DNA from: Miniimonas arenae
Lineage (GTDB): Bacteria > Actinomycetota > Actinomycetes > Actinomycetales > Beutenbergiaceae
Length of the DNA: 64,000 bases
Reading direction: 5' to 3'
NCBI RefSeq assembly: GCF_006351005.1
Contig: NZ_VENP01000005.1
Location: 1-64,000, forward strand
A model generated the notes under the pieces. It had not been told where the DNA came from and did not search any database. It saw nothing but the letters and a program-made list of their open reading frames with translations. Below are positions 1-64,000 of this stretch, piece after piece; within the stretch, counting starts at the first letter, position 1, and each line of letters opens with the position of its first letter. Position numbers and translations under genes: made by a program.

Positions 1-132
1 CTCCTCAGATCGTCGGTGCCGGCCTGGTCAGGTGTGCCCGGGTCCCCGAGGGGGCTCCGTGCGGTGCCGGGTCGCCGAAGGCAACCTGGGACGATAGCGC
101 ACTCGGCACGGCCGCCGCACTCAGAGCCGCAC
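1..132. other. Left-edge non-coding stretch
   Basis: I see no supportable gene here. It lies downstream of the minus-strand membrane protein gene that ends at 133. A 12-base unit (GCCGCACTCAGA) is repeated twice in tandem at 114-125 and 126-137, running into the stop codon of that gene. No clear terminator hairpin is visible. A neighbouring gene may start beyond the window edge. Confidence 0.5.
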
Positions 133-576
133 TCAGAGCAGCGCCGCGATCCCGATGATCACGAGAATGCCGAACGAGATCCCCGCCGAGGCCAGCGACG
201 CGAACGCGAGGGCGGTGAGCCCACCGATGCCGGTGCGCGGCACGACGCTGGTCTCCGCACCGGACACCACGACGGTGACCTCCTGACCGTCCGGGGTCCG
301 GGTGTGCACGACGTTGTCGGGGTGCTCGCCCGTGCGCTCCATCTCGCCGAGCCGGCCCAGCACCTGGTGGCGCCGGACGGCGAGCCACACCACGGGCACG
401 GCGAGCAGCAGCGCCACGAAGCGCAGCACCCAGGCGCCGAACCCCTGGACGGACAGGGTCGCGAGCACGAGCCCGCCCACGCACACCCCGGCGATCACGA
501 GCACCACGAGCGAGGGTCGTGCGACGGCGCGGGTGCCACCGCGGCCGAACGCGCCCCAGTCCACACCGTTCGTCAT
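133..576 (-). CDS. Small two-part membrane protein, unknown function
   Basis: A 147-residue protein I do not recognise. From ATG 576 it starts MTNGVDWGAF, has a basic stretch near residue 20, then two close hydrophobic segments (about 25-45 and 48-68) that should form a membrane hairpin. A polar middle region of about 45 residues (RRHQVLGRLGEM, then a short beta-like stretch) follows, and a final hydrophobic segment (about 118-146) ends in IGIAALL. The topology suggests a small integral membrane protein. An in-frame GTG at 597 would add seven residues; I prefer the ATG because the added residues look like non-coding sequence. It lies 40 bases after the mycothiol-dependent enzyme gene on the same strand and may share its transcript. 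Function cannot be inferred. Confidence 0.6.
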   Translation of the reverse strand: MTNGVDWGAFGRGGTRAVARPSLVVLVIAGVCVGGLVLATLSVQGFGAWVLRFVALLLAVPVVWLAVRRHQVLGRLGEMERTGEHPDNVVHTRTPDGQEVTVVVSGAETSVVPRTGIGGLTALAFASLASAGISFGILVIIGIAALL

Positions 577-616
577 GGCTCGAGCCTGACACGTCACGCT
601 GCGGCGTGCATCCCGC

Positions 617-1381
617 CTACGGGGTGAGGCTCGTCGCGAGGAGCGCGTCCAGCGCGCGCAGCCCGTCGGGATCGCCCCCGACGGCGAGCGAGGGGTCGTG
701 CGCCGACGTGCGGCCCCACAGGAGGAGGGCGAGCGCGGGCGCCGGCCCGGTGACGCTCACCGCCGGTGCGCCGGGCGGCGCACCCGACAACGTCCACCTC
801 TGCTCGCCGTCGGCGGCGAGCGTGAGGGCGATCGGCGGTGGCGCGATCCGGGCGAGCCGGATCTGGCGCGGGTGCATCACGGTGACGGCCTCGTCGACGC
901 AGTCCAGCCACCACGCGTCCGGGACTTCCGCCGTGTGGAGGCCGGTCGCCTTGCGCAGGTCCCACAGGTGCACGAGCGTCTCGGACTTCTGGCGTCGGTG
1001 CCAGAACGCGACCGTGCCACCGGCGTCACCGGGGGAGTCGTCCAGGAGGGTCCACGCGGGCGCGTCGGCGTCGAGGCGGCGCAGCACGTCCGCGAGCTCG
1101 GTCGCTCCCGCCCGGTAGTGGCAGGCGAGGTCGACCGGCGCGTCGACGGGCTCGGCGAGCGGCGCGTCCGGCGGCGGCTCGGGGAAGCGCGCAGCCTGGG
1201 CGGCGGCCCAGCGGTGGATCTCGACGAGGTGCGTCACGAGGTCCCTCACGCGCCAGGTGCCGCACGAGGGGACGGGCTCGTCGGGATCCACGAGCGGCAC
1301 GGTGGCGAGGAAGCGGGCCTGGAGGTCGAGGAGGTCGAGGAGGTCCGTGGGCAGCGCGCGCGGGGGGTGGTCCGGGCTCAT
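617..1381 (-). CDS. Maleylpyruvate isomerase family (DinB-like) mycothiol-dependent protein
   Basis: A 254-residue member of the actinobacterial family with a maleylpyruvate-isomerase N-terminal (DinB/MDMPI) four-helix domain. Family members use mycothiol as cofactor, but most have no proven substrate. In the N-terminal half, the segment [18 protein letters not shown] (about residues 46-63) carries the conserved His/Glu/His metal-site pattern. Later landmarks are [15 protein letters not shown] (about 128-142) and the C-terminal MDMPI_C-like domain with ALALLLWGR near residue 215. Start ATG 1381 is chosen because upstream frame continuation is only the antisense of lepA. It is divergent from lepA with a 42-base gap, which contains an inverted repeat TGGGAC/GTCCCA at 1381-1402. 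Family assignment is good; the specific reaction is unknown. Confidence 0.8.
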
Positions 1382-1423
1382 GGGACCATTGTGGGAGTCC
1401 CACTCGTCTGTCCCGGAGCACTC

Positions 1424-3309
<1,886 letters not shown>

Positions 3310-3313
<4 letters not shown>

Positions 3314-4530
3314 GGCTGCCCGACGGCGAGGACGCGCCGTCGGACGGCACGCTTCCTTCCGCGGTGGTCCAGGGGGCGGCGGAGCGCGCGTTCGGGGTCT
3401 ACCTGCACGTCCCGTTCTGCGCCGTGCGGTGTGGATACTGCGACTTCAACACCTACACGGCGCTGGAGCTCGCCCGCCCCGGCGAGCAGCTCGTCGGCGC
3501 GAGCCAGGACACCTACGCCCAGGCCGCATGCGCCGAGATCGCCTTCGCCGACGCCGCACTGCGGGCGTCGGGCGTGCCGCGCCGCACGGTGGAGACCGTC
3601 TTCGTCGGCGGGGGGACGCCCACCCTGCTGCCCGCGGCCGACCTCGCGGCGATGCTCCAGGCGGTACGGGACACCTGGGGCCTCACCCCGGACGCGGAGG
3701 TGACCACCGAGGCCAACCCGGACTCGGTCACGCCGGACGCCCTGCGTGCACTGGCCCGGGCGGGCTTCACCCGCATCTCGTTCGGCATGCAGTCCGCCGT
3801 GCCGCACGTGCTCGCCACGCTCGACCGCACCCACGATCCCGAGCGGGTGCCCGATGCGGTGCGCTGGGCGCGCGAGGCGGGCCTGGGGGTGTCGGTGGAC
3901 CTCATCTACGGCACACCGGGGGAGTCCCTCGCGGACTGGGCCACGAGCCTCGCGGCCGCCGTCGCGCTCGAGCCGGACCACGTGTCGGCCTACGCGCTCA
4001 CCGTGGAGGAGGGCACCGCGCTGCACCGCCGCGTGGCGCGGGGTGAGCTGCCCGCCCCCACCGACGACGATGAGGCCGCGAAGTACGAGCTCGCCGACGC
4101 CGTGCTCGCTGGGGCGGGCTACGACTGGTACGAGATCAGCAACTGGGCCCGCACGCCCGCCGACCGGTGCCGGCACAACGTCGCCTACTGGCGCAACCAG
4201 GACTGGTGGGGCATCGGCCCGGGCGCGCACAGCCATGTCGGCGGGACGCGGTGGTGGAACATCAAGCACCCGCGGGCGTACGCGGCGCGGATCGCCGCCG
4301 GCGTCTCGCCGGCCGCCGCGCGCGAGGTGCTCGACGGCGAGGCTCGCCTGCTCGAGGACGTCCTCCTCGGGACGCGGCTGGTCGAGGGGTATCCGGTCAG
4401 CGCACTCTCGCGGCAGGCGGTCGAGGGCCTGGTTGCCGACGGCCTCGCCGTCCGCACCGACGCCGACCGGCTCGTGCTCACGCTGCGTGGACGCCTGCTC
4501 GCCGACACCGTGGTGCACCGCCTGACCTGA
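3310..4530 (+). CDS. hemW: Radical SAM haem chaperone HemW
   Basis: A 406-residue HemW-type protein, formerly annotated as an oxygen-independent coproporphyrinogen III oxidase. The radical SAM cluster motif CAVRCGYC gives Cys37, Cys41 and Cys44. It is followed by the CDFN extension typical of this clade, the GGGTPT SAM-binding motif near residue 100, and the C-terminal HemN_C region ([18 protein letters not shown], then the winged-helix end). HemW homologues bind haem and transfer it to apoproteins rather than oxidise coproporphyrinogen. The GTG start overlaps the lepA stop, a gene order common in actinobacteria and firmicutes. The N-terminal 20 residues ([10 protein letters not shown]) are a polar extension before the TIM barrel. 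Confidence 0.93.
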
Positions 4531-4713
4531 GCCGTGCCCGTGCGATCGCGTGACCGGGAGCCGGGTCTCGGGTGGCCGGGTGCATGGGACTGCCGGGCGC
4601 CTGCTTGACACTCCTGGGGCGTACCGCTTCGCTGACAGGTGCGGTGACCGCCGCCCGCGTGGACACGGCTGCTCGAGGGCCGTAGCGCACGACAGATCGA
4701 GAGGACGTCATCG

Positions 4714-5889
4714 ATGAGCGAGCCCAACGCTCCAGAGGAGAAGAAGCCCACCGCGCCGGACGGTGAGGGTTCGACGCCCGCGCCCCCGCCGCCTGCGTGG
4801 GGTGGCACCGAGGGCGACTCGCCCGCGCCGACCACCCCGCCGGCGCCGTCCGCCCCCGCGCCGTCCGCGCCGTCCGCCCCGAGCTGGGGCGCCACGCCGT
4901 CGGACACCCCGCCGCCCAGCGCGCCGCCCGCGTACGGCAGCCAGACGCCGCCGTCGCCGTACGGCGCACCCAGCGCGCCCACGCCGCCGCCCGCGTACGG
5001 TGCGCCGAGCCAGCCGACGCCGCCGTCGCCCTACGGTGCGCCGAGCCAGCCGACGCCGCCCTACGGTGCGCCCCCGCAGCCGTCGAGTGCCTACCCGCAG
5101 TCCTCCGACGCGGGCTACACGCCCCCGCCGGGTTCGGGCGGCTTCCCGACGCCGCCGCCGGCCCCCGAGTACGGGTACGGCTCCCAGCAGGCCGGCTACG
5201 CCGGCGGCTACCAGCAGCCCGCCGACATCGGCAGCGCGCTGGGCTGGGGCTGGAAGAAGTTCGGCCAGAACGCCGGCGTGCTCATCGGCTCGCACGTCCT
5301 GTGGTACCTGGTGATCATCGCGATCGCGCTCGTCGGGTTCGCCGTCGCGGGCCTGTTCGGCACCACGCGCTACAACACGTCCGACGGCGTGAACGTCGCC
5401 GCCGCGTTCGGCGTCTTCGGCTCGATCGTCCTGTACTTCTTCGTCTTCGCGGCCGTCTTCCTCGCCCAGATCGGCCTCATCAACGGCTACCTCACGATCG
5501 CGGACGGTCAGCGCGCGGCGCTCGGGACGTTCTTCACGTTCCGCAACATCGGGGCCGCGCTGCTCGCGGTGCTGCTGATCGCGGTGGTGTCCGCCGTGCT
5601 CTCGATCGTCCCGGTGATCGGTTCGATCGCCGTCGCGTTCTTCACGGTCTTCGCGCTGTACTTCGTGGTCGACCGCAACCAGGACGCGATCTCCGGGATC
5701 CGGTCCGCCGCCACGCTGGCGATCCAGAACCCCGCGCAGACGCTGCTGCTCATCGTCGTGACCTACCTGCTCAACGTGGTCGGTGCGCTCGTGTGCGGCG
5801 TCGGCCTGCTCGTCACGGTGCCGCTCGCCGGCCTTGCCACGGTGTACCTGTACCGCCGCCTGTCCGGCGGCCAGGTCGCCGCAGCCTGA
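4714..5889 (+). CDS. Pro-rich membrane protein with C-terminal transmembrane domain
   Basis: A 391-residue protein of unknown function. About the first 165 residues are Pro/Ala/Ser/Gly/Tyr-rich and contain repeats of the type YGAPSQPTPP and PPPAYGAPS, a disordered cytoplasmic tail. The C-terminal half begins IGSALGWGWKKFGQN and has about five or six hydrophobic segments. This resembles actinobacterial membrane proteins annotated as DUF7847-like or glycerophosphoryl diester phosphodiesterase membrane-domain proteins, but there is no phosphodiesterase catalytic domain. The ATG start at 4714 follows GAGAGGACGTC, a good ribosome site. A TTGACA hexamer at 4605-4610 in the 183-base upstream gap may be a -35 element, but its -10 partner is weak. 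Transcription probably ends at the hairpin just downstream. Confidence 0.8.
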   Translation: MSEPNAPEEKKPTAPDGEGSTPAPPPPAWGGTEGDSPAPTTPPAPSAPAPSAPSAPSWGATPSDTPPPSAPPAYGSQTPPSPYGAPSAPTPPPAYGAPSQPTPPSPYGAPSQPTPPYGAPPQPSSAYPQSSDAGYTPPPGSGGFPTPPPAPEYGYGSQQAGYAGGYQQPADIGSALGWGWKKFGQNAGVLIGSHVLWYLVIIAIALVGFAVAGLFGTTRYNTSDGVNVAAAFGVFGSIVLYFFVFAAVFLAQIGLINGYLTIADGQRAALGTFFTFRNIGAALLAVLLIAVVSAVLSIVPVIGSIAVAFFTVFALYFVVDRNQDAISGIRSAATLAIQNPAQTLLLIVVTYLLNVVGALVCGVGLLVTVPLAGLATVYLYRRLSGGQVAAA

Positions 5890-5917
5890 GCCGGCGACCG
5901 CCCCCGGTCACACGAAC

Positions 5918-5950
5918 GAACGCCGGTCCCGCATCGCGGGGCCGGCGTTC
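5918..5950. terminator. Bidirectional terminator hairpin
   Basis: A 15-base-pair stem (5918-5932 with 5936-5950, one G-T wobble) closes on a three-base ATC loop. It lies between the stop of the Pro-rich membrane protein (5889) and the stop of the convergent DUF3097 gene (5956), so it can serve both. There is no U-tract, which is usual in high-GC actinobacteria. Confidence 0.85.
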
Positions 5951-5955
5951 GGCGT

Positions 5956-6900
5956 TCAGTGAGCCGTGACGAAGTCGACGAGCTCCTCGACCCGGCCGAG
6001 CAGCGCGGGGGAGAGGTCGCGGTAGTCGCGCACTCGCCCGAGGATGCGGGCCCAGCCGCGCGCGACGTCGGCCTGGGTCGCGTGGGGCCAGCCCAGGGCG
6101 GTGAGCGTGCCCACCTTGATGTCCGTGCCGCGCGGTACGTGGGGCCACGCCGTGAGACCCACGCGGTCGGGGTTCACCGCCTGCCAGACGTCGACGTACG
6201 GGTGGCCCAGCACGAGGACGTGGGCGGCCCGCCCGCCGAGCGCCCGCAGGGTGTCGTCGGCGAGCCGACGCTCCTTCGACCCCGGGACGAGGTGGTCCAG
6301 GAGCACGCCGGCCCGGCGCTCGGGGCCCGGGGCGAAGTCGGTGAGCACCTCGCAGAGGTGATCCGCGCCGTCGAGCATCTCCACGACGACGCCCTCGAGG
6401 CGCAGGTCCTCGCCCCAGACGCGCTCGACGAGCTCGGCGTCGTGCTTGCCCTCCACCCAGATCCGCGAGGCGCGCGCCACGCGAGCGCGAGCACCGGCGA
6501 CGGCGAGCGAGCCGGACGCGGTCCGCGCCGGTCCGGTCGCGCCCCCGGCGCCCGCGGGGCGCGGCGGACGGACGAGGCGCACCGGCGCGCCGTCCACCCA
6601 GAACCCCGCGCCGAGCGGGAACGAGCGCTGGGCGCCACGGCGGTCCTCCAGCACGACGACGTCCCCGCCGTTGGTGCGCTCGACGCGCAGCACGGCGCCC
6701 ACGTACCCGGTCGTGACGTCCTCGACCACGAGGCCGGCGACGGCGGGCTCGTCCCGGGTGACCTTCCGGCTGCCCGTGCGCACCCGGGGGTCGCGCACGC
6801 GGTCGGGGGCGTCGGCGGCGAGCACGTCGGCGGCGTAGAGGTCGGGTCGGAGCGGGTCGCGCGAGGGCACCCGCGGACCATACCGGCGTAGGATTAGCAC
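5956..6900 (-). CDS. DUF3097 family protein
   Basis: Conserved actinobacterial protein of unknown function (314 residues from GTG 6900). Family hallmarks are visible: [60 protein letters not shown] (a TOPRIM-like glutamate segment), [18 protein letters not shown] and the C-terminal [12 protein letters not shown]. The TOPRIM resemblance suggests nucleic-acid chemistry, but I know of no proven activity. The start is uncertain. GTG 6900 keeps the RYGP segment I recall near the N-terminus of homologues; GTG 6870 would give 304 residues. With the longer start, the CIRCE operator of hrcA lies over the start codon, so HrcA could also affect this gene. Confidence 0.85.
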
Positions 6901-6920
6901 TCTGGCACGTCGAGTGCCAC
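6889..6920 (+). promoter_or_regulatory. hrcA promoter -10 and CIRCE operator (HrcA site)
   Basis: TTAGCACTC (6894-6902), nine bases, then GAGTGCCAC (6912-6920) matches the CIRCE consensus TTAGCACTC-N9-GAGTGCTAA with two mismatches in the right arm. A TAGGAT -10 hexamer (6889-6894) abuts the left arm, so bound HrcA would cover the transcription start. The following gene is hrcA, which supports autoregulation. The same site overlaps the likely start codon of the divergent DUF3097 gene. Confidence 0.93.
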
Positions 6921-6968
6921 GGCGGCGCGGGCTGCGTCGCGTGCGGTGAGCGGACCTGGGAGGGGACG

Positions 6969-8048
6969 ATGGCAGCGGATCGGCGCCTGGACGTGCTGCG
7001 CGCCATCGTGTCCGACTACGTCGAGACGCGGGAGCCGGTCGGCTCGCGCACGCTCGTCGAGCGGCACCAGCTCGGCGTGTCGCCGGCCACCATCCGCAAC
7101 GACATGGCGGCGCTGGAGGAGGCCGGCTACATTGCGCAGCCGCACACCTCCGCGGGCCGCATCCCCACCGACGCTGGCTACCGCGTGTTCGTGGACCACC
7201 TCGCGTCGCTGCGCCCCCTCCAGCCGCCCGAGCGCCGGGCCATCGAGTCCTTCCTCAGCGCCTCGGTCGACCTCGACGACGCCGTGAGCCGCACGGTGCG
7301 CCTGCTCGCGCAGCTCACGCACCAGGTCGCCGTCGTGCAGTACCCGTCGCTGCGCCGCTCGGCGCTGCGCCACCTCGAGCTCGTGCCGCTCGGCGCGGAC
7401 CGGATGCTGGTCGTGATGATCACCGACAGCGGCCGGGTCGAGCAGCGCACCCTCACCGTCCCGTCCGCAGGCGCCGCGCACGACGCGACCGCCACGACCG
7501 CGCTCGACGAGGGCGTCGTCGCCGACCTGCGGGCGAGGCTCAACGCGGCCGCCGCCGGTCGGCGGATGCCGCAGCTCGCCGTCGCGCTCGCCGCGGTGGG
7601 GGACGAGGTCGAGCCGCGCCTCGCGCCGCTGGTCGAGGCACTCGCCGCGGTGGTGGGCGAGACGCTCCTGGAGGAGGTCGAGGACCGCATCGTCATGGCC
7701 GGCACGGCCAACCTCGCGCGGTCGGGCTTCGACTTCGCGCACACGATCTCGCCGGTGCTCGAGGCGCTCGAGGAGCAGGTCGTCCTCATGCGCCTGCTCG
7801 CCGAGATGGCCGCGGACGCCGACGCGCTGCGCCAGGAGCACGGCGAGGTCGCGGTCCGGATCGGCGCGGAGAACCGGCACACCGGGCTCGCGGAGACGTC
7901 TGTCGTTGCCGCGCCGTACGGTGGGGAGGGCAGCGGGGACGCGCTGGCGTTCCTCGGCGTCCTCGGACCGACCCGGATGGACTACCCGGGAACCATGGCG
8001 GCCGTCCGGGCCGTCGCGCGGTACCTCTCGCGCATCGTCACGCCGTGA
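6969..8048 (+). CDS. hrcA: Heat-shock repressor HrcA
   Basis: A 359-residue HrcA, the CIRCE-binding repressor of groE/dnaK-class heat-shock genes whose activity depends on GroEL. The N-terminal winged helix is clear: [20 protein letters not shown] and [19 protein letters not shown], then the family motif [20 protein letters not shown]. The GAF-like dimerisation and inserted domains follow, and the C-terminal [20 protein letters not shown] signature is complete. Start ATG 6969 follows GGGAGGGGACG. It sits 75 bases upstream of dnaJ, and the two genes form the usual actinobacterial hrcA-dnaJ2 pair under CIRCE. Confidence 0.96.
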
Positions 8049-8117
8049 CCGGCGCGACCCACGCCTTTCGTCCCAGCACTGACCACCCAGATCCCCGAAC
8101 GAGGATGAACCACCCAC

Positions 8118-9226
8118 GTGACTGACTACTACGAGGTCCTCGGCGTCTCGCGTGACGCGTCCACGGACGAGATCAAGCGCGCCTACCGCAAGCTCGCCCG
8201 GCAGCACCACCCCGACATCGCGGGTGAGGCCGGCGCGGAGCGGTTCAAGGAGGTCACGGCCGCGCACGAGGTGCTGTCGGACCCGGACAAGCGCGCGATG
8301 TACGACGCGGGCGGCGGCCCCGGCGGCGCCGGTGCGGGGGCCTTCGGGTTCTCCGACATCTTCGAGACGTTCTTCGGCGCGGCCGCCGGCGGCAGCGCAC
8401 GCGGCCCCGTGCCGCGCGCCCGCCGAGGGCAGGACGCGCTCGTGCGGCTCGACCTCGAGCTGGCCGAGGAGGCGTTCGGCGCGCGCAAGGAGATCACGGT
8501 CGAGACCGCCGTGGTGTGCGGCACGTGCCACGGCTCCTGCGCGCGGCCCGGCACCTCGCCCCGCCCCTGTCAGGTGTGCGGCGGCCGCGGATCGGTGCAG
8601 CGCGTCGCGCGCTCGTTCCTCGGCAACGTCATGACCCAGGCGCGCTGCGACGCGTGCCAGGGCTTCGGCTCGACGATCCCCGAGCCGTGTCCCGAGTGCT
8701 CCGGCGAGGGGCGCGTGCGCACCCGCCGCACCATCACCGTGGACGTGCCCGCCGGCGTCGAGAACGGCACGCGGATCAAGCTCGTCGGGCACGGCGAGGT
8801 CGGCCCCGGCGGCGGCCCCGCCGGCGACCTCTACGTCGAGATCCGCGAGCACCCCCACCCCGTCTTCACCCGTCGGGGGGACGACCTGCACTGCACCACC
8901 TCCCTGCCGATGACCGCGGCCGCCCTCGGCACGGTCGTCTCGCTCGACACGCTCGACGGCGAGCAGGAGGTCGACATCGCACCCGGCACCCAGGGTGACC
9001 ACGTCATCACCCTGCGCGGCAAGGGCATGGGCCGGCTGCGCGGCCACGGGCGCGGTGACCTGCACGTCCACCTCGACGTCCAGGTGCCGACGCGCCTCGA
9101 CGAGCGGCAGGAGGAGCTGCTGCGCGAGCTCGCCGCGCTGCGCGGCGAGGAGCAGCCGCAGGCGCGGCTCGCGCCGGTCGGGGCCGGGATGTTCTCCCGA
9201 CTGCGGGACAAGCTGGCGGGTCGCTC

Positions 9227-9230
<4 letters not shown>
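8118..9230 (+). CDS. dnaJ: Chaperone DnaJ (HrcA-linked, DnaJ2 type)
   Basis: A 370-residue Hsp40 co-chaperone that stimulates DnaK ATPase. The J domain occupies residues 1-70 with HPD at 31-33. A Gly-rich linker ([14 protein letters not shown]) follows, then the zinc domain from about residue 134 with four CxxC repeats: [24 protein letters not shown] and CPECSGEG. The first repeat reads CHGSC instead of the usual CxGxG, a small departure seen in DnaJ2 proteins. The C-terminal substrate-binding domains follow. The GTG start begins the standard TDYYEVLGV sequence. The stop overlaps the phoH start by four bases. As the hrcA-linked copy it should be heat-inducible through CIRCE; a second DnaJ with dnaK-grpE is expected elsewhere. 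Confidence 0.95.
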
Positions 9231-10257
<1,027 letters not shown>

Positions 10258-10261
<4 letters not shown>

Positions 10262-10710
10262 GCACCGAGATCACCAACGAGTCCGCCCACGAGATCGACG
10301 AGCTCGAGTTCGCCGCGCTCGCGCGGTACGTGCTCGACCAGATGCACGTGCACCCCCAGGCCGAGCTGTCGGTCATCTTCGTCGACGTCCCGGCCATGAC
10401 CGAGCTGCACGTGCGCTGGATGGACGAGCCCGGCCCGACCGACGTGATGTCCTTCCCCATGGACGAGCTGCGCCCCGGCACCGAGGGTGAGCCGTCCGAT
10501 CCCGGGATCCTCGGCGACATCGTCGTGTGTCCCGAGGTCGCCACCGCGCAGGCCCGCGAGGCCGGCCACTCGGCGCAGGAGGAGATGCTCCTGCTCGTGA
10601 CGCACGGCATCCTGCACCTGCTCGGCTTCGACCACGCCGAGGAGGAGGAGCGCACCGAGATGTTCGACCTGCAGCGCCGCCTCCTGCTCACGTTCCTGGC
10701 GAGTCGGTGA
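10258..10710 (+). CDS. ybeY: rRNA maturation endoribonuclease YbeY
   Basis: A 150-residue metal-dependent endoribonuclease needed for 16S rRNA 3' end processing and ribosome quality control. The zinc-binding motif HGILHLLGFDH gives His116, His120 and His126. The upstream GPTDVMSFPMDE and GDIVVCPEVATAQA signatures are also present. The GTG start at 10258 follows GGCAGGAGGACACC, a strong ribosome site within the end of phoH. A much longer open frame extends upstream but is only a shadow of phoH. The gene is followed by era after seven bases, as in most actinobacteria, although the usual CNNM/CBS transporter gene between ybeY and era is missing. Confidence 0.95.
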
Positions 10711-10717
10711 GGCCGGC

Positions 10718-11671
10718 ATGACGCTCGACTACCACCGCCCCGAGCACCCGGAGACCTACCGGGCCGGCTTCGCGTGCATCGTCGGGCGCCCCAACGCGGG
10801 CAAGTCCACGCTCGTCAACGCGCTCGTCGGCACGAAGGTCGCGATCACGTCCGGGCGGCCCCAGACCACCCGGCACACGATCCGCGGCATCGTGCACCGC
10901 GAGGACGCCCAGCTCGTGCTCGTGGACACCCCGGGCCTGCACCGACCGCGGACACTGCTCGGCACGCGCCTCAACGACCTCGTGCTGGGCACGCTCGCCG
11001 AGGTCGACGTCGTCGGTTTCTGCATGCCCGCGGACCAGAAGGTCGGGCCCGGCGACGAGTTCATCGCGCGCATGCTCACCGACGTGCGCACGCCGGTGGT
11101 CGCCCTCGCCACCAAGGCTCACACCGTGCCGCAGCCGCGCCTGGTGGAGCATCTCATCGCGATCGAGCAGCTGGGCGAGAGCTTCGGCGGCTTCGCAGAC
11201 ATCGTGCCGGTGAGCTCGCTCGAGGACTACCAGGTCGACGTGGTGGCGGACGTGCTGTGCTCGCACCTGCCGGTGAGCCCGCCGCTCTACCCCCAGGGCG
11301 AGCTCACGGACGAACCCGAGAACGTCATGATCGCCGAGCTCGTCCGCGAGGCCGCCCTCGAGGGCGTGCGCGACGAGCTGCCGCACTCCCTCGCCGTGGT
11401 GGTCGAGGAGATCGAGACCCGCCCGCGCCGCCCGAATGCGCGCCCGGAGGACCTCGACCTGCTCGACGTGCACGTCACCGTCTTCGTGGAGCGCGACTCG
11501 CAGAAGGCCATCGTGATCGGGCGCAAGGGCGCCCGCCTGCGCGAGGTCGGCACGCGTGCGCGCGAGGGCATCGAGGCCCTGCTCGGGGCACGGGTGTATC
11601 TCGACCTGCACGTCAAGGTCGCCAAGGACTGGCAGCGCGACCCCAAGCAGCTGCAGCGACTGGGGTTCTAG
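10718..11671 (+). CDS. era: GTPase Era
   Basis: A 317-residue Ras-like GTPase that binds 16S rRNA near the anti-Shine-Dalgarno and assists 30S assembly. G1 GRPNAGKST is at 23-31, the effector region ITSGRPQTTRHTIRG follows, and G3 DTPG lies near residue 73. The expected NKxD G4 reads ATKAHT, a substitution seen in some actinobacterial Era proteins. The C-terminal KH domain contains VIGRKGARLREVGTRAREGIE and ends DPKQLQRLGF. ATG 10718 follows GTGAGGCCGGC. The stop TAG shares its last base with the GTG of the next gene. Confidence 0.95.
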   Translation: MTLDYHRPEHPETYRAGFACIVGRPNAGKSTLVNALVGTKVAITSGRPQTTRHTIRGIVHREDAQLVLVDTPGLHRPRTLLGTRLNDLVLGTLAEVDVVGFCMPADQKVGPGDEFIARMLTDVRTPVVALATKAHTVPQPRLVEHLIAIEQLGESFGGFADIVPVSSLEDYQVDVVADVLCSHLPVSPPLYPQGELTDEPENVMIAELVREAALEGVRDELPHSLAVVVEEIETRPRRPNARPEDLDLLDVHVTVFVERDSQKAIVIGRKGARLREVGTRAREGIEALLGARVYLDLHVKVAKDWQRDPKQLQRLGF

Positions 11672-13455
11672 TGCCAGCTCGACCCGGTGGCGCACCGGTC
11701 GACGCCCGCGCGGACGGCGCGTCGGCGCACGACGGCGCAGCGCGCGACGGCGAGCCCGCCTCGGTCGGTCACCCCGCCTCGGGCGCAGTGGGCGACGGCG
11801 CAGCGCGCGACGGCGAGCCGGGTGCCGATCGGCGAGCGGTCCGCACGCGCCCGGCCTGGGTGCGTGTCGCGGTAGCGACCGTCGTCGCGGTGCTGCTGTT
11901 CGCCGTCGTGGGCTTCGCGGCCGGACCGCGGTGGGACCCCGAGCTCGTGACGACGTCGGTGGTGCCCGAGACCGCCTCGGTCGCGGTCGACGGGAGCAGC
12001 GCGGAGGCGACGCTCGGGCGGTACGACACGACGAGCAAGCTCGTCGACGTCGAGCTCGACGGCGCCACCACGCAGGTGCTCGTCGTCGAGCCCGTCGGGC
12101 TCACGGAGCCGGCGCCCGCCGTCGTCTTCCTGCACGGCGCCGGGACGGGCCTGGCCGAGTCGTTCTCGGCGCACGCCCAGGCGCTCGCGAGCGCGGGCGT
12201 GGTCGCCGTGTCCCCGAGCAAGCGCCTGGACACCTACTCGACGGCGCAGCGCGACTACGTCGCGATGGCCGCGGACTACGAGCGCAGCGTCGCGTACGCG
12301 CGCACCCTGCCCTCGGTCGACCCGGACCGCGTCGGGCTCTACGCGGAGAGCGAGGGGACGTGGATCGCCCCCGTCCTGGCGGACGAGGACCCCGACGTCG
12401 CGTTCGTCATGCTCGTCAGCGCGCCGGTCGTGACGCCGCGCGAGCAGGCGGCGTTCGCCGTCGACGCCTACCTGCGCAACGTCGGCGTGCCCGCGCCGCT
12501 GCTGCGGGCGATCCCGCGCGCGACCGGCGCCCACCTGCCCGGCGGCATCCTCGCTTACGCGGACTTCGACGTGCTGCCCTACCTCACGACGATGACCCAG
12601 CCCACGTTCATGGCGTACGGCACGCAGGACGCGTCGATGCCCACCGTGCAGGGGCCGCAGATCGTGGCGGGCGCGCTGCCCGAGGGTGCCGACCAGCTGC
12701 TCGTGCGGTACTACGCCGGCGCGAACCACGGCATCCGGGTCGGCTCGTCGACCGATGCCGTGGTACCGGACTTCCTTGCCGGCGTCGCGGCCTTCGCGCT
12801 CGACCCGGCGGGTGCGCTCGCCGCCGGGCCGACCGTGGCCGGGGCGACCCCGGTCCAGGTCCACCTCGCGAACGCCGTGCCCCAGCCGCGCTGGTTCGCC
12901 GACGGCGAGATGCTCCTGCGGGTCCCCGCGATCTCGATGACGGTGCTCGTGGGCGGGTATCTCCTGCTGCTCGGCGCCGCGCTGGTGCGGACGGTGGCGC
13001 GACGGCGAGCGCGTGCGTCCGCCTCGACCGGGGCGCCGAGGCCGCCGGTGCGCATCCCGGCCACGCTGGGCCGACGGGCGGTGGGCTACAGCCTGGCGGG
13101 GCTGTTTGTCGTCGTGCTGCTCATCGCGTACGTCGTCGTCGTCGCGCAGCTCGCGCTCAACTACCGCACGAACGCGGCGATGGTCTGGGGCGGCTGGGTG
13201 GTGCTGCAGCTGTCCGCCGTCGGCGCAGCGCTGCTCGGCGTGCTCGCGGTGCGCGACCTGCTCCGGGCCCGCCGGGCCTGGCGCGCCCACCGCTCCGCGG
13301 TGCGCCTCGCCGGCGAGCGGCCGCCGCTGGTGGCGCGTGGCGCGCGCGGCGCGGTCGCCCTGCTCGGCGTCGTCGGCGCGTGGGCGGTGGCTCTGGGCAC
13401 GACCGGCCTGCTCGTCGTCGCCGCGTACTGGGGGGCGTTCTCGCCGCTGTCGTGA
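11671..13455 (+). CDS. Membrane-anchored alpha/beta hydrolase with C-terminal TM segments
   Basis: A 594-residue protein I can describe but not name. Residues 1-60 are a polar low-complexity tail containing the same DNA unit twice (GDGAARDGEP-like, around 11727-11755 and 11790-11818). A transmembrane helix (about 63-83) leads to an extracytoplasmic alpha/beta hydrolase domain: VVFLHGAGTG oxyanion segment, LYAESEGTW nucleophile elbow with Ser227, a late Asp (YGTQDASMP) and His353 in ANHGI. After the hydrolase come about four further hydrophobic segments (near 425-445, 475-498, 508-530 and 565-590). GTG 11671 overlaps the era stop; a later start nearer the first helix is possible. The substrate is unknown; a lipid or cell-wall ester is conceivable. 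Confidence 0.75.
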   Translation: MPARPGGAPVDARADGASAHDGAARDGEPASVGHPASGAVGDGAARDGEPGADRRAVRTRPAWVRVAVATVVAVLLFAVVGFAAGPRWDPELVTTSVVPETASVAVDGSSAEATLGRYDTTSKLVDVELDGATTQVLVVEPVGLTEPAPAVVFLHGAGTGLAESFSAHAQALASAGVVAVSPSKRLDTYSTAQRDYVAMAADYERSVAYARTLPSVDPDRVGLYAESEGTWIAPVLADEDPDVAFVMLVSAPVVTPREQAAFAVDAYLRNVGVPAPLLRAIPRATGAHLPGGILAYADFDVLPYLTTMTQPTFMAYGTQDASMPTVQGPQIVAGALPEGADQLLVRYYAGANHGIRVGSSTDAVVPDFLAGVAAFALDPAGALAAGPTVAGATPVQVHLANAVPQPRWFADGEMLLRVPAISMTVLVGGYLLLLGAALVRTVARRRARASASTGAPRPPVRIPATLGRRAVGYSLAGLFVVVLLIAYVVVVAQLALNYRTNAAMVWGGWVVLQLSAVGAALLGVLAVRDLLRARRAWRAHRSAVRLAGERPPLVARGARGAVALLGVVGAWAVALGTTGLLVVAAYWGAFSPLS

Positions 13456-15411
<1,956 letters not shown>

Positions 15412-15501
15412 GCGGCGGCGTGCTCGCGGCCGCGCGCGTGGCTGCCGGACACCGGGTGCCGGATGCCGACGGTGGTGACGCCGTCGGCGTCCGGCGGGCC
15501 G

Positions 15502-15543
15502 CGGTGCATCGGGGCGTGATCGCGGTGCATCGGGGCGTGATCG
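15502..15543. repeat. 21-bp tandem duplication upstream of recO
   Basis: The unit CGGTGCATCGGGGCGTGATCG occurs twice without a gap (15502-15522 and 15523-15543) in the 187-base space between leuA and recO. I find no other copy in the window. Nothing else in this space is recognisable apart from a possible GATGAT -10 near 15587. The duplication may be a recent slippage event or a doubled binding site. Confidence 0.8.
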
Positions 15544-15598
15544 CGGAGCGTCGGCGGGGCAGGCGGGCGATGTCGGTGGGCTGGGGGATGATGCTGCG

Positions 15599-16393
15599 GT
15601 GAGTCGGACCTATCGCGACGAGGCCGTGGTGCTGCGCACCCACGACCTGGGCGAGGCGGACCGCATCGTCACCCTGCTGACCCGTGGTTCCGGGCAGGTG
15701 CGCGCCGTCGCCAAGGGCGTGCGGCGCACCTCGAGCAAGTTCGGGGCGCGGCTGGAGCCCTTCGGCGTGGTCGACGTGCAGCTGCACCTGGGTCGCTCGC
15801 TCGACGTCGTGACCCAGGCCGACACGCTCGCCCCGCACGGTCGCTCGATCATGGCCGACTACAGCCTCTTCACGACGGCGACGGCGATGGTCGAGACCGC
15901 GGCGCGCCTCACCGAGGTGGAGCGCGAGCCGGCCACGCAGCAGTACCTGCTGCTCGCGGGTGCGCTGCGGGCGCTGGCCGAGCGGGCCCACGCGGCCACC
16001 CTCGTGCTGGACTCCTACCTCCTGCGGGCGCTCGCCGTCGCCGGCTGGGCCCCGAGCTTCGCCGAGTGCGCGCGCTGCTCCCGGCCCGGTCCGCACCGCG
16101 CCTTCTCCGCCCCGATGGGCGGCGCGGTGTGCGGCGGCTGCCGCCCGCCCGGCGCCGCCGCGCCGGCCGAGGAGACGTTCGCGCTGCTCGGTGCCCTGCT
16201 CGCGGGGGACTGGGCGGTGGCCGACCGCAGCGACGACCGGCACCGGCGCGAGTCCAGCGGACTCGTCGCGGTGTACCTGCAGTGGCACCTGGAGCGCCAG
16301 CTGCGCTCGCTGCGGCACGTGGACCGGACCGGCGCGGCGCGCGTGGACCGCACGCTCGACCCCGCGGTCGCGATCATCGGGCGGACGGCGTGA
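15599..16393 (+). CDS. recO: DNA repair protein RecO
   Basis: A 264-residue RecO, which helps RecR load RecA onto SSB-coated single strands in RecF-pathway recombination. The N-terminal OB fold begins [20 protein letters not shown] and continues [20 protein letters not shown]. The helical C-terminal domain carries a four-cysteine zinc cluster: CARCSRPG and VCGGC, about residues 159-180. GTG 15599 is the only start that gives the complete OB fold. Its stop overlaps the uppS GTG (16390) by four bases; recO-uppS is a standard actinobacterial pair. No visible damage. Confidence 0.95.
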
Positions 16394-17247
16394 GGCTGCG
16401 CCGCCGGCCCGTGGTGTGGGAGCCGCACGAGCCCAGCCCGCCGTTCGAGCATCCCTCCGGCGAGCGCCCGCCCGTGCTTCCCGAGGGTGTCGTCCCGCGG
16501 CACGTCGCCCTCGTCATGGACGGCAACGGGCGCTGGGCCAACGCGCGTGGGCTCACGCGCACCGAGGGTCACGCGGCGGGCGAGCAGGTGCTGCTGGACG
16601 TGGTGGCCGGCGCGATCGAGATCGGTGTCACGCACGTGAGCGCGTACGCGTTCTCCACCGAGAACTGGAAGCGCAGCCCCGAGGAGGTGCGCTTCCTCAT
16701 GGGGTTCAACCGCGACGTGCTGCGGCGCCGGCGCGACGAGATGAACGACTGGGGCGTCCGGGTGCGCTGGGCGGGGCGTCGGCCGCGGCTGTGGCGCAGC
16801 GTCATCACCGAGCTCGAGACCGCCGAGCAGCTCACGGCCGGGAACACCACGTGCACCCTCACGATGTGCGTCAACTACGGCGGGCGCGCCGAGATCGTCG
16901 ACGCCGTGCGCGCGATCGGGCACGAGGTCGCGGCCGGCCGGCTCGATCCCGAGCATGTCACCGAGCGCACCGTGGCGCGGTATCTCGACGAGCCCGACAT
17001 GCCGGACGTCGACCTGTTCATCCGCACGGGCGGTGAGCAGCGCGCGTCGAACTTCCTGCTCTGGCAGGCGGCCTACGCCGAGTTCGTGTTCCTCGACAAG
17101 CCGTGGCCCGACGTCGACCGGCGCGACCTGTGGCGCGCCGTCGAGCAGTACGCGCGGCGCGATCGCCGCTACGGCGCCGCGGTGGACCGCCCGACCGCCG
17201 CGAGACCCGACGAGCACGCCGACGGCGAACCCGCGCACGAGCGGTGA
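16390..17247 (+). CDS. uppS: Isoprenyl (undecaprenyl/decaprenyl) diphosphate synthase
   Basis: Cis-prenyltransferase that makes the long-chain polyprenyl diphosphate carrier used in cell-wall synthesis. Key features in the 285-residue protein are VMDGNGRWA with catalytic Asp44, [24 protein letters not shown] and [18 protein letters not shown], then the FLDKPWPD ending of the fold. Chain length of the product cannot be read from sequence by eye. GTG 16390 overlaps the recO stop. The N-terminal 36 residues and the last 25 (which include [11 protein letters not shown]) are polar, non-conserved extensions. Confidence 0.95.
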
Positions 17248-17320
17248 GACCGCCCTCGACCGGTGAGACACCGACCCGGGCGACCGCGCGGTGTCGCAGG
17301 TCGCGGCTAGCCTCCGGAGC

Positions 17321-17668
17321 ATGACGCTCGCGATCGGCATGATCACCGTGGACTCCACCGACCCCGTCCCGCTGGCGCACTGGTGGGCGCGGGTGCTCGA
17401 GGGCGAGGTGGTCGCCGAGAACGAGGGCTGGTTCGTCGTGGTCACCACCCCGGCCGGCACGCTGGGCTTCCAGCGCGTCGACGCCGTGACGCCGGGGAAG
17501 AACAAGGTGCACCTCGACCTCACGACGCACGAGGACCTCGCGCTCGTCGCCGGCGGTCTGCTGGCCGCCGGCGCCACGCTCGTCGGTGAACGGGCCGAGG
17601 GCGCCGCGCGCTGGTTCACGCTGGCGGACCCGCAGGGCAACGAGTTCTGCGTCGCCCACGAGGGCTGA
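17321..17668 (+). CDS. VOC family (glyoxalase-like) protein
   Basis: A compact 115-residue protein of the vicinal-oxygen-chelate superfamily, one pair of beta-alpha-beta-beta-beta modules. It reads MTLAIGMITVDSTDPVPLAHWW at the start; later segments are LGFQRVDAVTPGKNKVHLDL, GATLVGERAEGAARWFTLADP and QGNEFCVA. The pattern DPQGNEFC is the usual VOC ending, with the glutamate as metal ligand. No specific reaction can be assigned. ATG 17321 follows CGGAGC, and a TAGCCT -10 (17308-17313) lies seven bases upstream, so its transcript may be nearly leaderless. It converges on the dedA gene with a 32-base gap lacking a clear hairpin. Confidence 0.85.
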   Translation: MTLAIGMITVDSTDPVPLAHWWARVLEGEVVAENEGWFVVVTTPAGTLGFQRVDAVTPGKNKVHLDLTTHEDLALVAGGLLAAGATLVGERAEGAARWFTLADPQGNEFCVAHEG

Positions 17669-17700
17669 CGCCGCGGACCGCGCGCCGGGTCAGCGACGCG

Positions 17701-18261
17701 TCACTCCGCCGCGGCCGACCCCTGCGCCGGTACGGCCTCGGCCAGGGCGTCCCGCGCGCGGGAGCGGCGCCGCAGCACGACCAGCACGGCGATCGCCGCG
17801 AGGATCGCGACCACGCCCGCGACGCCCCACGGCGAGCCGGCCGCGGCCGCCACGACGGCGAGGAACACCCCGAGCCCGACCGTCGCGTAGATGAGCGCCC
17901 ACGCCACGCAGCCGGGCAGCATGAAGAGCGTGTAGCGCAGCCACGGCATCCGCACGAGGCCGGCCGCGGCGTTGACCACGGTCTGCAGGCCCACGGTGAA
18001 GAACGACAGCGTCACCGCGATCGGACCCCAGCGGTGCAGCAGCGCGATCGCGCGCACCATCGCCGGCCCCTCGCTCAGCCGACGCACCCGCTCGCTCCGG
18101 GTGACCCCCGCGGCCACGCCCCGGCCGACCCAGTACGTGCCCTGGGCGCGGCACAGCACGATGACGAACAGCGCGAGCACGACGAGCGGGAACGGGAACC
18201 CGTCCAGCCCGTACGCGGCCACCACCGACTCCTGCGCCGGCGCCTCGGCGAGCAGCGTCAC
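17701..18261 (-). CDS. DedA family membrane protein
   Basis: A 186-residue DedA/VTT-domain membrane protein. DedA proteins are undecaprenyl-phosphate or phospholipid flippases or scramblases in characterised cases. Segments are FPFPLVVLALFVIVLCRAQG (first reentrant helix), WVGRGVAAG, FFTVGLQTVVNAAAGLVRMPW (the conserved amphipathic region), FMLPGCVAWALIYATVGLG and a last TM helix before RRRSRARD. The predicted start GTG 18261 overlaps the zur stop by four bases, so it is the distal gene of the zinc operon. A role in zinc handling is not implied by the family. It is shorter than typical DedA proteins, probably by trimming at the N-terminus. Confidence 0.82.
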   Translation of the reverse strand: MTLLAEAPAQESVVAAYGLDGFPFPLVVLALFVIVLCRAQGTYWVGRGVAAGVTRSERVRRLSEGPAMVRAIALLHRWGPIAVTLSFFTVGLQTVVNAAAGLVRMPWLRYTLFMLPGCVAWALIYATVGLGVFLAVVAAAAGSPWGVAGVVAILAAIAVLVVLRRRSRARDALAEAVPAQGSAAAE

Positions 18262-18659
18262 CGCGCGTCCGCGCTGCGCGACCCGCACCGCGCGCACAGG
18301 CCGAAGAGCTCGACCGTGTGCTCGACGTCGGTGAACCCGTGCGCTCGGGCGATGCCGCCGGCCCACGCCTCCACGGCCGCGGCGTCGAGCTCCACCGTGG
18401 TGCCGCAGGACCGGCACACGAGGTGGTGGTGGTGCGCCTCCGCCTCGCAGCGGCGGTAGCGCAGCTCGCCGTCGGGCCCGCGCACGGAGTCGACCTCGCC
18501 GAGGTCGGTGAGCACCTGCAGGGTGCGGTACACCGTGGCGAGCGCGACCCGCTCGCCCCGGTCGTGCAGCATCCGGTGCAGGTCCTGCGCGCTGTGGAAG
18601 TCGGGCACGCCGTCGAGCAGGTCGGCGACGGCGGTGCGCTGCCGCGTCGTGCGTGGCAC
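18258..18659 (-). CDS. zur: Fur-family regulator, probably Zur
   Basis: A 133-residue Fur-superfamily repressor. The winged helix covers residues 1-75: TTRQRTAVADLL, FHSAQDLHRMLHDRGERV, ATVYRTLQVLTDLGEVD. The dimerisation domain carries a His-rich metal loop (EAEAHHHHLVCRSCG) and a second CxxC (LCARCG), forming the structural zinc site. Fur, Zur and Mur are hard to separate by sequence. Linkage to znuABC and a perfect palindrome at the znuA start argue for zinc. GTG 18659 is preceded by GGAAGGAG eight bases upstream. It sits 23 bases downstream of znuB in the same operon, so it would be autoregulated. Confidence 0.9.
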   Translation of the reverse strand: MPRTTRQRTAVADLLDGVPDFHSAQDLHRMLHDRGERVALATVYRTLQVLTDLGEVDSVRGPDGELRYRRCEAEAHHHHLVCRSCGTTVELDAAAVEAWAGGIARAHGFTDVEHTVELFGLCARCGSRSADAR

Positions 18660-18682
18660 GTGGACGCTCCTTCCGTCGGTCC

Positions 18683-19579
18683 TCAGGGGGTGACGATGAC
18701 GTCGTCGGGGACGTCGAGGTGCGGGTCCCCGGGTGCGCGGTGGCGCAGGAGCCCCCGCACCAGCGCCACGCCAGCGTAGACGGCGATCGCGAGACACACG
18801 ATGACGGCGCCGGGGGAGAGCGGGTACAGGTACGTGATGACGAGCCCGAGCACGCACACGCCCACCCCGACCCCCATCGCGGTCCGCATCGTCGAGCGGA
18901 ACGACAGTGCGACGAGCTGCGCGACGGCGACCGGCACGATCATCACGGCGCTCACCAGCAGGAGGCCCACGACGCGCATGGCGACCGTCACCGTGAGCGC
19001 CGCGAGCACCGCGATGACGAGGTTGAGGCCGCGCACCGGCAGGCCGAGCGAGCGTGCGTACTCCTCGTCCTGGGAGACCGCGAACAGCGCCGGACGCAGG
19101 CCGAGCCCGACGACGAGCACCACGACGCCGAGGACGGCGATCGTGACGAGGTCGGTCTGGCTCACCGTGGCGATGGAGCCGAACAAGTAACCCATGAGGT
19201 TCGCCGTCGTGCCGCCCGCGAGCCCGATGAGCAGGACGCCGCCCGCGATGCCGCCGTAGAAGAGCAGCGCGAGCGCGATGTCGCCGCTCGTGCGGCCGCG
19301 CTCGCGGAGCACGTCGATCCCGATGGCGCCGAGCACGGCGGCGACGACGGCGCCCGGCACCGCGAGCACGTCGTAGGGCGTGAGGTCGAGCGCGTTGCCG
19401 ACGAGCCAGCCGGCCGCCACGCCCGTGAGGGCGACGTGCCCGATGCCGTCGCCCAGCAGGGAGAGCCGGCGCTGCACGAGGTAGGTGCCCATGACGGGCG
19501 CGGCGAGGCCGACGACGACCGCGGCGATCAGGGCGCGCTGCATGAGGGGGCTGGCGAGCATGTCCGTCAGCGTGGTCAC
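18683..19579 (-). CDS. znuB: Zinc ABC transporter permease ZnuB
   Basis: A 298-residue ABC-3 family permease for divalent metal. It has about eight hydrophobic segments. Characteristic stretches are MQRALIAAVVVGLAAPVMG, TYLVQRRLSLLGDGIGHVAL (the family signature), LMGYLFGSIATVSQTDL, SLGLPVRGLNL and MRVVGLLLVSAVMIVPVA. The partner genes are the ATPase upstream (four-base overlap) and zur downstream. Metal specificity is inferred from the neighbouring Zur-type regulator and His-rich binding protein, not from the permease itself. GTG 19579 is the start consistent with the overlap. Confidence 0.93.
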   Translation of the reverse strand: MTTLTDMLASPLMQRALIAAVVVGLAAPVMGTYLVQRRLSLLGDGIGHVALTGVAAGWLVGNALDLTPYDVLAVPGAVVAAVLGAIGIDVLRERGRTSGDIALALLFYGGIAGGVLLIGLAGGTTANLMGYLFGSIATVSQTDLVTIAVLGVVVLVVGLGLRPALFAVSQDEEYARSLGLPVRGLNLVIAVLAALTVTVAMRVVGLLLVSAVMIVPVAVAQLVALSFRSTMRTAMGVGVGVCVLGLVITYLYPLSPGAVIVCLAIAVYAGVALVRGLLRHRAPGDPHLDVPDDVIVTP

Positions 19580-20412
19580 GGCAGGCCTCCCGGTTCGACG
19601 CGCAGGGCGTGCGCGCGGTGCTGCCCGTCGGCGCCCTCGTCGGGCGCGTGGGCGTGCTGGTGGTGGTGCTCGGCGTCGTCGTTGCCGGGTGCGGCGGGCG
19701 GTGGCGGGCCGTCGTGCACCACGCGGCCGTGCCGCAGCACGACGGTCCGGCTGATGAGCGGTGCGAGCGGGCCGGTCTCGTGCAGCACCACGAGCACCGT
19801 GACGCCGCGGTCGCGCAGGCGCGCCATCGTCGTCGCGAACGCCGTCTGGCTGGCCGAGTCGACGCCTGCGAGCGGCTCGTCGAGGACGAGCAGCTCGGGG
19901 TCGCGCACGAGGGCCCGCGCGATGAGGACGCGCTGCTGCTGGCCACCGGACAGGGTCGCGACGGCGGAGCGCGCCCGGTCGGCGAGGCCCACCTGCTCGA
20001 GGGCGTGCCGCACGCGGTCGGCGCCGTCCGGCGTGCGCCGGAACCCGACGCCCGTGAGCAGACCCGACGCCACGACCTCGGCGACCGTCGCCGGCACGCC
20101 GGCGCTCGCCGTCGAGCGCTGCGGGACGTACCCGGCGCGGTGCCACGGCACGTGGCGGCGCTCGGTGAGGTCGACGCCGAACAGCCGCACCCGCCCCGCG
20201 GTGGCGGGCAGCACGCCGACGACGGTGCGCACGAGCGTGGACTTGCCCGACCCGTTCGCGCCGAGCAGCGCGACGAACTCGCCGGGTCGGACGGCGAACG
20301 TCACGTCCCGCAGGATCCGGGAGGCGCCGATCGCCACGTCGAGCTGGGACACGTCGAGGACCGGCGCGGCGGCCGGGTCGTCACCGGCCGGAGGGCAGTC
20401 CTGCTGACTCAC
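19576..20412 (-). CDS. znuC: Zinc ABC transporter ATP-binding protein ZnuC
   Basis: A 278-residue ABC ATPase. Walker A is GANGSGKST (about 51-59), the Q-loop region AGYVPQRST, signature LSGGQQQR, Walker B LLVLDEPLAG and the switch His in VLVVLHE. After the ATPase fold the protein has an unusual 40-residue His/Ala/Pro/Asp-rich tail including EHHHQHAHAPDEG, likely a metal-binding extension. GTG 20412 overlaps the znuA stop by four bases and its own stop overlaps znuB. With ZnuA and ZnuB it should form a high-affinity zinc importer. Confidence 0.93.
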   Translation of the reverse strand: MSQQDCPPAGDDPAAAPVLDVSQLDVAIGASRILRDVTFAVRPGEFVALLGANGSGKSTLVRTVVGVLPATAGRVRLFGVDLTERRHVPWHRAGYVPQRSTASAGVPATVAEVVASGLLTGVGFRRTPDGADRVRHALEQVGLADRARSAVATLSGGQQQRVLIARALVRDPELLVLDEPLAGVDSASQTAFATTMARLRDRGVTVLVVLHETGPLAPLISRTVVLRHGRVVHDGPPPPAAPGNDDAEHHHQHAHAPDEGADGQHRAHALRVEPGGLP

Positions 20413-21377
20413 GCGCAGTCCAGGGCGGTGCGCAGCGCCTCGAGGTTGGCGGTCATGACCGCAAGGTAGTCCTCGCCGGCGCTGTCCTTGGTGAGCGTCT
20501 CGACCGGGTCGAGGACCGCCGTCGTGATGCCGAGGTCGGAGGCGAGCACGTCGGCGACCTTTGGGTTGACGAGGCTCTCGGTGAAGATCGTGGTGACGCC
20601 CTCGTCGCGGACGACCTGCTGGATCTCGCGCAGGCGCGCGGGCGACGGCTCGGCCTCGGGATCGAGGCCGGAGATGCCGACCTGCTCGAGGCCGTAACGG
20701 TCGGCGAGGTAGCCGTACGCCTCGTGTGAGGTGACGATGACGTGGCCCGAGCACTGCGCGAGGCCCGTGCGGAAGCGCTCGTCGAGCGCCTCGAGGTCGG
20801 TGCGCAGCGCGTCCGCGTTGGCGCGGAACTCCTCGGCGTGGGCCGGGTCCGCCTCGGCCAGCGCGTCGGCGACGGCGTCCGCCGCGTCGGCCATCCGGGT
20901 CGGGTCGAGCCAGAAGTGGGGGTCCTCGCCGCTGTGGTCGTGCTCGTCCGTGGACGCAGACTCCGTCTCGCCGTCGGCGTGCTCGTCCTCGTCGGCGTGC
21001 TCGTCGGCGGTGAGGTGCACGACCTCGTGCACGTCGACGGCGTTCGGCGCGACCTCCTGCACGGCCGTGTCGACCGAGGGCTGGAAGTCCGACAGGTAGA
21101 CGAGCAGGTCGGCGCGGCCGAGCGCGGCGACCTGGGCGGGGGAGAGCTCGAGGTCGTGCGGCTCGGTCCCGGCGGGGGCGAGGCTCGTGACGTCCACGAG
21201 GTCGCCGCCGACGCGCTCGGCGAGGAACTGCAGCGGGTAGAAGGACGCCATCACGCTGAGGGTCGCGTCGCCGTCGCCCGACCCGCCGGAGCCGTCGTTC
21301 GCGCCGTCGGCCGAGCACGCGGCCAGCGGGAGGGCGAGGACGAGGGCGGACGCGGCCAGCGCGCGGCGGTAGTTCAT
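20409..21377 (-). CDS. znuA: Zinc-binding lipoprotein ZnuA
   Basis: A 322-residue cluster A-I solute-binding protein for metal. The signal peptide MNYRRALAASALVLALPLAAC ends in a lipobox with Cys21, so it is membrane-tethered. The first metal His lies in SLAPAGTEPHDLELSP. A charged loop (about 120-155) is rich in His, Asp and Glu (DEHADEDEHADG, DEHDHSGEDPHFW), the hallmark of zinc binders. Later ligands are in SHEAYGYLADRYGL and in IFTESLVNPK. The ATG at 21377 is chosen over upstream in-frame codons because it gives the clean signal peptide. The start codon lies inside the Zur palindrome. Confidence 0.94.
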   Translation of the reverse strand: MNYRRALAASALVLALPLAACSADGANDGSGGSGDGDATLSVMASFYPLQFLAERVGGDLVDVTSLAPAGTEPHDLELSPAQVAALGRADLLVYLSDFQPSVDTAVQEVAPNAVDVHEVVHLTADEHADEDEHADGETESASTDEHDHSGEDPHFWLDPTRMADAADAVADALAEADPAHAEEFRANADALRTDLEALDERFRTGLAQCSGHVIVTSHEAYGYLADRYGLEQVGISGLDPEAEPSPARLREIQQVVRDEGVTTIFTESLVNPKVADVLASDLGITTAVLDPVETLTKDSAGEDYLAVMTANLEALRTALDCA

Positions 21378-21392
21378 GAGAACTATTCTCAT
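21376..21392. promoter_or_regulatory. Zur operator overlapping the znuA start codon
   Basis: ATGAGAA-CTA-TTCTCAT is a perfect palindrome with 7-bp arms and a 3-bp centre. It resembles Zur/Fur-family boxes (TGANAA...TTNTCA). The znuA ATG (21377-21375) is its edge, and on the minus strand a TAATGAGAAT stretch could serve as the -10 region, so a bound repressor would block initiation. It is the only such site I found in the window. Confidence 0.85.
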
Positions 21393-21460
21393 TACGGAGG
21401 GGGCGGGGGTCAAATCCGCGCGACGAGGCTCACGTGCGCGGCGCCGGAGCGTGCGCCCGG

Positions 21461-21496
21461 TAGGTTGAGGGACTGCCCAGTGCAGCCAGCACTGGG
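21461..21496 (+). promoter_or_regulatory. glyS -10 element and 5'-UTR hairpin
   Basis: A TAGGTT -10 hexamer (21461-21466) precedes a perfect 8-bp stem, CCCAGTGC (21476-21483) with GCACTGGG (21489-21496), closing on AGCCA. The hairpin would start close to the mRNA 5' end, about 20 bases before the AAGGAG ribosome site of glyS. No T-box features (specifier loop or UGGN anti-terminator) are visible. It may stabilise the mRNA. Confidence 0.5.
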
Positions 21497-21517
21497 TGTC
21501 GCGCACAAGGAGAACCC

Positions 21518-22900
21518 GTGGCCGCCAGCCGTCTCGATTCCGTCATCGCCCTCGCCAAGCACCGGGGCTTCGTCTTCCAGTCCGGTGAGATCTACGGCGG
21601 ATCGCGCTCCGCGTGGGACTACGGACCGCTAGGCGTGGAGCTCAAGGAGAACATCAAGCGTCAGTGGTGGCGCGCGATGGTGCAGCGCCGCGAGGACATC
21701 GTGGGCCTCGACTCGGCTGTGATCCTGCCCCGCCAGGTGTGGGTCGCCTCCGGCCACGTCGGCGTCTTCACCGACCCCCTGACGGAGTGCCTGTCCTGCC
21801 ACAAGCGGTTCCGCGAGGACCAGCTCATCGAGGAGTTCGAGGAGAAGAAGGGCCGCACCGCCGAGAACGGCCTGGCGGACGTGCCCTGCCCGAACTGCGG
21901 CACACGCGGTCAGTGGACCGAGCCGCGCGACTTCAACATGATGCTCAAGACCTACCTCGGCCCGGTCGAGGACGAGTCCGGACTGCACTACTTGCGGCCC
22001 GAGACGGCGCAGGGCATCTTCGTCAACTACGCCAACGTCGCCACGGCCGCGCGCAAGAAGCCGCCGTTCGGCATCGCGCAGATCGGCAAGTCGTTCCGCA
22101 ACGAGATCACGCCGGGCAACTTCATCTTCCGCACGCGCGAGTTCGAGCAGATGGAGATGGAGTTCTTCGTCGAGCCGGGCACGGACGCGCAGTGGCACCA
22201 GTACTGGATCGACACGCGCACCGCCTGGTACACCGATCTCGGTATCGCGCCGGAGAACCTGCGCCACTACGAGCACCCGGCCGAGAAGCTCTCGCACTAC
22301 TCCACGCGCACCGTCGACATCGAGTACCGCTTCGGCTTCACCGGCAGCGAGTGGGGCGAGCTCGAGGGCATCGCGAACCGCACGAACTTCGACCTCAGCA
22401 CCCACAGCGAGCACTCCGGCAAGGATCTGTCCTACTTCGACCAGGAGAAGGGCGAGCGCTGGGTGCCGTACGTCATCGAGCCCGCCGCCGGCCTCACCCG
22501 CTCGCTCATGGCGTTCCTCGTCGAGGCCTACCACGAGGACGAGGCGCCGAACACCAAGGGCGGCGTCGACAAGCGCACCGTCCTGCGGCTCGACCCGCGC
22601 CTCGCGCCCGTCAAGGCTGCGGTGCTGCCGCTGTCGCGCTCGGGTGAGCTGCCCGCCAAGGCGCGCGCCCTGGCGAACGAGCTGCGCGCGTCCTGGAACG
22701 TCGACTACGACGGCGCGCAGGCGATCGGCCGGCGCTACCGCCGTCAGGACGAGATTGGCACGCCCTACTGCCTCACGGTCGACTTCGACACGCTCGAGGA
22801 CGACGCCGTGACCGTCCGCGAGCGCGACTCGATGAGCCAGGAGCGCGTCGCGCTCTCGCAGGTCGCCGGGTACCTGGGGGCGCGCCTCCTCGGCGCGTGA
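21518..22900 (+). CDS. glyS: Glycine-tRNA ligase (dimeric type)
   Basis: Class II glycyl-tRNA synthetase of 460 residues, the alpha2 form. Motif 1 covers [19 protein letters not shown]. The zinc-binding insertion has CLSC (Cys91, Cys94) and CPNC (Cys124, Cys127). Motif 2 is [20 protein letters not shown], followed by EQMEMEFF. Motif 3 region [12 protein letters not shown] and the anticodon-binding domain complete it. The GTG start follows AAGGAGAACCC. It is divergent from znuA; the 140-base gap holds the Zur palindrome on the far side and the hairpin on this side. Five bases separate it from the YibE/F gene. Confidence 0.97.
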
Positions 22901-22904
22901 GGTC

Positions 22905-24119
22905 GTGGGTCGACACGCGGTGCACGGGGCGGCGACCCACGCCCACGCCCACGGCGAGCTCGCGCTCGACGGCGGGGAACGCCGTCGGGCCCGCGCGGTG
23001 CTCGCGGCGATCGTCCTGCCGCTGCTGATCGCCACGGTGGTGGGGCTCGTCGCGCTGTGGCCGCGCGGCGACACGATCGCGGGCTCGGTCGACATGACGG
23101 CGTCCGGGTACTCGTTCGAGACCGCCCGGATCACTGCGGTGCCGCTGACCCAGGGCGCCGAGATCGAGGCCGAGCTGCTCACGGGCGAGGGTGAGGGGCA
23201 GGTCGTCCCCGTCGCGGTCGCGCCCGAGGTGCTGCGCGAGGACATCCCCGTCGGGGCCGAGATCACGGTGCTCTTCGACGTGGCGGGGCTCGCCACCGGC
23301 GTGCCCTTCACGTTCGTGGACTACGTGCGCGAGGTCCCGCTGCTGCTGCTCGCGGCGGCGTACGTCGTGCTGGTCGGGCTCGTCGCGCGCTGGCGCGGGC
23401 TCGCGGCGATCGTCGGGCTGGCGACGTCGCTCGCCGTCGTGGGGCTGTTCGTGCTGCCCGCGCTCATGTCGGGCACGTCCCCGCTGCTCGTGGCGCTCGT
23501 CGGGTCCAGCGCGATGATGTTCGTGGCGGTGTATCTCGCGCACGGGATCTCGATCCGCACCACGACGGCGCTCGTGGGCACCTTCGTCGGCCTCGCCGTG
23601 ACCACGGGCCTCGCGCTGTGGTCCGCCGACGCGACGCGCCTGCTCGGCACCGGGTCGGAGGAGGGGTACCTCGTGGCCGGCACGTTCGGAGAGATGAGCC
23701 TGCGCGCGCTGCTCGTGTGCGGGTTCGTCATCGCCGGGCTGGGGGCGCTCAACGACGTGACGATCACGCAGGCCTCGGCCGTGTGGGAGCTGCACGCGGC
23801 GGACCCGAGCGTGCCGCGGCGCCGGGTGTTCGCACGGGCGATGCGGATCGGGCGCGACCACATCGCCTCGACCGTGTACACGCTCGCGTTCGCCTACGTC
23901 GGCGCCGCCCTGCCGATGCTGCTCGTGTCCTCGATCTACGACCGCAACCCCGTGCAGTTCGCCACGTCGGGCGCGGTGGCGGAGGAGCTCGTGCGCACCC
24001 TCGTCTCCTCGATCGGCCTCGTGCTGGCCATCCCGGTCACGACGGCGATCGCCGCGGCCCTCGTGCGCACCTCGCGTCGGGTGAGGGTCGCGCCGCCGGT
24101 GGGAGAATCCTCCCCGTGA
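22905..24119 (+). CDS. YibE/F family membrane protein
   Basis: A 404-residue multispan protein of the YibE/F family; biochemical role unknown. The N-terminus is short and His-rich (HAVHGAATHAHAHGEL). One TM helix (about 27-50) follows, then an extracytoplasmic domain of about 75 residues (GSVDMTASGYSFETARITAV onward). About seven TM helices then carry the family motifs: FVAVYLAHGISIRTTTALVGT, LSLRALLVCGF-like GEMSLRALLVCGFVIAGLG, ALNDVTITQASAVWEL and IGRDHIASTVYTLAFAYVGA. The GTG start lies five bases after glyS, and its stop overlaps dusB, so the three genes are probably co-transcribed. The histidine cluster could bind metal, but this is speculation. Confidence 0.88.
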   Translation: MGRHAVHGAATHAHAHGELALDGGERRRARAVLAAIVLPLLIATVVGLVALWPRGDTIAGSVDMTASGYSFETARITAVPLTQGAEIEAELLTGEGEGQVVPVAVAPEVLREDIPVGAEITVLFDVAGLATGVPFTFVDYVREVPLLLLAAAYVVLVGLVARWRGLAAIVGLATSLAVVGLFVLPALMSGTSPLLVALVGSSAMMFVAVYLAHGISIRTTTALVGTFVGLAVTTGLALWSADATRLLGTGSEEGYLVAGTFGEMSLRALLVCGFVIAGLGALNDVTITQASAVWELHAADPSVPRRRVFARAMRIGRDHIASTVYTLAFAYVGAALPMLLVSSIYDRNPVQFATSGAVAEELVRTLVSSIGLVLAIPVTTAIAAALVRTSRRVRVAPPVGESSP

Positions 24120-25312
24120 CCCTCGCTCTCGGCCGCCACACCCTCGGCACGCCCGTCGTCCTCGCGCCCATGGCCGGCGTGACGAACGCGCCGTTCCGGC
24201 AGCTGTGCCGCGAGGCCGCCCGCGCGGGGCTGCCCGCCGAGGGTGCGGCGCCCGCCCTGCACGCGACCGACGTCCCCGAGGGGATCTTCGTCTCGGAGAT
24301 GGTGACCTCGCGCGCGCTCGTCGAGCGCACCGAGGAGTCGATGCACATCATCGAGCCAGCCCCCGACGAGCGAATCCGCAGCGTGCAGCTGTACGGGGTC
24401 GACCCGGCCACCGTGCGTGCGGCGGTCCGGATGCTCGTCACCGAGGACCGCGCCGACCACATCGACCTCAACTTCGGCTGTCCCGTGGCCAAGGTGACCC
24501 GCAAGGGCGGGGGAGCGGTGCTGCCCTGGAAGCGGGACCTGTTCGCGGCGATCGTGCGCGGCGCCGTCGAGGAGGCCCGCCCCTTCGACGTCCCGGTCAC
24601 GGTGAAGATGCGGATGGGCATCGACGACGCGCATCCCACCTACCTCGACGCCGGCCGCACCGCGCAGGACGCCGGGGTGGCCTGGGTCGCGCTGCACGCC
24701 CGGACCGCCGCCGACTACTACTCCGGCGAGGCGCGCTGGGAGGCGATCGCGCGGCTCAAGGGCGCGGTCACCGACATACCCGTGCTCGGCAACGGCGACA
24801 TCTGGTCCGCCGAGGACGCGCTGGCGATGATGGCCGGGACGGGGTGCGACGGTGTGGTCGTGGGCCGCGGCTGCCAGGGCCGCCCGTGGCTGTTCACCGA
24901 CCTCGTCGCCGGGTTCGCCGACTCGCCCGTGCGGGTGCGGCCCGGGCTCGGGTACGTCGCCTCGGTGCTGCGGCGGCACGCCGAGCTCATGGTCGACTAC
25001 CACCGGGGAGATGAGCTGCGCGCCCTGCGCGAGCTGCGCAAGCACATGGCCTGGTACATGAAGGGCTACCCCGTGGGCGGCGAGGCGCGCACCGAGCTCA
25101 CGCGGGTCTCCAGCCTCGCCGACCTCGACGCCGCCCTCGCGGGGCTCGACCTCGACCTGCCCTACCCGGGCGTCGGCGCCGAGGGTCAGCGCGGCCGCGG
25201 CGGGTCGCCCAAGGTGCCGCACGTCCCCGACGGCTGGCTCGACACGCGCGACGTCGACGACCGCCTCCGCGCGATGCTCGCCGAGGCCGAGCTGAGCGTG
25301 TCCGGTGGCTGA
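24116..25312 (+). CDS. dusB: tRNA-dihydrouridine synthase (DusB type)
   Basis: Flavin-dependent enzyme that reduces uridine to dihydrouridine in tRNA. The 398-residue protein opens with a TIM barrel: LAPMAGVTNAPFRQLCREA (FMN site), IRSVQLYGVDP, DLNFGCPVAKVTRKGGGA with the catalytic cysteine, VKMRMG, VALHARTAADYYSGEARWE and VLGNGDIWSAEDA. The family GCDGVVVGRGCQGRPWLF phosphate-binding segment and the C-terminal helical RNA-binding domain (RELRKHMAWYMKGYP) follow. GTG 24116 overlaps the yibE/F-type stop by four bases. Its 3' end overlaps the amylase GTG by eight bases. Confidence 0.95.
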   Translation: MTLALGRHTLGTPVVLAPMAGVTNAPFRQLCREAARAGLPAEGAAPALHATDVPEGIFVSEMVTSRALVERTEESMHIIEPAPDERIRSVQLYGVDPATVRAAVRMLVTEDRADHIDLNFGCPVAKVTRKGGGAVLPWKRDLFAAIVRGAVEEARPFDVPVTVKMRMGIDDAHPTYLDAGRTAQDAGVAWVALHARTAADYYSGEARWEAIARLKGAVTDIPVLGNGDIWSAEDALAMMAGTGCDGVVVGRGCQGRPWLFTDLVAGFADSPVRVRPGLGYVASVLRRHAELMVDYHRGDELRALRELRKHMAWYMKGYPVGGEARTELTRVSSLADLDAALAGLDLDLPYPGVGAEGQRGRGGSPKVPHVPDGWLDTRDVDDRLRAMLAEAELSVSGG

Positions 25313-26822
25313 CGCGCCGACCGGGCGAGGCGCGCGGGGCGCGCGGGCGCGAACCGCCGCGATCGCGGGCGCGGCGACGCTCGCCGTCGGGGGCCTCGCC
25401 GCGTGCACGGGCGGGACGGGCGGCGCGAACGGCGCCGGCGACGGCGACGCGCGCTCCGACGTCGGCGTCCAGATGTTCCAGTGGACGTGGGACTCGATCG
25501 CCCAGGAGTGCACCGACACGCTCGGGCCCGCGGGCTACGGCTGGGTGCTGACGTCGCCGCCGCAGGAGCACATCCTCGGCGAGGAGTGGTGGACGTCCTA
25601 CCAGCCCGTGTCCTACCGCGTGGAGTCGCGACTCGGCACGCGCGAGCAGTTCGAGGCGATGACGGCGGCGTGCCGGGAGGCGGGCGTCGACGTCGTCGCC
25701 GATGCGGTGATCAACCACATGACCGGCTCCGACACGGGCGGCACGGGCTGGGCCGGGAGCTCCTACGAGCACTACGACTACCCCGGGATCTACACGACAG
25801 GAGACTTCCACCACTGCGGCCTCACGCCCAGCGACGACATCGTGAGCTACGGCGACGCGGCGCAGGTGCAGACGTGCGAGCTGCTCAACCTCGCCGACCT
25901 GGACACCTCGAGCGAGAAGGTCCAGGACACGCTGCGCGCCTACCTCCAGGACCTGCTGGACCTCGGCGTGGCGGGCTTCCGGATCGACGCGGCCAAGCAC
26001 ATCGCGCCCGAGGACCTCGCGGCGATCCTCGACCCTTTCCCGGACGACACGATCGTCAGGCAGGAGGTGATCGGCGCCTCGGGCGAGCCGGTCCAGCCCG
26101 CGCAGTACACCGGCACCGGTCAGGTCTTCGACTTCGTCTACGCCCGCGCGCTCACGGCCGCGGTCCGCTCCGGCGACCTGGCGGGCGTGCTCGACCTGCC
26201 CACCTCGACCGGGTTGTCGAGCAACCAGGCCGTGGTGTTCGTCGACAACCACGACACCGAGCGCAACGGCGAGACGCTCTCGCGCAGCTACGGCGACCAG
26301 TACGCGCTCGCGACCACGCTGCTCCTCGCCGCGCCCTACGGCACGCCGGTGGTGCTCTCGAGCTACGCGTTCGGCATCACCGACCCGAACCTCGGCCCGG
26401 CGCAGGACTCGACCGGCGCGGTGCTCGACGCGGCGTGTCCCGACGAGGTCGGACCCGGGGTGGCGTATCCCGACCAGACGTGGGTCTGCCAGCACCGCTG
26501 GGACGCCGTGGTCGGCATGGTGAACTGGCGCATCGCTGCGGGCGACGCCCCCGCGGAGGAGATCACCGCGATGGACGACGGCGTGCTCAGCTTCCGCCGC
26601 GGCGACGCGTGGGTGGTGCTCAACGTGACCAGGGAGCCGGTGTCGTTCGGCCTCGAGACCGCGCTCGAGCCGGGGGAGTACTGCGACGTGGTGAGCGGCC
26701 TGCTCGTCGACGGCGCGTGCGCCGGCGGGACGGTCGAGGTGCACGACGACGGCGTGGCCTCGCTCGTGGTCCCGGCGCAGGGCGCCGTCGCGTTCCACCC
26801 GGGGCAGCGGGTGTCCGGCTAG
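25305..26822 (+). CDS. Secreted alpha-amylase lipoprotein (GH13, subfamily 32-like)
   Basis: Endo-acting alpha-amylase for starch, 505 residues. A basic N-terminus and hydrophobic segment lead to a lipobox, LAVGGLAAC with Cys34, so it should be anchored on the outside of the membrane rather than freely secreted. The GH13 barrel has all four regions: DAVINH (133-138), GFRIDAAKH with nucleophile Asp228, RQEVIG with Glu254, and FVDNHDTE with Asp317. A C-terminal beta domain follows; there is no starch-binding module. The sequence resembles Streptomyces-type amylases. GTG 25305 lies inside the end of dusB, odd for an exported polysaccharide hydrolase; its own promoter may lie within dusB. It converges on malR with one base between stops. 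Confidence 0.92.
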   Translation: MADAPTGRGARGARARTAAIAGAATLAVGGLAACTGGTGGANGAGDGDARSDVGVQMFQWTWDSIAQECTDTLGPAGYGWVLTSPPQEHILGEEWWTSYQPVSYRVESRLGTREQFEAMTAACREAGVDVVADAVINHMTGSDTGGTGWAGSSYEHYDYPGIYTTGDFHHCGLTPSDDIVSYGDAAQVQTCELLNLADLDTSSEKVQDTLRAYLQDLLDLGVAGFRIDAAKHIAPEDLAAILDPFPDDTIVRQEVIGASGEPVQPAQYTGTGQVFDFVYARALTAAVRSGDLAGVLDLPTSTGLSSNQAVVFVDNHDTERNGETLSRSYGDQYALATTLLLAAPYGTPVVLSSYAFGITDPNLGPAQDSTGAVLDAACPDEVGPGVAYPDQTWVCQHRWDAVVGMVNWRIAAGDAPAEEITAMDDGVLSFRRGDAWVVLNVTREPVSFGLETALEPGEYCDVVSGLLVDGACAGGTVEVHDDGVASLVVPAQGAVAFHPGQRVSG

Positions 26823-26823
26823 C

Positions 26824-27849
26824 TCAGCGCGGGTGCATCCCCGCCGTCGAGCCCCGCACGATGAGCTCGGGGGCGAACCGCAGCTCGTCGCGCACGGAGC
26901 GGCCCTGCATCGTCGAGAGCAGCAGGTCCACGACGGCCTGGCTCATCGCGACCACGGGCTGGCGCAGCGTGGTGAGCGGGGGGTCGGTGAAGCCGACGAA
27001 GAACGAGTCGTCGAAGCCCACGATCGAGACGTCCTCGGGCACCCGCAGGCCGGCGTGCTTCACCGCGCGGATCGCGCCGAGCGCCATGAGGTCGCTGCCG
27101 CAGACGATCGCGGTCACGCCCTCGCGCACCAGCACGCGCGCCGAGGCCTCGCCGCCCTCGACCGTGAACAGCGACGTCAGCACGCGATGCTCGGCGGTCG
27201 GGCCGACGTAGCGCTTCATCGCGGTGACGAACCCCTCGCGCTTCTGCGCGGAGGGCACGAGGCGCTCGGGCCCGACGGCGAGCGCGATCCGGCTGTGCCC
27301 CATCGCCGCGAGGTGCCGCACGGCGATGTCCATCGCGAGGCGCTCGTCCACCGACACCGACGGCGCGGTGAGATCGTCCCGGTGGCCGTTGACGAGGACG
27401 TACGGGACGCCGCGCTCGGTGAGCCGCTCGTAGCGGGTCAGCGGGGACTGGACGTCGGCGTGCATCCCGTTGACGAAGACGATGCCGGCGACGTCGGCCG
27501 CGAGCAGGGTCTCGACGTACTCGTCCTCCGTGACCCCGCTGGCCGTCTGCGTGCACAGCAGCGGCGTGTAGTCGTGGTGTGCGAGCGCCGTCTCGATCGC
27601 CTGGGCGAACGCGGGAAACACGGGGTTGGACAGCTCGGGCACGATGAGGCCCACCAGGCCGGCGGACTGCGAGGTCGGGCGGTTGGGCCGCTCGTACCCG
27701 AGCATGTCGAGCGCGTGGTACACGGCCTGCCTCGTCGACTCGGCCACGCCGGGCTTGCGGTTGAGGACGCGGGAGACCGTTGCGGTGCTGACGCCCGACT
27801 GCGCGGCCAGGTCGGCCAGCCTCGTGCGTTGGCGGTCGCGTTCGCTCAC
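26824..27849 (-). CDS. malR: LacI-family repressor, probable maltodextrin regulator (MalR-like)
   Basis: A 341-residue LacI/GalR regulator. The helix-turn-helix and hinge read RLADLAAQSGVSTATVSRVLN (about residues 10-30), then KPGVAESTRQAVYHALDMLGY. The periplasmic-binding-protein-like sensor domain includes LVGLIVPELSNPVFPAFAQA, SRIALAVGPERL, VCGSDLMALGAIRAV and DVSIVGFDDSFFVGFTDPPLTT. GTG 27849 follows AAGGGACGATCAC. It is divergent from malEFG and the intergenic region has repeated TTGCA motifs, so it most likely represses malE and itself, with maltose or a maltodextrin as inducer. The ligand is inferred from context only. Confidence 0.9.
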   Translation of the reverse strand: MSERDRQRTRLADLAAQSGVSTATVSRVLNRKPGVAESTRQAVYHALDMLGYERPNRPTSQSAGLVGLIVPELSNPVFPAFAQAIETALAHHDYTPLLCTQTASGVTEDEYVETLLAADVAGIVFVNGMHADVQSPLTRYERLTERGVPYVLVNGHRDDLTAPSVSVDERLAMDIAVRHLAAMGHSRIALAVGPERLVPSAQKREGFVTAMKRYVGPTAEHRVLTSLFTVEGGEASARVLVREGVTAIVCGSDLMALGAIRAVKHAGLRVPEDVSIVGFDDSFFVGFTDPPLTTLRQPVVAMSQAVVDLLLSTMQGRSVRDELRFAPELIVRGSTAGMHPR

Positions 27850-28228
27850 CGTGATCGTCCCTTCCTTGGGCGAGAGCATCCGTTGCGTCATCCGTTGCGT
27901 CACTGCAAAGGAGCAGAGCGTTTTCGTAGGCTTGCATAGTTTCGCGAAGCGCGGGCCCAGCGCAAGCACCACGATTCCGGGAGTCACGGGCGCGTCGGCG
28001 CTGTTCGGCCCTGCAACGACGCCGCAGGTCGGCGAAACGCTGCAACCGCGCGCACCGCGGTTGCCACGGACTCTGGGTCACGATTCAGTCACAGTCCTGC
28101 GTCGCGCACCACACCCCCTGTTGGCTTGCAGAAAGTTGCACTAGCGTGACGTGCGTCGCAGTGCCTCGTCTCGTCTGGCCACCGGGGTCCAGAGGTGGTG
28201 CTGCCCGTTCCACTGGAGGACGATCGAC
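27850..28228. promoter_or_regulatory. malR-malE divergent control region
   Basis: This 379-base gap holds no gene. It carries repeated half-sites: CTGCAA at 27903, 28011 and 28040; CTTGCA at 27931; CTTGCAG at 28125-28131; and TTGCA at 28136-28140. The last two flank AAAG and lie between a -35-like TGTTGG/TTGGCT (28119-28126) and a TAGCGT -10 (28142-28147) of malE, a classic repressor position. A perfect TTCGCGAA palindrome is at 27941-27948, and a CCGTTGCGTCAT duplication spans roughly 27880-27902. CTTGCAG-type repeats are known in Streptomyces amylase and mal promoters as LacI-type regulator sites (recalled). Confidence 0.7.
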
Positions 28229-29569
28229 ATGCGCAAGTCCCTTCTCTCGGTCGCCGCCGTCGCCTCGGTGACGCTGCTGCTGACCGCCTGTGGTGGTGGC
28301 GGAGGCGGTACCGACGCCACGGGTGACTCGACGGCGACCACGGACGCCAGCGCCGAGGCCACCGGCGACGCCGGCGCGAGCGCCGACCCCAGCGCCCCGC
28401 CGGTCCGCGGCAACGAGGACCTCGTCGTCTGGACCGACGCCACCAAGCTCGACGCCGTGACCGCCGTCGCGCAGGCGTTCGGCGAGGCCAACGGCATCAC
28501 GGTCGGCGTGCAGGCCATCGTCAACACGCGTTCGGACTTCATCACGGCGAACCAGGCAGGCAACGGTCCCGACGTGCTCGTCGGTGCGCACGACTGGATC
28601 GGTCAGCTCGTCGCCAACGGCGCGATCGACCCGCTGCAGATCTCGGCCGACTCCCTCTCGGGCTACTCCGAGAAGGCGGTCACCGCCGTCACGTACAACG
28701 GCCAGCTCATGGGCATCCCCTACGGCGTCGAGTCGCTGGTGCTCTACTGCAACAAGACCTACGCCCCGGACACCTACGCGACGCTCGACGACGCGATCGC
28801 CGCCGGGCAGGCCGCCAAGGACGCCGGCAGCGTGCAGTCCGCGCTGAACATCCCGCAGGGCGTGAACGGTGACCCGTACCACATGCAGCCGCTGTTCACC
28901 TCGGCGGGCGGCTACCTGTTCGGCCTGGACGCCACCGGCACGCCCGACGCCAACGACCTGGGCGTCGGCACCGACGCGGGCATCGCAGCTGCGCAGAAGA
29001 TCGCCACGCTCGGCGACGCCGGCTCGAAGGTGCTCTCGACGGCCATCACGAACGACAACGCGATCTCGCTCTTCGCGCAGGGCCAGGCGGGCTGCCTGAT
29101 CTCGGGCCCGTGGGCGCTGTCCGACGTCGAGGCGGGCCTCGGCGCGGACGGCTACACCGTCCAGCCGATCCCCGGCTTCGCGGGCATGTCCCCGGCTGAG
29201 CCGTTCATGGGCGCCCAGGCGTTCTACGTCGCTTCCAACGGCCAGAACAAGAGCTTCGCGCAGGCCTTCGTGACCGGCACCTCCGGTGGCGGCCTGAACT
29301 CCGAGGAGGCCATGACGACGTTGTTCGAGGGCACGAACCTGCCGCCCGCGATGACGTCCGTGCGGGCGACGGCCGCCGCCTCCGACCCCCTGATCGGGGT
29401 GTTCGGTGACGCCGCTGACGCGGCCTACCCGATGCCGGCGATCCCCGCGATGGACCAGGTGTGGACGCCGCTCGGCCAGGCGTACGCCGCAATCATCGGT
29501 GGCGCCGACCCCGCCAGCACGATGACGACGGCGGCGCAGACGATCAGCTCCGCGATCGCCTCCTCCTGA
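28229..29569 (+). CDS. malE: Maltodextrin-binding lipoprotein (MalE-like)
   Basis: A 446-residue solute-binding protein of an ABC sugar importer. Signal peptide MRKSLLSVAAVASVTLLLTAC ends in a lipobox with Cys21. A Gly/Thr/Ala/Asp linker of about 40 residues follows. The family-1 extracellular binding domain has LVVWTDATKLDAVTAVAQAF, GPDVLVGAHDWIGQLVANG, GIPYGVESLVLYCNK, SLFAQGQAGCLISGPWA and the C-terminal AMDQVWTPLGQAYA typical of maltose/maltodextrin binders. ATG 28229 follows CTGGAGGACGATC. Linkage to two permeases and GH13 enzymes supports maltodextrin as ligand. The ATPase is not in the window; a shared MsiK-type ATPase elsewhere is expected. Confidence 0.94.
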   Translation: MRKSLLSVAAVASVTLLLTACGGGGGGTDATGDSTATTDASAEATGDAGASADPSAPPVRGNEDLVVWTDATKLDAVTAVAQAFGEANGITVGVQAIVNTRSDFITANQAGNGPDVLVGAHDWIGQLVANGAIDPLQISADSLSGYSEKAVTAVTYNGQLMGIPYGVESLVLYCNKTYAPDTYATLDDAIAAGQAAKDAGSVQSALNIPQGVNGDPYHMQPLFTSAGGYLFGLDATGTPDANDLGVGTDAGIAAAQKIATLGDAGSKVLSTAITNDNAISLFAQGQAGCLISGPWALSDVEAGLGADGYTVQPIPGFAGMSPAEPFMGAQAFYVASNGQNKSFAQAFVTGTSGGGLNSEEAMTTLFEGTNLPPAMTSVRATAAASDPLIGVFGDAADAAYPMPAIPAMDQVWTPLGQAYAAIIGGADPASTMTTAAQTISSAIASS

Positions 29570-29575
29570 CGCAAG

Positions 29576-29612
29576 GCCGGGGTCGGCACCCGACTCGGGT
29601 GCCGACTCCGGC
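29576..29612 (+). promoter_or_regulatory. Strong stem-loop after malE
   Basis: A 16-bp stem (29576-29591 with 29597-29612, one G-U pair) with a GACTC loop lies seven bases after the malE stop and 134 bases before malF. It can act as a partial terminator or 3' stabiliser, giving more binding protein than permease, as with the malE-malF palindromes of enteric bacteria. Confidence 0.75.
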
Positions 29613-29745
29613 GCGTCGCTCTCCGCCGGGCCGCCCCGGCGCCCGGGAGACTCGGCCACGACGTCGTCGCCCGAGTCGCAGTTCCGCTCAGGCGCCGGCG
29701 CCAGGCCCGCATCGCCCACGTTCAGGAGTGCCAAGGAGTGCCGCT

Positions 29746-31380
29746 GTGACCACCACCGCCCCCCCGAAGACCGACGCACGACCCCCGGCCGGCTCCCGCC
29801 GGTCCTTTCCCATGGAGATCACCGGTGGCTCGACCGGTGTGCTGATCGCCAAAGTGATCGGCCTCGGCCTGATCCTCGCCCTCGCGATCGGCCTGACGCC
29901 CACGCTCATCGCGACCTCGAACTGGGCCTTCCTGGCCATCCTCTGGGTCATCACGCTCGTCATCCTCGCGATCTACCTCACGGGGCGCGCGGTACCGGCG
30001 AAGTACCTCCTGCCCGGCACCCTGTTCCTCGTCCTCTTCCTCATCTATCCGATCCTCCTGACGTTCCAGCTCTCGACCACCAACTACGGCGACGGAACCC
30101 GCACCAGCCGCGAGGCGGCCATCGCCCGCATCGTCGGCAGCTCGGCCGTGCAGGTCGAGGGCGGTGCGACCTACGGCATGGTGATCGGCACGTCGGGCTC
30201 GACCACGACGGGGCCGTTCGTCATGCTGCTCGTGAACTCCACGACCGGTGACGCGTACGTCGGTTCCGAGGAGGACGGCCTGCAGCCGCTCGACGAGGAC
30301 GCCGTGACGATCGAGAGCGGCGTCGTCACCGAGGCGGACGGCTACACGATCCTCACCCGCCAGGAGCAGAACAGCCTCTCCAGCTCGGGTCAGCCGCTCG
30401 ACGGCTTCTCGGTGCCCGCGGGCGGTGACTCCGTCATCAAGGTGCAGGGCTTCCAGGCGATCGAGATGCGCACCCCCCTCGTCTACGACGAGGAGGCGGA
30501 CACCATCACGAACACCGACACGGGCGTCGTCTACACCGAGCAGCTCGGCCCGTCCGGTGACCGTTCGTTCTTCGTCGACGAGGACGGCAACCGGCTCTCC
30601 AACCAGTCGTGGGGAGAGAACATCGGGCTGCAGAACTACAAGCGGATCTTCACCGACCCCGCGATCACCGGGCCGTTCGCCGGGATCTTCGCGTGGACGC
30701 TGGTCTTCGCGTTCGTCTCGGTGGCGAGCACGTTCCTGCTCGGTCTGCTCCTCGCCGTCACCCTGAACGACCCCCGGATGCGCTTCCAGCGCGGCTTCCG
30801 GTCGATCCTCATCCTCCCGTACGCCATCCCCGGGTTCATCTCACTCATGGTGTGGGCCGGGTTCTGGAACCGCGACTTCGGTCTGGTCAACGACCTGCTC
30901 GGAACGGGCATCGACTGGCTGGGCAACGCGACCTGGGCCAAGGTCGCGGTGCTCGCGACCAACCTCTGGATGGGCTTCCCGTACATGTTCCTCATCAGTA
31001 CCGGGGCGCTGCAGTCGATCCCTGGCGACCTCAAGGAGGCGGCGTCGATCGACGGCGCGACCGGGTTCACCCAGTTCCGCAAGATCGTCTTCCCGCTCCT
31101 CATGGTCGCCACGGCGCCGCTGCTGGTGTCCTCGTTCGCGTTCAACTTCAACAACTTCAACGCGATCCAGCTGCTCACGGAGGGCGGTCCGTTCACCCCG
31201 GACAACCCGACGGCCGGCGGCACCGACATCCTCATCAGCTACACCTACCGGCTCGCGTTCGGCTCGGCCGGTCAGCAGATCGGGTTCGCGTCCGCGGTCT
31301 CGGTCGTGCTGTTCGTCCTGACCGGCGTCATCGCCGCGATCCAGTTCCGTGGCACCCGCGCGCTCGAGGAGATGAACTGA
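29746..31380 (+). CDS. malF: Maltodextrin ABC transporter permease MalF
   Basis: A 544-residue permease of the MalF type. Three TM helices (about 28-48, 52-72, 85-105) precede a large extracytoplasmic insertion of roughly 190 residues (from STTNYGDGTRTSREAAIARI to EQLGPSGDRSFFVDEDGN), equivalent to the MalF P2 domain that touches the binding protein. The conserved core begins with NYKRIF and has five more TM helices. The EAA loop reads LKEAASIDGATGFTQFRKIV, which docks on the ATPase. GTG 29746 follows CCAAGGAGTGCCGCT. The final stretch RGTRALEEMN ends one base before malG. Confidence 0.93.
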   Translation: MTTTAPPKTDARPPAGSRRSFPMEITGGSTGVLIAKVIGLGLILALAIGLTPTLIATSNWAFLAILWVITLVILAIYLTGRAVPAKYLLPGTLFLVLFLIYPILLTFQLSTTNYGDGTRTSREAAIARIVGSSAVQVEGGATYGMVIGTSGSTTTGPFVMLLVNSTTGDAYVGSEEDGLQPLDEDAVTIESGVVTEADGYTILTRQEQNSLSSSGQPLDGFSVPAGGDSVIKVQGFQAIEMRTPLVYDEEADTITNTDTGVVYTEQLGPSGDRSFFVDEDGNRLSNQSWGENIGLQNYKRIFTDPAITGPFAGIFAWTLVFAFVSVASTFLLGLLLAVTLNDPRMRFQRGFRSILILPYAIPGFISLMVWAGFWNRDFGLVNDLLGTGIDWLGNATWAKVAVLATNLWMGFPYMFLISTGALQSIPGDLKEAASIDGATGFTQFRKIVFPLLMVATAPLLVSSFAFNFNNFNAIQLLTEGGPFTPDNPTAGGTDILISYTYRLAFGSAGQQIGFASAVSVVLFVLTGVIAAIQFRGTRALEEMN

Positions 31381-31381
31381 C

Positions 31382-32326
31382 ATGGCGACCCCGGACCTGA
31401 CCTCGGCCACCGCCGTCCCTCCGACGGTCGTGGCTCCCGCGAAGCCGCAGAAGGGAGCCGGCCCCGACAAGCTCAGCGGGGCCCGCTGGTGGCGCATCCT
31501 GTCGTGGCGCTACCTCGTCGGCATCGTGGCCTGCGTCTACGCGCTCATCCCGGTGCTGTACATCGTGTCCGCCGCGCTCAACCCGATCGGGTCGGTGGCC
31601 TCCACCGAGATCATCCCGAACACCGTGAGCTGGGTGAACTTCGAGGCGCTCACCAACAACCCCTCCCGCCCGTTCTTCCGGTGGTTCGGGAACACGGTGA
31701 TCGTCGCCGTGGTCGTCGTGTTCGCCCAGCTGCTGTTCAGCTCCCTGGCGGCGTACGCGTTCTCCCGGTTCCGGTTCAAGGGCCGCCGGCTCGGGCTGCT
31801 CTCGCTGCTGCTGATCCTGATGTTCCCGCAGATCCTCGTGACGGTCGCGCTGTTCCAGATGTTCAGCGTCATCGGCGCGGTGATGCCGTCCGTCGGACTG
31901 GACACGCTGCCGGGGTACATCCTCATCATGCTGGGCGGCTCGCTCGGGCAGGTGTACCTCATCAAGGGCTTCTTCGACACCATCCCGCACGAGCTCGACG
32001 AGGCGGCCAAGATCGACGGCGCGGGGCACGTGCGCGTCTTCTTCGAGGTCTGCCTGCCCCTGGTGCGGCCGATCCTCGTGATCTCCGGCCTGCTGGTCTT
32101 CGTCGGAGTGGTCGGGGAGTTCCTGCTCGCGTCGATCTTCCTGCGCTCGACGACCATCAAGACGCTCGCCGTGGGCATGTACGGCGTGCTCGCGAGCGAC
32201 CGGTCCAACAACCTGGGCTGGTTCGCGGCGGCGTCGGTCGTCATCGCGGTGCCGATCATCATCCTGTTCCAGTTCCTCCAGCGCTTCATCGTCGGGGGCA
32301 TCACCTCCGGTGCGGTCAAGGGATGA
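31382..32326 (+). CDS. malG: Maltodextrin ABC transporter permease MalG
   Basis: A 314-residue MalG-type permease with a 40-residue Pro-rich cytoplasmic N-terminus and six TM helices. The EAA loop (LDEAAKIDGAGHVRVFFEV) is intact and is followed by CLPLVRPILVISGLLVFVG. The segment EFLLASIFLRSTTIKTLAVG resembles the E. coli MalG region that enters the transport path, and the end, QRFIVGGITSGAVKG, is characteristic of MalG. Start ATG 31382 is one base after the malF stop, so the pair is coupled. The GH13 enzyme gene starts four bases downstream, making transporter and hydrolase one operon. Confidence 0.94.
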   Translation: MATPDLTSATAVPPTVVAPAKPQKGAGPDKLSGARWWRILSWRYLVGIVACVYALIPVLYIVSAALNPIGSVASTEIIPNTVSWVNFEALTNNPSRPFFRWFGNTVIVAVVVVFAQLLFSSLAAYAFSRFRFKGRRLGLLSLLLILMFPQILVTVALFQMFSVIGAVMPSVGLDTLPGYILIMLGGSLGQVYLIKGFFDTIPHELDEAAKIDGAGHVRVFFEVCLPLVRPILVISGLLVFVGVVGEFLLASIFLRSTTIKTLAVGMYGVLASDRSNNLGWFAAASVVIAVPIIILFQFLQRFIVGGITSGAVKG

Positions 32327-32330
32327 CCAG

Positions 32331-34292
32331 GTGAGTCCGGAGTCGCCCACCGACCTCCTGCGTCACCCGCACCACGACGGATCCGCGTGCTACGCGGCGC
32401 CCGGGCCTCATCGCCTGGGCGCCGCGGTGCCGCTCCGCGTCCTCGTGCCCGACACGGCCGACGGCGAGAGGGGCGCCGACCACGTCGTGCTGCGGGCGGT
32501 GCGCGACGGCGAGCCGCACCTCACGCCCGCCGTCGCCGGCGCGCGGGGGCCGCACGGTACCTGGTGGCACGTGGACCTCGTCCTGGTCAACGCACTGACC
32601 TCCTACCGGTTCTTCGTCGGGGGCCCGCACGGGCGCTACCGCTGGCTCAACGCGGAGGGCGTGCACGAGCGGGACACGTCCGACGGTGCGGACTTCCTGA
32701 TCCGCGCCGACGAGCAGCCGCCGTCGTGGGTCGCCGACCAGGTCGCGTACCAGGTGTTCCCCGACCGGTTCGCGCGCTCGGCCGGCTCCGCGGACCGGTC
32801 CACGCCGGAGTGGGCGGACCCGATGCCGTGGGACGCCCCGGTTCTCGTGCGCGGGCCGGGCGTGGAGCGGCAGTGGTACGGCGGCGACCTCGACGGCGTG
32901 GCGGAGCGGCTGGACCACGTCGCGGACCTGGGCGCGACGGTGCTGTACCTCACGCCCGTGTTCGAGGGTCGGTCCAACCACCGCTACGACGCCGTCACGT
33001 TCGACACCGTCGATCCCGTGCTGGGCGGCGACGAGGCCCTCGTGCGGCTGATCGACGCGGCACACGAGCGCGGCATCCGCGTCCTCGGCGACCTCACGAC
33101 GAACCACACCGGTCGCGAGCACGCGTGGTTCCGCGCCGCGCAGGCCGACCCCGACTCGGTGGAGGCCGGCTTCTACCGCTTCCGCCGCCACCCCGACGAC
33201 TACGTCGCGTGGCTCGACGTGCCGAGCCTTCCCAAGCTCGACCACCGCAGCGCCGAGCTGCGCGCGCGGCTGTACGAGGGGGAGTCCTCGGTGGTCGCGC
33301 GGTGGCTGCGGGCCGGGCTGGACGGCTGGCGCATCGACGTCGCGAACATGACCGGGCGGATGGCCGCGGACGACCTCGCGCGCGACGTCGCCCGCCGGAT
33401 CCGCGCCACGATGCTCGCCGAACGGCCGGACGCGTGGCTGCTCGCCGAGCACGGGCACGACGCCGGGCCCGACCTCACGGGGGACGGCTGGGACGGCACG
33501 ATGGACTACCAGGGCTTCACCCGCCCGCTGTGGGTGTGGCTCAACGGGGGTGCGCCCGACGTCGCGGATCGCCCGGGCGACGGCGAGCAGGCGAACGACG
33601 GCGAGCCGCAGCGGGTGCCGCACGGCCTGGACTTCCTCGGCCTGCCGATCGACGTGCCGGTGCTGCCCGCGACCTCGGCCGTGGGCACGATGCGCGAGGT
33701 GCATGCCGCCATGCCCTGGGCTGCCCAGAGCGCGTCGACGCTGCACCTGGACTCCCACGACACCCCGCGGTTCCGCACGATCGCCGGCGGCGGGACCGAC
33801 GGCACGATCGACGTGGCCGGCCGCGGCCGGCGCCGGCACCTGCTGGCGCTCGCGCTGCAGATGACGATGCCCGGCGTGCCCTCGGTCTTCCAGGGCGACG
33901 AGATCGGCCTGACCGGGACCACGGGAGAGCACGCGCGCACCCCGTTCCCGTGGGACCGGGACGTGTGGGACACCCCGACGTGGGAGGCCTACCGCGCGTG
34001 GGTGCACGCGCGGACCGGCAGCGTCGCGCTGCGGCGCGGCGGGCTGCGCTGGGTGCACGTGGGCGCCGACAGCCTCACGTTCCTGCGCGAGCACCCCGAC
34101 GAGCGCGTCCTCGTGCACGTGGTGCGCGCCGCCGTCGAGCCTCTCGCGCTGCCGCTGGACCTGCTCGGCGGGGCGCTCGAGGGCGTCCTCGTGGGCGCCG
34201 AGGCCCGGGTGGACGCCGGCCGGCTCGTGCTGCCCGGTGCGCCGGGTGCGTCGGCCTGGCGGCTGGGCGCACGCGGCCTGGCGTGGCGGTGA
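32331..34292 (+). CDS. GH13 cyclomaltodextrinase/neopullulanase-like enzyme
   Basis: Cytoplasmic GH13 enzyme of 653 residues that likely hydrolyses imported maltodextrins. The N-terminal 120 residues form a CBM34-like beta domain (begins RHPHHDGSACYAAPG), the mark of the neopullulanase/maltogenic amylase/cyclomaltodextrinase group. The barrel shows DLTTNHTG, GWRIDVANM with nucleophile Asp336, LLAEHGHD with Glu373, and LDSHDTPR with Asp477. A linker in the barrel (RPGDGEQANDGEPQ) looks like a recent polar insertion. GTG 32331, four bases after malG, is preferred to the in-frame codon at 32310 inside malG. No signal peptide. Exact specificity cannot be decided by eye. Confidence 0.9.
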   Translation: MSPESPTDLLRHPHHDGSACYAAPGPHRLGAAVPLRVLVPDTADGERGADHVVLRAVRDGEPHLTPAVAGARGPHGTWWHVDLVLVNALTSYRFFVGGPHGRYRWLNAEGVHERDTSDGADFLIRADEQPPSWVADQVAYQVFPDRFARSAGSADRSTPEWADPMPWDAPVLVRGPGVERQWYGGDLDGVAERLDHVADLGATVLYLTPVFEGRSNHRYDAVTFDTVDPVLGGDEALVRLIDAAHERGIRVLGDLTTNHTGREHAWFRAAQADPDSVEAGFYRFRRHPDDYVAWLDVPSLPKLDHRSAELRARLYEGESSVVARWLRAGLDGWRIDVANMTGRMAADDLARDVARRIRATMLAERPDAWLLAEHGHDAGPDLTGDGWDGTMDYQGFTRPLWVWLNGGAPDVADRPGDGEQANDGEPQRVPHGLDFLGLPIDVPVLPATSAVGTMREVHAAMPWAAQSASTLHLDSHDTPRFRTIAGGGTDGTIDVAGRGRRRHLLALALQMTMPGVPSVFQGDEIGLTGTTGEHARTPFPWDRDVWDTPTWEAYRAWVHARTGSVALRRGGLRWVHVGADSLTFLREHPDERVLVHVVRAAVEPLALPLDLLGGALEGVLVGAEARVDAGRLVLPGAPGASAWRLGARGLAWR

Positions 34293-34318
34293 CCGGGTCG
34301 AGATGAGCACGGCTGCGC

Positions 34319-34390
34319 GACCTCACCGCGGTGCCGCACCACGACGGCTCGACGTTCGACACCGTCGACCCGCTGCTCGGCGGGCTGCCG
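34319..34390 (+). pseudogene. Relic of a second GH13 gene
   Basis: In the 145-base gap before the next GH13 gene, one frame reads DLTAVPHHDGS directly joined to TFDTVDPLLGGLP. The first part matches the N-terminal PHHDGS motif and the second matches the VTFDTVDPVLGG segment of the intact neopullulanase-like gene just upstream, where they are about 210 residues apart. The piece has no start codon in frame. It therefore looks like the joined remains of a deleted paralogue. DNA similarity is obvious over both parts (for example GTTCGACACCGTCGA). Confidence 0.6.
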
Positions 34391-34437
34391 GCGAGCGCGA
34401 GGCCCAGAGACTTGTCTCGAATCGCGAACGGAGCACC

Positions 34438-35790
34438 ATGAGCTACTCCCACCACCCGTCCCGGCTCACGCACCCGGAGTGGGCGCGCGACGCGGCGATC
34501 TACCAGGTGAACACGCGCCAGCTCACTCCCGAGGGCACGCTGCGCGCCGCGATCGAGCACCTGCCGCGGATCGCCGCCCTGCACGTCGACATCGTGTGGC
34601 TCATGCCGGTGCACGAGATCGGCGTCGTGAACCGCAAGGGCGTGCTCGGCAGCCCCTACGCGGTGCGCGACTACTACTCGGTGAGCTCGGAGCTGGGCAC
34701 GCTCGAGGACCTGCGCACCTTCGTGGACCGCGCGCACGAGCTCGGCCTGCACGTCATCCTCGACTGGGTCGCCAACCACACCTCGTGGGACAGCGTGCTC
34801 CTCGAGGAGCACCCGGAGTACTTCCCGCGCGACGCCGACGGTGAACTCATCCCGACGCCGTGGTGGGACTGGGACGACATCGTCGACCTGGACTACGACC
34901 AGCCGGGCGTCGCGGACTACATGGCCGACGCGATGGAGTACTGGGTGCGCGAGGCCGACGTCGACGGGTTCCGGTGCGACGTCGCGGGCCTCGTGCCGAC
35001 GTACTTCTGGGTGCGGGTGCGCGAGCAGCTCGAGCGGATCAAGCCGGTGTTCCTGCTCGCCGAGTGGGAGTCGCGGGAGCTGCACGACGAGGCGTTCGAC
35101 ATGACGTACGCATGGACCTGGAACTCTGCGATGCACGAGATCGCGACCGGCAAGGCCAACGTCGACGCGCTGCGCGGCTACTACGCGTGGAACGACCGCG
35201 CCTACCCGCGCGACTCGATCCGGATGCTGTTCGTGTCCAACCACGACAAGAACGCGTGGGACGGCACCGAGTTCGAGCAGTTCGGCGACGCGCTCGAGGC
35301 CGCGATCGTGCTGTCGGTGACGAGCGACGGCATGCCGCTGATCTACTCCGGGCAGGAGGCGGGCAACGACCGCCGGCTGCCGTTCTTCGACCGCGACCCG
35401 ATCGAGTGGCGCGAGCACCCCATGGGCGACTTCTACACCGCGCTGCTCGCGATGCGGCACCGCTACCGCGCGCTCGACAACGGCGCGTGGGGCGCGCCCA
35501 TGCTCGAGGTGCGCACGTCCGACCCGCAGCAGGTGATCGCGTTCGTGCGGGACGCCGGCGGCGACGCCGTGCTCGTGGTGCTCAACCTCTCCGACGCCGC
35601 GCGCGATGTCGAGCTGCGCACGGGTCCCGTGGCGGGTCAGTGGCGGCGGTGGACGCCGGAGGTCGAGGCCGCGGGGTCTGGCGACGCAGCGTCCGACGGC
35701 GCAGCCCCCGCGGGCGAGCAGCTCACCCTCGAGCGCGGGGACACGATCGCGCTGCCCGCGTGGGGCTGGGCGGTGCTGGTCCGGCCCTGA
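34438..35790 (+). CDS. Cytoplasmic GH13 alpha-amylase-family enzyme
   Basis: A 450-residue GH13 enzyme without a signal peptide. It begins directly with the barrel (RDAAIYQVNTRQLTPEGTL). Catalytic regions are DWVANHT, GFRCDVAGLVP with nucleophile Asp181, LLAEWESRE with Glu209 and FVSNHDKNAWDG with Asp270. A short C-terminal beta domain ends LPAWGWAVLVRP. The SNHDKN and CDVAG forms set it apart from the two neighbouring enzymes; it resembles small cytosolic amylases of maltodextrin clusters. ATG 34438 follows ACGGAGCACC. The C-terminal domain has a short Ala/Gly/Asp-rich loop (AAGSGDAASDGAAPAG). Substrate: probably linear maltodextrins. Confidence 0.88.
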   Translation: MSYSHHPSRLTHPEWARDAAIYQVNTRQLTPEGTLRAAIEHLPRIAALHVDIVWLMPVHEIGVVNRKGVLGSPYAVRDYYSVSSELGTLEDLRTFVDRAHELGLHVILDWVANHTSWDSVLLEEHPEYFPRDADGELIPTPWWDWDDIVDLDYDQPGVADYMADAMEYWVREADVDGFRCDVAGLVPTYFWVRVREQLERIKPVFLLAEWESRELHDEAFDMTYAWTWNSAMHEIATGKANVDALRGYYAWNDRAYPRDSIRMLFVSNHDKNAWDGTEFEQFGDALEAAIVLSVTSDGMPLIYSGQEAGNDRRLPFFDRDPIEWREHPMGDFYTALLAMRHRYRALDNGAWGAPMLEVRTSDPQQVIAFVRDAGGDAVLVVLNLSDAARDVELRTGPVAGQWRRWTPEVEAAGSGDAASDGAAPAGEQLTLERGDTIALPAWGWAVLVRP

Positions 35791-35800
35791 CGGGGCGGTG

Positions 35801-35823
35801 GGGCGGGGCCGCCGGCCCCGCCC
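35801..35823. terminator. Bidirectional terminator hairpin
   Basis: GGGCGGGGCC (35801-35810) pairs perfectly with GGCCCCGCCC (35814-35823) over a 3-base loop. It lies 10 bases after the stop of the plus-strand GH13 gene and 25 bases before the stop of the convergent alpha-glucosidase gene. Confidence 0.8.
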
Positions 35824-35847
35824 TGCGCCGCCGGGTCGGCCGGGTGA

Positions 35848-37689
35848 TCAGTCCGGACCGAACGGCTCGCGGCGCTCCGCCGAGGTGCGCCGCAGCCAGA
35901 CGGTGGTGTCCGGGGGAAGGTGCGTCTCGCCGTCGTGCTCGCGGAGGGGACCGCTCGCGAGCAGCACCTCGTGGTCGTCCGGCAGGGGGTAGTCGTGTCC
36001 GCCGGTGTTGGCGGCGACGACGACCTCGCCGTTGCCGAACGCCACCACGTCCTCGTCCTCGAGGTCGACCCACGCGAGGCCGCCCGAGCCGAGGGAGTAG
36101 GAGCGGCGCAGGCGAAGCGCCGTGCGGTACATCTCGAAGGTGGAGCCGGGGACGCCCTTCTGGGCGTCGAGGGCGTACGTCGCCCAGTCCGCGGGCTGCG
36201 GCAGCCACGTGGCGCCCGACGGCGAGAAGCCGAACCCCGGCGCGTCCGCCTCCCAGGGCAGCGGGACGCGGCAGCCGTCGCGGCCGTTGCCGCCGCCGCG
36301 CGCGACGGCGGGGTCCTGGCGCAGCTCCATCGGCAGCAGCGTGTGCTCGGGCAGTCCGAGCTCCTCACCCTGGTAGAGGTAGGCGGACCCGGGCAGCCCG
36401 AGCTGGAGCAGGGTCGCGGCGCGGCCGCGGCGCAGGCCGAGCTCGGCGTCAGGCACGGGGTCGGTCGGGCTGAGCGCCTCGACGTTGCCGCCTGCCGAGG
36501 GCAGGCCGAACCGCGAGTGGTGCCGCACGACGTCGTGGTTGGACAGCACCCACGTGGTCGGTGCGCCGACGGCGTCGTTGGCGTGCAGCGAGCGCTCGAC
36601 GACGGACCGCAGCTCGTGCGGGTGCCAGTGCGCTGAGAGGAACGCGAAGTTGAAGGCCTGGTGCATCTCGTCCTCGCGGACGTACTCCGCGAGGGCGCTG
36701 AGCGGCTCGACCCACGCCTCGGCCACGAGCATGCGGTCCGGCCCGTACTCCGCGAGCACTCGGTGCCAGTCGCGGTAGACCTCGTGGACGCCGGGCTGGT
36801 TCCACATCGGGCCGTCGTTGACGTCGGCGTCGGCGTCGGCGTCGGTGTCGGTGTCGGTGTGCGTGGCGGGCGTGGCGTCGGCGTCCCCAGCGTCCTCGAT
36901 GACGTCCCCGACGTCGTGCGTCGGCAGCTCACCGTGCTCGGTCTCCGAGACCATCGAGGAGTGGCCGGCCCAGTCCGGCAGGCCCTCCTTCTTCACGAGG
37001 CCGTGCGCGACGTCGACCCGGAAGCCGTCGACGCCGCGGTCGAGCCAGAACCGCAGGACCGAGCGGAACTCCTCGGCGACCTCGGGGTTGGACCAGTCCA
37101 GGTCCGGCTGCGTGGTGTCGAACAGGTGCAGGTACCACTGGCCGGGCGTGCCGTCCGCCTCGGTCACCCGGGTCCAGCCCTCGCCGCCGAACACGCTGCG
37201 CCAGTTGTTCGGGGGGAGCTCGCCGCGGGAGCCGCGGCCCTCGCGGAAGAGGTAGCGCGCGCGCTCCGGGCTGCCGGGTCCCGCGGCCAGGGCCGCCCTG
37301 AACCACGCGTGCTCGGAGGAGGTGTGGTTGGGCACGAGGTCGATGACGACCTTGAGCCCGAGCTGGTGGGCCCGCTCGATGAGGGCGTCGGCGTCGGCGA
37401 GCGTCCCGAACAGCGGGTCGACGTCGCGGTAGTCGGCGACGTCGTAGCCCGCGTCGGCCTGCGGGGACGTGTAGAAGGGGGAGAGCCAGAGAGCGTCGAC
37501 GCCGAGTCGGGCGAGGTGACCCAGGCGCTGGGTGATGCCCGGGAGGTCGCCCACGCCGTCGCCGTCGGAGTCCGCGAAGGAGCGGGGGTAGACCTGGTAG
37601 ACGACCGCGGTGTGCCACCACTGCTGGGTGCCGGTCCGAGGCGGGGAGACGGGGCTGGTGCGGCACACGGTCGAGGTCGTCGCGCTCAT
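35848..37689 (-). CDS. Alpha-glucosidase (GH13, oligo-1,6-glucosidase type)
   Basis: A 613-residue cytoplasmic GH13 enzyme that probably releases glucose from short maltodextrins. It reads WWHTAVVYQVYPRSFADSDG near the start, DLVPNHTSSEHAWF (about 117-130), GFRVDVAHG with nucleophile Asp226, LVAEAWV with Glu324, and VLSNHDVVRH with Asp386. Between the last helix of domain B and PMWNQPGVHEVYRDW there is a low-complexity insertion, residues 267-292 (Thr/Asp/Ala repeats), encoded by a hexamer microsatellite. ATG 37689 is the start supported by homology; the open frame runs further only because of the antisense of dgt. Convergent with the plus-strand mal cluster, so it has its own promoter. Confidence 0.9.
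   Translation of the reverse strand: MSATTSTVCRTSPVSPPRTGTQQWWHTAVVYQVYPRSFADSDGDGVGDLPGITQRLGHLARLGVDALWLSPFYTSPQADAGYDVADYRDVDPLFGTLADADALIERAHQLGLKVVIDLVPNHTSSEHAWFRAALAAGPGSPERARYLFREGRGSRGELPPNNWRSVFGGEGWTRVTEADGTPGQWYLHLFDTTQPDLDWSNPEVAEEFRSVLRFWLDRGVDGFRVDVAHGLVKKEGLPDWAGHSSMVSETEHGELPTHDVGDVIEDAGDADATPATHTDTDTDADADADVNDGPMWNQPGVHEVYRDWHRVLAEYGPDRMLVAEAWVEPLSALAEYVREDEMHQAFNFAFLSAHWHPHELRSVVERSLHANDAVGAPTTWVLSNHDVVRHHSRFGLPSAGGNVEALSPTDPVPDAELGLRRGRAATLLQLGLPGSAYLYQGEELGLPEHTLLPMELRQDPAVARGGGNGRDGCRVPLPWEADAPGFGFSPSGATWLPQPADWATYALDAQKGVPGSTFEMYRTALRLRRSYSLGSGGLAWVDLEDEDVVAFGNGEVVVAANTGGHDYPLPDDHEVLLASGPLREHDGETHLPPDTTVWLRRTSAERREPFGPD
36823..36858. repeat. Hexamer microsatellite inside the alpha-glucosidase gene
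   Basis: Three GTCGGC units are followed by three GTCGGT units on the plus strand, reading as Thr-Asp and Ala-Asp repeats in the minus-strand protein. Further GTCGGCGTC pieces continue to 36885. The tract sits in a surface loop, so length changes in multiples of six bases would be tolerated. Confidence 0.85.
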
Positions 37690-37920
37690 CAGACCATCCT
37701 CCCGCGGGCCGCACGAGCGGGCAAATCCCGCCAGGCCGCGGCTCGCGGCCCTCGGGCACCGCGTCTCGTCCGTCACCGCGCGGGTGACCGTGCACGCGAA
37801 GCGGATGCTCGCCGTCGCGCGTCCCGCCCCCTCGCCGGGGCGCCGCGCTGAGCCGGGTGGCCGTCCACAGCCGTCGCCTGACCACCGCCGCCAGGGCGGT
37901 GCGCCACTAGGCTGGCGACG

Positions 37921-39207
37921 ATGTCCTGGCAACCTCCCCTCGCGCACGCGAGCCGTCACGCGATGATGGCCTCCGACGTCGAGCGATGGCTCCCCGAGGT
38001 CGCCAAGAACCCGCGGCGCTCCCCGTTCGAGCGCGACCGTGCGCGGATCCTGCACTCCTCGGGGCTGCGCCGGCTGGGTGCCAAGACGCAGGTGCTCGCG
38101 CCGTCGACCGACGACTTCGTCCGCACGCGGCTCACGCACTCGCTCGAGGTGGCGCAGGTGGGCCGGGAGCTGGCCAAGCAGCTGGGCTGCGACCCGGACG
38201 TCGTCGACGCCGCGTGTCTCGCGCACGACCTGGGCCACCCGCCGTTCGGGCACAACGGGGAGGCGGCGCTCGCCGTCGTGGCCGAGGACGCGGGCGGCTT
38301 CGAGGGGAACGCGCAGACGCTGCGGATCCTCACCCGGCTCGAGCCCAAGGTGTTCCGGCCGGACGGACGCTGCGTGGGGCTCAACCTCACCCGCGCGAGC
38401 CTGGACGCGTCCGCGAAGTACCCGTGGCAGCGCCGCGATGCGCCGCGCCGGGTGGACGGTCGGCGCTCGCGGAAGTTCGGCGTGTACGACGACGACCTGC
38501 CCGTCTTCACGTGGCTGCGCGAGGGTGCGCCCGGGCGGGAGCGCTGCCTCGAGGCGCAGGTCATGGACCTCGCCGACGACGTCGCGTACTCGGTGCACGA
38601 CGTCGAGGACGCCGTGGTCGGCTGGCGCGTGGACCCGCGGGTGCTGCGCGAGGACCGCGAGCAGGCGCGGGTCGTGGCGCAGGTGCGGTCCTGGTACGAC
38701 CCGGACCTGACCGACGACGAGCTGGGTGACGCCGTCGCGCGGGTGGTCGCGCTCCCGGACTGGGCGAGCGAGTACGACGGCACGCGCGCCTCCCTCGCGC
38801 GGGTGAAGGACCTGACCTCCCAGCTCATCGGGCGGTTCGTCGGCTCCGCCGTGGACGCGACCCGTGCGGTACACGGCTACGGCGACCTCGGGCGGTACGA
38901 CGCTCGGCTGGAGGTGCCGCGTGGCACGCTCGCCGAGATCGCGGTGCTCAAGGGCGTGGCGGCGCTGTACGTCATGGCGCCGCGCGAGCACGAGCCGCTC
39001 TACACGTTCCAGCGGCGGGTGGTGACCGACCTCGTGGGGGTGCTGCTGGAGCGCGCCGAGCTCGCGCTCGAGCCGCACTTCGTGAGCGACTACCGCGGGG
39101 CGGAGTCCGACGCCGAGCGGATGCGGGTCGTGGTGGACCAGGTCGCGTCGCTCACCGACCTCTCGGCGATGGCGTGGCACGCGCGGCTGGTCGGGCCCGT
39201 CGGCTGA
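37921..39207 (+). CDS. dgt: dGTPase-like deoxynucleoside triphosphohydrolase
   Basis: A 428-residue HD-domain triphosphohydrolase (dGTPase family) that cleaves dNTPs to deoxynucleoside and triphosphate. The metal site is visible as RLTHSLEVAQVGRELAKQLG (first His) and CLAHDLGHPPFGHNGE (HD pair, about residues 100-115). The later aspartate is in VMDLADDVAYSVHDVEDAV. The N-terminus (RDRARILHSSGLRRLGAKTQV) is typical of the actinobacterial clade. ATG 37921 lies seven bases after a TAGGCT -10 (37908-37913), so the mRNA is likely leaderless. In actinobacteria dgt is usually found just upstream of dnaG; here about 3.4 kb with two broken genes separates them. Confidence 0.94.
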   Translation: MSWQPPLAHASRHAMMASDVERWLPEVAKNPRRSPFERDRARILHSSGLRRLGAKTQVLAPSTDDFVRTRLTHSLEVAQVGRELAKQLGCDPDVVDAACLAHDLGHPPFGHNGEAALAVVAEDAGGFEGNAQTLRILTRLEPKVFRPDGRCVGLNLTRASLDASAKYPWQRRDAPRRVDGRRSRKFGVYDDDLPVFTWLREGAPGRERCLEAQVMDLADDVAYSVHDVEDAVVGWRVDPRVLREDREQARVVAQVRSWYDPDLTDDELGDAVARVVALPDWASEYDGTRASLARVKDLTSQLIGRFVGSAVDATRAVHGYGDLGRYDARLEVPRGTLAEIAVLKGVAALYVMAPREHEPLYTFQRRVVTDLVGVLLERAELALEPHFVSDYRGAESDAERMRVVVDQVASLTDLSAMAWHARLVGPVG

Positions 39208-39215
39208 ACCGCTTC

Positions 39216-39279
39216 GCGAGGTGTTTTCCGTCCTTTCGCGAGAGGATTTCTGGCGTCTGCGAGAGGATTTCTGGCGTCT
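39216..39279. repeat. Intergenic 21-bp tandem repeat between dgt and the phosphotransferase gene
   Basis: The unit GCGAGAGGATTTCTGGCGTC plus T is repeated exactly at 39238-39258 and 39259-39279, followed by another GCGAGG. A degenerate 22-base copy (GCGAGGTGTTTTCCGTCC and four more bases) precedes it at 39216-39237. The tract is AT-richer than its surroundings and fills most of the 81-base gap between two convergent genes. It may belong to a dispersed intergenic repeat family, or act as a terminator region. Confidence 0.8.
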
Positions 39280-39288
39280 GCGAGGTGG

Positions 39289-40425
39289 TCAGCCCCGCGT
39301 CTCGAACGCGGGATACCCGTCGAGCTCGGCCACGTCCTGCGCCCGCCAGCTTGCCTCAGCCCAGCGACTCAGGTCCGCCCCGACGGCGGCGAGCGGTGGC
39401 GCGACCTCCCGCATGCTCTCGGCGAGCCACCGCCACCGCGCCGCGAGGTAGCGGCGCCGCGTCGGTGCGGCGGGGTGGAGGCGCGGGGTGGAACCTGCTG
39501 CGCCCGAGTCCAGAGCACTCGAGCCCGCATCGTCCGACTCCTCGCCGCCCGCCAACTCCCGCGGCAGCAGCGAGCCCGACATGCCGAGCACCCAGGCGGT
39601 GCTCGCCAGCGCGACCTCGCGGGGCCACGCGGCGCGCGAGGTGACGTCGGGCGCGAAGGCGGCGTACGCCGTCGTGAACGCGCCGGTCATCGCGCGGGTG
39701 AAACCCGCGGGCGGCGCCGCGACGCACCAGCACGTGGGGAACGGGAGCGCGGGGTAGGCGGCCACGAGCGCGGCGTGGCTCACCGTGGTCCCCTCGAGGT
39801 CCAGGAACACCCAGCCCGACGGCGTGCGCACCGCATTGTCGGGACACGTGTCGCTCGGCCAGACCACGTCGGCCTCGGAGGGCTCGAGCAGGGCCGCGAC
39901 CTCGGCGAACGCGTCGTCGAGGCCCGACGGCGAGCCTCCCGTCAACGCGGTCACCGCACCTAGACCGTCGCGCAGCCAGGCGGCCGCGTCCCAGCCGTCG
40001 ACGTGCGGCGGCAGCGCCGCCCGCGCCTCCTCGACCCGCTCCCGCGACGCTCCGGCGAGAGTGCCGAGCGCGGCGGCCCACGACGTCGCCTTTTCGCGGG
40101 CGGCCACCGCGTCGTCGCCGAGGAGGAGGTCGGCGAGCGTGGGCCCGGTCCCGGCGTCGGTCATGACGACAAGGCGGAGCTCGTCGTCGACCGCGAGGAC
40201 GTCCGGGGTGTTCGCGAGCAGCCCCAGCCCGGTGCGCTCGGCCGTGTACGCGGCGCCCGCGCCGAGGAACTGCTTCGCGACCGCCGTCGACCCGTCCGCG
40301 AGCGTGAGGCGCGCGACCAGCGAGCGGGTCGATCCGCCGAGCCCGACGGCGTGGGTCACCTCCCGGCGCAGGAGGTCGCCCGCGGCGAGAGCGAGCTCGT
40401 CGAGAGCTGCCGAGTCCGAGCTCAC
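39289..40425 (-). CDS. Aminoglycoside-phosphotransferase-like protein
   Basis: A 378-residue kinase-fold protein. The N-lobe has a Gly-rich stretch (VGLGGSTRSLVARLTLADG) and a lysine in STAVAKQF. The catalytic-loop equivalent reads WPSDTCPDNAV, and the metal-binding segment is VFLDLEGTTVSHAAL. The usual HGD of aminoglycoside phosphotransferases is replaced by SDTCPDN, so the substrate may differ or activity may be weak. The C-terminus is helical with a low-complexity Ser/Gly/Asp loop. GTG 40425 overlaps the stop of the upstream oxidoreductase gene by four bases; they were probably one operon. No resistance function should be assumed. Confidence 0.75.
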   Translation of the reverse strand: MSSDSAALDELALAAGDLLRREVTHAVGLGGSTRSLVARLTLADGSTAVAKQFLGAGAAYTAERTGLGLLANTPDVLAVDDELRLVVMTDAGTGPTLADLLLGDDAVAAREKATSWAAALGTLAGASRERVEEARAALPPHVDGWDAAAWLRDGLGAVTALTGGSPSGLDDAFAEVAALLEPSEADVVWPSDTCPDNAVRTPSGWVFLDLEGTTVSHAALVAAYPALPFPTCWCVAAPPAGFTRAMTGAFTTAYAAFAPDVTSRAAWPREVALASTAWVLGMSGSLLPRELAGGEESDDAGSSALDSGAAGSTPRLHPAAPTRRRYLAARWRWLAESMREVAPPLAAVGADLSRWAEASWRAQDVAELDGYPAFETRG

Positions 40426-41225
40426 CCGCGGGCGCGCTCGTCCCGCCAGGCGACCCACTGCGCCGCGAGATCGAGGTCGTAGTCCGGGCCCGACGTGCCG
40501 ATCGTGAACAGGGTGGCACCGGCGTCGAGCAGGTCGTCGGCGACCTCCGCCGGCGGCGCGCCGACACCGACCGACCGCTCGACGGCGCCGGCGGGCCGGC
40601 CGACGGCCGCCGCGTGCTCCTCGAGCAGCACGGTGCGCTCGCGCAGGGCGGCCGCGTCCCCGAAGGAGTGCCACACGTCGGCGTGCTCGGCGACGAGTCG
40701 AAGGGTCTTGCGCGGTCCGGATCCGCCGATGAGGACCGGGATGTCGCGGGTCGGCGCGGGGTTGAGCGCGGCCCAGCGGGTCTTGATCCGGGGGAGCGCC
40801 TCGGCGAGGTCGGCGATCCGAGCCCCGGCGGTGCCGAACTCGTAGCCGTACGCGTCGTAGTCCTTCTCGAACCAGCCCGCACCGATGCCGAGGATCAGCC
40901 GCCCCGGACCGCCGTCGCGCGCCGAGATGTGGTCGACCGTGCGGGCCATGTCCGCCAGCAGCTCGGGGTTGCGATAGGAGTTGCACGTGACGAGGGCGCC
41001 GATCTCGACGCGCTCGGTCTGCTCGGCCCAGGCCGCGAGCATGGTCCAGCACTCGAAGTGCAGGCCGTCGGGGTCACCGCTCAAGGGATAGAAGTGGTCC
41101 CAGTTGAAGACGACGTCGACGCCGAGGTCCTCGGCGCGCAGCACGGCGTCGCGGATCTAGGTGTAGGTCGCGTGCTGGGGCTGGAGCTGGACGCCGATGC
41201 GCACGGGGAACTCGGGGGTGGTCAT
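40422..41225 (-). pseudogene. LLM-class F420-dependent oxidoreductase, interrupted by a stop codon
   Basis: Luciferase-like TIM-barrel oxidoreductase. From ATG 41225 the first 22 codons read MTTPEFPVRIGVQLQPQHAT then YT, the normal N-terminal strand of the family. Codon 23 is TAG (41159-41157) instead of a sense codon, most simply CAG changed to TAG. The frame resumes at once with IRDAVLRAEDLGVDVVFNWD and stays open to TGA at 40422. Later motifs are intact: DHFYPLSGDPDG, GALVTCNSYRNP, LILGIGAGWFEKDYDAYG and PVLIGGSGPRKTL. GTG 41144 could restart translation, giving 240 residues that lack the first beta strand of the barrel, probably inactive. A sequencing error is possible. Confidence 0.8.
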
Positions 41226-41294
41226 GGCCCCAACCTACGCGGCGCGCGCGGCGGCGAGGGCGGTGCGGCGCAGCGCGCGCGGCAGCCCACCGTC

Positions 41295-42483
41295 TCAGTG
41301 GTGGAACCCGCCCTCCGGCGCCTCGAGCGGCATCGCCGCCTCGAGCCGCTCGAGGTAGTCGACCTGCTCGCGCAGGTCGTGCAGGAAGGCGTCGGCGAGG
41401 TCACGGGAGAACCCGTTGCGCACCACGATCCGCTGCACCACGAGGTCGGTCATGTCCTGCGGCATCGGGTAGGCGGGGACGAGCCAGCCGCGCGTGCGCA
41501 GCCGGTCCGACAGGTGGTAGAGGGTCCAGTTCCCCGAGGCGGCGTCCGAGAGCCGCCAGGCGAACACCGGGATGTCGGAACCGTCTTTCCACAGCTCGAA
41601 CTGCGCCAGCGCGCCGATCTGCGACGCGAGGTAGCGCGCGACGTCGCGGCTCGCGCCCTGGACGGCGGTGTATCCCTCGTGGCCCAGCCGCAGGAACAGG
41701 TAGTACTGCAGCAGCACCTGCGATCCGGGCCGGGAGAAGTTGAGCGCGAGCGTGGGCATGTCCCCGCCGAGGTAGGACACGCGGAAGACGAGCTCCTCGG
41801 GCATGGCGTCGGCGTCGCGCCAGACGATCCACCCCAGGCCGGGGTAGGTGAGGCCGTACTTGTGCCCCGAGGTGTTGATCGACGCGACGCGCGGCACGCG
41901 GAAGTCCCACTCGAGGTCGGGCTGGAGGAACGGCGCGATCATGCCGCCGGACGCGCCGTCCACGTGGATGGGGACGTCCAGGCCGGTCTCGGCCTGGATC
42001 GCGTCGAGCGCGGCCGAGATCTCCTTCACGGGCTCGTACATCCCGGTGTACGTCACGCCCATGCATGCACGCCTCGGACGAGCCGATCGTGGACGTCCCG
42101 ATCGTGGTGGTGGGCGACGGCGCGTGCCACAGGTCCGCGATCATCTGCCAGCACCGCGTCTCGATCGCCGCCGTCGCCGGGTACTCGTCCTTGTCGATCA
42201 TGTTCTTGTCGGCGGCCTCGTCGTAGAGCCGCCGTGCCGGGTCCTCCATCCACGTCGAGACGAAGGTGGCGAGGTTGAGGCGCGAGTTGCCGTCGAGCAT
42301 CGCCTCGTCGTGCACGATCTGGTACGCCGTCTCCGGCGCCGCGGGCCGTCGCGGCAGCGAGGTGCGCGAGAACTCCGTCGCCTCGCCGGGGCGCGCGAAC
42401 ATCGGGTTGACCTCGACGACGTCGCGCAGCTCCTCCTGCTCGTACCGGGCGCGCGGGTGGGCGTGGTGGTGGGTGGTGTCCAC
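41295..42483 (-). pseudogene. gadB: Glutamate decarboxylase with an internal deletion and frameshift
   Basis: PLP-dependent decarboxylase that makes GABA from glutamate. Codons from GTG 42483 encode a normal N-terminus (VNPMFARPGEATEFSRTSLP, MIDKDEYPATAAIETRCWQM, TSTIGSSEACM). At about 42062 the frame changes. The rest (MGVTYTGMYEPVKEISAALD, HVDGASGGMIAPFLQPD, the PLP lysine in NTSGHKYG, YLGGDMPTLALNFSRPG, and the C-terminus EAPEGGFHH) is in another frame. In E. coli GadB about 77 residues separate the SSEACM and GVTYTG motifs; here they are fused through GCATGCATGG. The missing segment holds part of the cofactor-binding domain. The gene is almost certainly inactive. No antiporter gene is nearby. 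Confidence 0.88.
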
Positions 42484-42652
42484 GGGCTGTCTCCTCGTCG
42501 TCGTCGGTAGCCGGCTCGAACCTACCCGCGCAGGCTCTCGACGCGCAGGGGTTGCCCGAGCCCGCGCAGCCGCCCCGCAGCCGCCCGCGGCCCGTCCACA
42601 CCCCCGGCCCGCCCCGCGCGAGCGCCCGGGAACGCGACCTAGACTCGCGGTC

Positions 42653-44581
42653 ATGGCCGCCCGCATCCGTCGTGAGGACATCGCGACGGTCCGGGAGAAG
42701 GCCAGGATCGAGGAGGTCGTCGGCGAGCACGTCTCGCTCCGGCCGGGCGGCGTCGGGTCGCTCAAGGGCCTGTGCCCCTTCCACGACGAGCGCACCCCGA
42801 GCTTCAACGTCCGTCCCCAGATGGGCCTGTGGCACTGCTTCGGCTGCGGCGAGGGCGGCGACGTCATCTCCTTCGTGCAGAAGATCGACCACCTCCCGTT
42901 CGGTGAGGCCGTCGAGCGCCTGGCGGGACGCTACGCCGTCGAGCTGCGGTACGAGGACGACGGCGGACCCGCCCGCCCCCGCGAGGAGCCGGGCAAGCGC
43001 CAGCGGCTGGTCGAGGCGAACCGTGCGGCGGCGGAGTTCTTCGTCGAGCAGCTCGTCACCCCGGAGGCGGCGCCCGGGCGGGCGTTCCTCGCCGAGCGCG
43101 GCTTCGACCGCCAGGCGGCCACGACGTTCGGCGTGGGATACGCCCCGCAGGGCTGGGACGCGCTCATGCGTCACCTCCAGGGCCGCGGCTTCACCCAGGC
43201 CGAGCTCGCGGCGGCCGGCCTCATCTCGCAGGGCAACCGCGGGCACTACGACCGGTTCCGCGGCCGCCTGATCTGGCCGATCCGCGACCTCACCGGCGAC
43301 ACCGTCGGCTTCGGCGCGCGCCGCCTCTACGACGACGATCCTGGCCCGAAGTACCTCAACACCCCCGAGACGCCGCTCTACCACAAGTCGCAGGTGCTCT
43401 ACGGGATCGACCTCGCGAAAAAGGCCATCGCGACCGGTCGCCAGGTGGTGGTCGTGGAGGGCTACACCGACGTCATGGCGTGCCACCTCGCCGGGGTGGG
43501 CACCGCCGTCGCGACGTGCGGCACCGCGTTCGGCAGCGATCACACGCGCATCGTGCGGCGCCTGCTCGGCGACTCCGCGACGGGCGCGACCGGCGTGCTC
43601 CTGTCGTCGGGTCGGGCGATCGGCGGCGAGGTCGTGTTCACGTTCGACGGCGACGAGGCGGGCCAGAAGGCCGCCCTGCGCGCGTTCGGCGAGGACCAGA
43701 GCTTCGCGGCGCAGACGTTCGTCGCCGTGTCCGCCGACGGGATGGACCCGTGCGAGGTCCGCGTCGCGCACGGCGACGCCGCGGTGCGCGCGCTCGTCGC
43801 CGGCCGCGAGCCGATGTTCGAGTTCGCGATCCGCTCGGTGCTCGCCCAGGTCGACCTCTCGACGGCGGAGGGCCGGGTCGCGGGGCTGCGCGTCACCGCG
43901 CCCGTGGTCGCCGGGATCCGGGACTACGCGTTGCGCGCCGAGTACGCACGCCAGCTCGCGGGCTGGCTCGGGATGGATCCGGGGGACGTGCGCCGCGAGG
44001 TGCAGCGCGGGCCGCGCGGCGGCCAGGGTGGTGCGGCCGGGCAGGGCGGCGGCCGTGAGCGCGAAACGGACGACGGCGAGCCTCGCCTCGATCGCGCGCC
44101 TCGCCGCACCCCGGTGCCGGACGACCCGGTCGCGCGCCTGGAGCGCCAGGTGCTCGAGGTCGCGCTGCAGGCGCCGACCGCCGCGGCGGGCGCGGGCTTC
44201 GACGCGCTCGCCGGCGACACGTTCACCCTGCCCGTGCACCGCGCGGTGCACGACGCGCTCCGAGCCGCCGGGGGAGCAGCGGCCGGCGTCGACGCGCCTC
44301 CCCGCTGGCTGGCCGACGTGCTGGAGGGCGCGCCGGAGGGGATCGGAGCGTTCGTCCGCGAGCTCACGGTCGCGCCGCTGCCCACCACCGAGGACGACGT
44401 CGCGGACTACGCGGCGGGCGTCGTGCTCGCGCTGCGGCGGCTCGGCATCACTCGCGAGATCGCGAACCTGCGCGGCCGCGCCCAGGCGATGGAGCCGTCC
44501 GACCCCGCCCAGCGCGAGGCGTGGACGCGGATCTACCAGCTCGAGGAGGAGCGGCACCGCCTCACCGGTGGCGCCGCCTGA
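42653..44581 (+). CDS. dnaG: DNA primase DnaG
   Basis: Replicative primase of 642 residues. The CHC2 zinc ribbon has Cys41, His44, Cys62 and Cys65 (LCPFHDERTPSFN, LWHCFGCGEGGD). The catalytic core has the RGRLIWPIRDLTGDTVGFGAR motif, TOPRIM glutamate in VVVEGYTDVMACHLAG (about 268) and the metal aspartates in FTFDGDEAGQK (332, 334). Between these the segment GDSATGATGVLLSSGRAIGG is longer than in homologues I remember. The C-terminal helicase-binding domain follows a linker with Gly/Gln and a DDGEPRLDRA stretch. A TAGACT -10 (42640-42645) lies seven bases before the ATG, so the mRNA is probably leaderless. Confidence 0.96.
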   Translation: MAARIRREDIATVREKARIEEVVGEHVSLRPGGVGSLKGLCPFHDERTPSFNVRPQMGLWHCFGCGEGGDVISFVQKIDHLPFGEAVERLAGRYAVELRYEDDGGPARPREEPGKRQRLVEANRAAAEFFVEQLVTPEAAPGRAFLAERGFDRQAATTFGVGYAPQGWDALMRHLQGRGFTQAELAAAGLISQGNRGHYDRFRGRLIWPIRDLTGDTVGFGARRLYDDDPGPKYLNTPETPLYHKSQVLYGIDLAKKAIATGRQVVVVEGYTDVMACHLAGVGTAVATCGTAFGSDHTRIVRRLLGDSATGATGVLLSSGRAIGGEVVFTFDGDEAGQKAALRAFGEDQSFAAQTFVAVSADGMDPCEVRVAHGDAAVRALVAGREPMFEFAIRSVLAQVDLSTAEGRVAGLRVTAPVVAGIRDYALRAEYARQLAGWLGMDPGDVRREVQRGPRGGQGGAAGQGGGRERETDDGEPRLDRAPRRTPVPDDPVARLERQVLEVALQAPTAAAGAGFDALAGDTFTLPVHRAVHDALRAAGGAAAGVDAPPRWLADVLEGAPEGIGAFVRELTVAPLPTTEDDVADYAAGVVLALRRLGITREIANLRGRAQAMEPSDPAQREAWTRIYQLEEERHRLTGGAA

Positions 44582-44589
44582 GGCTCGGT

Positions 44590-45525
44590 TCAGGCCGCGG
44601 ACGCCGCCGACTCCTGCGCCGACGCCCGTACGGCCTCGAGCAGCGCGGCCACGGCCGGCACCCCGAGCAGCTCCGGTGAGGTCACGGCCTGCACCGTGCG
44701 CGCCGTGACGCCGAGGACGCTGCGCAGCACGACGTCGTCCCGCCCGCGCGCCACGGGCGCCACCAGCCCGGGCAGGAGCGCGACGCCGAGCTCGGCGGCC
44801 ACGAGTCCGAGCAGCGCCGAGTGGTCGTCGGTCGCGAGCACGACGTCGGGCACGAACCCCTCGTCCTGACCCGCCGCGAGGAGGTGGCCGCGACACCGGG
44901 GGCAGCCGGCGATCCACCGCTCCTCGGCGGCGTCGCGCAGGCGGGGGTGCTCCGCCGTCGCGAGCGGGTGCCCCGCGGGCACGGCGAGCAGCGTCGGGTC
45001 CTCGAGCAGGGGGAGCACCGTGAGCCCGGCGAGGTCGTCCTCGCCGCGGCCGAGCTCGACGCCCGGGTAGGTGAACGCGAGTGCCACGTCCGCCGCGCCC
45101 TGGCGGACCAGCGCGAGCGACTCGGGCGGCTCGACCTCCTCCAGGCGCACGGTGAGCCCGGGGTGCTCGGCCCGCAGGCGGGCTAGGGCACGCGGCACGA
45201 GCGTCGCGTTCGCGGAGGGGAACGCCGCGAGGCGCACGACGCCGGAGCGCAGGCCGGTCAGGGCGGCGACCTCCGCCGTCGCCGCACGCAGGGCGGCCGA
45301 GACGCTCTCGCCGTGGCGCGCCAGCACCTCGCCCGCCTCGGTGAGGCGTACCGTGCGGCCGGACCGGACGAGCAGCGACGTGCCGAGGCGCCGCTCCAGG
45401 CGCCGGACGTGCTGGCTCACGGCAGGCTGACTCACGCCGAGCGCCTCGCCGGCCGCGGTGAGGGTGCCGCGGTCGCGGATCGCCTGGAGGAGCCGGAGCG
45501 CGCCGACGTCGAGGACCTCGTTCAT
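44590..45525 (-). CDS. LysR-family transcriptional regulator
   Basis: A 311-residue LysR-type regulator. The winged helix is residues 5-65: LRLLQAIRDRGTLTAAGEALG, VSQPAVSQHVRRLERRLG, TSLLVRSGRTVRLTEAG. The substrate-binding domain follows with VRLAAFPSANATLVPRALAR and LGVALLPGL. It is divergent from the aminotransferase gene with a 71-base gap, the usual layout for a LysR regulator and its target. A T-N11-A pattern occurs at 45525-45537 over its own start codon but is weak. The stop is eight bases from the convergent dnaG stop with no terminator between. Inducer unknown. Confidence 0.9.
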   Translation of the reverse strand: MNEVLDVGALRLLQAIRDRGTLTAAGEALGVSQPAVSQHVRRLERRLGTSLLVRSGRTVRLTEAGEVLARHGESVSAALRAATAEVAALTGLRSGVVRLAAFPSANATLVPRALARLRAEHPGLTVRLEEVEPPESLALVRQGAADVALAFTYPGVELGRGEDDLAGLTVLPLLEDPTLLAVPAGHPLATAEHPRLRDAAEERWIAGCPRCRGHLLAAGQDEGFVPDVVLATDDHSALLGLVAAELGVALLPGLVAPVARGRDDVVLRSVLGVTARTVQAVTSPELLGVPAVAALLEAVRASAQESAASAA

Positions 45526-45596
45526 AGGCCCATCTTATGGATCGGTGTCAAGACTGTCGCTTGTGTGATGCGTGTGCCTCGCCGCAGGGTGGAGGC

Positions 45597-46676
45597 ATGC
45601 CGACGGACCACCTGAGGGATCTCCGCGCCGCCTTCGCGCCCGACCCGGGCAACCTCGACGCCGCGACGTGCGGGATCCCGCCGCGCTCCGCCGTCGTGGC
45701 GATGCAGTCCGCACTCGCAGACTGGGCCGCGGGGCGCACCTGCCCGGTGACGCTCGGCGCCGACGTCGAGCGCGCCCGCGCGGCGTTCGCGCGGATCGTC
45801 GGGGTCGAGACGGCTCGCGTCGCGGTCGGCTCGCAGACCTCGGCCGCCGTGGGCACGGTCGCCGCGTCGCTGCCCGACGGCGCCCGCGTGGTCGTCGTCG
45901 AGGACGACTTCACCTCCGTGACCTACCCGTTCCTCCAGCACGCCCACCGCGGCGTGACGGTCCGCGCGGTACCGGCCGCCGCCCTGCCCGACGCCGTCGC
46001 GGAGGGCTGCGACCTCGTCGCCTTCTCGGTCGTCGCCTCGCGCACGGGAGCCGTCGCGGACGTCGGGGGCGTGCTCGCCGCTGCCGGTGCGGTCGGCGCG
46101 CTCACGCTCGCCGACCTCACCCAGGCCGCGGGCTGGCTCCCGGTCGAGGCGGGGCGCTTCGACGTCACGGTGACCTCGGCGTACAAGTGGCTGTGCTGCC
46201 CGCGCGGCGTCGCGTTCACCACGCTGTCCGACCGCGCGCAGCGCCTCGTCCGGCCGATCCTGGCCGGCTGGTACGCCGGGGCGGACGTGTGGGACAGCTG
46301 CTACGGCGTCGATCCCGCGCTCGCGCCGGACGCGCGGCGGTTCGACGTCTCGCCGGCGTGGCTCGCGTTCGTCGGCGCCGCGACGAGCCTCGAGGCGATC
46401 GCCGCGGTCCTCACCCGGCAGCCTGACGCGATCGCGGCACACGACGTCGCCCTCGCCGACGCCCTCCTCGCGGGCCTCGGGCTCGCCCCGCGCGGGTCCG
46501 CCGTCGTCTCCCTGCCCGACCCCGACGGCGAGCACCGCGCCGCGCTCGCGGCCGCCGGCCTGCGCGTGGCCGGGCGCGGCGGCAACGTGCGGCTGTCCTT
46601 CCACCTGTGGAACGACGAGCGCGACGTGGCGCGCGCGCTCGAGGTGCTGCGCACGGCCCGTCGAGCGGCCGCCTGA
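45597..46676 (+). CDS. Class V aminotransferase-fold PLP enzyme
   Basis: A 359-residue fold-type I PLP enzyme of the aminotransferase class V (cysteine desulfurase/kynureninase-like) group. Visible landmarks are NLDAATCGIPPRSAV at the start, VGSQTSAAVGTVAASLP (PLP phosphate region), LADLTQAAGWLPVEAG with the aspartate for the pyridine nitrogen, and SAYKWLCCPRG with the PLP-binding lysine, Lys197. The cysteines after the lysine are not those of a desulfurase active loop. The substrate is unknown. ATG 45597 follows AGGGTGGAGGC. Likely regulated by the divergent LysR protein. Confidence 0.85.
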   Translation: MPTDHLRDLRAAFAPDPGNLDAATCGIPPRSAVVAMQSALADWAAGRTCPVTLGADVERARAAFARIVGVETARVAVGSQTSAAVGTVAASLPDGARVVVVEDDFTSVTYPFLQHAHRGVTVRAVPAAALPDAVAEGCDLVAFSVVASRTGAVADVGGVLAAAGAVGALTLADLTQAAGWLPVEAGRFDVTVTSAYKWLCCPRGVAFTTLSDRAQRLVRPILAGWYAGADVWDSCYGVDPALAPDARRFDVSPAWLAFVGAATSLEAIAAVLTRQPDAIAAHDVALADALLAGLGLAPRGSAVVSLPDPDGEHRAALAAAGLRVAGRGGNVRLSFHLWNDERDVARALEVLRTARRAAA

Positions 46677-46682
46677 GATCGC

Positions 46683-47780
46683 TCAGCGGGCCGGGTAGCT
46701 GCGCCCGCGCCACACCACCCGGCGCCGCAGCGCGCGCGCGTACACGGGCACCGCGAGCAGTGGCGTGAGGGGCCCGAGCAGGCCCTCGGCGAGGTCGGCG
46801 GGCGCCGTCCGACCGGTGGTCGCGGCGACGACGGCCCGGTCCACGAGCGTGAGCAGTCGGGCGAGGTGCGTCGCGCCGGTGGGCGGCACGAGCCACGGCC
46901 CGAGGAATGCGACGAGGTAGGTGAGCGCCGAGCCGACCATGGCGGCGCGCGAGCCGCCGTGCAGCCCCGGCGTGCTCTTGGCCAGGCCCGCCACCGACGC
47001 TCCGAGGGAGTCGTACATCCGCACCGACACCGCATCGTCGCCGCGGGCGAGTGCGACCGGCAGGCCCGCGCGCTGGTACGCGAGCGCGAGCCCGACGTCG
47101 TCGAGCACCGATCCCGCGACGGCGCCGTGCCCGCCGACCCGCTCGTACGAGGCGGGATCGGTGAGCATGACCTGCCCGTTCGCCGCGACGGCGCCGCGCA
47201 GTCCGGCCCGCATCAACGGGTAGGGCAGGTGCCCGAGCATCGCGGCGTCCACGAGCGGGGTGAGCAGCCGCTCCTGGGCCGAGGCGAGCCGCTGACGCGG
47301 CCAGGCGCTCGTGAGCGCGGCGCCCGTGCGCGCGTGCTCGGCCACGAGCGCCGCGACACCGCCGTCGGCCCACGTCACGTCCGCGTCGGTGAACAGCAGC
47401 AGGTCGCCCGTGGCCGCCTCGGCGAGCTGTGCGCACGCCCAGGGCTTGCCCGCCCAGCCCTCCGGCAGCGGAGCGCCGGTGAGGACGCGGGCGCCGAGCG
47501 CTCGCGCCGTCGCGGCGGTGTCGTCGCTCGAGCCGTCGTCGAGCACGAGGACCTCGTGCGCGCCCTGGCGCAGCAGCGCGGGCAGCGTGGTCGGCAGCGT
47601 CCGGGCCTCGTCCCGAGCCGGGACCAGCACCGACACCCGCCGCGCGGGCGGCACGCCCGGCGTCGGGCGCAGCACCGGGATCGTCGCGGCGTTCACGGCG
47701 AGGGTGGCCAGTCGCGTGCCCACGACGGCGAGCGACACCCCCGTCACGACGCGCGCCACCCGCGCGCCCGCTGTGCTCAC
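46683..47780 (-). CDS. Family 2 glycosyltransferase
   Basis: A 365-residue membrane-associated GT2 enzyme. An N-terminal hydrophobic segment (about 8-30) is followed by the GT-A domain: [50 protein letters not shown] with the DxD-type metal site, and [11 protein letters not shown], which stands in for the usual acidic pair. Two or three C-terminal hydrophobic stretches (near 270-300 and 330-350) anchor it. The pattern recalls CrtQ-like and HpnB-like transferases that glycosylate lipids or carotenoids. It overlaps the acyltransferase gene upstream by four bases, so the pair may glycosylate and acylate one lipid. Acceptor and donor are not known. Confidence 0.85.
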
Positions 47781-48541
47781 TCGACACCCCGCGTCATCGC
47801 CGCGAGGAGCCGGCTGGCCGGCGACGTCTCGCGCGGCGCGCCGTCGTGGCCGTGCAGCACCACCCGGTAGCCGCGCGGCACGTCGTCGGGCGGGGTGCCC
47901 GCGACGTCCGCGTCGAGGCGCTCCTCGGCGAGCCGGAGCGCGTGGGCGAGCTGCGCCGTCGTGCCCCGGAGGTTCGGCGAGGCCGCGTCGAGCGACGCGG
48001 CGAAGCGGAGGAACGCCTCGGGCGTGCGCCGACCGCGCTGCAGCACCCGCAGGGCGACGGGGACGAGCGGGACGCTCGCGCGACGCGCGACCCAGGCTGC
48101 GCCGTCGTGCAGGGCGGGAAACGGTGCGCCGGGTGCGCGGATCTCGCCCTCGGGGAACACGACGACCCACCGCCCGGCCGCGGCGTCGAGCGCGAGGGCG
48201 GGGACCTCCGACGGGGGCCGTGCCCCGACGAGCCGCAGGTACGGGAAGGCGTCGAGCTGGGGGCGCGCCATCATGACCGAGCCCGTGCGGCCGACCAGGC
48301 CGGCCATCCCGGTCAGGAGGTAGCCGTCCCACCACGAGACGTGGCTCGGCGCGAGGACGGCGCCCGTGCGCGGCGGCTCCCCGGCGATCGCGACCCGCGC
48401 GAGGCCGCGGCGCAGGTCGCGGCCCACGCTGCGCAGCAGGATCCGGCGCGCGCGGGTCGCGGACATCGGCGGGACCGGCAGGCGACGCGTCCGGGCGACG
48501 TCGTCGAGGGTCACGGGCCGGGCGGGGGAGTCCTGCGGCAT
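47777..48541 (-). CDS. PlsC-family 1-acylglycerol-3-phosphate acyltransferase-like protein
   Basis: A 254-residue LPLAT/PlsC-type acyltransferase. Catalytic block I is SHVSWWD (His67-X4-Asp72), the acceptor motif follows near [14 protein letters not shown], and the glycerophosphate motif equivalent is [12 protein letters not shown]. No TM helix is obvious, so it is probably peripheral. The usual substrate would be lysophosphatidate, but coupling to the adjacent GT2 gene allows a different acceptor, for example a glycosylated lipid. ATG 48541 gives MPQDSPARP. The GT2 gene overlaps its stop by four bases. Transcribed away from tRNA-Asn. Confidence 0.85.
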
Positions 48542-48609
48542 GACTCGAGCATGGCGCACGTCCGGCGGTTCGTCCCACGTCCGCGGCGCTGGTAGAGTCT
48601 TCCGGGCGA

Positions 48610-48682
<73 letters not shown>

Positions 48683-48689
48683 CACACAC

Positions 48690-48730
48690 GAGGCCCCTGA
48701 CCAGCGCAGATGCGCGGGTCGGGGGCCTTC
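48690..48730 (+). terminator. Terminator after tRNA-Asn
   Basis: GAGGCCCCTGACC (48690-48702) pairs with GGTCGGGGGCCTTC (48717-48730), with one T-G wobble and a 14-base loop, eight bases after the tRNA. It should end the tRNA transcript before the PadR operon promoter. Confidence 0.8.
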
Positions 48731-48803
48731 GTCATGCCCGGGCGGCGCCGCGGCCCGCGCCGGTCACCCCCCGTCCGCCGCTCTTGCCCCCTCGTGACCG
48801 CCC

Positions 48804-48847
48804 GGTACTCAGCGTTACTTTGTACCGGTACTCAGCACCATTGAGTA
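48804..48847 (+). promoter_or_regulatory. Candidate PadR operator and promoter
   Basis: GGTACTCAGC is repeated at 48804-48813 and 48827-48836. The second copy forms a perfect dyad TACTCA-gcaccat-TGAGTA (48829-48847), ending three bases before the AGGAGG ribosome site. A TACTTT -10-like hexamer (48816-48821) lies between the repeats. The arrangement is typical of an autoregulated PadR efflux operon; the site assignment is inferred from position and symmetry. Confidence 0.7.
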
Positions 48848-48861
48848 GCGAGGAGGTTGCG

Positions 48862-49191
48862 GTGGGCAGGCAGATGACCGAGATGCTCAAGGGCACGCTC
48901 GAGGGGATCGTCCTGGCGATCCTCGCCGTGCGCCCCGCCTACGGTTACGAGATCACGGCGGGCCTGCGGGACCGCGGCTTCACCGACATCGCCGAGGGCA
49001 CGGTCTACGCGCTCCTCGTGCGCATCGAGCAGCGCGGCCTCGTCGACGTCGAACGCGTGGCGTCGCAGAAGGGCCCGCCACGCAAGGTCTACACGCTCAA
49101 CGACGCGGGCCGGACGAGCCTCGCGGAGTTCTGGGGGACGTGGAGCTTCCTCGCCCAGCGGCTCGGACAGCTCCGTGCGGAAGGACAGTGA
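48862..49191 (+). CDS. PadR-family transcriptional regulator
   Basis: A 109-residue PadR-type repressor. The winged helix reads LKGTLEGIVLAILAVRPAYGYE, ITAGLRDRGFTDIAEGTVYALL and RIEQRGLVDVERV, then the wing KGPPRKVYTLNDAGRTSL. The C-terminal helix for dimerisation is short (EFWGTWSFLAQRLGQL). GTG 48862 is five bases after AGGAGG (48851-48856). The gene starts the operon PadR-DUF1048-ABC transporter, a frequent drug-efflux arrangement in which the regulator responds to the transported compound and represses its own operon. Confidence 0.93.
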   Translation: MGRQMTEMLKGTLEGIVLAILAVRPAYGYEITAGLRDRGFTDIAEGTVYALLVRIEQRGLVDVERVASQKGPPRKVYTLNDAGRTSLAEFWGTWSFLAQRLGQLRAEGQ

Positions 49192-49192
49192 C

Positions 49193-49630
49193 ATGACCGG
49201 CTGGATCGAGAAGGTGACCGGACCGCTGGAGGAGAAGAAGCGGTACCGCCAGCACCGGGCGCGCCTGCGTGCGCTGCCCGAGCCCTACCGCACGGCGCAG
49301 GAGGGCGTCGAGCGCTACCTCATGCACGCCGGCGGCATGGTCGGCGGCGACTCGCTCGTGCGCATGCTCGACGACCTCGACGAGATCTTCGCCGGCGCCG
49401 TCGCCGATCGCACGCCCGTGCGCGCCCTTGTCGGGGAGGATCCCGTGGCGTTCGTCGAGGACTTCCTGTCCGGCTACGCCGAGGGTCAGTGGGTCGCGAA
49501 GGAGCGCCGGCGGCTCGTCGAGACCATCGACCGCGCCGCCCAGGCGGACCCGTCCGTCCCTGACGGTGAGGCGCCCGACGGCGAGGCGCCCGACGGCGAG
49601 CGGCCCACCTCGGGCGGGGGTGCGTCGTGA
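49193..49630 (+). CDS. DUF1048 family protein
   Basis: A 145-residue DUF1048 protein; function unknown, usually found between PadR regulators and ABC transporters. The helical domain runs MTGWIEKVTGPLEEKKRYRQ and continues to about residue 115, with RALPEPYRTAQEGVERYLMH, LDDLDEIFAGAVADRTPV and EDPVAFVEDFLSGYAEGQWV. The C-terminal tail is a recent-looking tandem of three 15-bp units encoding PDGEA, PDGEA and PDGER. ATG 49193 follows GGAAGGACAGTGAC one base after the padR stop. Its stop overlaps the ABC gene GTG by four bases. Confidence 0.9.
   Translation: MTGWIEKVTGPLEEKKRYRQHRARLRALPEPYRTAQEGVERYLMHAGGMVGGDSLVRMLDDLDEIFAGAVADRTPVRALVGEDPVAFVEDFLSGYAEGQWVAKERRRLVETIDRAAQADPSVPDGEAPDGEAPDGERPTSGGGAS
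49562..49606 (+). repeat. Three tandem 15-bp units at the end of the DUF1048 gene
   Basis: GACGGTGAGGCGCCC (49562-49576), GACGGCGAGGCGCCC (49577-49591) and GACGGCGAGCGGCCC (49592-49606). They keep the frame and encode repeated Asp-Gly-Glu plus Ala/Arg-Pro in a disordered tail. The core GACGGCGAGC word recurs in other linkers of this window. Confidence 0.85.
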
Positions 49631-51240
49631 GCACGGCCGGCGCGGCCCCGCTCGCGATCGACGTCCGCGGTCTCGTGAAGTCCTACGGCGAGCTCGCGGT
49701 GCTGCGCGGCGTCGACCTGCGCGTCGCCCGCGGCACGATCGTGGCGCTGCTGGGCTCGAACGGCGCGGGCAAGACGACGCTCGTGCGGATCCTCGCCACG
49801 CTGCTGCGTGCGGACGCCGGCACCGCGTCGGTCGCGGGGCACGACGTCGTCGCCCGCCCCGACCTCGTGCGCTCCGCGATCAGCCTCGCGGGCCAGGTCG
49901 CCGCGGTCGACGAGGTCCTCACGGGCCGGGAGAACCTCGTGCTCGTGGCGCAGCTGCGGCACCTCGCCGACCCGGCGTCCGTGGCCACCGACCTGCTCGA
50001 GCGCTACTCCCTCACCGACGCGGCCGACCGGCCCGCCGGCACGTACTCCGGCGGCATGCGGTGCCGGCTCGACCTCGCGATGAGCCTGGTCGGAGAGCCG
50101 CCCGTGATCCTGCTGGACGAGCCGACCACGGGTCTGGACACGCAGGCCCGGCACGAGGTGTGGCGCGGCGTCCGGGCCCTCGCCGATGCGGGCACCTCCG
50201 TGCCTCTCACCACGCAGTACCTCGAGGAGGCCGAGCAGCTCGCCAGCCGCATCGCGATCCTGCACGACGGCGTCGTCATCGCCGACGGCACGTTCGCCGA
50301 GCTGCGCGCGCTCCTGCCGCGGGTCGAGGTGACCTCCGTGGAGCGGCAGCCCTCCCTCGAGGAGGTCTTCCTCGCACTGATCGGCTCGGGTGGGGCACGA
50401 TGGCGAGCCGGCCACTCCCTCCGCAGGGACGCAGCGATGAGCGCCCAGGGCGGGCACGTCGTCGCCGCCACCGTCGACGCCGTCGCCGTCGCCGACACCG
50501 TGGTCCTGACGCGTCGCTCGCTGCGGCACGTCACGCGCAGCCCGGACACGATCATCACGACGGCGGTGCTGCCGATCGCGTTCCTGCTGCTCTTCGTCTT
50601 CGTGTTCGGCGGCGCGATCGATCTGGGGCCGGGCGGCGGGCCGTACGTCGACTACCTCCTGCCGGGGATCCTCGTGATCACGATCGCGCAGAGCGTGAGC
50701 TACGCGTCCTACCGGCTGTTCCAGGACCTGCAGGGCGGGATCGTCGAGCGGCTGCAGTCGATGCCGATCGCGCGGTCGAGCGTGCTCGCCGCGCACGTGG
50801 TGACCTCGCTCGCGGCGACGCTCGTCTCGCTCGTTCTCGTCGTCGCGCTGGCGCTCGCGATCGGGTTCCGCACGGGGGCGGGCGTGCCCGCGTGGCTCGC
50901 CGTCGCAGGCCTGCTCGTGCTGCTCACGCTGAGCCTCACGTGGCTGGCGATCCTCGCGGGCGTGTCCGCGCGATCGGTCGACGGCGCGAGCGCGTTCGCC
51001 TACCCGCTCATCCTCCTGCCGTTCCTCAGCTCCGCGTTCGTTCCGACGGCGTCCATGCCCGCGCCTGTGCGCTGGTTCGCGGACCACCAGCCCGTCACGT
51101 CGATCGTGGACACCGTGCGAGCGCTGTTCGCCCAGGAGCCGGTCGGGAGCGAGATCTGGGTCGCCGTCGCCTGGTGCGTGGGCCTGCTCGTGTTGTTCTG
51201 GGCGCTGGCCGTGCGGGTCTACCGGCGCCGCCTGGCCTAG
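49627..51240 (+). CDS. ABC-2 exporter: ATPase and permease fused in one frame, probably by a one-base insertion
   Basis: A 537-residue drug/daunorubicin-type exporter. The ATPase half (1-255) has Walker A LGSNGAGKTT, signature YSGGMRCRLDLAMSLVG (R-to-C within it), Walker B VILLDEPTTGLD and H-loop-region TTQYLEEAEQLA. The permease half (from about 271) begins MSAQGGHVVAATVD and has six TM helices with an ABC-2 fold, ending YRRRLA. The halves are normally separate genes. Removing one G from TGGGGC (50391-50396) would let the ATPase end HDGEPATPSAGTQR with TGA overlapping ATG 50437 (ATGA), and the permease would be a separate 267-residue protein. So the fusion is either a genuine indel or a homopolymer error. 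Confidence 0.85.
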   Translation: MSTAGAAPLAIDVRGLVKSYGELAVLRGVDLRVARGTIVALLGSNGAGKTTLVRILATLLRADAGTASVAGHDVVARPDLVRSAISLAGQVAAVDEVLTGRENLVLVAQLRHLADPASVATDLLERYSLTDAADRPAGTYSGGMRCRLDLAMSLVGEPPVILLDEPTTGLDTQARHEVWRGVRALADAGTSVPLTTQYLEEAEQLASRIAILHDGVVIADGTFAELRALLPRVEVTSVERQPSLEEVFLALIGSGGARWRAGHSLRRDAAMSAQGGHVVAATVDAVAVADTVVLTRRSLRHVTRSPDTIITTAVLPIAFLLLFVFVFGGAIDLGPGGGPYVDYLLPGILVITIAQSVSYASYRLFQDLQGGIVERLQSMPIARSSVLAAHVVTSLAATLVSLVLVVALALAIGFRTGAGVPAWLAVAGLLVLLTLSLTWLAILAGVSARSVDGASAFAYPLILLPFLSSAFVPTASMPAPVRWFADHQPVTSIVDTVRALFAQEPVGSEIWVAVAWCVGLLVLFWALAVRVYRRRLA

Positions 51241-51908
51241 GCGGTGAGCCAGCGCGCCTCCCGCACCAGCAGGTCGCACCGGGCGGGTGCGTCGTACGAC
51301 GGTCCGTGGTGCCCGAGCGCGTCGAACACGACCCGGCCCCGTGCGTCCTCGCGCGCCCACGCGCTGACGTGCGTGACGCCGTCGTGCACGTGCGTCAGCA
51401 GCGGGACCACGTCGGCGTCGCGCTCGAGCGCGGAGTAGCGCTCCTCGTCGGGCACGTCCACGGCCGTGAGGCCCGCGAGGATCGGGTGCTCGGACGCGGT
51501 CGTGAAGTGCGCGGGGCCACGCTCGGGGTGGAAGGACACGTCCTCGACCCAGTGGCCGCCGAGTGCGGTGCGGTACGCCGGGACGTCGGTGAACGCGTTC
51601 GCGGCCCCGTGCACGCCGAGCAGCGGGACGCCGGTCGCGAGGAGTGCCGTCAGAGCGGCGTGCGCGGCGCGCCACGCGTCGTCCGGAGGGTCGGAGTGCA
51701 CCCCGCCGCCGGCATCGACGACGAGCAGGTCCGGTCGCCGCGGCCCGGCGCACACGGCCACGACGGCGTCGGGCACCGTCGGCACGACGTCGACCGCGAG
51801 TTCGAGTTCGTTGCGCAGCAGCCGCGCGATCCGCCCCGAGGTCTCCTCGAACGGGTGCCACGGGTCGGCGTACCGGCCACGGCCGGACAGGACGACGGCG
51901 GCACTCAC
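51237..51908 (-). CDS. ThuA-domain protein
   Basis: A 223-residue ThuA-like (class I glutamine amidotransferase fold) protein; ThuA proteins occur in sugar and trehalose catabolism loci, some as ketosugar enzymes. The fold shows VVLSGRGRYADPWHPFEETS, LLVVDAGGGVHSDPP, VPLLGVHGAANAFTDVPAYR, GGHWVEDVSFHPERGPAHF, HPILAGLTAVDVPDEERY and VVFDALGHHGPSYDAPA. No catalytic Cys of amidotransferases is present, as usual in the family. GTG 51908 overlaps the next gene. The stop shares the palindrome CTAG with the convergent ABC transporter gene, an overlap of four bases. Confidence 0.85.
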   Translation of the reverse strand: MSAAVVLSGRGRYADPWHPFEETSGRIARLLRNELELAVDVVPTVPDAVVAVCAGPRRPDLLVVDAGGGVHSDPPDDAWRAAHAALTALLATGVPLLGVHGAANAFTDVPAYRTALGGHWVEDVSFHPERGPAHFTTASEHPILAGLTAVDVPDEERYSALERDADVVPLLTHVHDGVTHVSAWAREDARGRVVFDALGHHGPSYDAPARCDLLVREARWLTA

Positions 51909-52450
51909 GCGCGCAGCCCGACGGCGGAGCGCACCTCGCGCTCGAGCTCCTCGCCCGCGCGGTCGATCGCCGCCGTGCGCGTGGCCGCGCCCAGGACCGT
52001 GACCTGGCTGGAGAGGTCGCCCGACGCCGAGCGGCGGACCGCGGCGCGGACCGTGACACCACGGCCGAGGTCACGGGTCTGCACGTGCACGATCGAGGCC
52101 TCCACCCGCTCGCGCACGACCTGCGGGAAGGTGCGCTCGCCGTCGGGCAGCGGGAGGCGGTGCTCGGCGCCGTCGAGCGCGCGCACGAGCAGGGTGGCGC
52201 TGTCGGCGAGCCACTCCGCGCCGTCCGTGAGCTCCCAGGGCACCGTGACCGCCTGGTCCTCGTCGGTCGCCGTGGGGTCCGCCGTCGCGACCATCACGAG
52301 GGCGGGGACGGTCGCCGCGGCGGTCCCGCCGCCTCTCAGGGCGACGCGGGCGAGCACCTTGCCGCCACCGAGCGCCTTGAGGCGCGCATCGGGCACGACG
52401 GCGGAGGTCGTCTCGGGCGGGGACGCGGGGGAGCGGCGCAGCAGACCCAT
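51905..52450 (-). CDS. Conserved hypothetical protein
   Basis: A 181-residue protein I cannot assign. It begins MGLLRRSPASPPETTSAVVP, continues with a predicted beta-rich domain (LGGGKVLARVALRGGGTAAA, DQAVTVPWELTDGAEWLADS, LLVRALDGAEHRLPLPDGER) and ends with an amphipathic helix region (AATRTAAIDRAGEELEREVR). No signal peptide or TM helix. The tRNA gene lies 44 bases upstream on the same strand, and the thuA-type gene overlaps its stop by four bases, suggesting one transcript. Similar unnamed proteins occur in other Micrococcales by memory, but I could not verify this. Confidence 0.7.
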   Translation of the reverse strand: MGLLRRSPASPPETTSAVVPDARLKALGGGKVLARVALRGGGTAAATVPALVMVATADPTATDEDQAVTVPWELTDGAEWLADSATLLVRALDGAEHRLPLPDGERTFPQVVRERVEASIVHVQTRDLGRGVTVRAAVRRSASGDLSSQVTVLGAATRTAAIDRAGEELEREVRSAVGLRA

Positions 52451-52494
52451 GGACTCACGCTAGTCCCGGCGTGCCCGGTGCCCCCGACAGACGG

Positions 52495-52568
52495 TGCCCC
52501 GTGTGGGGCTTGAACCCACGACCGACGGATTATGAGTCCGCTGCTCTGACCGGCTGAGCTAACGGGGC
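52495..52568 (-). tRNA. tRNA with CAT anticodon, probably tRNA-Ile2
   Basis: A 74-base cloverleaf: acceptor GCCCCGT pairs with ACGGGGC, D-loop AGCTCAGCCGGTCAGAGC, anticodon loop CTCATAA (CAT at 52534-52532), T-loop TTCAAGC, then ACC. The CAT anticodon can belong to Met, initiator Met or lysidine-modified Ile2. The C4-G69 and C5-G68 acceptor pairs match the E. coli Ile2 recognition pattern for TilS, and the stem lacks initiator features, so Ile2 is favoured over elongator Met, not proven. A TAGGAT -10 lies at 52597-52592. Confidence 0.9.
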
Positions 52569-52744
52569 GAGGCGGCTCGCGCCGCCCGTCGATCCTAGTT
52601 GCGTCGGTGCTCCGGTTCTGCCATCCTCCAACGTTCGTCGCCGTCCGGCGGGGTGTCTGACACATCCGGCCGAGAGACGAGATGAGCCCACGCGGGGGTG
52701 CCCCGCTCTGGAAGGATCGCCTCGCACGCACCTAGGAGGGCACC

Positions 52745-53884
52745 ATGAGCTACCGATTCAACCCCCCGCCCGGATGGCCGACCCCGCCGTCGGACTGGTC
52801 CCCGCCCGAGGGGTGGCAGCCCGACCCCTCCTGGCCCACGCCGCCGCAGGGCTGGCAGTTCTGGGTCGAGGACACGCCCGCCGCCCCGACGACCCCGAGC
52901 GCCCCGAGCGCCCCCGTCACGGGTGCCGCGGCCGGTGCGGCCGCCGGACAGGCGTGGGGTCCGACCGGCGGTGTCGACCCCACCACGCAGATCCCGACCG
53001 GCTCGGGCCCGGCGTACCCGCCGGCCCCCGCCCCGTACTCCGGTGAGACGCAGCAGCTGTCCTTCGGCGCGAGCGGTGCGCCCGTCTACAACCCCGGCGG
53101 CTACGCCGGCGGACCCGGTCAGCCGGGCTCCGGCGTCCCGGGCGGTCCCGGGGGCTCGAGCGGCTTCGGCGGCCCCGGTGGGCCGGGTGAGCCCAAGAAG
53201 GGCAAGGGTCCGCTCATCGCGATCATCGCCGGTGGCGCCGTCGTCCTCGTCCTGGTGATCGTGCTCCTGGCGAACCTCTTCGGCGGCGGCGACGACGACC
53301 CGTCGCCGGCTCCGACCTCGGCCGACGCGCCCACCTCGGCCGCTCCCTCCTCGGACGCGCCGTCGGACGAGCCGTCCTCGGCCGCTCCGACGCCGGCCGC
53401 CCCGACCTCGGCCGCTCCGACCACCGCGCCGACGCAGGACGCCCCGGCCGGTGCCACGCCGCCCGCGGGCAGCACGGCCGTCGCGATCGGCGCCCCGTTC
53501 GCCGCACCCGGGTTCGACGACGAGGTGGCGGCGAACGTCACGCTCACCAAGGTGACGTGGGACGCGGAGTGCAACGCGGGCTTCGGCTCGGGGCCCGAGG
53601 GCCGCTACATCGGCCTGGAGTTCCAGGTCGAGGTGCCGGCGGACGCGACCGAGGCGTTCAGCATGAACGGCTACATCGACATGACGCCGTACTCCGACTC
53701 CAACAGCCTCGAGCTCGGGGACGACTCGCTGTTCTGCAACCCGGACAACGCGCTGCCGGACGACATCCAGCCCGGAGCGACCGTCAGCGGCGTGATCGTG
53801 CTGGACGTCCCGGCGGAGACGACCTGGATCGTCTACGACCCGACGTGGGGCCTCTACGACAGCGCGGCCTGGCGCATCGTCTGA
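52745..53884 (+). CDS. Pro-rich single-span protein with extracellular beta domain
   Basis: A 379-residue protein. The first 155 residues are Pro/Gly/Trp-rich, with repeated [12 protein letters not shown] and [12 protein letters not shown] units resembling DUF2510-type repeats, then a basic anchor (EPKKGKGP). One TM helix ([20 protein letters not shown], about 158-178) leads to a Ser/Thr/Ala/Pro linker and a C-terminal domain (about 250-379) of Ig-like DUF4352 character: [33 protein letters not shown] and [18 protein letters not shown]. It should sit with the beta domain outside. Function unknown. ATG 52745 follows CTAGGAGGGCACC. Its stop overlaps the def start by one base. Confidence 0.8.
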
Positions 53885-54369
53885 TGCCGCTGCGTGACAT
53901 CCGCATCGTCGGCGACCCGGTCCTGCGCACGCCGTGCGCACCGGTCCGGGTCGTCGACGACGGCGTGCGTGCGCTCGTCGCCGACCTCCTCGACACGGTG
54001 GACCAGGAGGGCCGGGCCGGCCTCGCGGCCAACCAGATCGGCGTGAGCCTGCGCGCCTTCTCCTGGAACATCGACGGCGACCTCGGGTACGTGCTCAACC
54101 CGCGGATCGTGGAGCTGGGCCAGGACGAGGTGCAGGACGGCGACGAGGGCTGCCTCTCGGTGCCGTCCCTGTGGTTCCCGACCCGGCGGGCGTGGTACGC
54201 CCGGGCGGTCGGAACGAACCTCGACGGCGACGAGGTCGTCGTCGAGGGCGAGGGGCTCATGGCCCGGTGCATCCAGCACGAGGTGGACCACCTCGACGGC
54301 ATGCTCTACCTCGACCGGCTGGACAAGGACGTGCGCATCAAGGCGATGCGGGCGCTGCGCACGCTGTAG
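53884..54369 (+). CDS. def: Peptide deformylase
   Basis: Metalloenzyme that removes the formyl group from nascent N-termini. The 161-residue protein has the three PDF motifs: GLAANQIG (46-53), EGCLSVP with metal ligand Cys90, and HEVDHLDG with His132, Glu133 and His136. Length and order are normal for type I/III actinobacterial PDF. ATG 53884 overlaps the previous stop (TGATG), so it is translated from the same mRNA as the Pro-rich protein. In the first motif Gly/Leu/Ala are as expected with Asn before Gln. A weak hairpin around 54430 may terminate the transcript. Confidence 0.94.
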
Positions 54370-54546
54370 CAGCCCCCGCCCGCCACGGCCGCTGTGCGAA
54401 GTGTGCCCGCGATCAGCACCGAGACCCCGTTCGGGGGTGCGCGCAGGCCCCGGGTGGGGCATAGTGGTGCCACGCCGTTCGCGCGTGCCGTACCGCCTCG
54501 GGCGAGATTCGTTGGGGAAGACGTATCTCGAGTGAGGAGGGTCGAC

Positions 54547-55044
54547 ATGCCGGGTACCACCCGCGGTGTTCTTTTCGTGCACTCAGCGCCCCGCGCGCTG
54601 TGCCCGCACGTCGAGTGGGCGGCGACGTCCGTGCTCGGCGGGCGTCCCGTCGTCGACTGGACGCCGCAGCCCGCCGCGCCCGGCACGATGCGCGCCGAGC
54701 TGTCCTGGACCGGCCCCGTCGGCACGGGCGCGCGGCTGACCTCCGCGCTGCGCGGCTGGGACCACCTGCGCTACGAGGTGACCGAGGAGGCCACCACCAC
54801 GACCGACGGGTCGCGCTGGTCGCACACCCCCGGGCTCGGGATCTTCCACGCGCAGACCGACCGCGTCGGCAACGTCGTCGTCCCCGAGGACCGCATCCGC
54901 GCCGCCCTCGTGTACGCCGGCGATCCCGCGCGGCTCGCCGAGGCGCTCGACCTCGCGCTCGGTCAGGCCTGGGACGACGAGCTGGAGCCGTTCCGCTACG
55001 CCGGCGCCGGCGCGCCCGTGCGCTGGCTGCACCGCGTCGGCTGA
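54547..55044 (+). CDS. DUF3145 family protein
   Basis: A 165-residue actinobacterial protein of unknown function. It begins MPGTTRGVLFVHSAPRALCP and shows the family segments VEWAATSVLGGRPVVDWTPQP, GARLTSALRGWDHLRYEVTE, GSRWSHTPGLGIFHAQTDR, NVVVPEDRIRAAL and EPFRYAGAGAPVRWLHRVG. No TM helix. It lies close to fab genes in this region, as in other actinobacteria by memory, but no role is established. ATG 54547 follows GTGAGGAGGGTCGAC; the in-frame GTG upstream belongs to the ribosome site. A CATAGT -10-like sequence is present near 54461. Confidence 0.9.
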   Translation: MPGTTRGVLFVHSAPRALCPHVEWAATSVLGGRPVVDWTPQPAAPGTMRAELSWTGPVGTGARLTSALRGWDHLRYEVTEEATTTTDGSRWSHTPGLGIFHAQTDRVGNVVVPEDRIRAALVYAGDPARLAEALDLALGQAWDDELEPFRYAGAGAPVRWLHRVG

Positions 55045-55076
55045 GGCGCCCGGCCCACCGTTCTCCGACCCTGCCT

Positions 55077-55118
55077 GACGGCGAAGGCCCGGTCCGTACG
55101 GACCGGGCCTTCGCCGTC
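55077..55118. terminator. Perfect 42-bp palindrome terminator
   Basis: 21-base arms with no mismatch or spacer at all, centred between 55097 and 55098. The outer arm is GACGGCGAAGGCCC and its complement. It lies between the DUF3145 stop (55044) and the convergent fabF stop (55133). The outer GACGGCGAAGG sequence is shared with the terminator at 60968. Confidence 0.92.
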
Positions 55119-55132
55119 GGGCACCTCGCGCG

Positions 55133-56353
55133 TCAGGCGGTGGTGACCAGCAGGCTCACGTTGTGGCCGCCGAAGCCGAAGGAGTTGTTCAGCGCCGCGA
55201 TGTCGCCCTCGGGCAGGGGGCGCGGCGCCGTGGCGACGTCGACGGGCAGGCGCGGGTCCGGCGTCGTGAGGTTGATCGTCGGGGGAGCCACGCGGTCGCG
55301 CAGCGCCAGCACCGTGAAGATCGTCTCGAGCGCGCCGGCGCCGCCGAGCAGGTGCCCGGTCATGGACTTTGTGCCCGATACCACGACGTCGCCCAGCACG
55401 CTGTGGATCGCCTCTGCCTCGCCGATGTCGCCGGCGGGCGTGGAGGTCGCGTGCGCGTTGGCGTGCACCACGTCCTGCGGCGTGAGGCCGGCGTCGGTGA
55501 GCGCGTCGCGCATCGCGCGGGCCTGGCCGGCGGAGTCCGGGGCGGCGATGTCGCCCGCGTCGGAGCTGAGCCCCGCACCGGCGATCCGGCCGTGCACGCG
55601 GGCGCCGCGGGCGCGGGCGTACTCCTCGCGCTCGAGCACCACGACACCGGCGCCCTCGCCCAGGACGAAGCCGTCACGCGTCTCGTCGTAGGGTCGCGAC
55701 GCGGTCTCGGGGGAGTCGTTGCGGGTCGAGAGCGCCTGCATGCGGGCGAAGGCCGCGATCGGCAGCGCGTGGATGCACGCCTCGGTGCCGCCGGCGACCA
55801 CGACGTCGGCACGACCGGTGGCGATCATCTCCTTGGCGTAGGCGATCGCCTCGGCGCCGGAGGCGCACGCGGAGACGGTGGCGTGCGTGCCCGCCTTGGC
55901 GCCCAGCTCGATCGAGACGTAGGCGGCGGAGGAGTTGGGCATGAGCATCGGGACCGTGAGGGGCAGCACGCGGCGCGGGCCGCGCTCCTTGAGCGTGTCC
56001 CACGCGTTCATGAGCGTCCAGAGGCCACCCAGGCCGGTGCCGATCACGACGCCGAGCCGCAGGCCGTCGACCTCGGGCGTGCCCGCGTCGGCCCACGCCT
56101 CGCGCGCCGCGATCATCGCGAGCTGCGCGGAGCGGTCCATCCGGCGGGTCTCGGGCACCGACAGCACCTCGGCCGGCTCGACGGCGACCTCGGCCGCGAA
56201 GCGCACGGGCAGCTCGTAGCGCTCGACCCAGTCGTGCTCGAGCGTGGCGGCGCCAGGGGTGCCGGCGAGTGCGGCCGCCCACGTGTCGGCGACGTTCCCG
56301 CCGAGCGGCGACGTGGTGCCGAGCCCGGTCACGACGACGTTCGCGTCACTCAT
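55133..56353 (-). CDS. fabF: Beta-ketoacyl-ACP synthase II
   Basis: Condensing enzyme of the FAS-II elongation cycle, 406 residues. The catalytic triad is visible: Cys163 in VSACASGAEA, the His in VHANAHATSTPAGD (about 297) and the His in GTKSMTGHLLG (about 335). The N-terminus VVVTGLGTTSPLGGN and C-terminus ALNNSFGFGGHN (oxyanion segment) are complete. It is the last gene of fabD-fabH-acpP-fabF; 114 bases separate it from acpP. ATG 56353 is preceded by CGAGGAGACAACG. No sign of the SHGAC-type KAS III substitutions. Confidence 0.95.
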   Translation of the reverse strand: MSDANVVVTGLGTTSPLGGNVADTWAAALAGTPGAATLEHDWVERYELPVRFAAEVAVEPAEVLSVPETRRMDRSAQLAMIAAREAWADAGTPEVDGLRLGVVIGTGLGGLWTLMNAWDTLKERGPRRVLPLTVPMLMPNSSAAYVSIELGAKAGTHATVSACASGAEAIAYAKEMIATGRADVVVAGGTEACIHALPIAAFARMQALSTRNDSPETASRPYDETRDGFVLGEGAGVVVLEREEYARARGARVHGRIAGAGLSSDAGDIAAPDSAGQARAMRDALTDAGLTPQDVVHANAHATSTPAGDIGEAEAIHSVLGDVVVSGTKSMTGHLLGGAGALETIFTVLALRDRVAPPTINLTTPDPRLPVDVATAPRPLPEGDIAALNNSFGFGGHNVSLLVTTA

Positions 56354-56467
56354 CGTTGTCTCCTCGTTCCGAGCGGGTGGTGGGGGACGACGTCGACGGG
56401 GCGCCCGGCGCCGCTTCGCGGCCGGACGCCCCGTCGACTCACCGCGGCGTGTGCCGCGGGGACGTGC

Positions 56468-56716
56468 TCAGGCCTGGGCGCCGGCGATGAACGAGACGGC
56501 GTCGCCCACGGTGACGAGGTTCTTGACCTCGTCGTCCGGGATGGTGACGCCGAACTTGTCCTCGGCCTGCGTGACGATCGTCATCATCGACAGCGAGTCG
56601 ATGTCGAGGTCGTCGGTGAAGGACTTGTCGAGCTCGACGGAGTCGGCCGGCAGACCGGTCTCCTCGTTCACGATCTCGGCGAGGCCGGCGAGGATCTCCT
56701 GCTCGGTGAAAGCCAT
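56468..56716 (-). CDS. acpP: Acyl carrier protein
   Basis: An 82-residue acidic carrier protein. The phosphopantetheine attachment site is Ser41 in DDLDIDSLSMMTI. The four-helix pattern is intact: TEQEILAGLAEIVNEE, then LPADSVELDKSFTD, then VTQAEDKFGVTIPDDEVKNL and VGDAVSFIAGAQA. ATG 56716 follows CACCAAGGAGAAGAGC. It lies between fabH and fabF as in most actinobacterial FAS-II operons, and carries the growing acyl chain for the enzymes encoded beside it. Confidence 0.96.
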   Translation of the reverse strand: MAFTEQEILAGLAEIVNEETGLPADSVELDKSFTDDLDIDSLSMMTIVTQAEDKFGVTIPDDEVKNLVTVGDAVSFIAGAQA

Positions 56717-56840
56717 GCTCTTCTCCTTGGTGCGGGGCGGGGTTCGCCCGGTCGGTTCGATGTGCGGGTCCAGTGTTCCAGCAGTCCGCCGTCGGGAGCG
56801 GCAGGCTGCCCGGGGCGGTGGTTCGGCGCGGGGGAGTGCG

Positions 56841-57869
56841 TCAGGGCAGCAGCACGACCTGCGCCGCGAACGCCATCCCGGCGCCGAAGCCGATCTGCAG
56901 CGCGACCTGACCCGAGCGGGCCTGGCCCTCGCGGAGCAGGCGCTCGGTGGCGAGCGGGATGGAGGCGGCCGAGGTGTTCCCGGTCTCCACGATGTCCCGC
57001 GCGACCACGACGTCCTCGCGCAGCCCGAGGGTCTTCACGAGCTGGTCGGTGATCCGCAGGTTCGCCTGGTGCGGGACGAACACGTCGATGTCGGCCATCG
57101 TGAGCCCGGCCGCCTCGACCGCGCGGCGGGCGATGTCCGGGACGTTCGTGATGACCCACTTGAAGACGCTCGGCCCGTTCTGGCGCAGGGTGGGCCACGT
57201 GCCGCCCTGGATGTCCGCGGGCGTGTCGTTCCCGGTGCCCTCGCGCAGGTTGAGCCAGCTGTCGGTCTGGTAGATGTGGCCGGCGAGCGAGCCGTCCGCG
57301 CCCCAGACGGTCGGCCCGATCCCGGGCACGTCGGCGGGACCCACGACGGCCGCACCGGCGCCGTCGCCCAGCAGGAACGAGATCGACCGGTCGGTCGGGT
57401 CGATGAAGTCGCTCATCCGCTCGACGCCGATCACGAGCACCTTGCGCGCCTGACCCGAGCGCACGAGCGCGTCGGCCTGGCCGATGCCGTAGCAGTAGCC
57501 GGCGCACGCCGCGGACACGTCGTACGCCGCCGCGGGGGTGGCGCCGATCGCGTCGGCCACGCGGGCCGCCAGGGCCGGGGTCTGCTCGAAGTAGGTGACT
57601 GTCGACAGGAGGACGACGTCGAGCTCGTCCGGCGTCGTGCCGGCCATCTCGAGCGCCTCGTTCGCGGCCGCGACCGCCATGTCGAGGATCGTGGTGCTCT
57701 CCGCAGCGCGGCGGCGCGTCACGATGCCGGTGCGCTGGCGGATCCACTCGTCGCTGGAGTCGATCGGCGCGATGATCTCGTCGTTCGGCACCACGCGTTC
57801 GCCGCGGAAGCCACCGATCCCGAGGATGCGGGTCCCGGCGACCGGCTGGATCGAGGTGAGCTGGGTCAT
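56841..57869 (-). CDS. fabH: Beta-ketoacyl-ACP synthase III
   Basis: Initiating condensing enzyme of FAS-II, joining a primer acyl-CoA to malonyl-ACP. The 342-residue protein has Cys122 in SAACAGYCYG, His in VPHQANLRI (about 268) and Asn in VETGNTSAASIP (about 298). Other segments are SSDEWIRQRTGI and GFGAGMAFAAQVVLLP. Branched-chain primer preference is common in actinobacteria but cannot be read from the sequence. ATG 57869 overlaps the fabD stop by four bases. The family signature and length are normal. Confidence 0.96.
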   Translation of the reverse strand: MTQLTSIQPVAGTRILGIGGFRGERVVPNDEIIAPIDSSDEWIRQRTGIVTRRRAAESTTILDMAVAAANEALEMAGTTPDELDVVLLSTVTYFEQTPALAARVADAIGATPAAAYDVSAACAGYCYGIGQADALVRSGQARKVLVIGVERMSDFIDPTDRSISFLLGDGAGAAVVGPADVPGIGPTVWGADGSLAGHIYQTDSWLNLREGTGNDTPADIQGGTWPTLRQNGPSVFKWVITNVPDIARRAVEAAGLTMADIDVFVPHQANLRITDQLVKTLGLREDVVVARDIVETGNTSAASIPLATERLLREGQARSGQVALQIGFGAGMAFAAQVVLLP

Positions 57870-58840
57870 GCGTCTCCCTTGCGTCCCGTCTGTGGGGTCT
57901 CGGTCCGGCTCAGCGCGTGCTCGGCGACGAGCTCGGCCGCGGCCCCGAGGTCGTCCGGACTCTTGATGGCCACGCGGACCACGTCGGGCAGCGTACGCCG
58001 GGCCAGCCCCGTGAGGACGCCGCCGGGCGCGAGCTCGAGGACTGCGGTCACGCCCCGCTCGGCGAGGGTGGCCTGGCACAGGTCCCAGCGCACGGGCGAG
58101 GTGATCTGACGCGCGATCCGGGCGAGAGCGTCGTGCCGGTCGGTCACGACCTCGCCGTCGGCGTTCGACAGCAGCGGGAGCACCGGGTCGGTGGCCTCCC
58201 ACGACGCGGCGACCGCCGCGAACGCGGTGCCGGCGCTCGCCATGAGCGGGGTGTGGAAGGCGCCGGCCACCTGCAGCGGCACGACGCGCGCCTTGGCGGG
58301 CGGTGCGGCCACGAGCGCGGCGATCGCCTCGTGCGTCCCGGCGGCGACGACCTGCCCGCCGCCGTTGACGTTCGCGGGCCACGCGCCGGCGGCCTCGATG
58401 GCGGCGGCGACCTCGTCCGGGTCGCCCCCGAGCACCGCGGCCATGCCGGACGGGTTCTCGGCGGCCGCGCTCGCCATGAGGCGGGCTCGCTCGCCGACGA
58501 GCGCGACGGCGGAGGCGTCGGTCAGCACGCCGGCCACCGCGGCCGCGGCGAGCTCGCCCACGGAGTGTCCGGCGGCGACGTCGGCGACGTCGGTCGCCGT
58601 GGCGTCCAGGCGCGCGAGCAGCTGACGGAATGAGAGCAGGGACGCCGCGACGATGAGGGGCTGCGCGATCGCGGTGTCGCGGATGGTGTCCGCGTCGGAG
58701 ACGGTGCCGTGCGCGAGGAGGTCGACACCGGCCGCCTCGGCGAGCTCGCCGAGCTGGTCGGCGACGCCGGGCAGCTCCAGCCAGGGCGCGAGCATGGCGG
58801 GGGTCTGGGCGCCCTGTCCGGGCGCGAGGATGGCGAGCAC
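57866..58840 (-). CDS. fabD: Malonyl-CoA:ACP acyltransferase
   Basis: Loads malonyl units on ACP. The 324-residue protein starts MLAILAPGQGAQTPAMLAPW; the catalytic Ser93 lies in AAGHSVGELAAA, the arginine equivalent follows in VGERARLMASAA, and the active-site His is in VAGAFHTPLMASA (about 194). First gene of the fabD-fabH-acpP-fabF operon; its start is 79 bases from the end of fasR, and this gap contains a palindromic candidate operator. A fairly large C-terminal region after the His is complete. Confidence 0.95.
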   Translation of the reverse strand: MLAILAPGQGAQTPAMLAPWLELPGVADQLGELAEAAGVDLLAHGTVSDADTIRDTAIAQPLIVAASLLSFRQLLARLDATATDVADVAAGHSVGELAAAAVAGVLTDASAVALVGERARLMASAAAENPSGMAAVLGGDPDEVAAAIEAAGAWPANVNGGGQVVAAGTHEAIAALVAAPPAKARVVPLQVAGAFHTPLMASAGTAFAAVAASWEATDPVLPLLSNADGEVVTDRHDALARIARQITSPVRWDLCQATLAERGVTAVLELAPGGVLTGLARRTLPDVVRVAIKSPDDLGAAAELVAEHALSRTETPQTGRKGDA

Positions 58841-58909
58841 CAGGCAAGCATGCCGTCTCGGGGCGGCCGCACCGGGTCACGGCGCGGACGAAGGCGCCGC
58901 GGGCTCTTT

Positions 58910-58922
58910 GTAGGAAACCTAC
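58910..58922. promoter_or_regulatory. Palindrome between fasR and fabD, candidate FasR-type operator
   Basis: GTAGG-AAA-CCTAC is a perfect inverted repeat with 5-bp arms, preceded by CTTT. It spans the fasR stop codon (58921-58919) and lies 70 bases upstream of the fabD start, where a promoter regulator could bind. The assignment is inferred only from position and symmetry. Confidence 0.45.
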
Positions 58923-60130
58923 GGAGTCACCGAGGGGCGCGCGACCGGCGTCCGCCCCAGCCGGCCGACCACGAGAGCCACCTGGAGCACGAACCCCTCG
59001 CGCGCGTCCGTGGCGTCCCAGCCCGTCACCTGGGTCACCCGGCGCAGCCGGTAGCGGACCGTGTTGGGGTGCACGAACAGGGCCCGGGCGGCGGCCTCGA
59101 GCGAGCGGCCGGAGTCCAGGTAAGCACCGAGCGTCTCCACCAGCGGGCCGGCCGCGGCCTCCAGCGGGGCGACGATCTCCTCGCGCAGCGTGCGCGCCGC
59201 CTCGGCATCGCCGCCGAGCAGCCGCTCGGGCAGCAGGTCGTGCGCGGCCGCCGGCCGCGGCGCGCCCGGCCAGCCCGGTGCGGCGGCCAGGCCCGCGAGG
59301 GCGACCCGTGCCGAGTGGCCCGCGCGCATGACGTCGTCGACCGGCGGGCCGAGCACCACCGGGCCGGGTCCGAGCAGGGGGAGCAGGGCGTCGGCCGCCG
59401 CCCGCAGCGGGCCGGGGCCGCCCATGATGACGATGGCGCGGTTGCCGTGCAGACCGACCAGAGCGTCGCCCGCGGCCCGGCGCGCCGCGCGCCGCAGGTC
59501 CGACGCGATGCCCTCGTGCACGGGCGACTCCACGGTCCCGACCACCGCCATCACCTGGCCTGTGCCCGCCCAGCCGAGCGTCGCGACGCGGCTGCGCAGG
59601 TTGTCGTCGTCGTCACCGCGCAGCATCGCGTCGACCGTGAGGGCCTCGGTGCGCGCGTCCCAGGCGCCGCGGGCCTCGGCGGCCCGGGCGTAGACCTCGG
59701 CCGCGGAGAACGCGACCTCGCGGGAGTAGACGAGCACGGCCTCGCGCAGCTCCGACTCGCCCGCGGGCGTGGCGATCTCACCCGTGTGCGCCTCGACCAC
59801 CTCGACGATGAGGCGGACGAGCGCGAGCGCGTGCTGCAGCGAGATGGACCGGATGAGCTCCGGCGGCGCGGCGCGGAAGATCTCGGCCGCGTTGTACGTG
59901 GTGGGCGCCGGGTTCTCGTACCAGTCGATGAACGCGGTGATGCCGGAGGAGGCCACCACGCCGATCCACGACCGGTCGTCGGCCGGGAGGGCGCGGTACC
60001 AGGCGGCCTCGGCGTCCAGGCGGCGCGTCGCGGCGGCCGTGAGCATCGCGGTGCGCTGGCGCAGGCGGGCGATCGTCTCCGGGTCGGCGCGCCTTCTCAC
60101 GCGCCGAGGATACTGCCGCCGTGTCGTCAC
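58919..60130 (-). CDS. fasR: PucR-type regulator of fatty acid synthesis (FasR-like)
   Basis: A 403-residue regulator resembling Streptomyces FasR, which activates the fabDHPF operon. The N-terminal region has ADDRSWIGVVASSGITAFID and AAPPELIRSISLQHALALV, then SREVAFSAAEVYARAAEARG and AWDARTEALTVDAM. The C-terminal PucR helix-turn-helix is ETLGAYLDSGRSLEAAARAL, FVHPNTVRYRLRRVTQVTG, W. GTG 60130 is chosen; GTG 60100 would remove ten basic residues. Upstream in-frame sequence is low-complexity and non-coding-like. It sits directly before fabD on the same strand. Ligand unknown; malonyl- or acyl-CoA is plausible. Confidence 0.9.
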   Translation of the reverse strand: MTTRRQYPRRVRRRADPETIARLRQRTAMLTAAATRRLDAEAAWYRALPADDRSWIGVVASSGITAFIDWYENPAPTTYNAAEIFRAAPPELIRSISLQHALALVRLIVEVVEAHTGEIATPAGESELREAVLVYSREVAFSAAEVYARAAEARGAWDARTEALTVDAMLRGDDDDNLRSRVATLGWAGTGQVMAVVGTVESPVHEGIASDLRRAARRAAGDALVGLHGNRAIVIMGGPGPLRAAADALLPLLGPGPVVLGPPVDDVMRAGHSARVALAGLAAAPGWPGAPRPAAAHDLLPERLLGGDAEAARTLREEIVAPLEAAAGPLVETLGAYLDSGRSLEAAARALFVHPNTVRYRLRRVTQVTGWDATDAREGFVLQVALVVGRLGRTPVARPSVTP

Positions 60131-60291
60131 CGGCGCCCGCCTGTTGTAGAGGAGGCACAACGACGGGTGGGCGGCGCGGCCGGGCGAGGCACGCCGTCGG
60201 GCCGGGTGCGGCCTCGGCGGACGCGGGTGCGGACGGGCAGAGCGGGGGTAGCACCCGTGCCGGTTCGCCAGGATCCCGATATGGTCAAGAA

Positions 60292-60939
60292 ATGGCATTG
60301 ATGAGCTGGTTGCGACGACTCGCCGAGCGGCACGATCCCGAGGGCGCGAAGAAGACGCTCACGCACCGCGAGACGACCCCCCGCGAGGACGAGCTGCGGG
60401 CCGTGCTCGCGGCCGACCCCAACGACGAGGACGCGTTCGACGCGCTCGTCGAGATCGTGCGCGAGCGCGCGGACGAGGGCACGCAGCCCGACCCGCTCAT
60501 CGCCGAGCACGTCGACCCGCAGGTGCGGCAGAACCACGCCGTGTGGGCGCTGGCCGAGGAGCTCGCGGGTCAGCCCCGCGCCTGGCTGCCGCTCATCGTG
60601 CTCGCCCGGCTCTCGCTCGGCTCGGACCACGAGGCCGCGATGCGTCGGCTCAGCCTCGCGTGCGAGCGCGAGACCACCGGGCTCGCCCTCACGCACGCCG
60701 TCGCGATGCTGCGCGACGCCGGCGCCTCCGCCGAGGCGATCGCCTTCGGCGTGGCGCACTGGGAGCTCGCGAGCCGCGACGTCGAGGCCGGCCGCGAGAT
60801 CGTGCTCGCCGCGCTGGAGTCCGGCCGGGTCGCCGAGGCGCGGCGCCTGCTCGACTCGCTGCTGGAGTCCTCCGGCTCGCCCCGCCTCGACGACGTCGAG
60901 GACCTCGTGGCCTACGCGGAGAAGGAGCAGCAGGCCTGA
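60292..60939 (+). CDS. Hypothetical helical (TPR-like) protein
   Basis: A 215-residue protein, all-helical by eye, with TPR-like pairs: DPNDEDAFDALVEIVRERAD, RQNHAVWALAEELAGQPRAW, MRRLSLACERETTGLALTHA, VEAGREIVLAALESGRVAEA and RRLLDSLLESSG. No catalytic motif or membrane segment. A TATGGT -10 (60280-60285) ends six bases before ATG 60292 and there is no ribosome site, so the mRNA may be leaderless; ATG 60301 is the alternative start. It is divergent from fasR and followed by a strong terminator shared with aceE. Function unknown. Confidence 0.8.
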   Translation: MALMSWLRRLAERHDPEGAKKTLTHRETTPREDELRAVLAADPNDEDAFDALVEIVRERADEGTQPDPLIAEHVDPQVRQNHAVWALAEELAGQPRAWLPLIVLARLSLGSDHEAAMRRLSLACERETTGLALTHAVAMLRDAGASAEAIAFGVAHWELASRDVEAGREIVLAALESGRVAEARRLLDSLLESSGSPRLDDVEDLVAYAEKEQQA

Positions 60940-60967
60940 CGAACCCGCACCCGCACCAGCACGACGT

Positions 60968-61017
60968 ACGACGGCGAAGGGGCGCCTCCCGCTCGGGAGG
61001 CGCCCCTTCGCCGTCGT
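60968..61017. terminator. Perfect 23-bp-stem terminator
   Basis: Arms 60968-60990 and 60995-61017 pair perfectly over a GCTC loop. The outer arm ACGACGGCGAAGGGGC matches the outer arm of the 55077 terminator over CGACGGCGAAGG-type sequence. It lies between the stop of the TPR-like gene (60939) and the convergent aceE stop (61060). Confidence 0.92.
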
Positions 61018-61059
61018 GTGCGTGCGATGTGGTGCGTGCGATGTGGTGAGCCGGGAGGC

Positions 61060-63798
61060 TCAGGCGTCCCCACCCGCGGAGCCGGTGCGACCCGCGGTCA
61101 CGTCGAGCAGCTGGTAGCGCTCCACGGCCTGCGCCGGCACCGACCGGTCGATCTCGCCGCGGCGGGCGAGCGTCTGCAGCGCCTTGGCGACCAGCGAGTG
61201 GCTGTCGATGAGGAAGTGGCGCCGCACGGCCGGGCGGGTGTCGGACAGGCCGAACCCGTCGGCGCCGAGCACCGCGTAGTCGCCGGGCACCCACTGCCGG
61301 ATCTGGTCGGCCACGAGGTGGTCGTAGTCCGACGTAGCGACGAACGGGCCGCCCGCACCCTGCAGCTTCTGCGTGAGGTAGGGCACGCGCGGCTCGCGGT
61401 CGGGGTGCACGAACGCCTCCCGGTCGGCGGCCAGGGCCTCGCGGCGCAGCTCCGACCACGAGGTGACCGACCACACGCCGGCCCGCACGCCCCACTCCTC
61501 GGCGAGGATCTGGCGCGCCTCGAGCGCCCACGGCACGGCCACGCCGGAGGCGAGGAGCTGCACCTGCGGTCCCTCGCCGTCGGGCGCCGCGAGCTGGTAG
61601 ATGCCGCGCAGGATGCCCTCGACGTCGACGTTCTCCGGCTCGACCGGCTGCAGCATCGGCTCGTTGTAGACCGTGAGGTAGTAGATGACGTTGCGGTCGC
61701 GCTCGCCGGGCAGGAGGCCCTGCGCGCCGTCGGGGCCGTACATCCGCTCGATGCCGTCGCGCACGATGTGCCGGATCTCGTACCCGTAGGCCGGGTCGTA
61801 GTGCACCACGGCGTGGTTCGTCCCCGCCAGCAGGGGCGAGTGGCCGTCGGCGTGCTGGAGGCCCTCGCCGGTCAGCGTGGTCCGTCCGGCCGTGGCGCCG
61901 ATGAGGAAGCCGCGGGTCATCTGGTCCCCGGCCGCCCAGAACTGGTCGCCCGTGCGCTGGAAGCCGAACATCGAGTAGTAGATGTAGAACGGCACGAGGA
62001 CCTCGCCGTGCGTGGCGTAGGACGTGCCGACGGCCTGGAACGCGGAGGCCGAGCCGGCCTCGTTGATCCCGGTGTGCATGATCTGCCCGGCCTCGGCCTC
62101 CTTGTAGCTCAGCATGAGCTCGCGGTCCACCGGGAGGTAGTTCTGGCCGAGGGTGTTGAAGATCTTCGCGCTCGGGAAGATCGAGTCCAGGCCGAAGGTG
62201 CGGGCCTCGTCGGGGATGATCGGCACGATCCGGCGGCCGAACTCCTTGTCCTTGATGAGGTCCTTGAACAGCCGGACGAACGCCATCGTGGTGGCGACCT
62301 CCTGCTGGCCCGAGCCCTTCGCGAGCAGCGCGTAGGTCTTCTCGCCGGGCAGCGTGACGGGCTTGTGCTCCGGGCGGCGCTCGGGCACGAAGCCGCCGAG
62401 CGTGCGCCGGCGCTCCATCATGTACTCGATCTCCGGCGCCTCGAAGCCGGGGTGGAAGTACGGCGGGAGGTAAGGGTTCTCCTCCAGCTGGGCGTCCGTG
62501 AGCGGGATGTCGAGCGCGTCGCGCAGGAGCTTGGCGTCCTCCGGCTTGAGCTTCTTCATCTGGTGGGTCGCGTTGCGCGCCGCGAAGTGCGGGCCGAGGC
62601 CGTAGCCCTTCACGGTGTGCGCGAGGATCACCGTGGGCGCGCCGACGTGCGACGTCGCGGCCTTGTAGGCGGCGTAGATCTTGCGCGTGTCGTGGCCGCC
62701 GCGCTTCATCGCCCAGATGGTGTCGTCGGACAGGTCCGCGACCATCTCCTTGGTGCGCGGGTCGCGCCCGAAGAAGTGCTCGCGGATGAACGCACCCGAC
62801 TCCGCCTTGAAGGTCTGGTAGTCGCCGTCGGTCGTGGTGGACATGAGGTCGACGAGCGCGCCGTCGGTGTCCTTGGCAAGCAGGTCGTCCCACTCGCGGC
62901 CCCACACGACCTTGATGACGTTCCAGCCGGCGCCGCGGAAGAAGCCCTCGAGCTCGGTGATGATGCTGCCGTTGCCACGGACCGGGCCGTCGAGGCGCTG
63001 CAGGTTGCAGTTGACCACGAACGTGAGGTTGTCCAGCTTCTGGTTCGCGGCGACGTGCAGGAGACCGCGCGACTCCGGCTCGTCCATCTCGCCGTCGCCG
63101 AGGAAGGCCCAGACGCGCTGCTCGGAGGTGTCCTTGATGCCGCGCAGGTGCAGGTAGCGGTTCGTCCACGCCTGGTAGATCGCACCCGAGGGGCCCAGAC
63201 CCATCGAGACGGTGGGGAACTCCCAGAAGTCCGGCATGAGCCGGGGGTGCGGGTAGGACGGCAGGCCGCCCGCGGGGTGGGAGAGCTCCTGGCGGAAGCC
63301 GTCGAGGCGGTCCGCGGACAAACGGCCCTCGAGGAACGCGCGGGCGTACATGCCGGGGGAGGCGTGCCCCTGGAAGTAGACGGAGTCGCCGCCGCCGGGG
63401 TGGTCCTTGCCGCGGAAGAAGTGGTTGAGGCCGACCTCGTAGAGCGTGGCCACCGACGCGTAGGAGGAGATGTGGCCGCCGACGGCGACCCCCGGGCGCT
63501 GCGCCCGCGTCACCATGACGGCGGAGTTCCACCGCAGGTAGTCGCGGTAGCGGTTCTCGATCTCCTCGTCGCCGGGGAACTCGGGCTCGTCCTCGGGGTC
63601 GATCGTGTTGATGTGCGGGGTCGTCACGACGCCGGGGACCTGGAGGCCACGCTGCGTCGCGTGTCCCAGGACGGCGTGCACGACGTCGGCGGCGTGGTCC
63701 TCACCGCGGGCGTGGACGAGGGCGTCGAGCGATTCGATCCACTCCTGGCGCTCCTCGGCGTCGTCGGCGTCGAGCGAGACGGAGTCGGCTGTGGTCAC
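61060..63798 (-). CDS. aceE: Pyruvate dehydrogenase E1, homodimeric
   Basis: Thiamine-diphosphate enzyme that decarboxylates pyruvate and acetylates lipoyl E2. The 912-residue length is that of the alpha2 AceE family. The TPP motif is [14 protein letters not shown] followed by [14 protein letters not shown], with [20 protein letters not shown] and [20 protein letters not shown] earlier and [20 protein letters not shown] in the second half. C-terminal transketolase domain is intact ([19 protein letters not shown]). GTG 63798 is preferred: AAGGAG lies nine bases upstream, within the seven extra codons that ATG 63819 would add. Supplies acetyl-CoA, adjacent to the FAS-II genes. Confidence 0.96.
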
Positions 63799-64000
63799 AG
63801 ACGTGCGCTCCTTCAGCATCAGGGCCCGCGCGCGTGGCAGGGGCCGCCATCGGACCCGTGAGTACCGGGCCTGCGGGCGCGGGACCGCGTGGGTCAAGCG
63901 CCTTGCACAGCCTATCCAGCGCGGGACGGCCGCGCGGGCTGGCAACCGGGGCCCGGCGGCCCGACGGCGCGTTCCCACCTGCGCGAAGGGCGCGTGCGGG
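63799..64000 (-). promoter_or_regulatory. Upstream region of aceE
   Basis: Non-coding stretch to the window edge. It holds the AAGGAG ribosome site for aceE at about 63808-63813. A TAGGCT -10-like hexamer near 63912 on the minus strand (in GGATAGGCTGTG) may be the promoter. I find no clear -35, operator or second gene. Confidence 0.4.

What the first reader, a model, noticed from the sequence alone, without database searches (positions are those of the whole stretch)
27850..28228. Many TTGCA half-sites in the malR-malE control region
Six copies of CTTGCA/CTGCAA-type words occur in 379 bases, two of them between the malE -35 and -10. They resemble the CTTGCAG repeats of Streptomyces amylase and mal promoters. 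A TTCGCGAA palindrome is a rival candidate for the LacI-type operator. Which one MalR uses is open.
Basis: partly seen in the sequence, partly recalled or inferred. Interest (0 to 1): 0.5.

Follow-up and report, generated by a model that had tools for sequence, protein, structure and literature searches.

The report
Predicted maltose repressor site before malE
The repeated TTGCA words between the maltose-repressor gene and the maltose-transporter gene are real, and two of them form one conserved site where the repressor most likely sits to switch the transporter off, a control switch of a kind already known from soil bacteria.

Summary
In detail: six TTGCA words (either strand) lie in 27850-28228, half of the 12 in the window; 0 of 5000 shuffles of the region reach six. 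Relatives show which words matter. The pair at 28126/28136 (TTGCAGAAAGTTGCACTA, 10 bp apart) has its counterpart in all five nearest relatives examined. A matrix from 25 more distant loci, window excluded, ranks it first in 64 kb (11.2 bits; next 1.0). It is most likely the MalR operator of malE. TTCGCGAA is in 0 of 41 relatives, so it is not the main operator. The half-site is the published MalR/AcrC CTTGCAG word: a new member of a known kind.

Two further points. A TTGC/GCAA cluster precedes a glycogen/maltodextrin phosphorylase gene in this genome and in all five family relatives in which the gene was found, suggesting one MalR regulon. A second conserved element, GTCAC-N6-GTCAC (28077-28092), lies 48-49 bp before the operator (38 in one relative) and matches published GlnR boxes; its regulator is unidentified.

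The parts
28126..28143 (+). Predicted MalR operator TTGCAGAAAGTTGCACTA (half-sites at 28126 and 28136; dimer axis near 28133/28134 if read as GCAR-N4-TTGC)
   Evidence: First-ranked site in 64 kb with a matrix made without the window; TTGC-TTGC at 10 bp in 5 of 5 nearest loci, window included, and in G006
28077..28092 (+). Second conserved element GTCAC-N6-GTCAC, GlnR/MtrA-type box, regulator unidentified
   Evidence: 48-49 bp before the operator in the window, L019, L020, L021; 38 in L022; 48 in L037
27933..27948 (-). Weak malR-proximal candidate TTCGCGAAACTATGCA, joining TTCGCGAA and the TTGCA word at 27932
   Evidence: 11 of 16 to the malR-proximal sites of L019/L020; 25 of 127970 positions in 64 kb do as well: suggestive only
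27904..27908 (.). Isolated TTGCA-type word (TGCAA)
   Evidence: no conserved partner found
27932..27936 (.). TTGCA word beside TTCGCGAA
28012..28016 (.). TTGCA-type word (TGCAA); on the minus strand CCTGCGGCGTCGTTGC, a possible pair 11 bp apart
   Evidence: 12 of 16; 5 of 127970 positions do as well
28041..28045 (.). TTGCA-type word (TGCAA)
26824..27849 (-). malR, LacI-family regulator, 341 aa, GTG start
   Evidence: Pfam LacI and Peripla_BP_3
28229..29569 (+). malE, solute-binding protein, 446 aa
   Evidence: Pfam SBP_bac_8 and SBP_bac_1; NCBIfam MalE model matched below its cut-off
29773..31380 (+). malF-type permease (start codon not settled)
   Evidence: Pfam; best NCBIfam match MalF, below cut-off
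31382..32326 (+). malG-type permease
   Evidence: Pfam; best NCBIfam match MalG, below cut-off
32310..34292 (+). Alpha-amylase-family enzyme, best match maltodextrin glucosidase (start not settled)

Best explanation
The TTGCA pair at 28126-28143 is the operator of MalR. A MalR dimer binds two TGC-containing half-sites one helical turn apart, just upstream of or over the malE promoter, and blocks malEFG until a maltodextrin-type inducer releases it. Shown: the words, their enrichment, the conservation of the pair and of its spacing, the divergent malR-malE layout, the shared recognition-helix stretch. Inferred: binding, repression, inducer, promoter position. Similar half-sites precede a glycogen/maltodextrin phosphorylase gene, so MalR probably couples maltodextrin uptake to phosphorolysis inside the cell.
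For: 6 words against a shuffle mean of 0.86, 0 of 5000. TTGC-TTGC at 10 bp in 5 of 5 nearest loci including the window, 0.04 expected; same in G006. GCAA-N4-TTGC in 30 of 37 further loci, 0.04 expected, in the same register as the window's GCAG-N4-TTGC. Matrix without the window ranks 28123 first in 64 kb, 11.2 against 1.0 bits. STATVSRVLN shared by the nearest and the 37 further MalR proteins. CTTGCAG published as the MalR core site. Phosphorylase promoter cluster in this genome and 5 of 5 relatives that have the gene.
Against: No binding data. The matrix sites were picked with a GC-TTGC expression and 12 of 37 loci gave no site to it. AcrC, which is divergent to malEFG and binds there, does not control malEFG. 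The window's site departs from the usual LacI-family even palindrome with a central CG. Only 1 of 17 amylase-domain loci showed an operator-like pair upstream, about 1 kb away.
Confidence: 0.85

Rival explanations
1. The TTCGCGAA palindrome at 27941 is the main MalR operator.
For: It is a perfect 8-bp palindrome in the right region, once in 64 kb; it may be half of a weak malR-proximal site.
Against: In 0 of 41 relatives scanned, although their MalR shares the HTH stretch.
Confidence: 0.04
2. The TTGCA words are chance, following from the lower GC of a promoter region.
For: The region is 64.6% GC against 73.6% for the window.
Against: Shuffles keep the region's own dinucleotides and never reach six; the pair is conserved in position and spacing.
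Confidence: 0.02
3. The conserved pair is promoter core, not operator: TTGCA as a -35-like hexamer and TA as the start of -10.
For: In further relatives TTGCAA could serve as -35 before a TACGGT-like -10 (my reading).
Against: Two TTGCA copies at 10 bp are not explained by one promoter; the orientation of the site relative to malE differs between groups; the sigma-70 scan finds nothing.
Confidence: 0.06
4. The other four words (27904, 27932, 28012, 28041) are accessory MalR sites that act with the main operator, by looping or spreading.
For: Still enriched without the pair, 29 of 5000 shuffles; nearest relatives have a malR-proximal site; looping was proposed for AcrC.
Against: Not individually conserved; matrix scores are low; the 11- and 12-of-16 matches are near chance.
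Confidence: 0.35
5. The neighbouring LacI-type protein binds here but controls other genes, as AcrC does in Actinoplanes.
For: AcrC precedent; candidate sites at other genes.
Against: The best site in the 64-kb window is the one at malE, kept in the nearest relatives.
Confidence: 0.08

Closest known systems
MalR of Streptomyces lividans / S. coelicolor and its CTTGCAG sites upstream of malE and amylase genes (as reported in PMC5526262, passages)
   Same: LacI-family gene divergent from malE; TTGCAG-type half-sites as direct or inverted repeats before malE
   Different: Here one 10-bp-spaced pair is the conserved operator, most amylase genes lack a pair, and a phosphorylase gene appears to be a target; the original Streptomyces papers were not read
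AcrC of Actinoplanes sp. SE50/110 and its site O2, CTGCAAG-2-CTTGCAG (PMC5526262)
   Same: Same TGCA-N6-TGCA spacing; regulator gene divergent from malEFG
   Different: AcrC controls acarbose genes acbE/acbD and not malEFG; O2 is a palindrome, the window's site is closer to a direct repeat
MalR regulons of Bifidobacterium (PMC4746261, passages)
   Same: LacI-type maltodextrin regulons; a MalR3 ortholog is predicted to control glycogen phosphorylase glgP
   Different: Paralogous MalR groups; their motifs were not compared here
GlnR box GTnAC-n6-GTnAC and MtrA consensus GTAACCNNNNNGTAACC (PMC10704036; PMC12323332)
   Same: 28077-28092 is GTCAC-N6-GTCAC
   Different: Regulator not identified here; a fixed spacing to a MalR operator was not mentioned in the passages read

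Membership tests
LacI/GalR family regulator | LacI HTH plus periplasmic-binding-like sensor domain | tested here: met
   PF00356 51.4 bits, PF13377 117.2 bits, both over cut-off
Actinobacterial MalR | Gene divergent from a maltose-type ABC transporter operon | tested here: met
   malR minus, malE plus in the window; 52 of 99 loci with a usable malR start have the divergent pair
Actinobacterial MalR | CTTGCAG-type half-sites upstream of malE | tested here: met
   CTTGCAG at 28125, TTGCAC at 28136
Actinobacterial MalR | Orthology to the characterised Streptomyces MalR | tested here: inconclusive
   58-61% identity to LacI-type loci of Streptomyces; the characterised protein itself was not compared
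Actinobacterial MalR | Binds the site, represses malE, released by maltodextrin | not testable with these tools
   Needs EMSA, footprint and a deletion
Canonical LacI-family operator | Even palindrome with central CG (1173 of 1303 regulators in PMC4052901) | tested here: not met
   Window site GCAG-AAAG-TTGC has AA in the centre and one mismatch between the arms
GlnR/MtrA box | GTnAC-n6-GTnAC | tested here: met
   28077-28092 GTCACGATTCAGTCAC; consensus
GlnR/MtrA box | Bound by GlnR or MtrA of this organism | not tested
   Neither gene was looked for; binding needs an experiment

The most novel reading that the evidence does not exclude
In this clade the maltose operon is a two-input switch: a MalR operator that has drifted from a palindrome towards a direct repeat, coupled at fixed helical phase (48-49 bp, or one turn less) to a GlnR/MtrA-type response-regulator box, so that nitrogen or envelope state gates maltodextrin uptake, while MalR also controls a phosphorylase found only in the nearest relatives within the family set.
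Probability: 0.3. Interest if true: 0.5.

Novelty: new member of a known kind. Interest (0 to 1): 0.3.

Why it matters
It settles, as far as sequence can, which of two candidate words MalR uses, gives a matrix and a spacing usable across Cellulomonas-type bacteria, extends the predicted regulon to a phosphorylase and perhaps a secreted amylase-pullulanase, and points to a second regulator acting on the same promoter.

Tried and rejected
Genome-wide TTGCA pairs: TTGCAGNNNNTTGCAS gives two exact places in 3.4 Mb, this one and C81:18780, a short tandem run of CTTGCAG-like words near a LuxR-type gene, judged unrelated. TTGCRNNNNNTTGCR gives 4 places against 3 for the reversed control, so the pattern alone is not diagnostic. 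TGCRRNNNNTTGCNSTA with one mismatch gives 28 places (reversed control 245); only two are exact, and most are taken as chance. GCAA-N-TTGC-N-TTGC gives 1 place, the phosphorylase promoter, against 4 for the control.

Amylase upstream regions: 17 of 20 amylase-domain hits checked, three second fragments (L150, L153, L155) left out; one operator-like pair, about 1 kb from the domain start. For L143 my script assumed a full 1500-base flank although the contig end cut it; redone.

C66:43726 TTGCGGTGCCTTGCG about 200 bp before a binding-protein gene is plausible but at chance level for the pattern.

Rows dropped: L036 and L037 (G006) failed my malR-start filter because malR there is split into two matches; L037 was read apart and agrees. 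Of 99 loci with a usable malR start, 47 have no MalE match and were not used for spacing counts; 3 of those 47 carry GCAA-N4-TTGC upstream of malR. The 37-locus set is what remained of 47 after a shared-12-mer filter; 40 of the 47 have GCAA-N4-TTGC. Four matrix sites (L039, L056, L064, L114) are probably not the main site of their locus and were kept. Paper searches for CTTGCAAG + LacI gave 90 papers, 20 listed, none opened.

Full report
Setting. The window is part of contig C94 of a 3.4-Mb genome in 148 contigs, 73.6% GC. malR (26824-27849, minus; LacI family) and malE (28229-29569, plus; solute-binding protein) are divergent; malF- and malG-type permeases and a maltodextrin-glucosidase-like enzyme follow malE. 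An alpha-amylase-like gene (25305-26822, plus) lies on the far side of malR. The NCBIfam cut-offs for MalE, MalF and MalG are not reached, so the names rest on best matches and gene order.

Observation. Six TTGCA words in 379 bases, 6 of 12 in the window. None of 5000 dinucleotide shuffles of the region reaches six; mean 0.86. Without the pair at 28126/28136 four words remain, reached by 29 of 5000 shuffles.

Relatives. A family search of 24 genomes (own included) found MalR matches in 19; a scan of genome contigs kept the best 80 of 496 related loci. tblastn placed MalE beside MalR; 52 of 99 loci with a usable malR start have the divergent pair. In the nearest group (L019-L022; MalR 77-82% identical) the main shared blocks upstream of malE are RTCAC-N6-GTCAC (GACAC in L022) and TTGCAG-N-AA-[GC]-TTGCA-[GC]-TA, with a short CGCAG block further downstream. 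TTGC-TTGC at 10 bp is in 5 of 5 loci including the window, 0.04 expected. A sixth genome, G006 (L037), has TTGCTGCAAGTTGCAGTA and GTCACGATTCGGTCAC, 48 bp apart.

Further relatives. In 37 less-redundant loci the dominant pair is GCAA-N4-TTGC (30 of 37; 0.04 expected), often TTGCAAGNCNTTGCGGTAAC, read on the strand facing malR. It is in the same register as the window's site: GCAG-AAAG-TTGC against GCAA-N4-TTGC. Because TGCA is its own reverse complement, TTGCA-N5-TTGCA is at once a direct repeat and an inverted TGCA-N6-TGCA. The published AcrC site CTGCAAG-2-CTTGCAG has that spacing too (PMC5526262). Beyond TGCA the nearest group fits a direct repeat better and the further relatives a palindrome better (my reading).

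Held-out test. A 25-bp matrix from 25 of the 37 loci, with neither the window nor its nearest relatives in it, ranks 28123 (plus) first among all positions on both strands of 64 kb: 11.2 bits, next 1.0. A matrix from only the four nearest relatives also ranks it first, 37.8 against 6.5, but four sequences make a narrow matrix. TTCGCGAA is in 0 of the 41 relatives scanned.

Protein side. The MalR copies of the nearest and the 37 further loci carry STATVSRVLN in the HTH, as the window's does; Streptomyces-type copies have SEATVSRVLN. This fits one half-site specificity in both groups; it is not proof.

Regulon. A TTGC-N6-TTGC pair at C64:23727 lies about 110 bp before the longest frame of an 863-aa glycogen/starch phosphorylase gene (TIGR02093, 1115.6 bits). 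The gene was found at E 1e-100 in 6 of 24 family genomes: this one and the five nearest relatives. In all six, three or more TTGC/GCAA words fall within 32 bp in the 260 bp upstream, against 8 of 1549 overlapping 260-bp segments from this genome's fetched loci. The site of this genome was found by its motif, so only the five relatives are independent. Spacings vary, and strict operator matches occur in only some. A large amylase-pullulanase-type gene (C82, start about 30585) has four TTGCA matches, three separate words, about 253-363 bp upstream; 11 of 3000 shuffles reach this. It was one of 17 loci looked at, so it is a lead only.

Second element. GTCAC-N6-GTCAC (28077-28092) starts 49, 48, 48 and 49 bp before the operator in the window, L019, L020 and L021, 38 in L022, 48 in L037. 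It fits the GlnR box GTnAC-n6-GTnAC (PMC10704036) and resembles the MtrA consensus (PMC12323332). In this genome RTMACGRTTNNGTMAC with one mismatch gives 12 places against 0 for the reversed control, among them places before two other binding-protein genes (C66, C82) and a lipoprotein-like gene (C87) (the names of the last three partly, partly from my reading of their N-termini). GlnR control of maltose uptake is reported for Saccharopolyspora erythraea (cited in PMC12323332). Which protein binds here is open.

Mechanism. Most likely MalR sits on 28126-28143 and blocks malE transcription until a maltodextrin releases it. Binding, inducer and promoter position are inferred. AcrC, which is divergent to malEFG, binds there and does not control it, is the main caution.

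Literature seen. PMC5526262, PMC12323332, PMC10704036, PMC4052901 and PMC4746261: passages only. A search for Cellulomonas + maltose + MalR gave two papers, neither opened. I make no claim that this site is absent from print.

Noticed in passing
window 28077-28092; C66:43676, C82:16257, C87:22791 and nine other places listed with them, this one included: 11-bp direct repeat RTMACGRTTNNGTMAC: 12 places in the genome with one mismatch against 0 for the reversed control, several before binding-protein or lipoprotein genes. GlnR/MtrA-type box, regulator unidentified.
   Followed up: partly
L170 (C64) about 3728-3752; L183-L188: Cluster of TTGC/GCAA words upstream of a glycogen/maltodextrin phosphorylase gene that was found only in this genome and its five nearest relatives among 24 family genomes.
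   Followed up: yes
L168 (C82:30585-30952): Three separate TTGCA words, and a GTGAGCGCTTCCACCGCTCAC stretch that looks like another LacI-type site (recalled resemblance), upstream of a large secreted amylase-pullulanase-type gene.
   Followed up: partly
window 27881-27902: CGTTGCGTCA occurs twice 12 bp apart, just upstream of malR, and nowhere else in the window on either strand.
   Followed up: no
L036/L037 (G006:C2:197925-198930 and beyond): In one relative malR is split into two matches and malE also changes frame: decayed genes or assembly errors.
   Followed up: no
L003 about 1482-1522 (C81:18780-18820): Short tandem run of CTGCAAG-like words (CTTGCAG on the minus strand) near a LuxR-type regulator gene; unexplained.
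   Followed up: no
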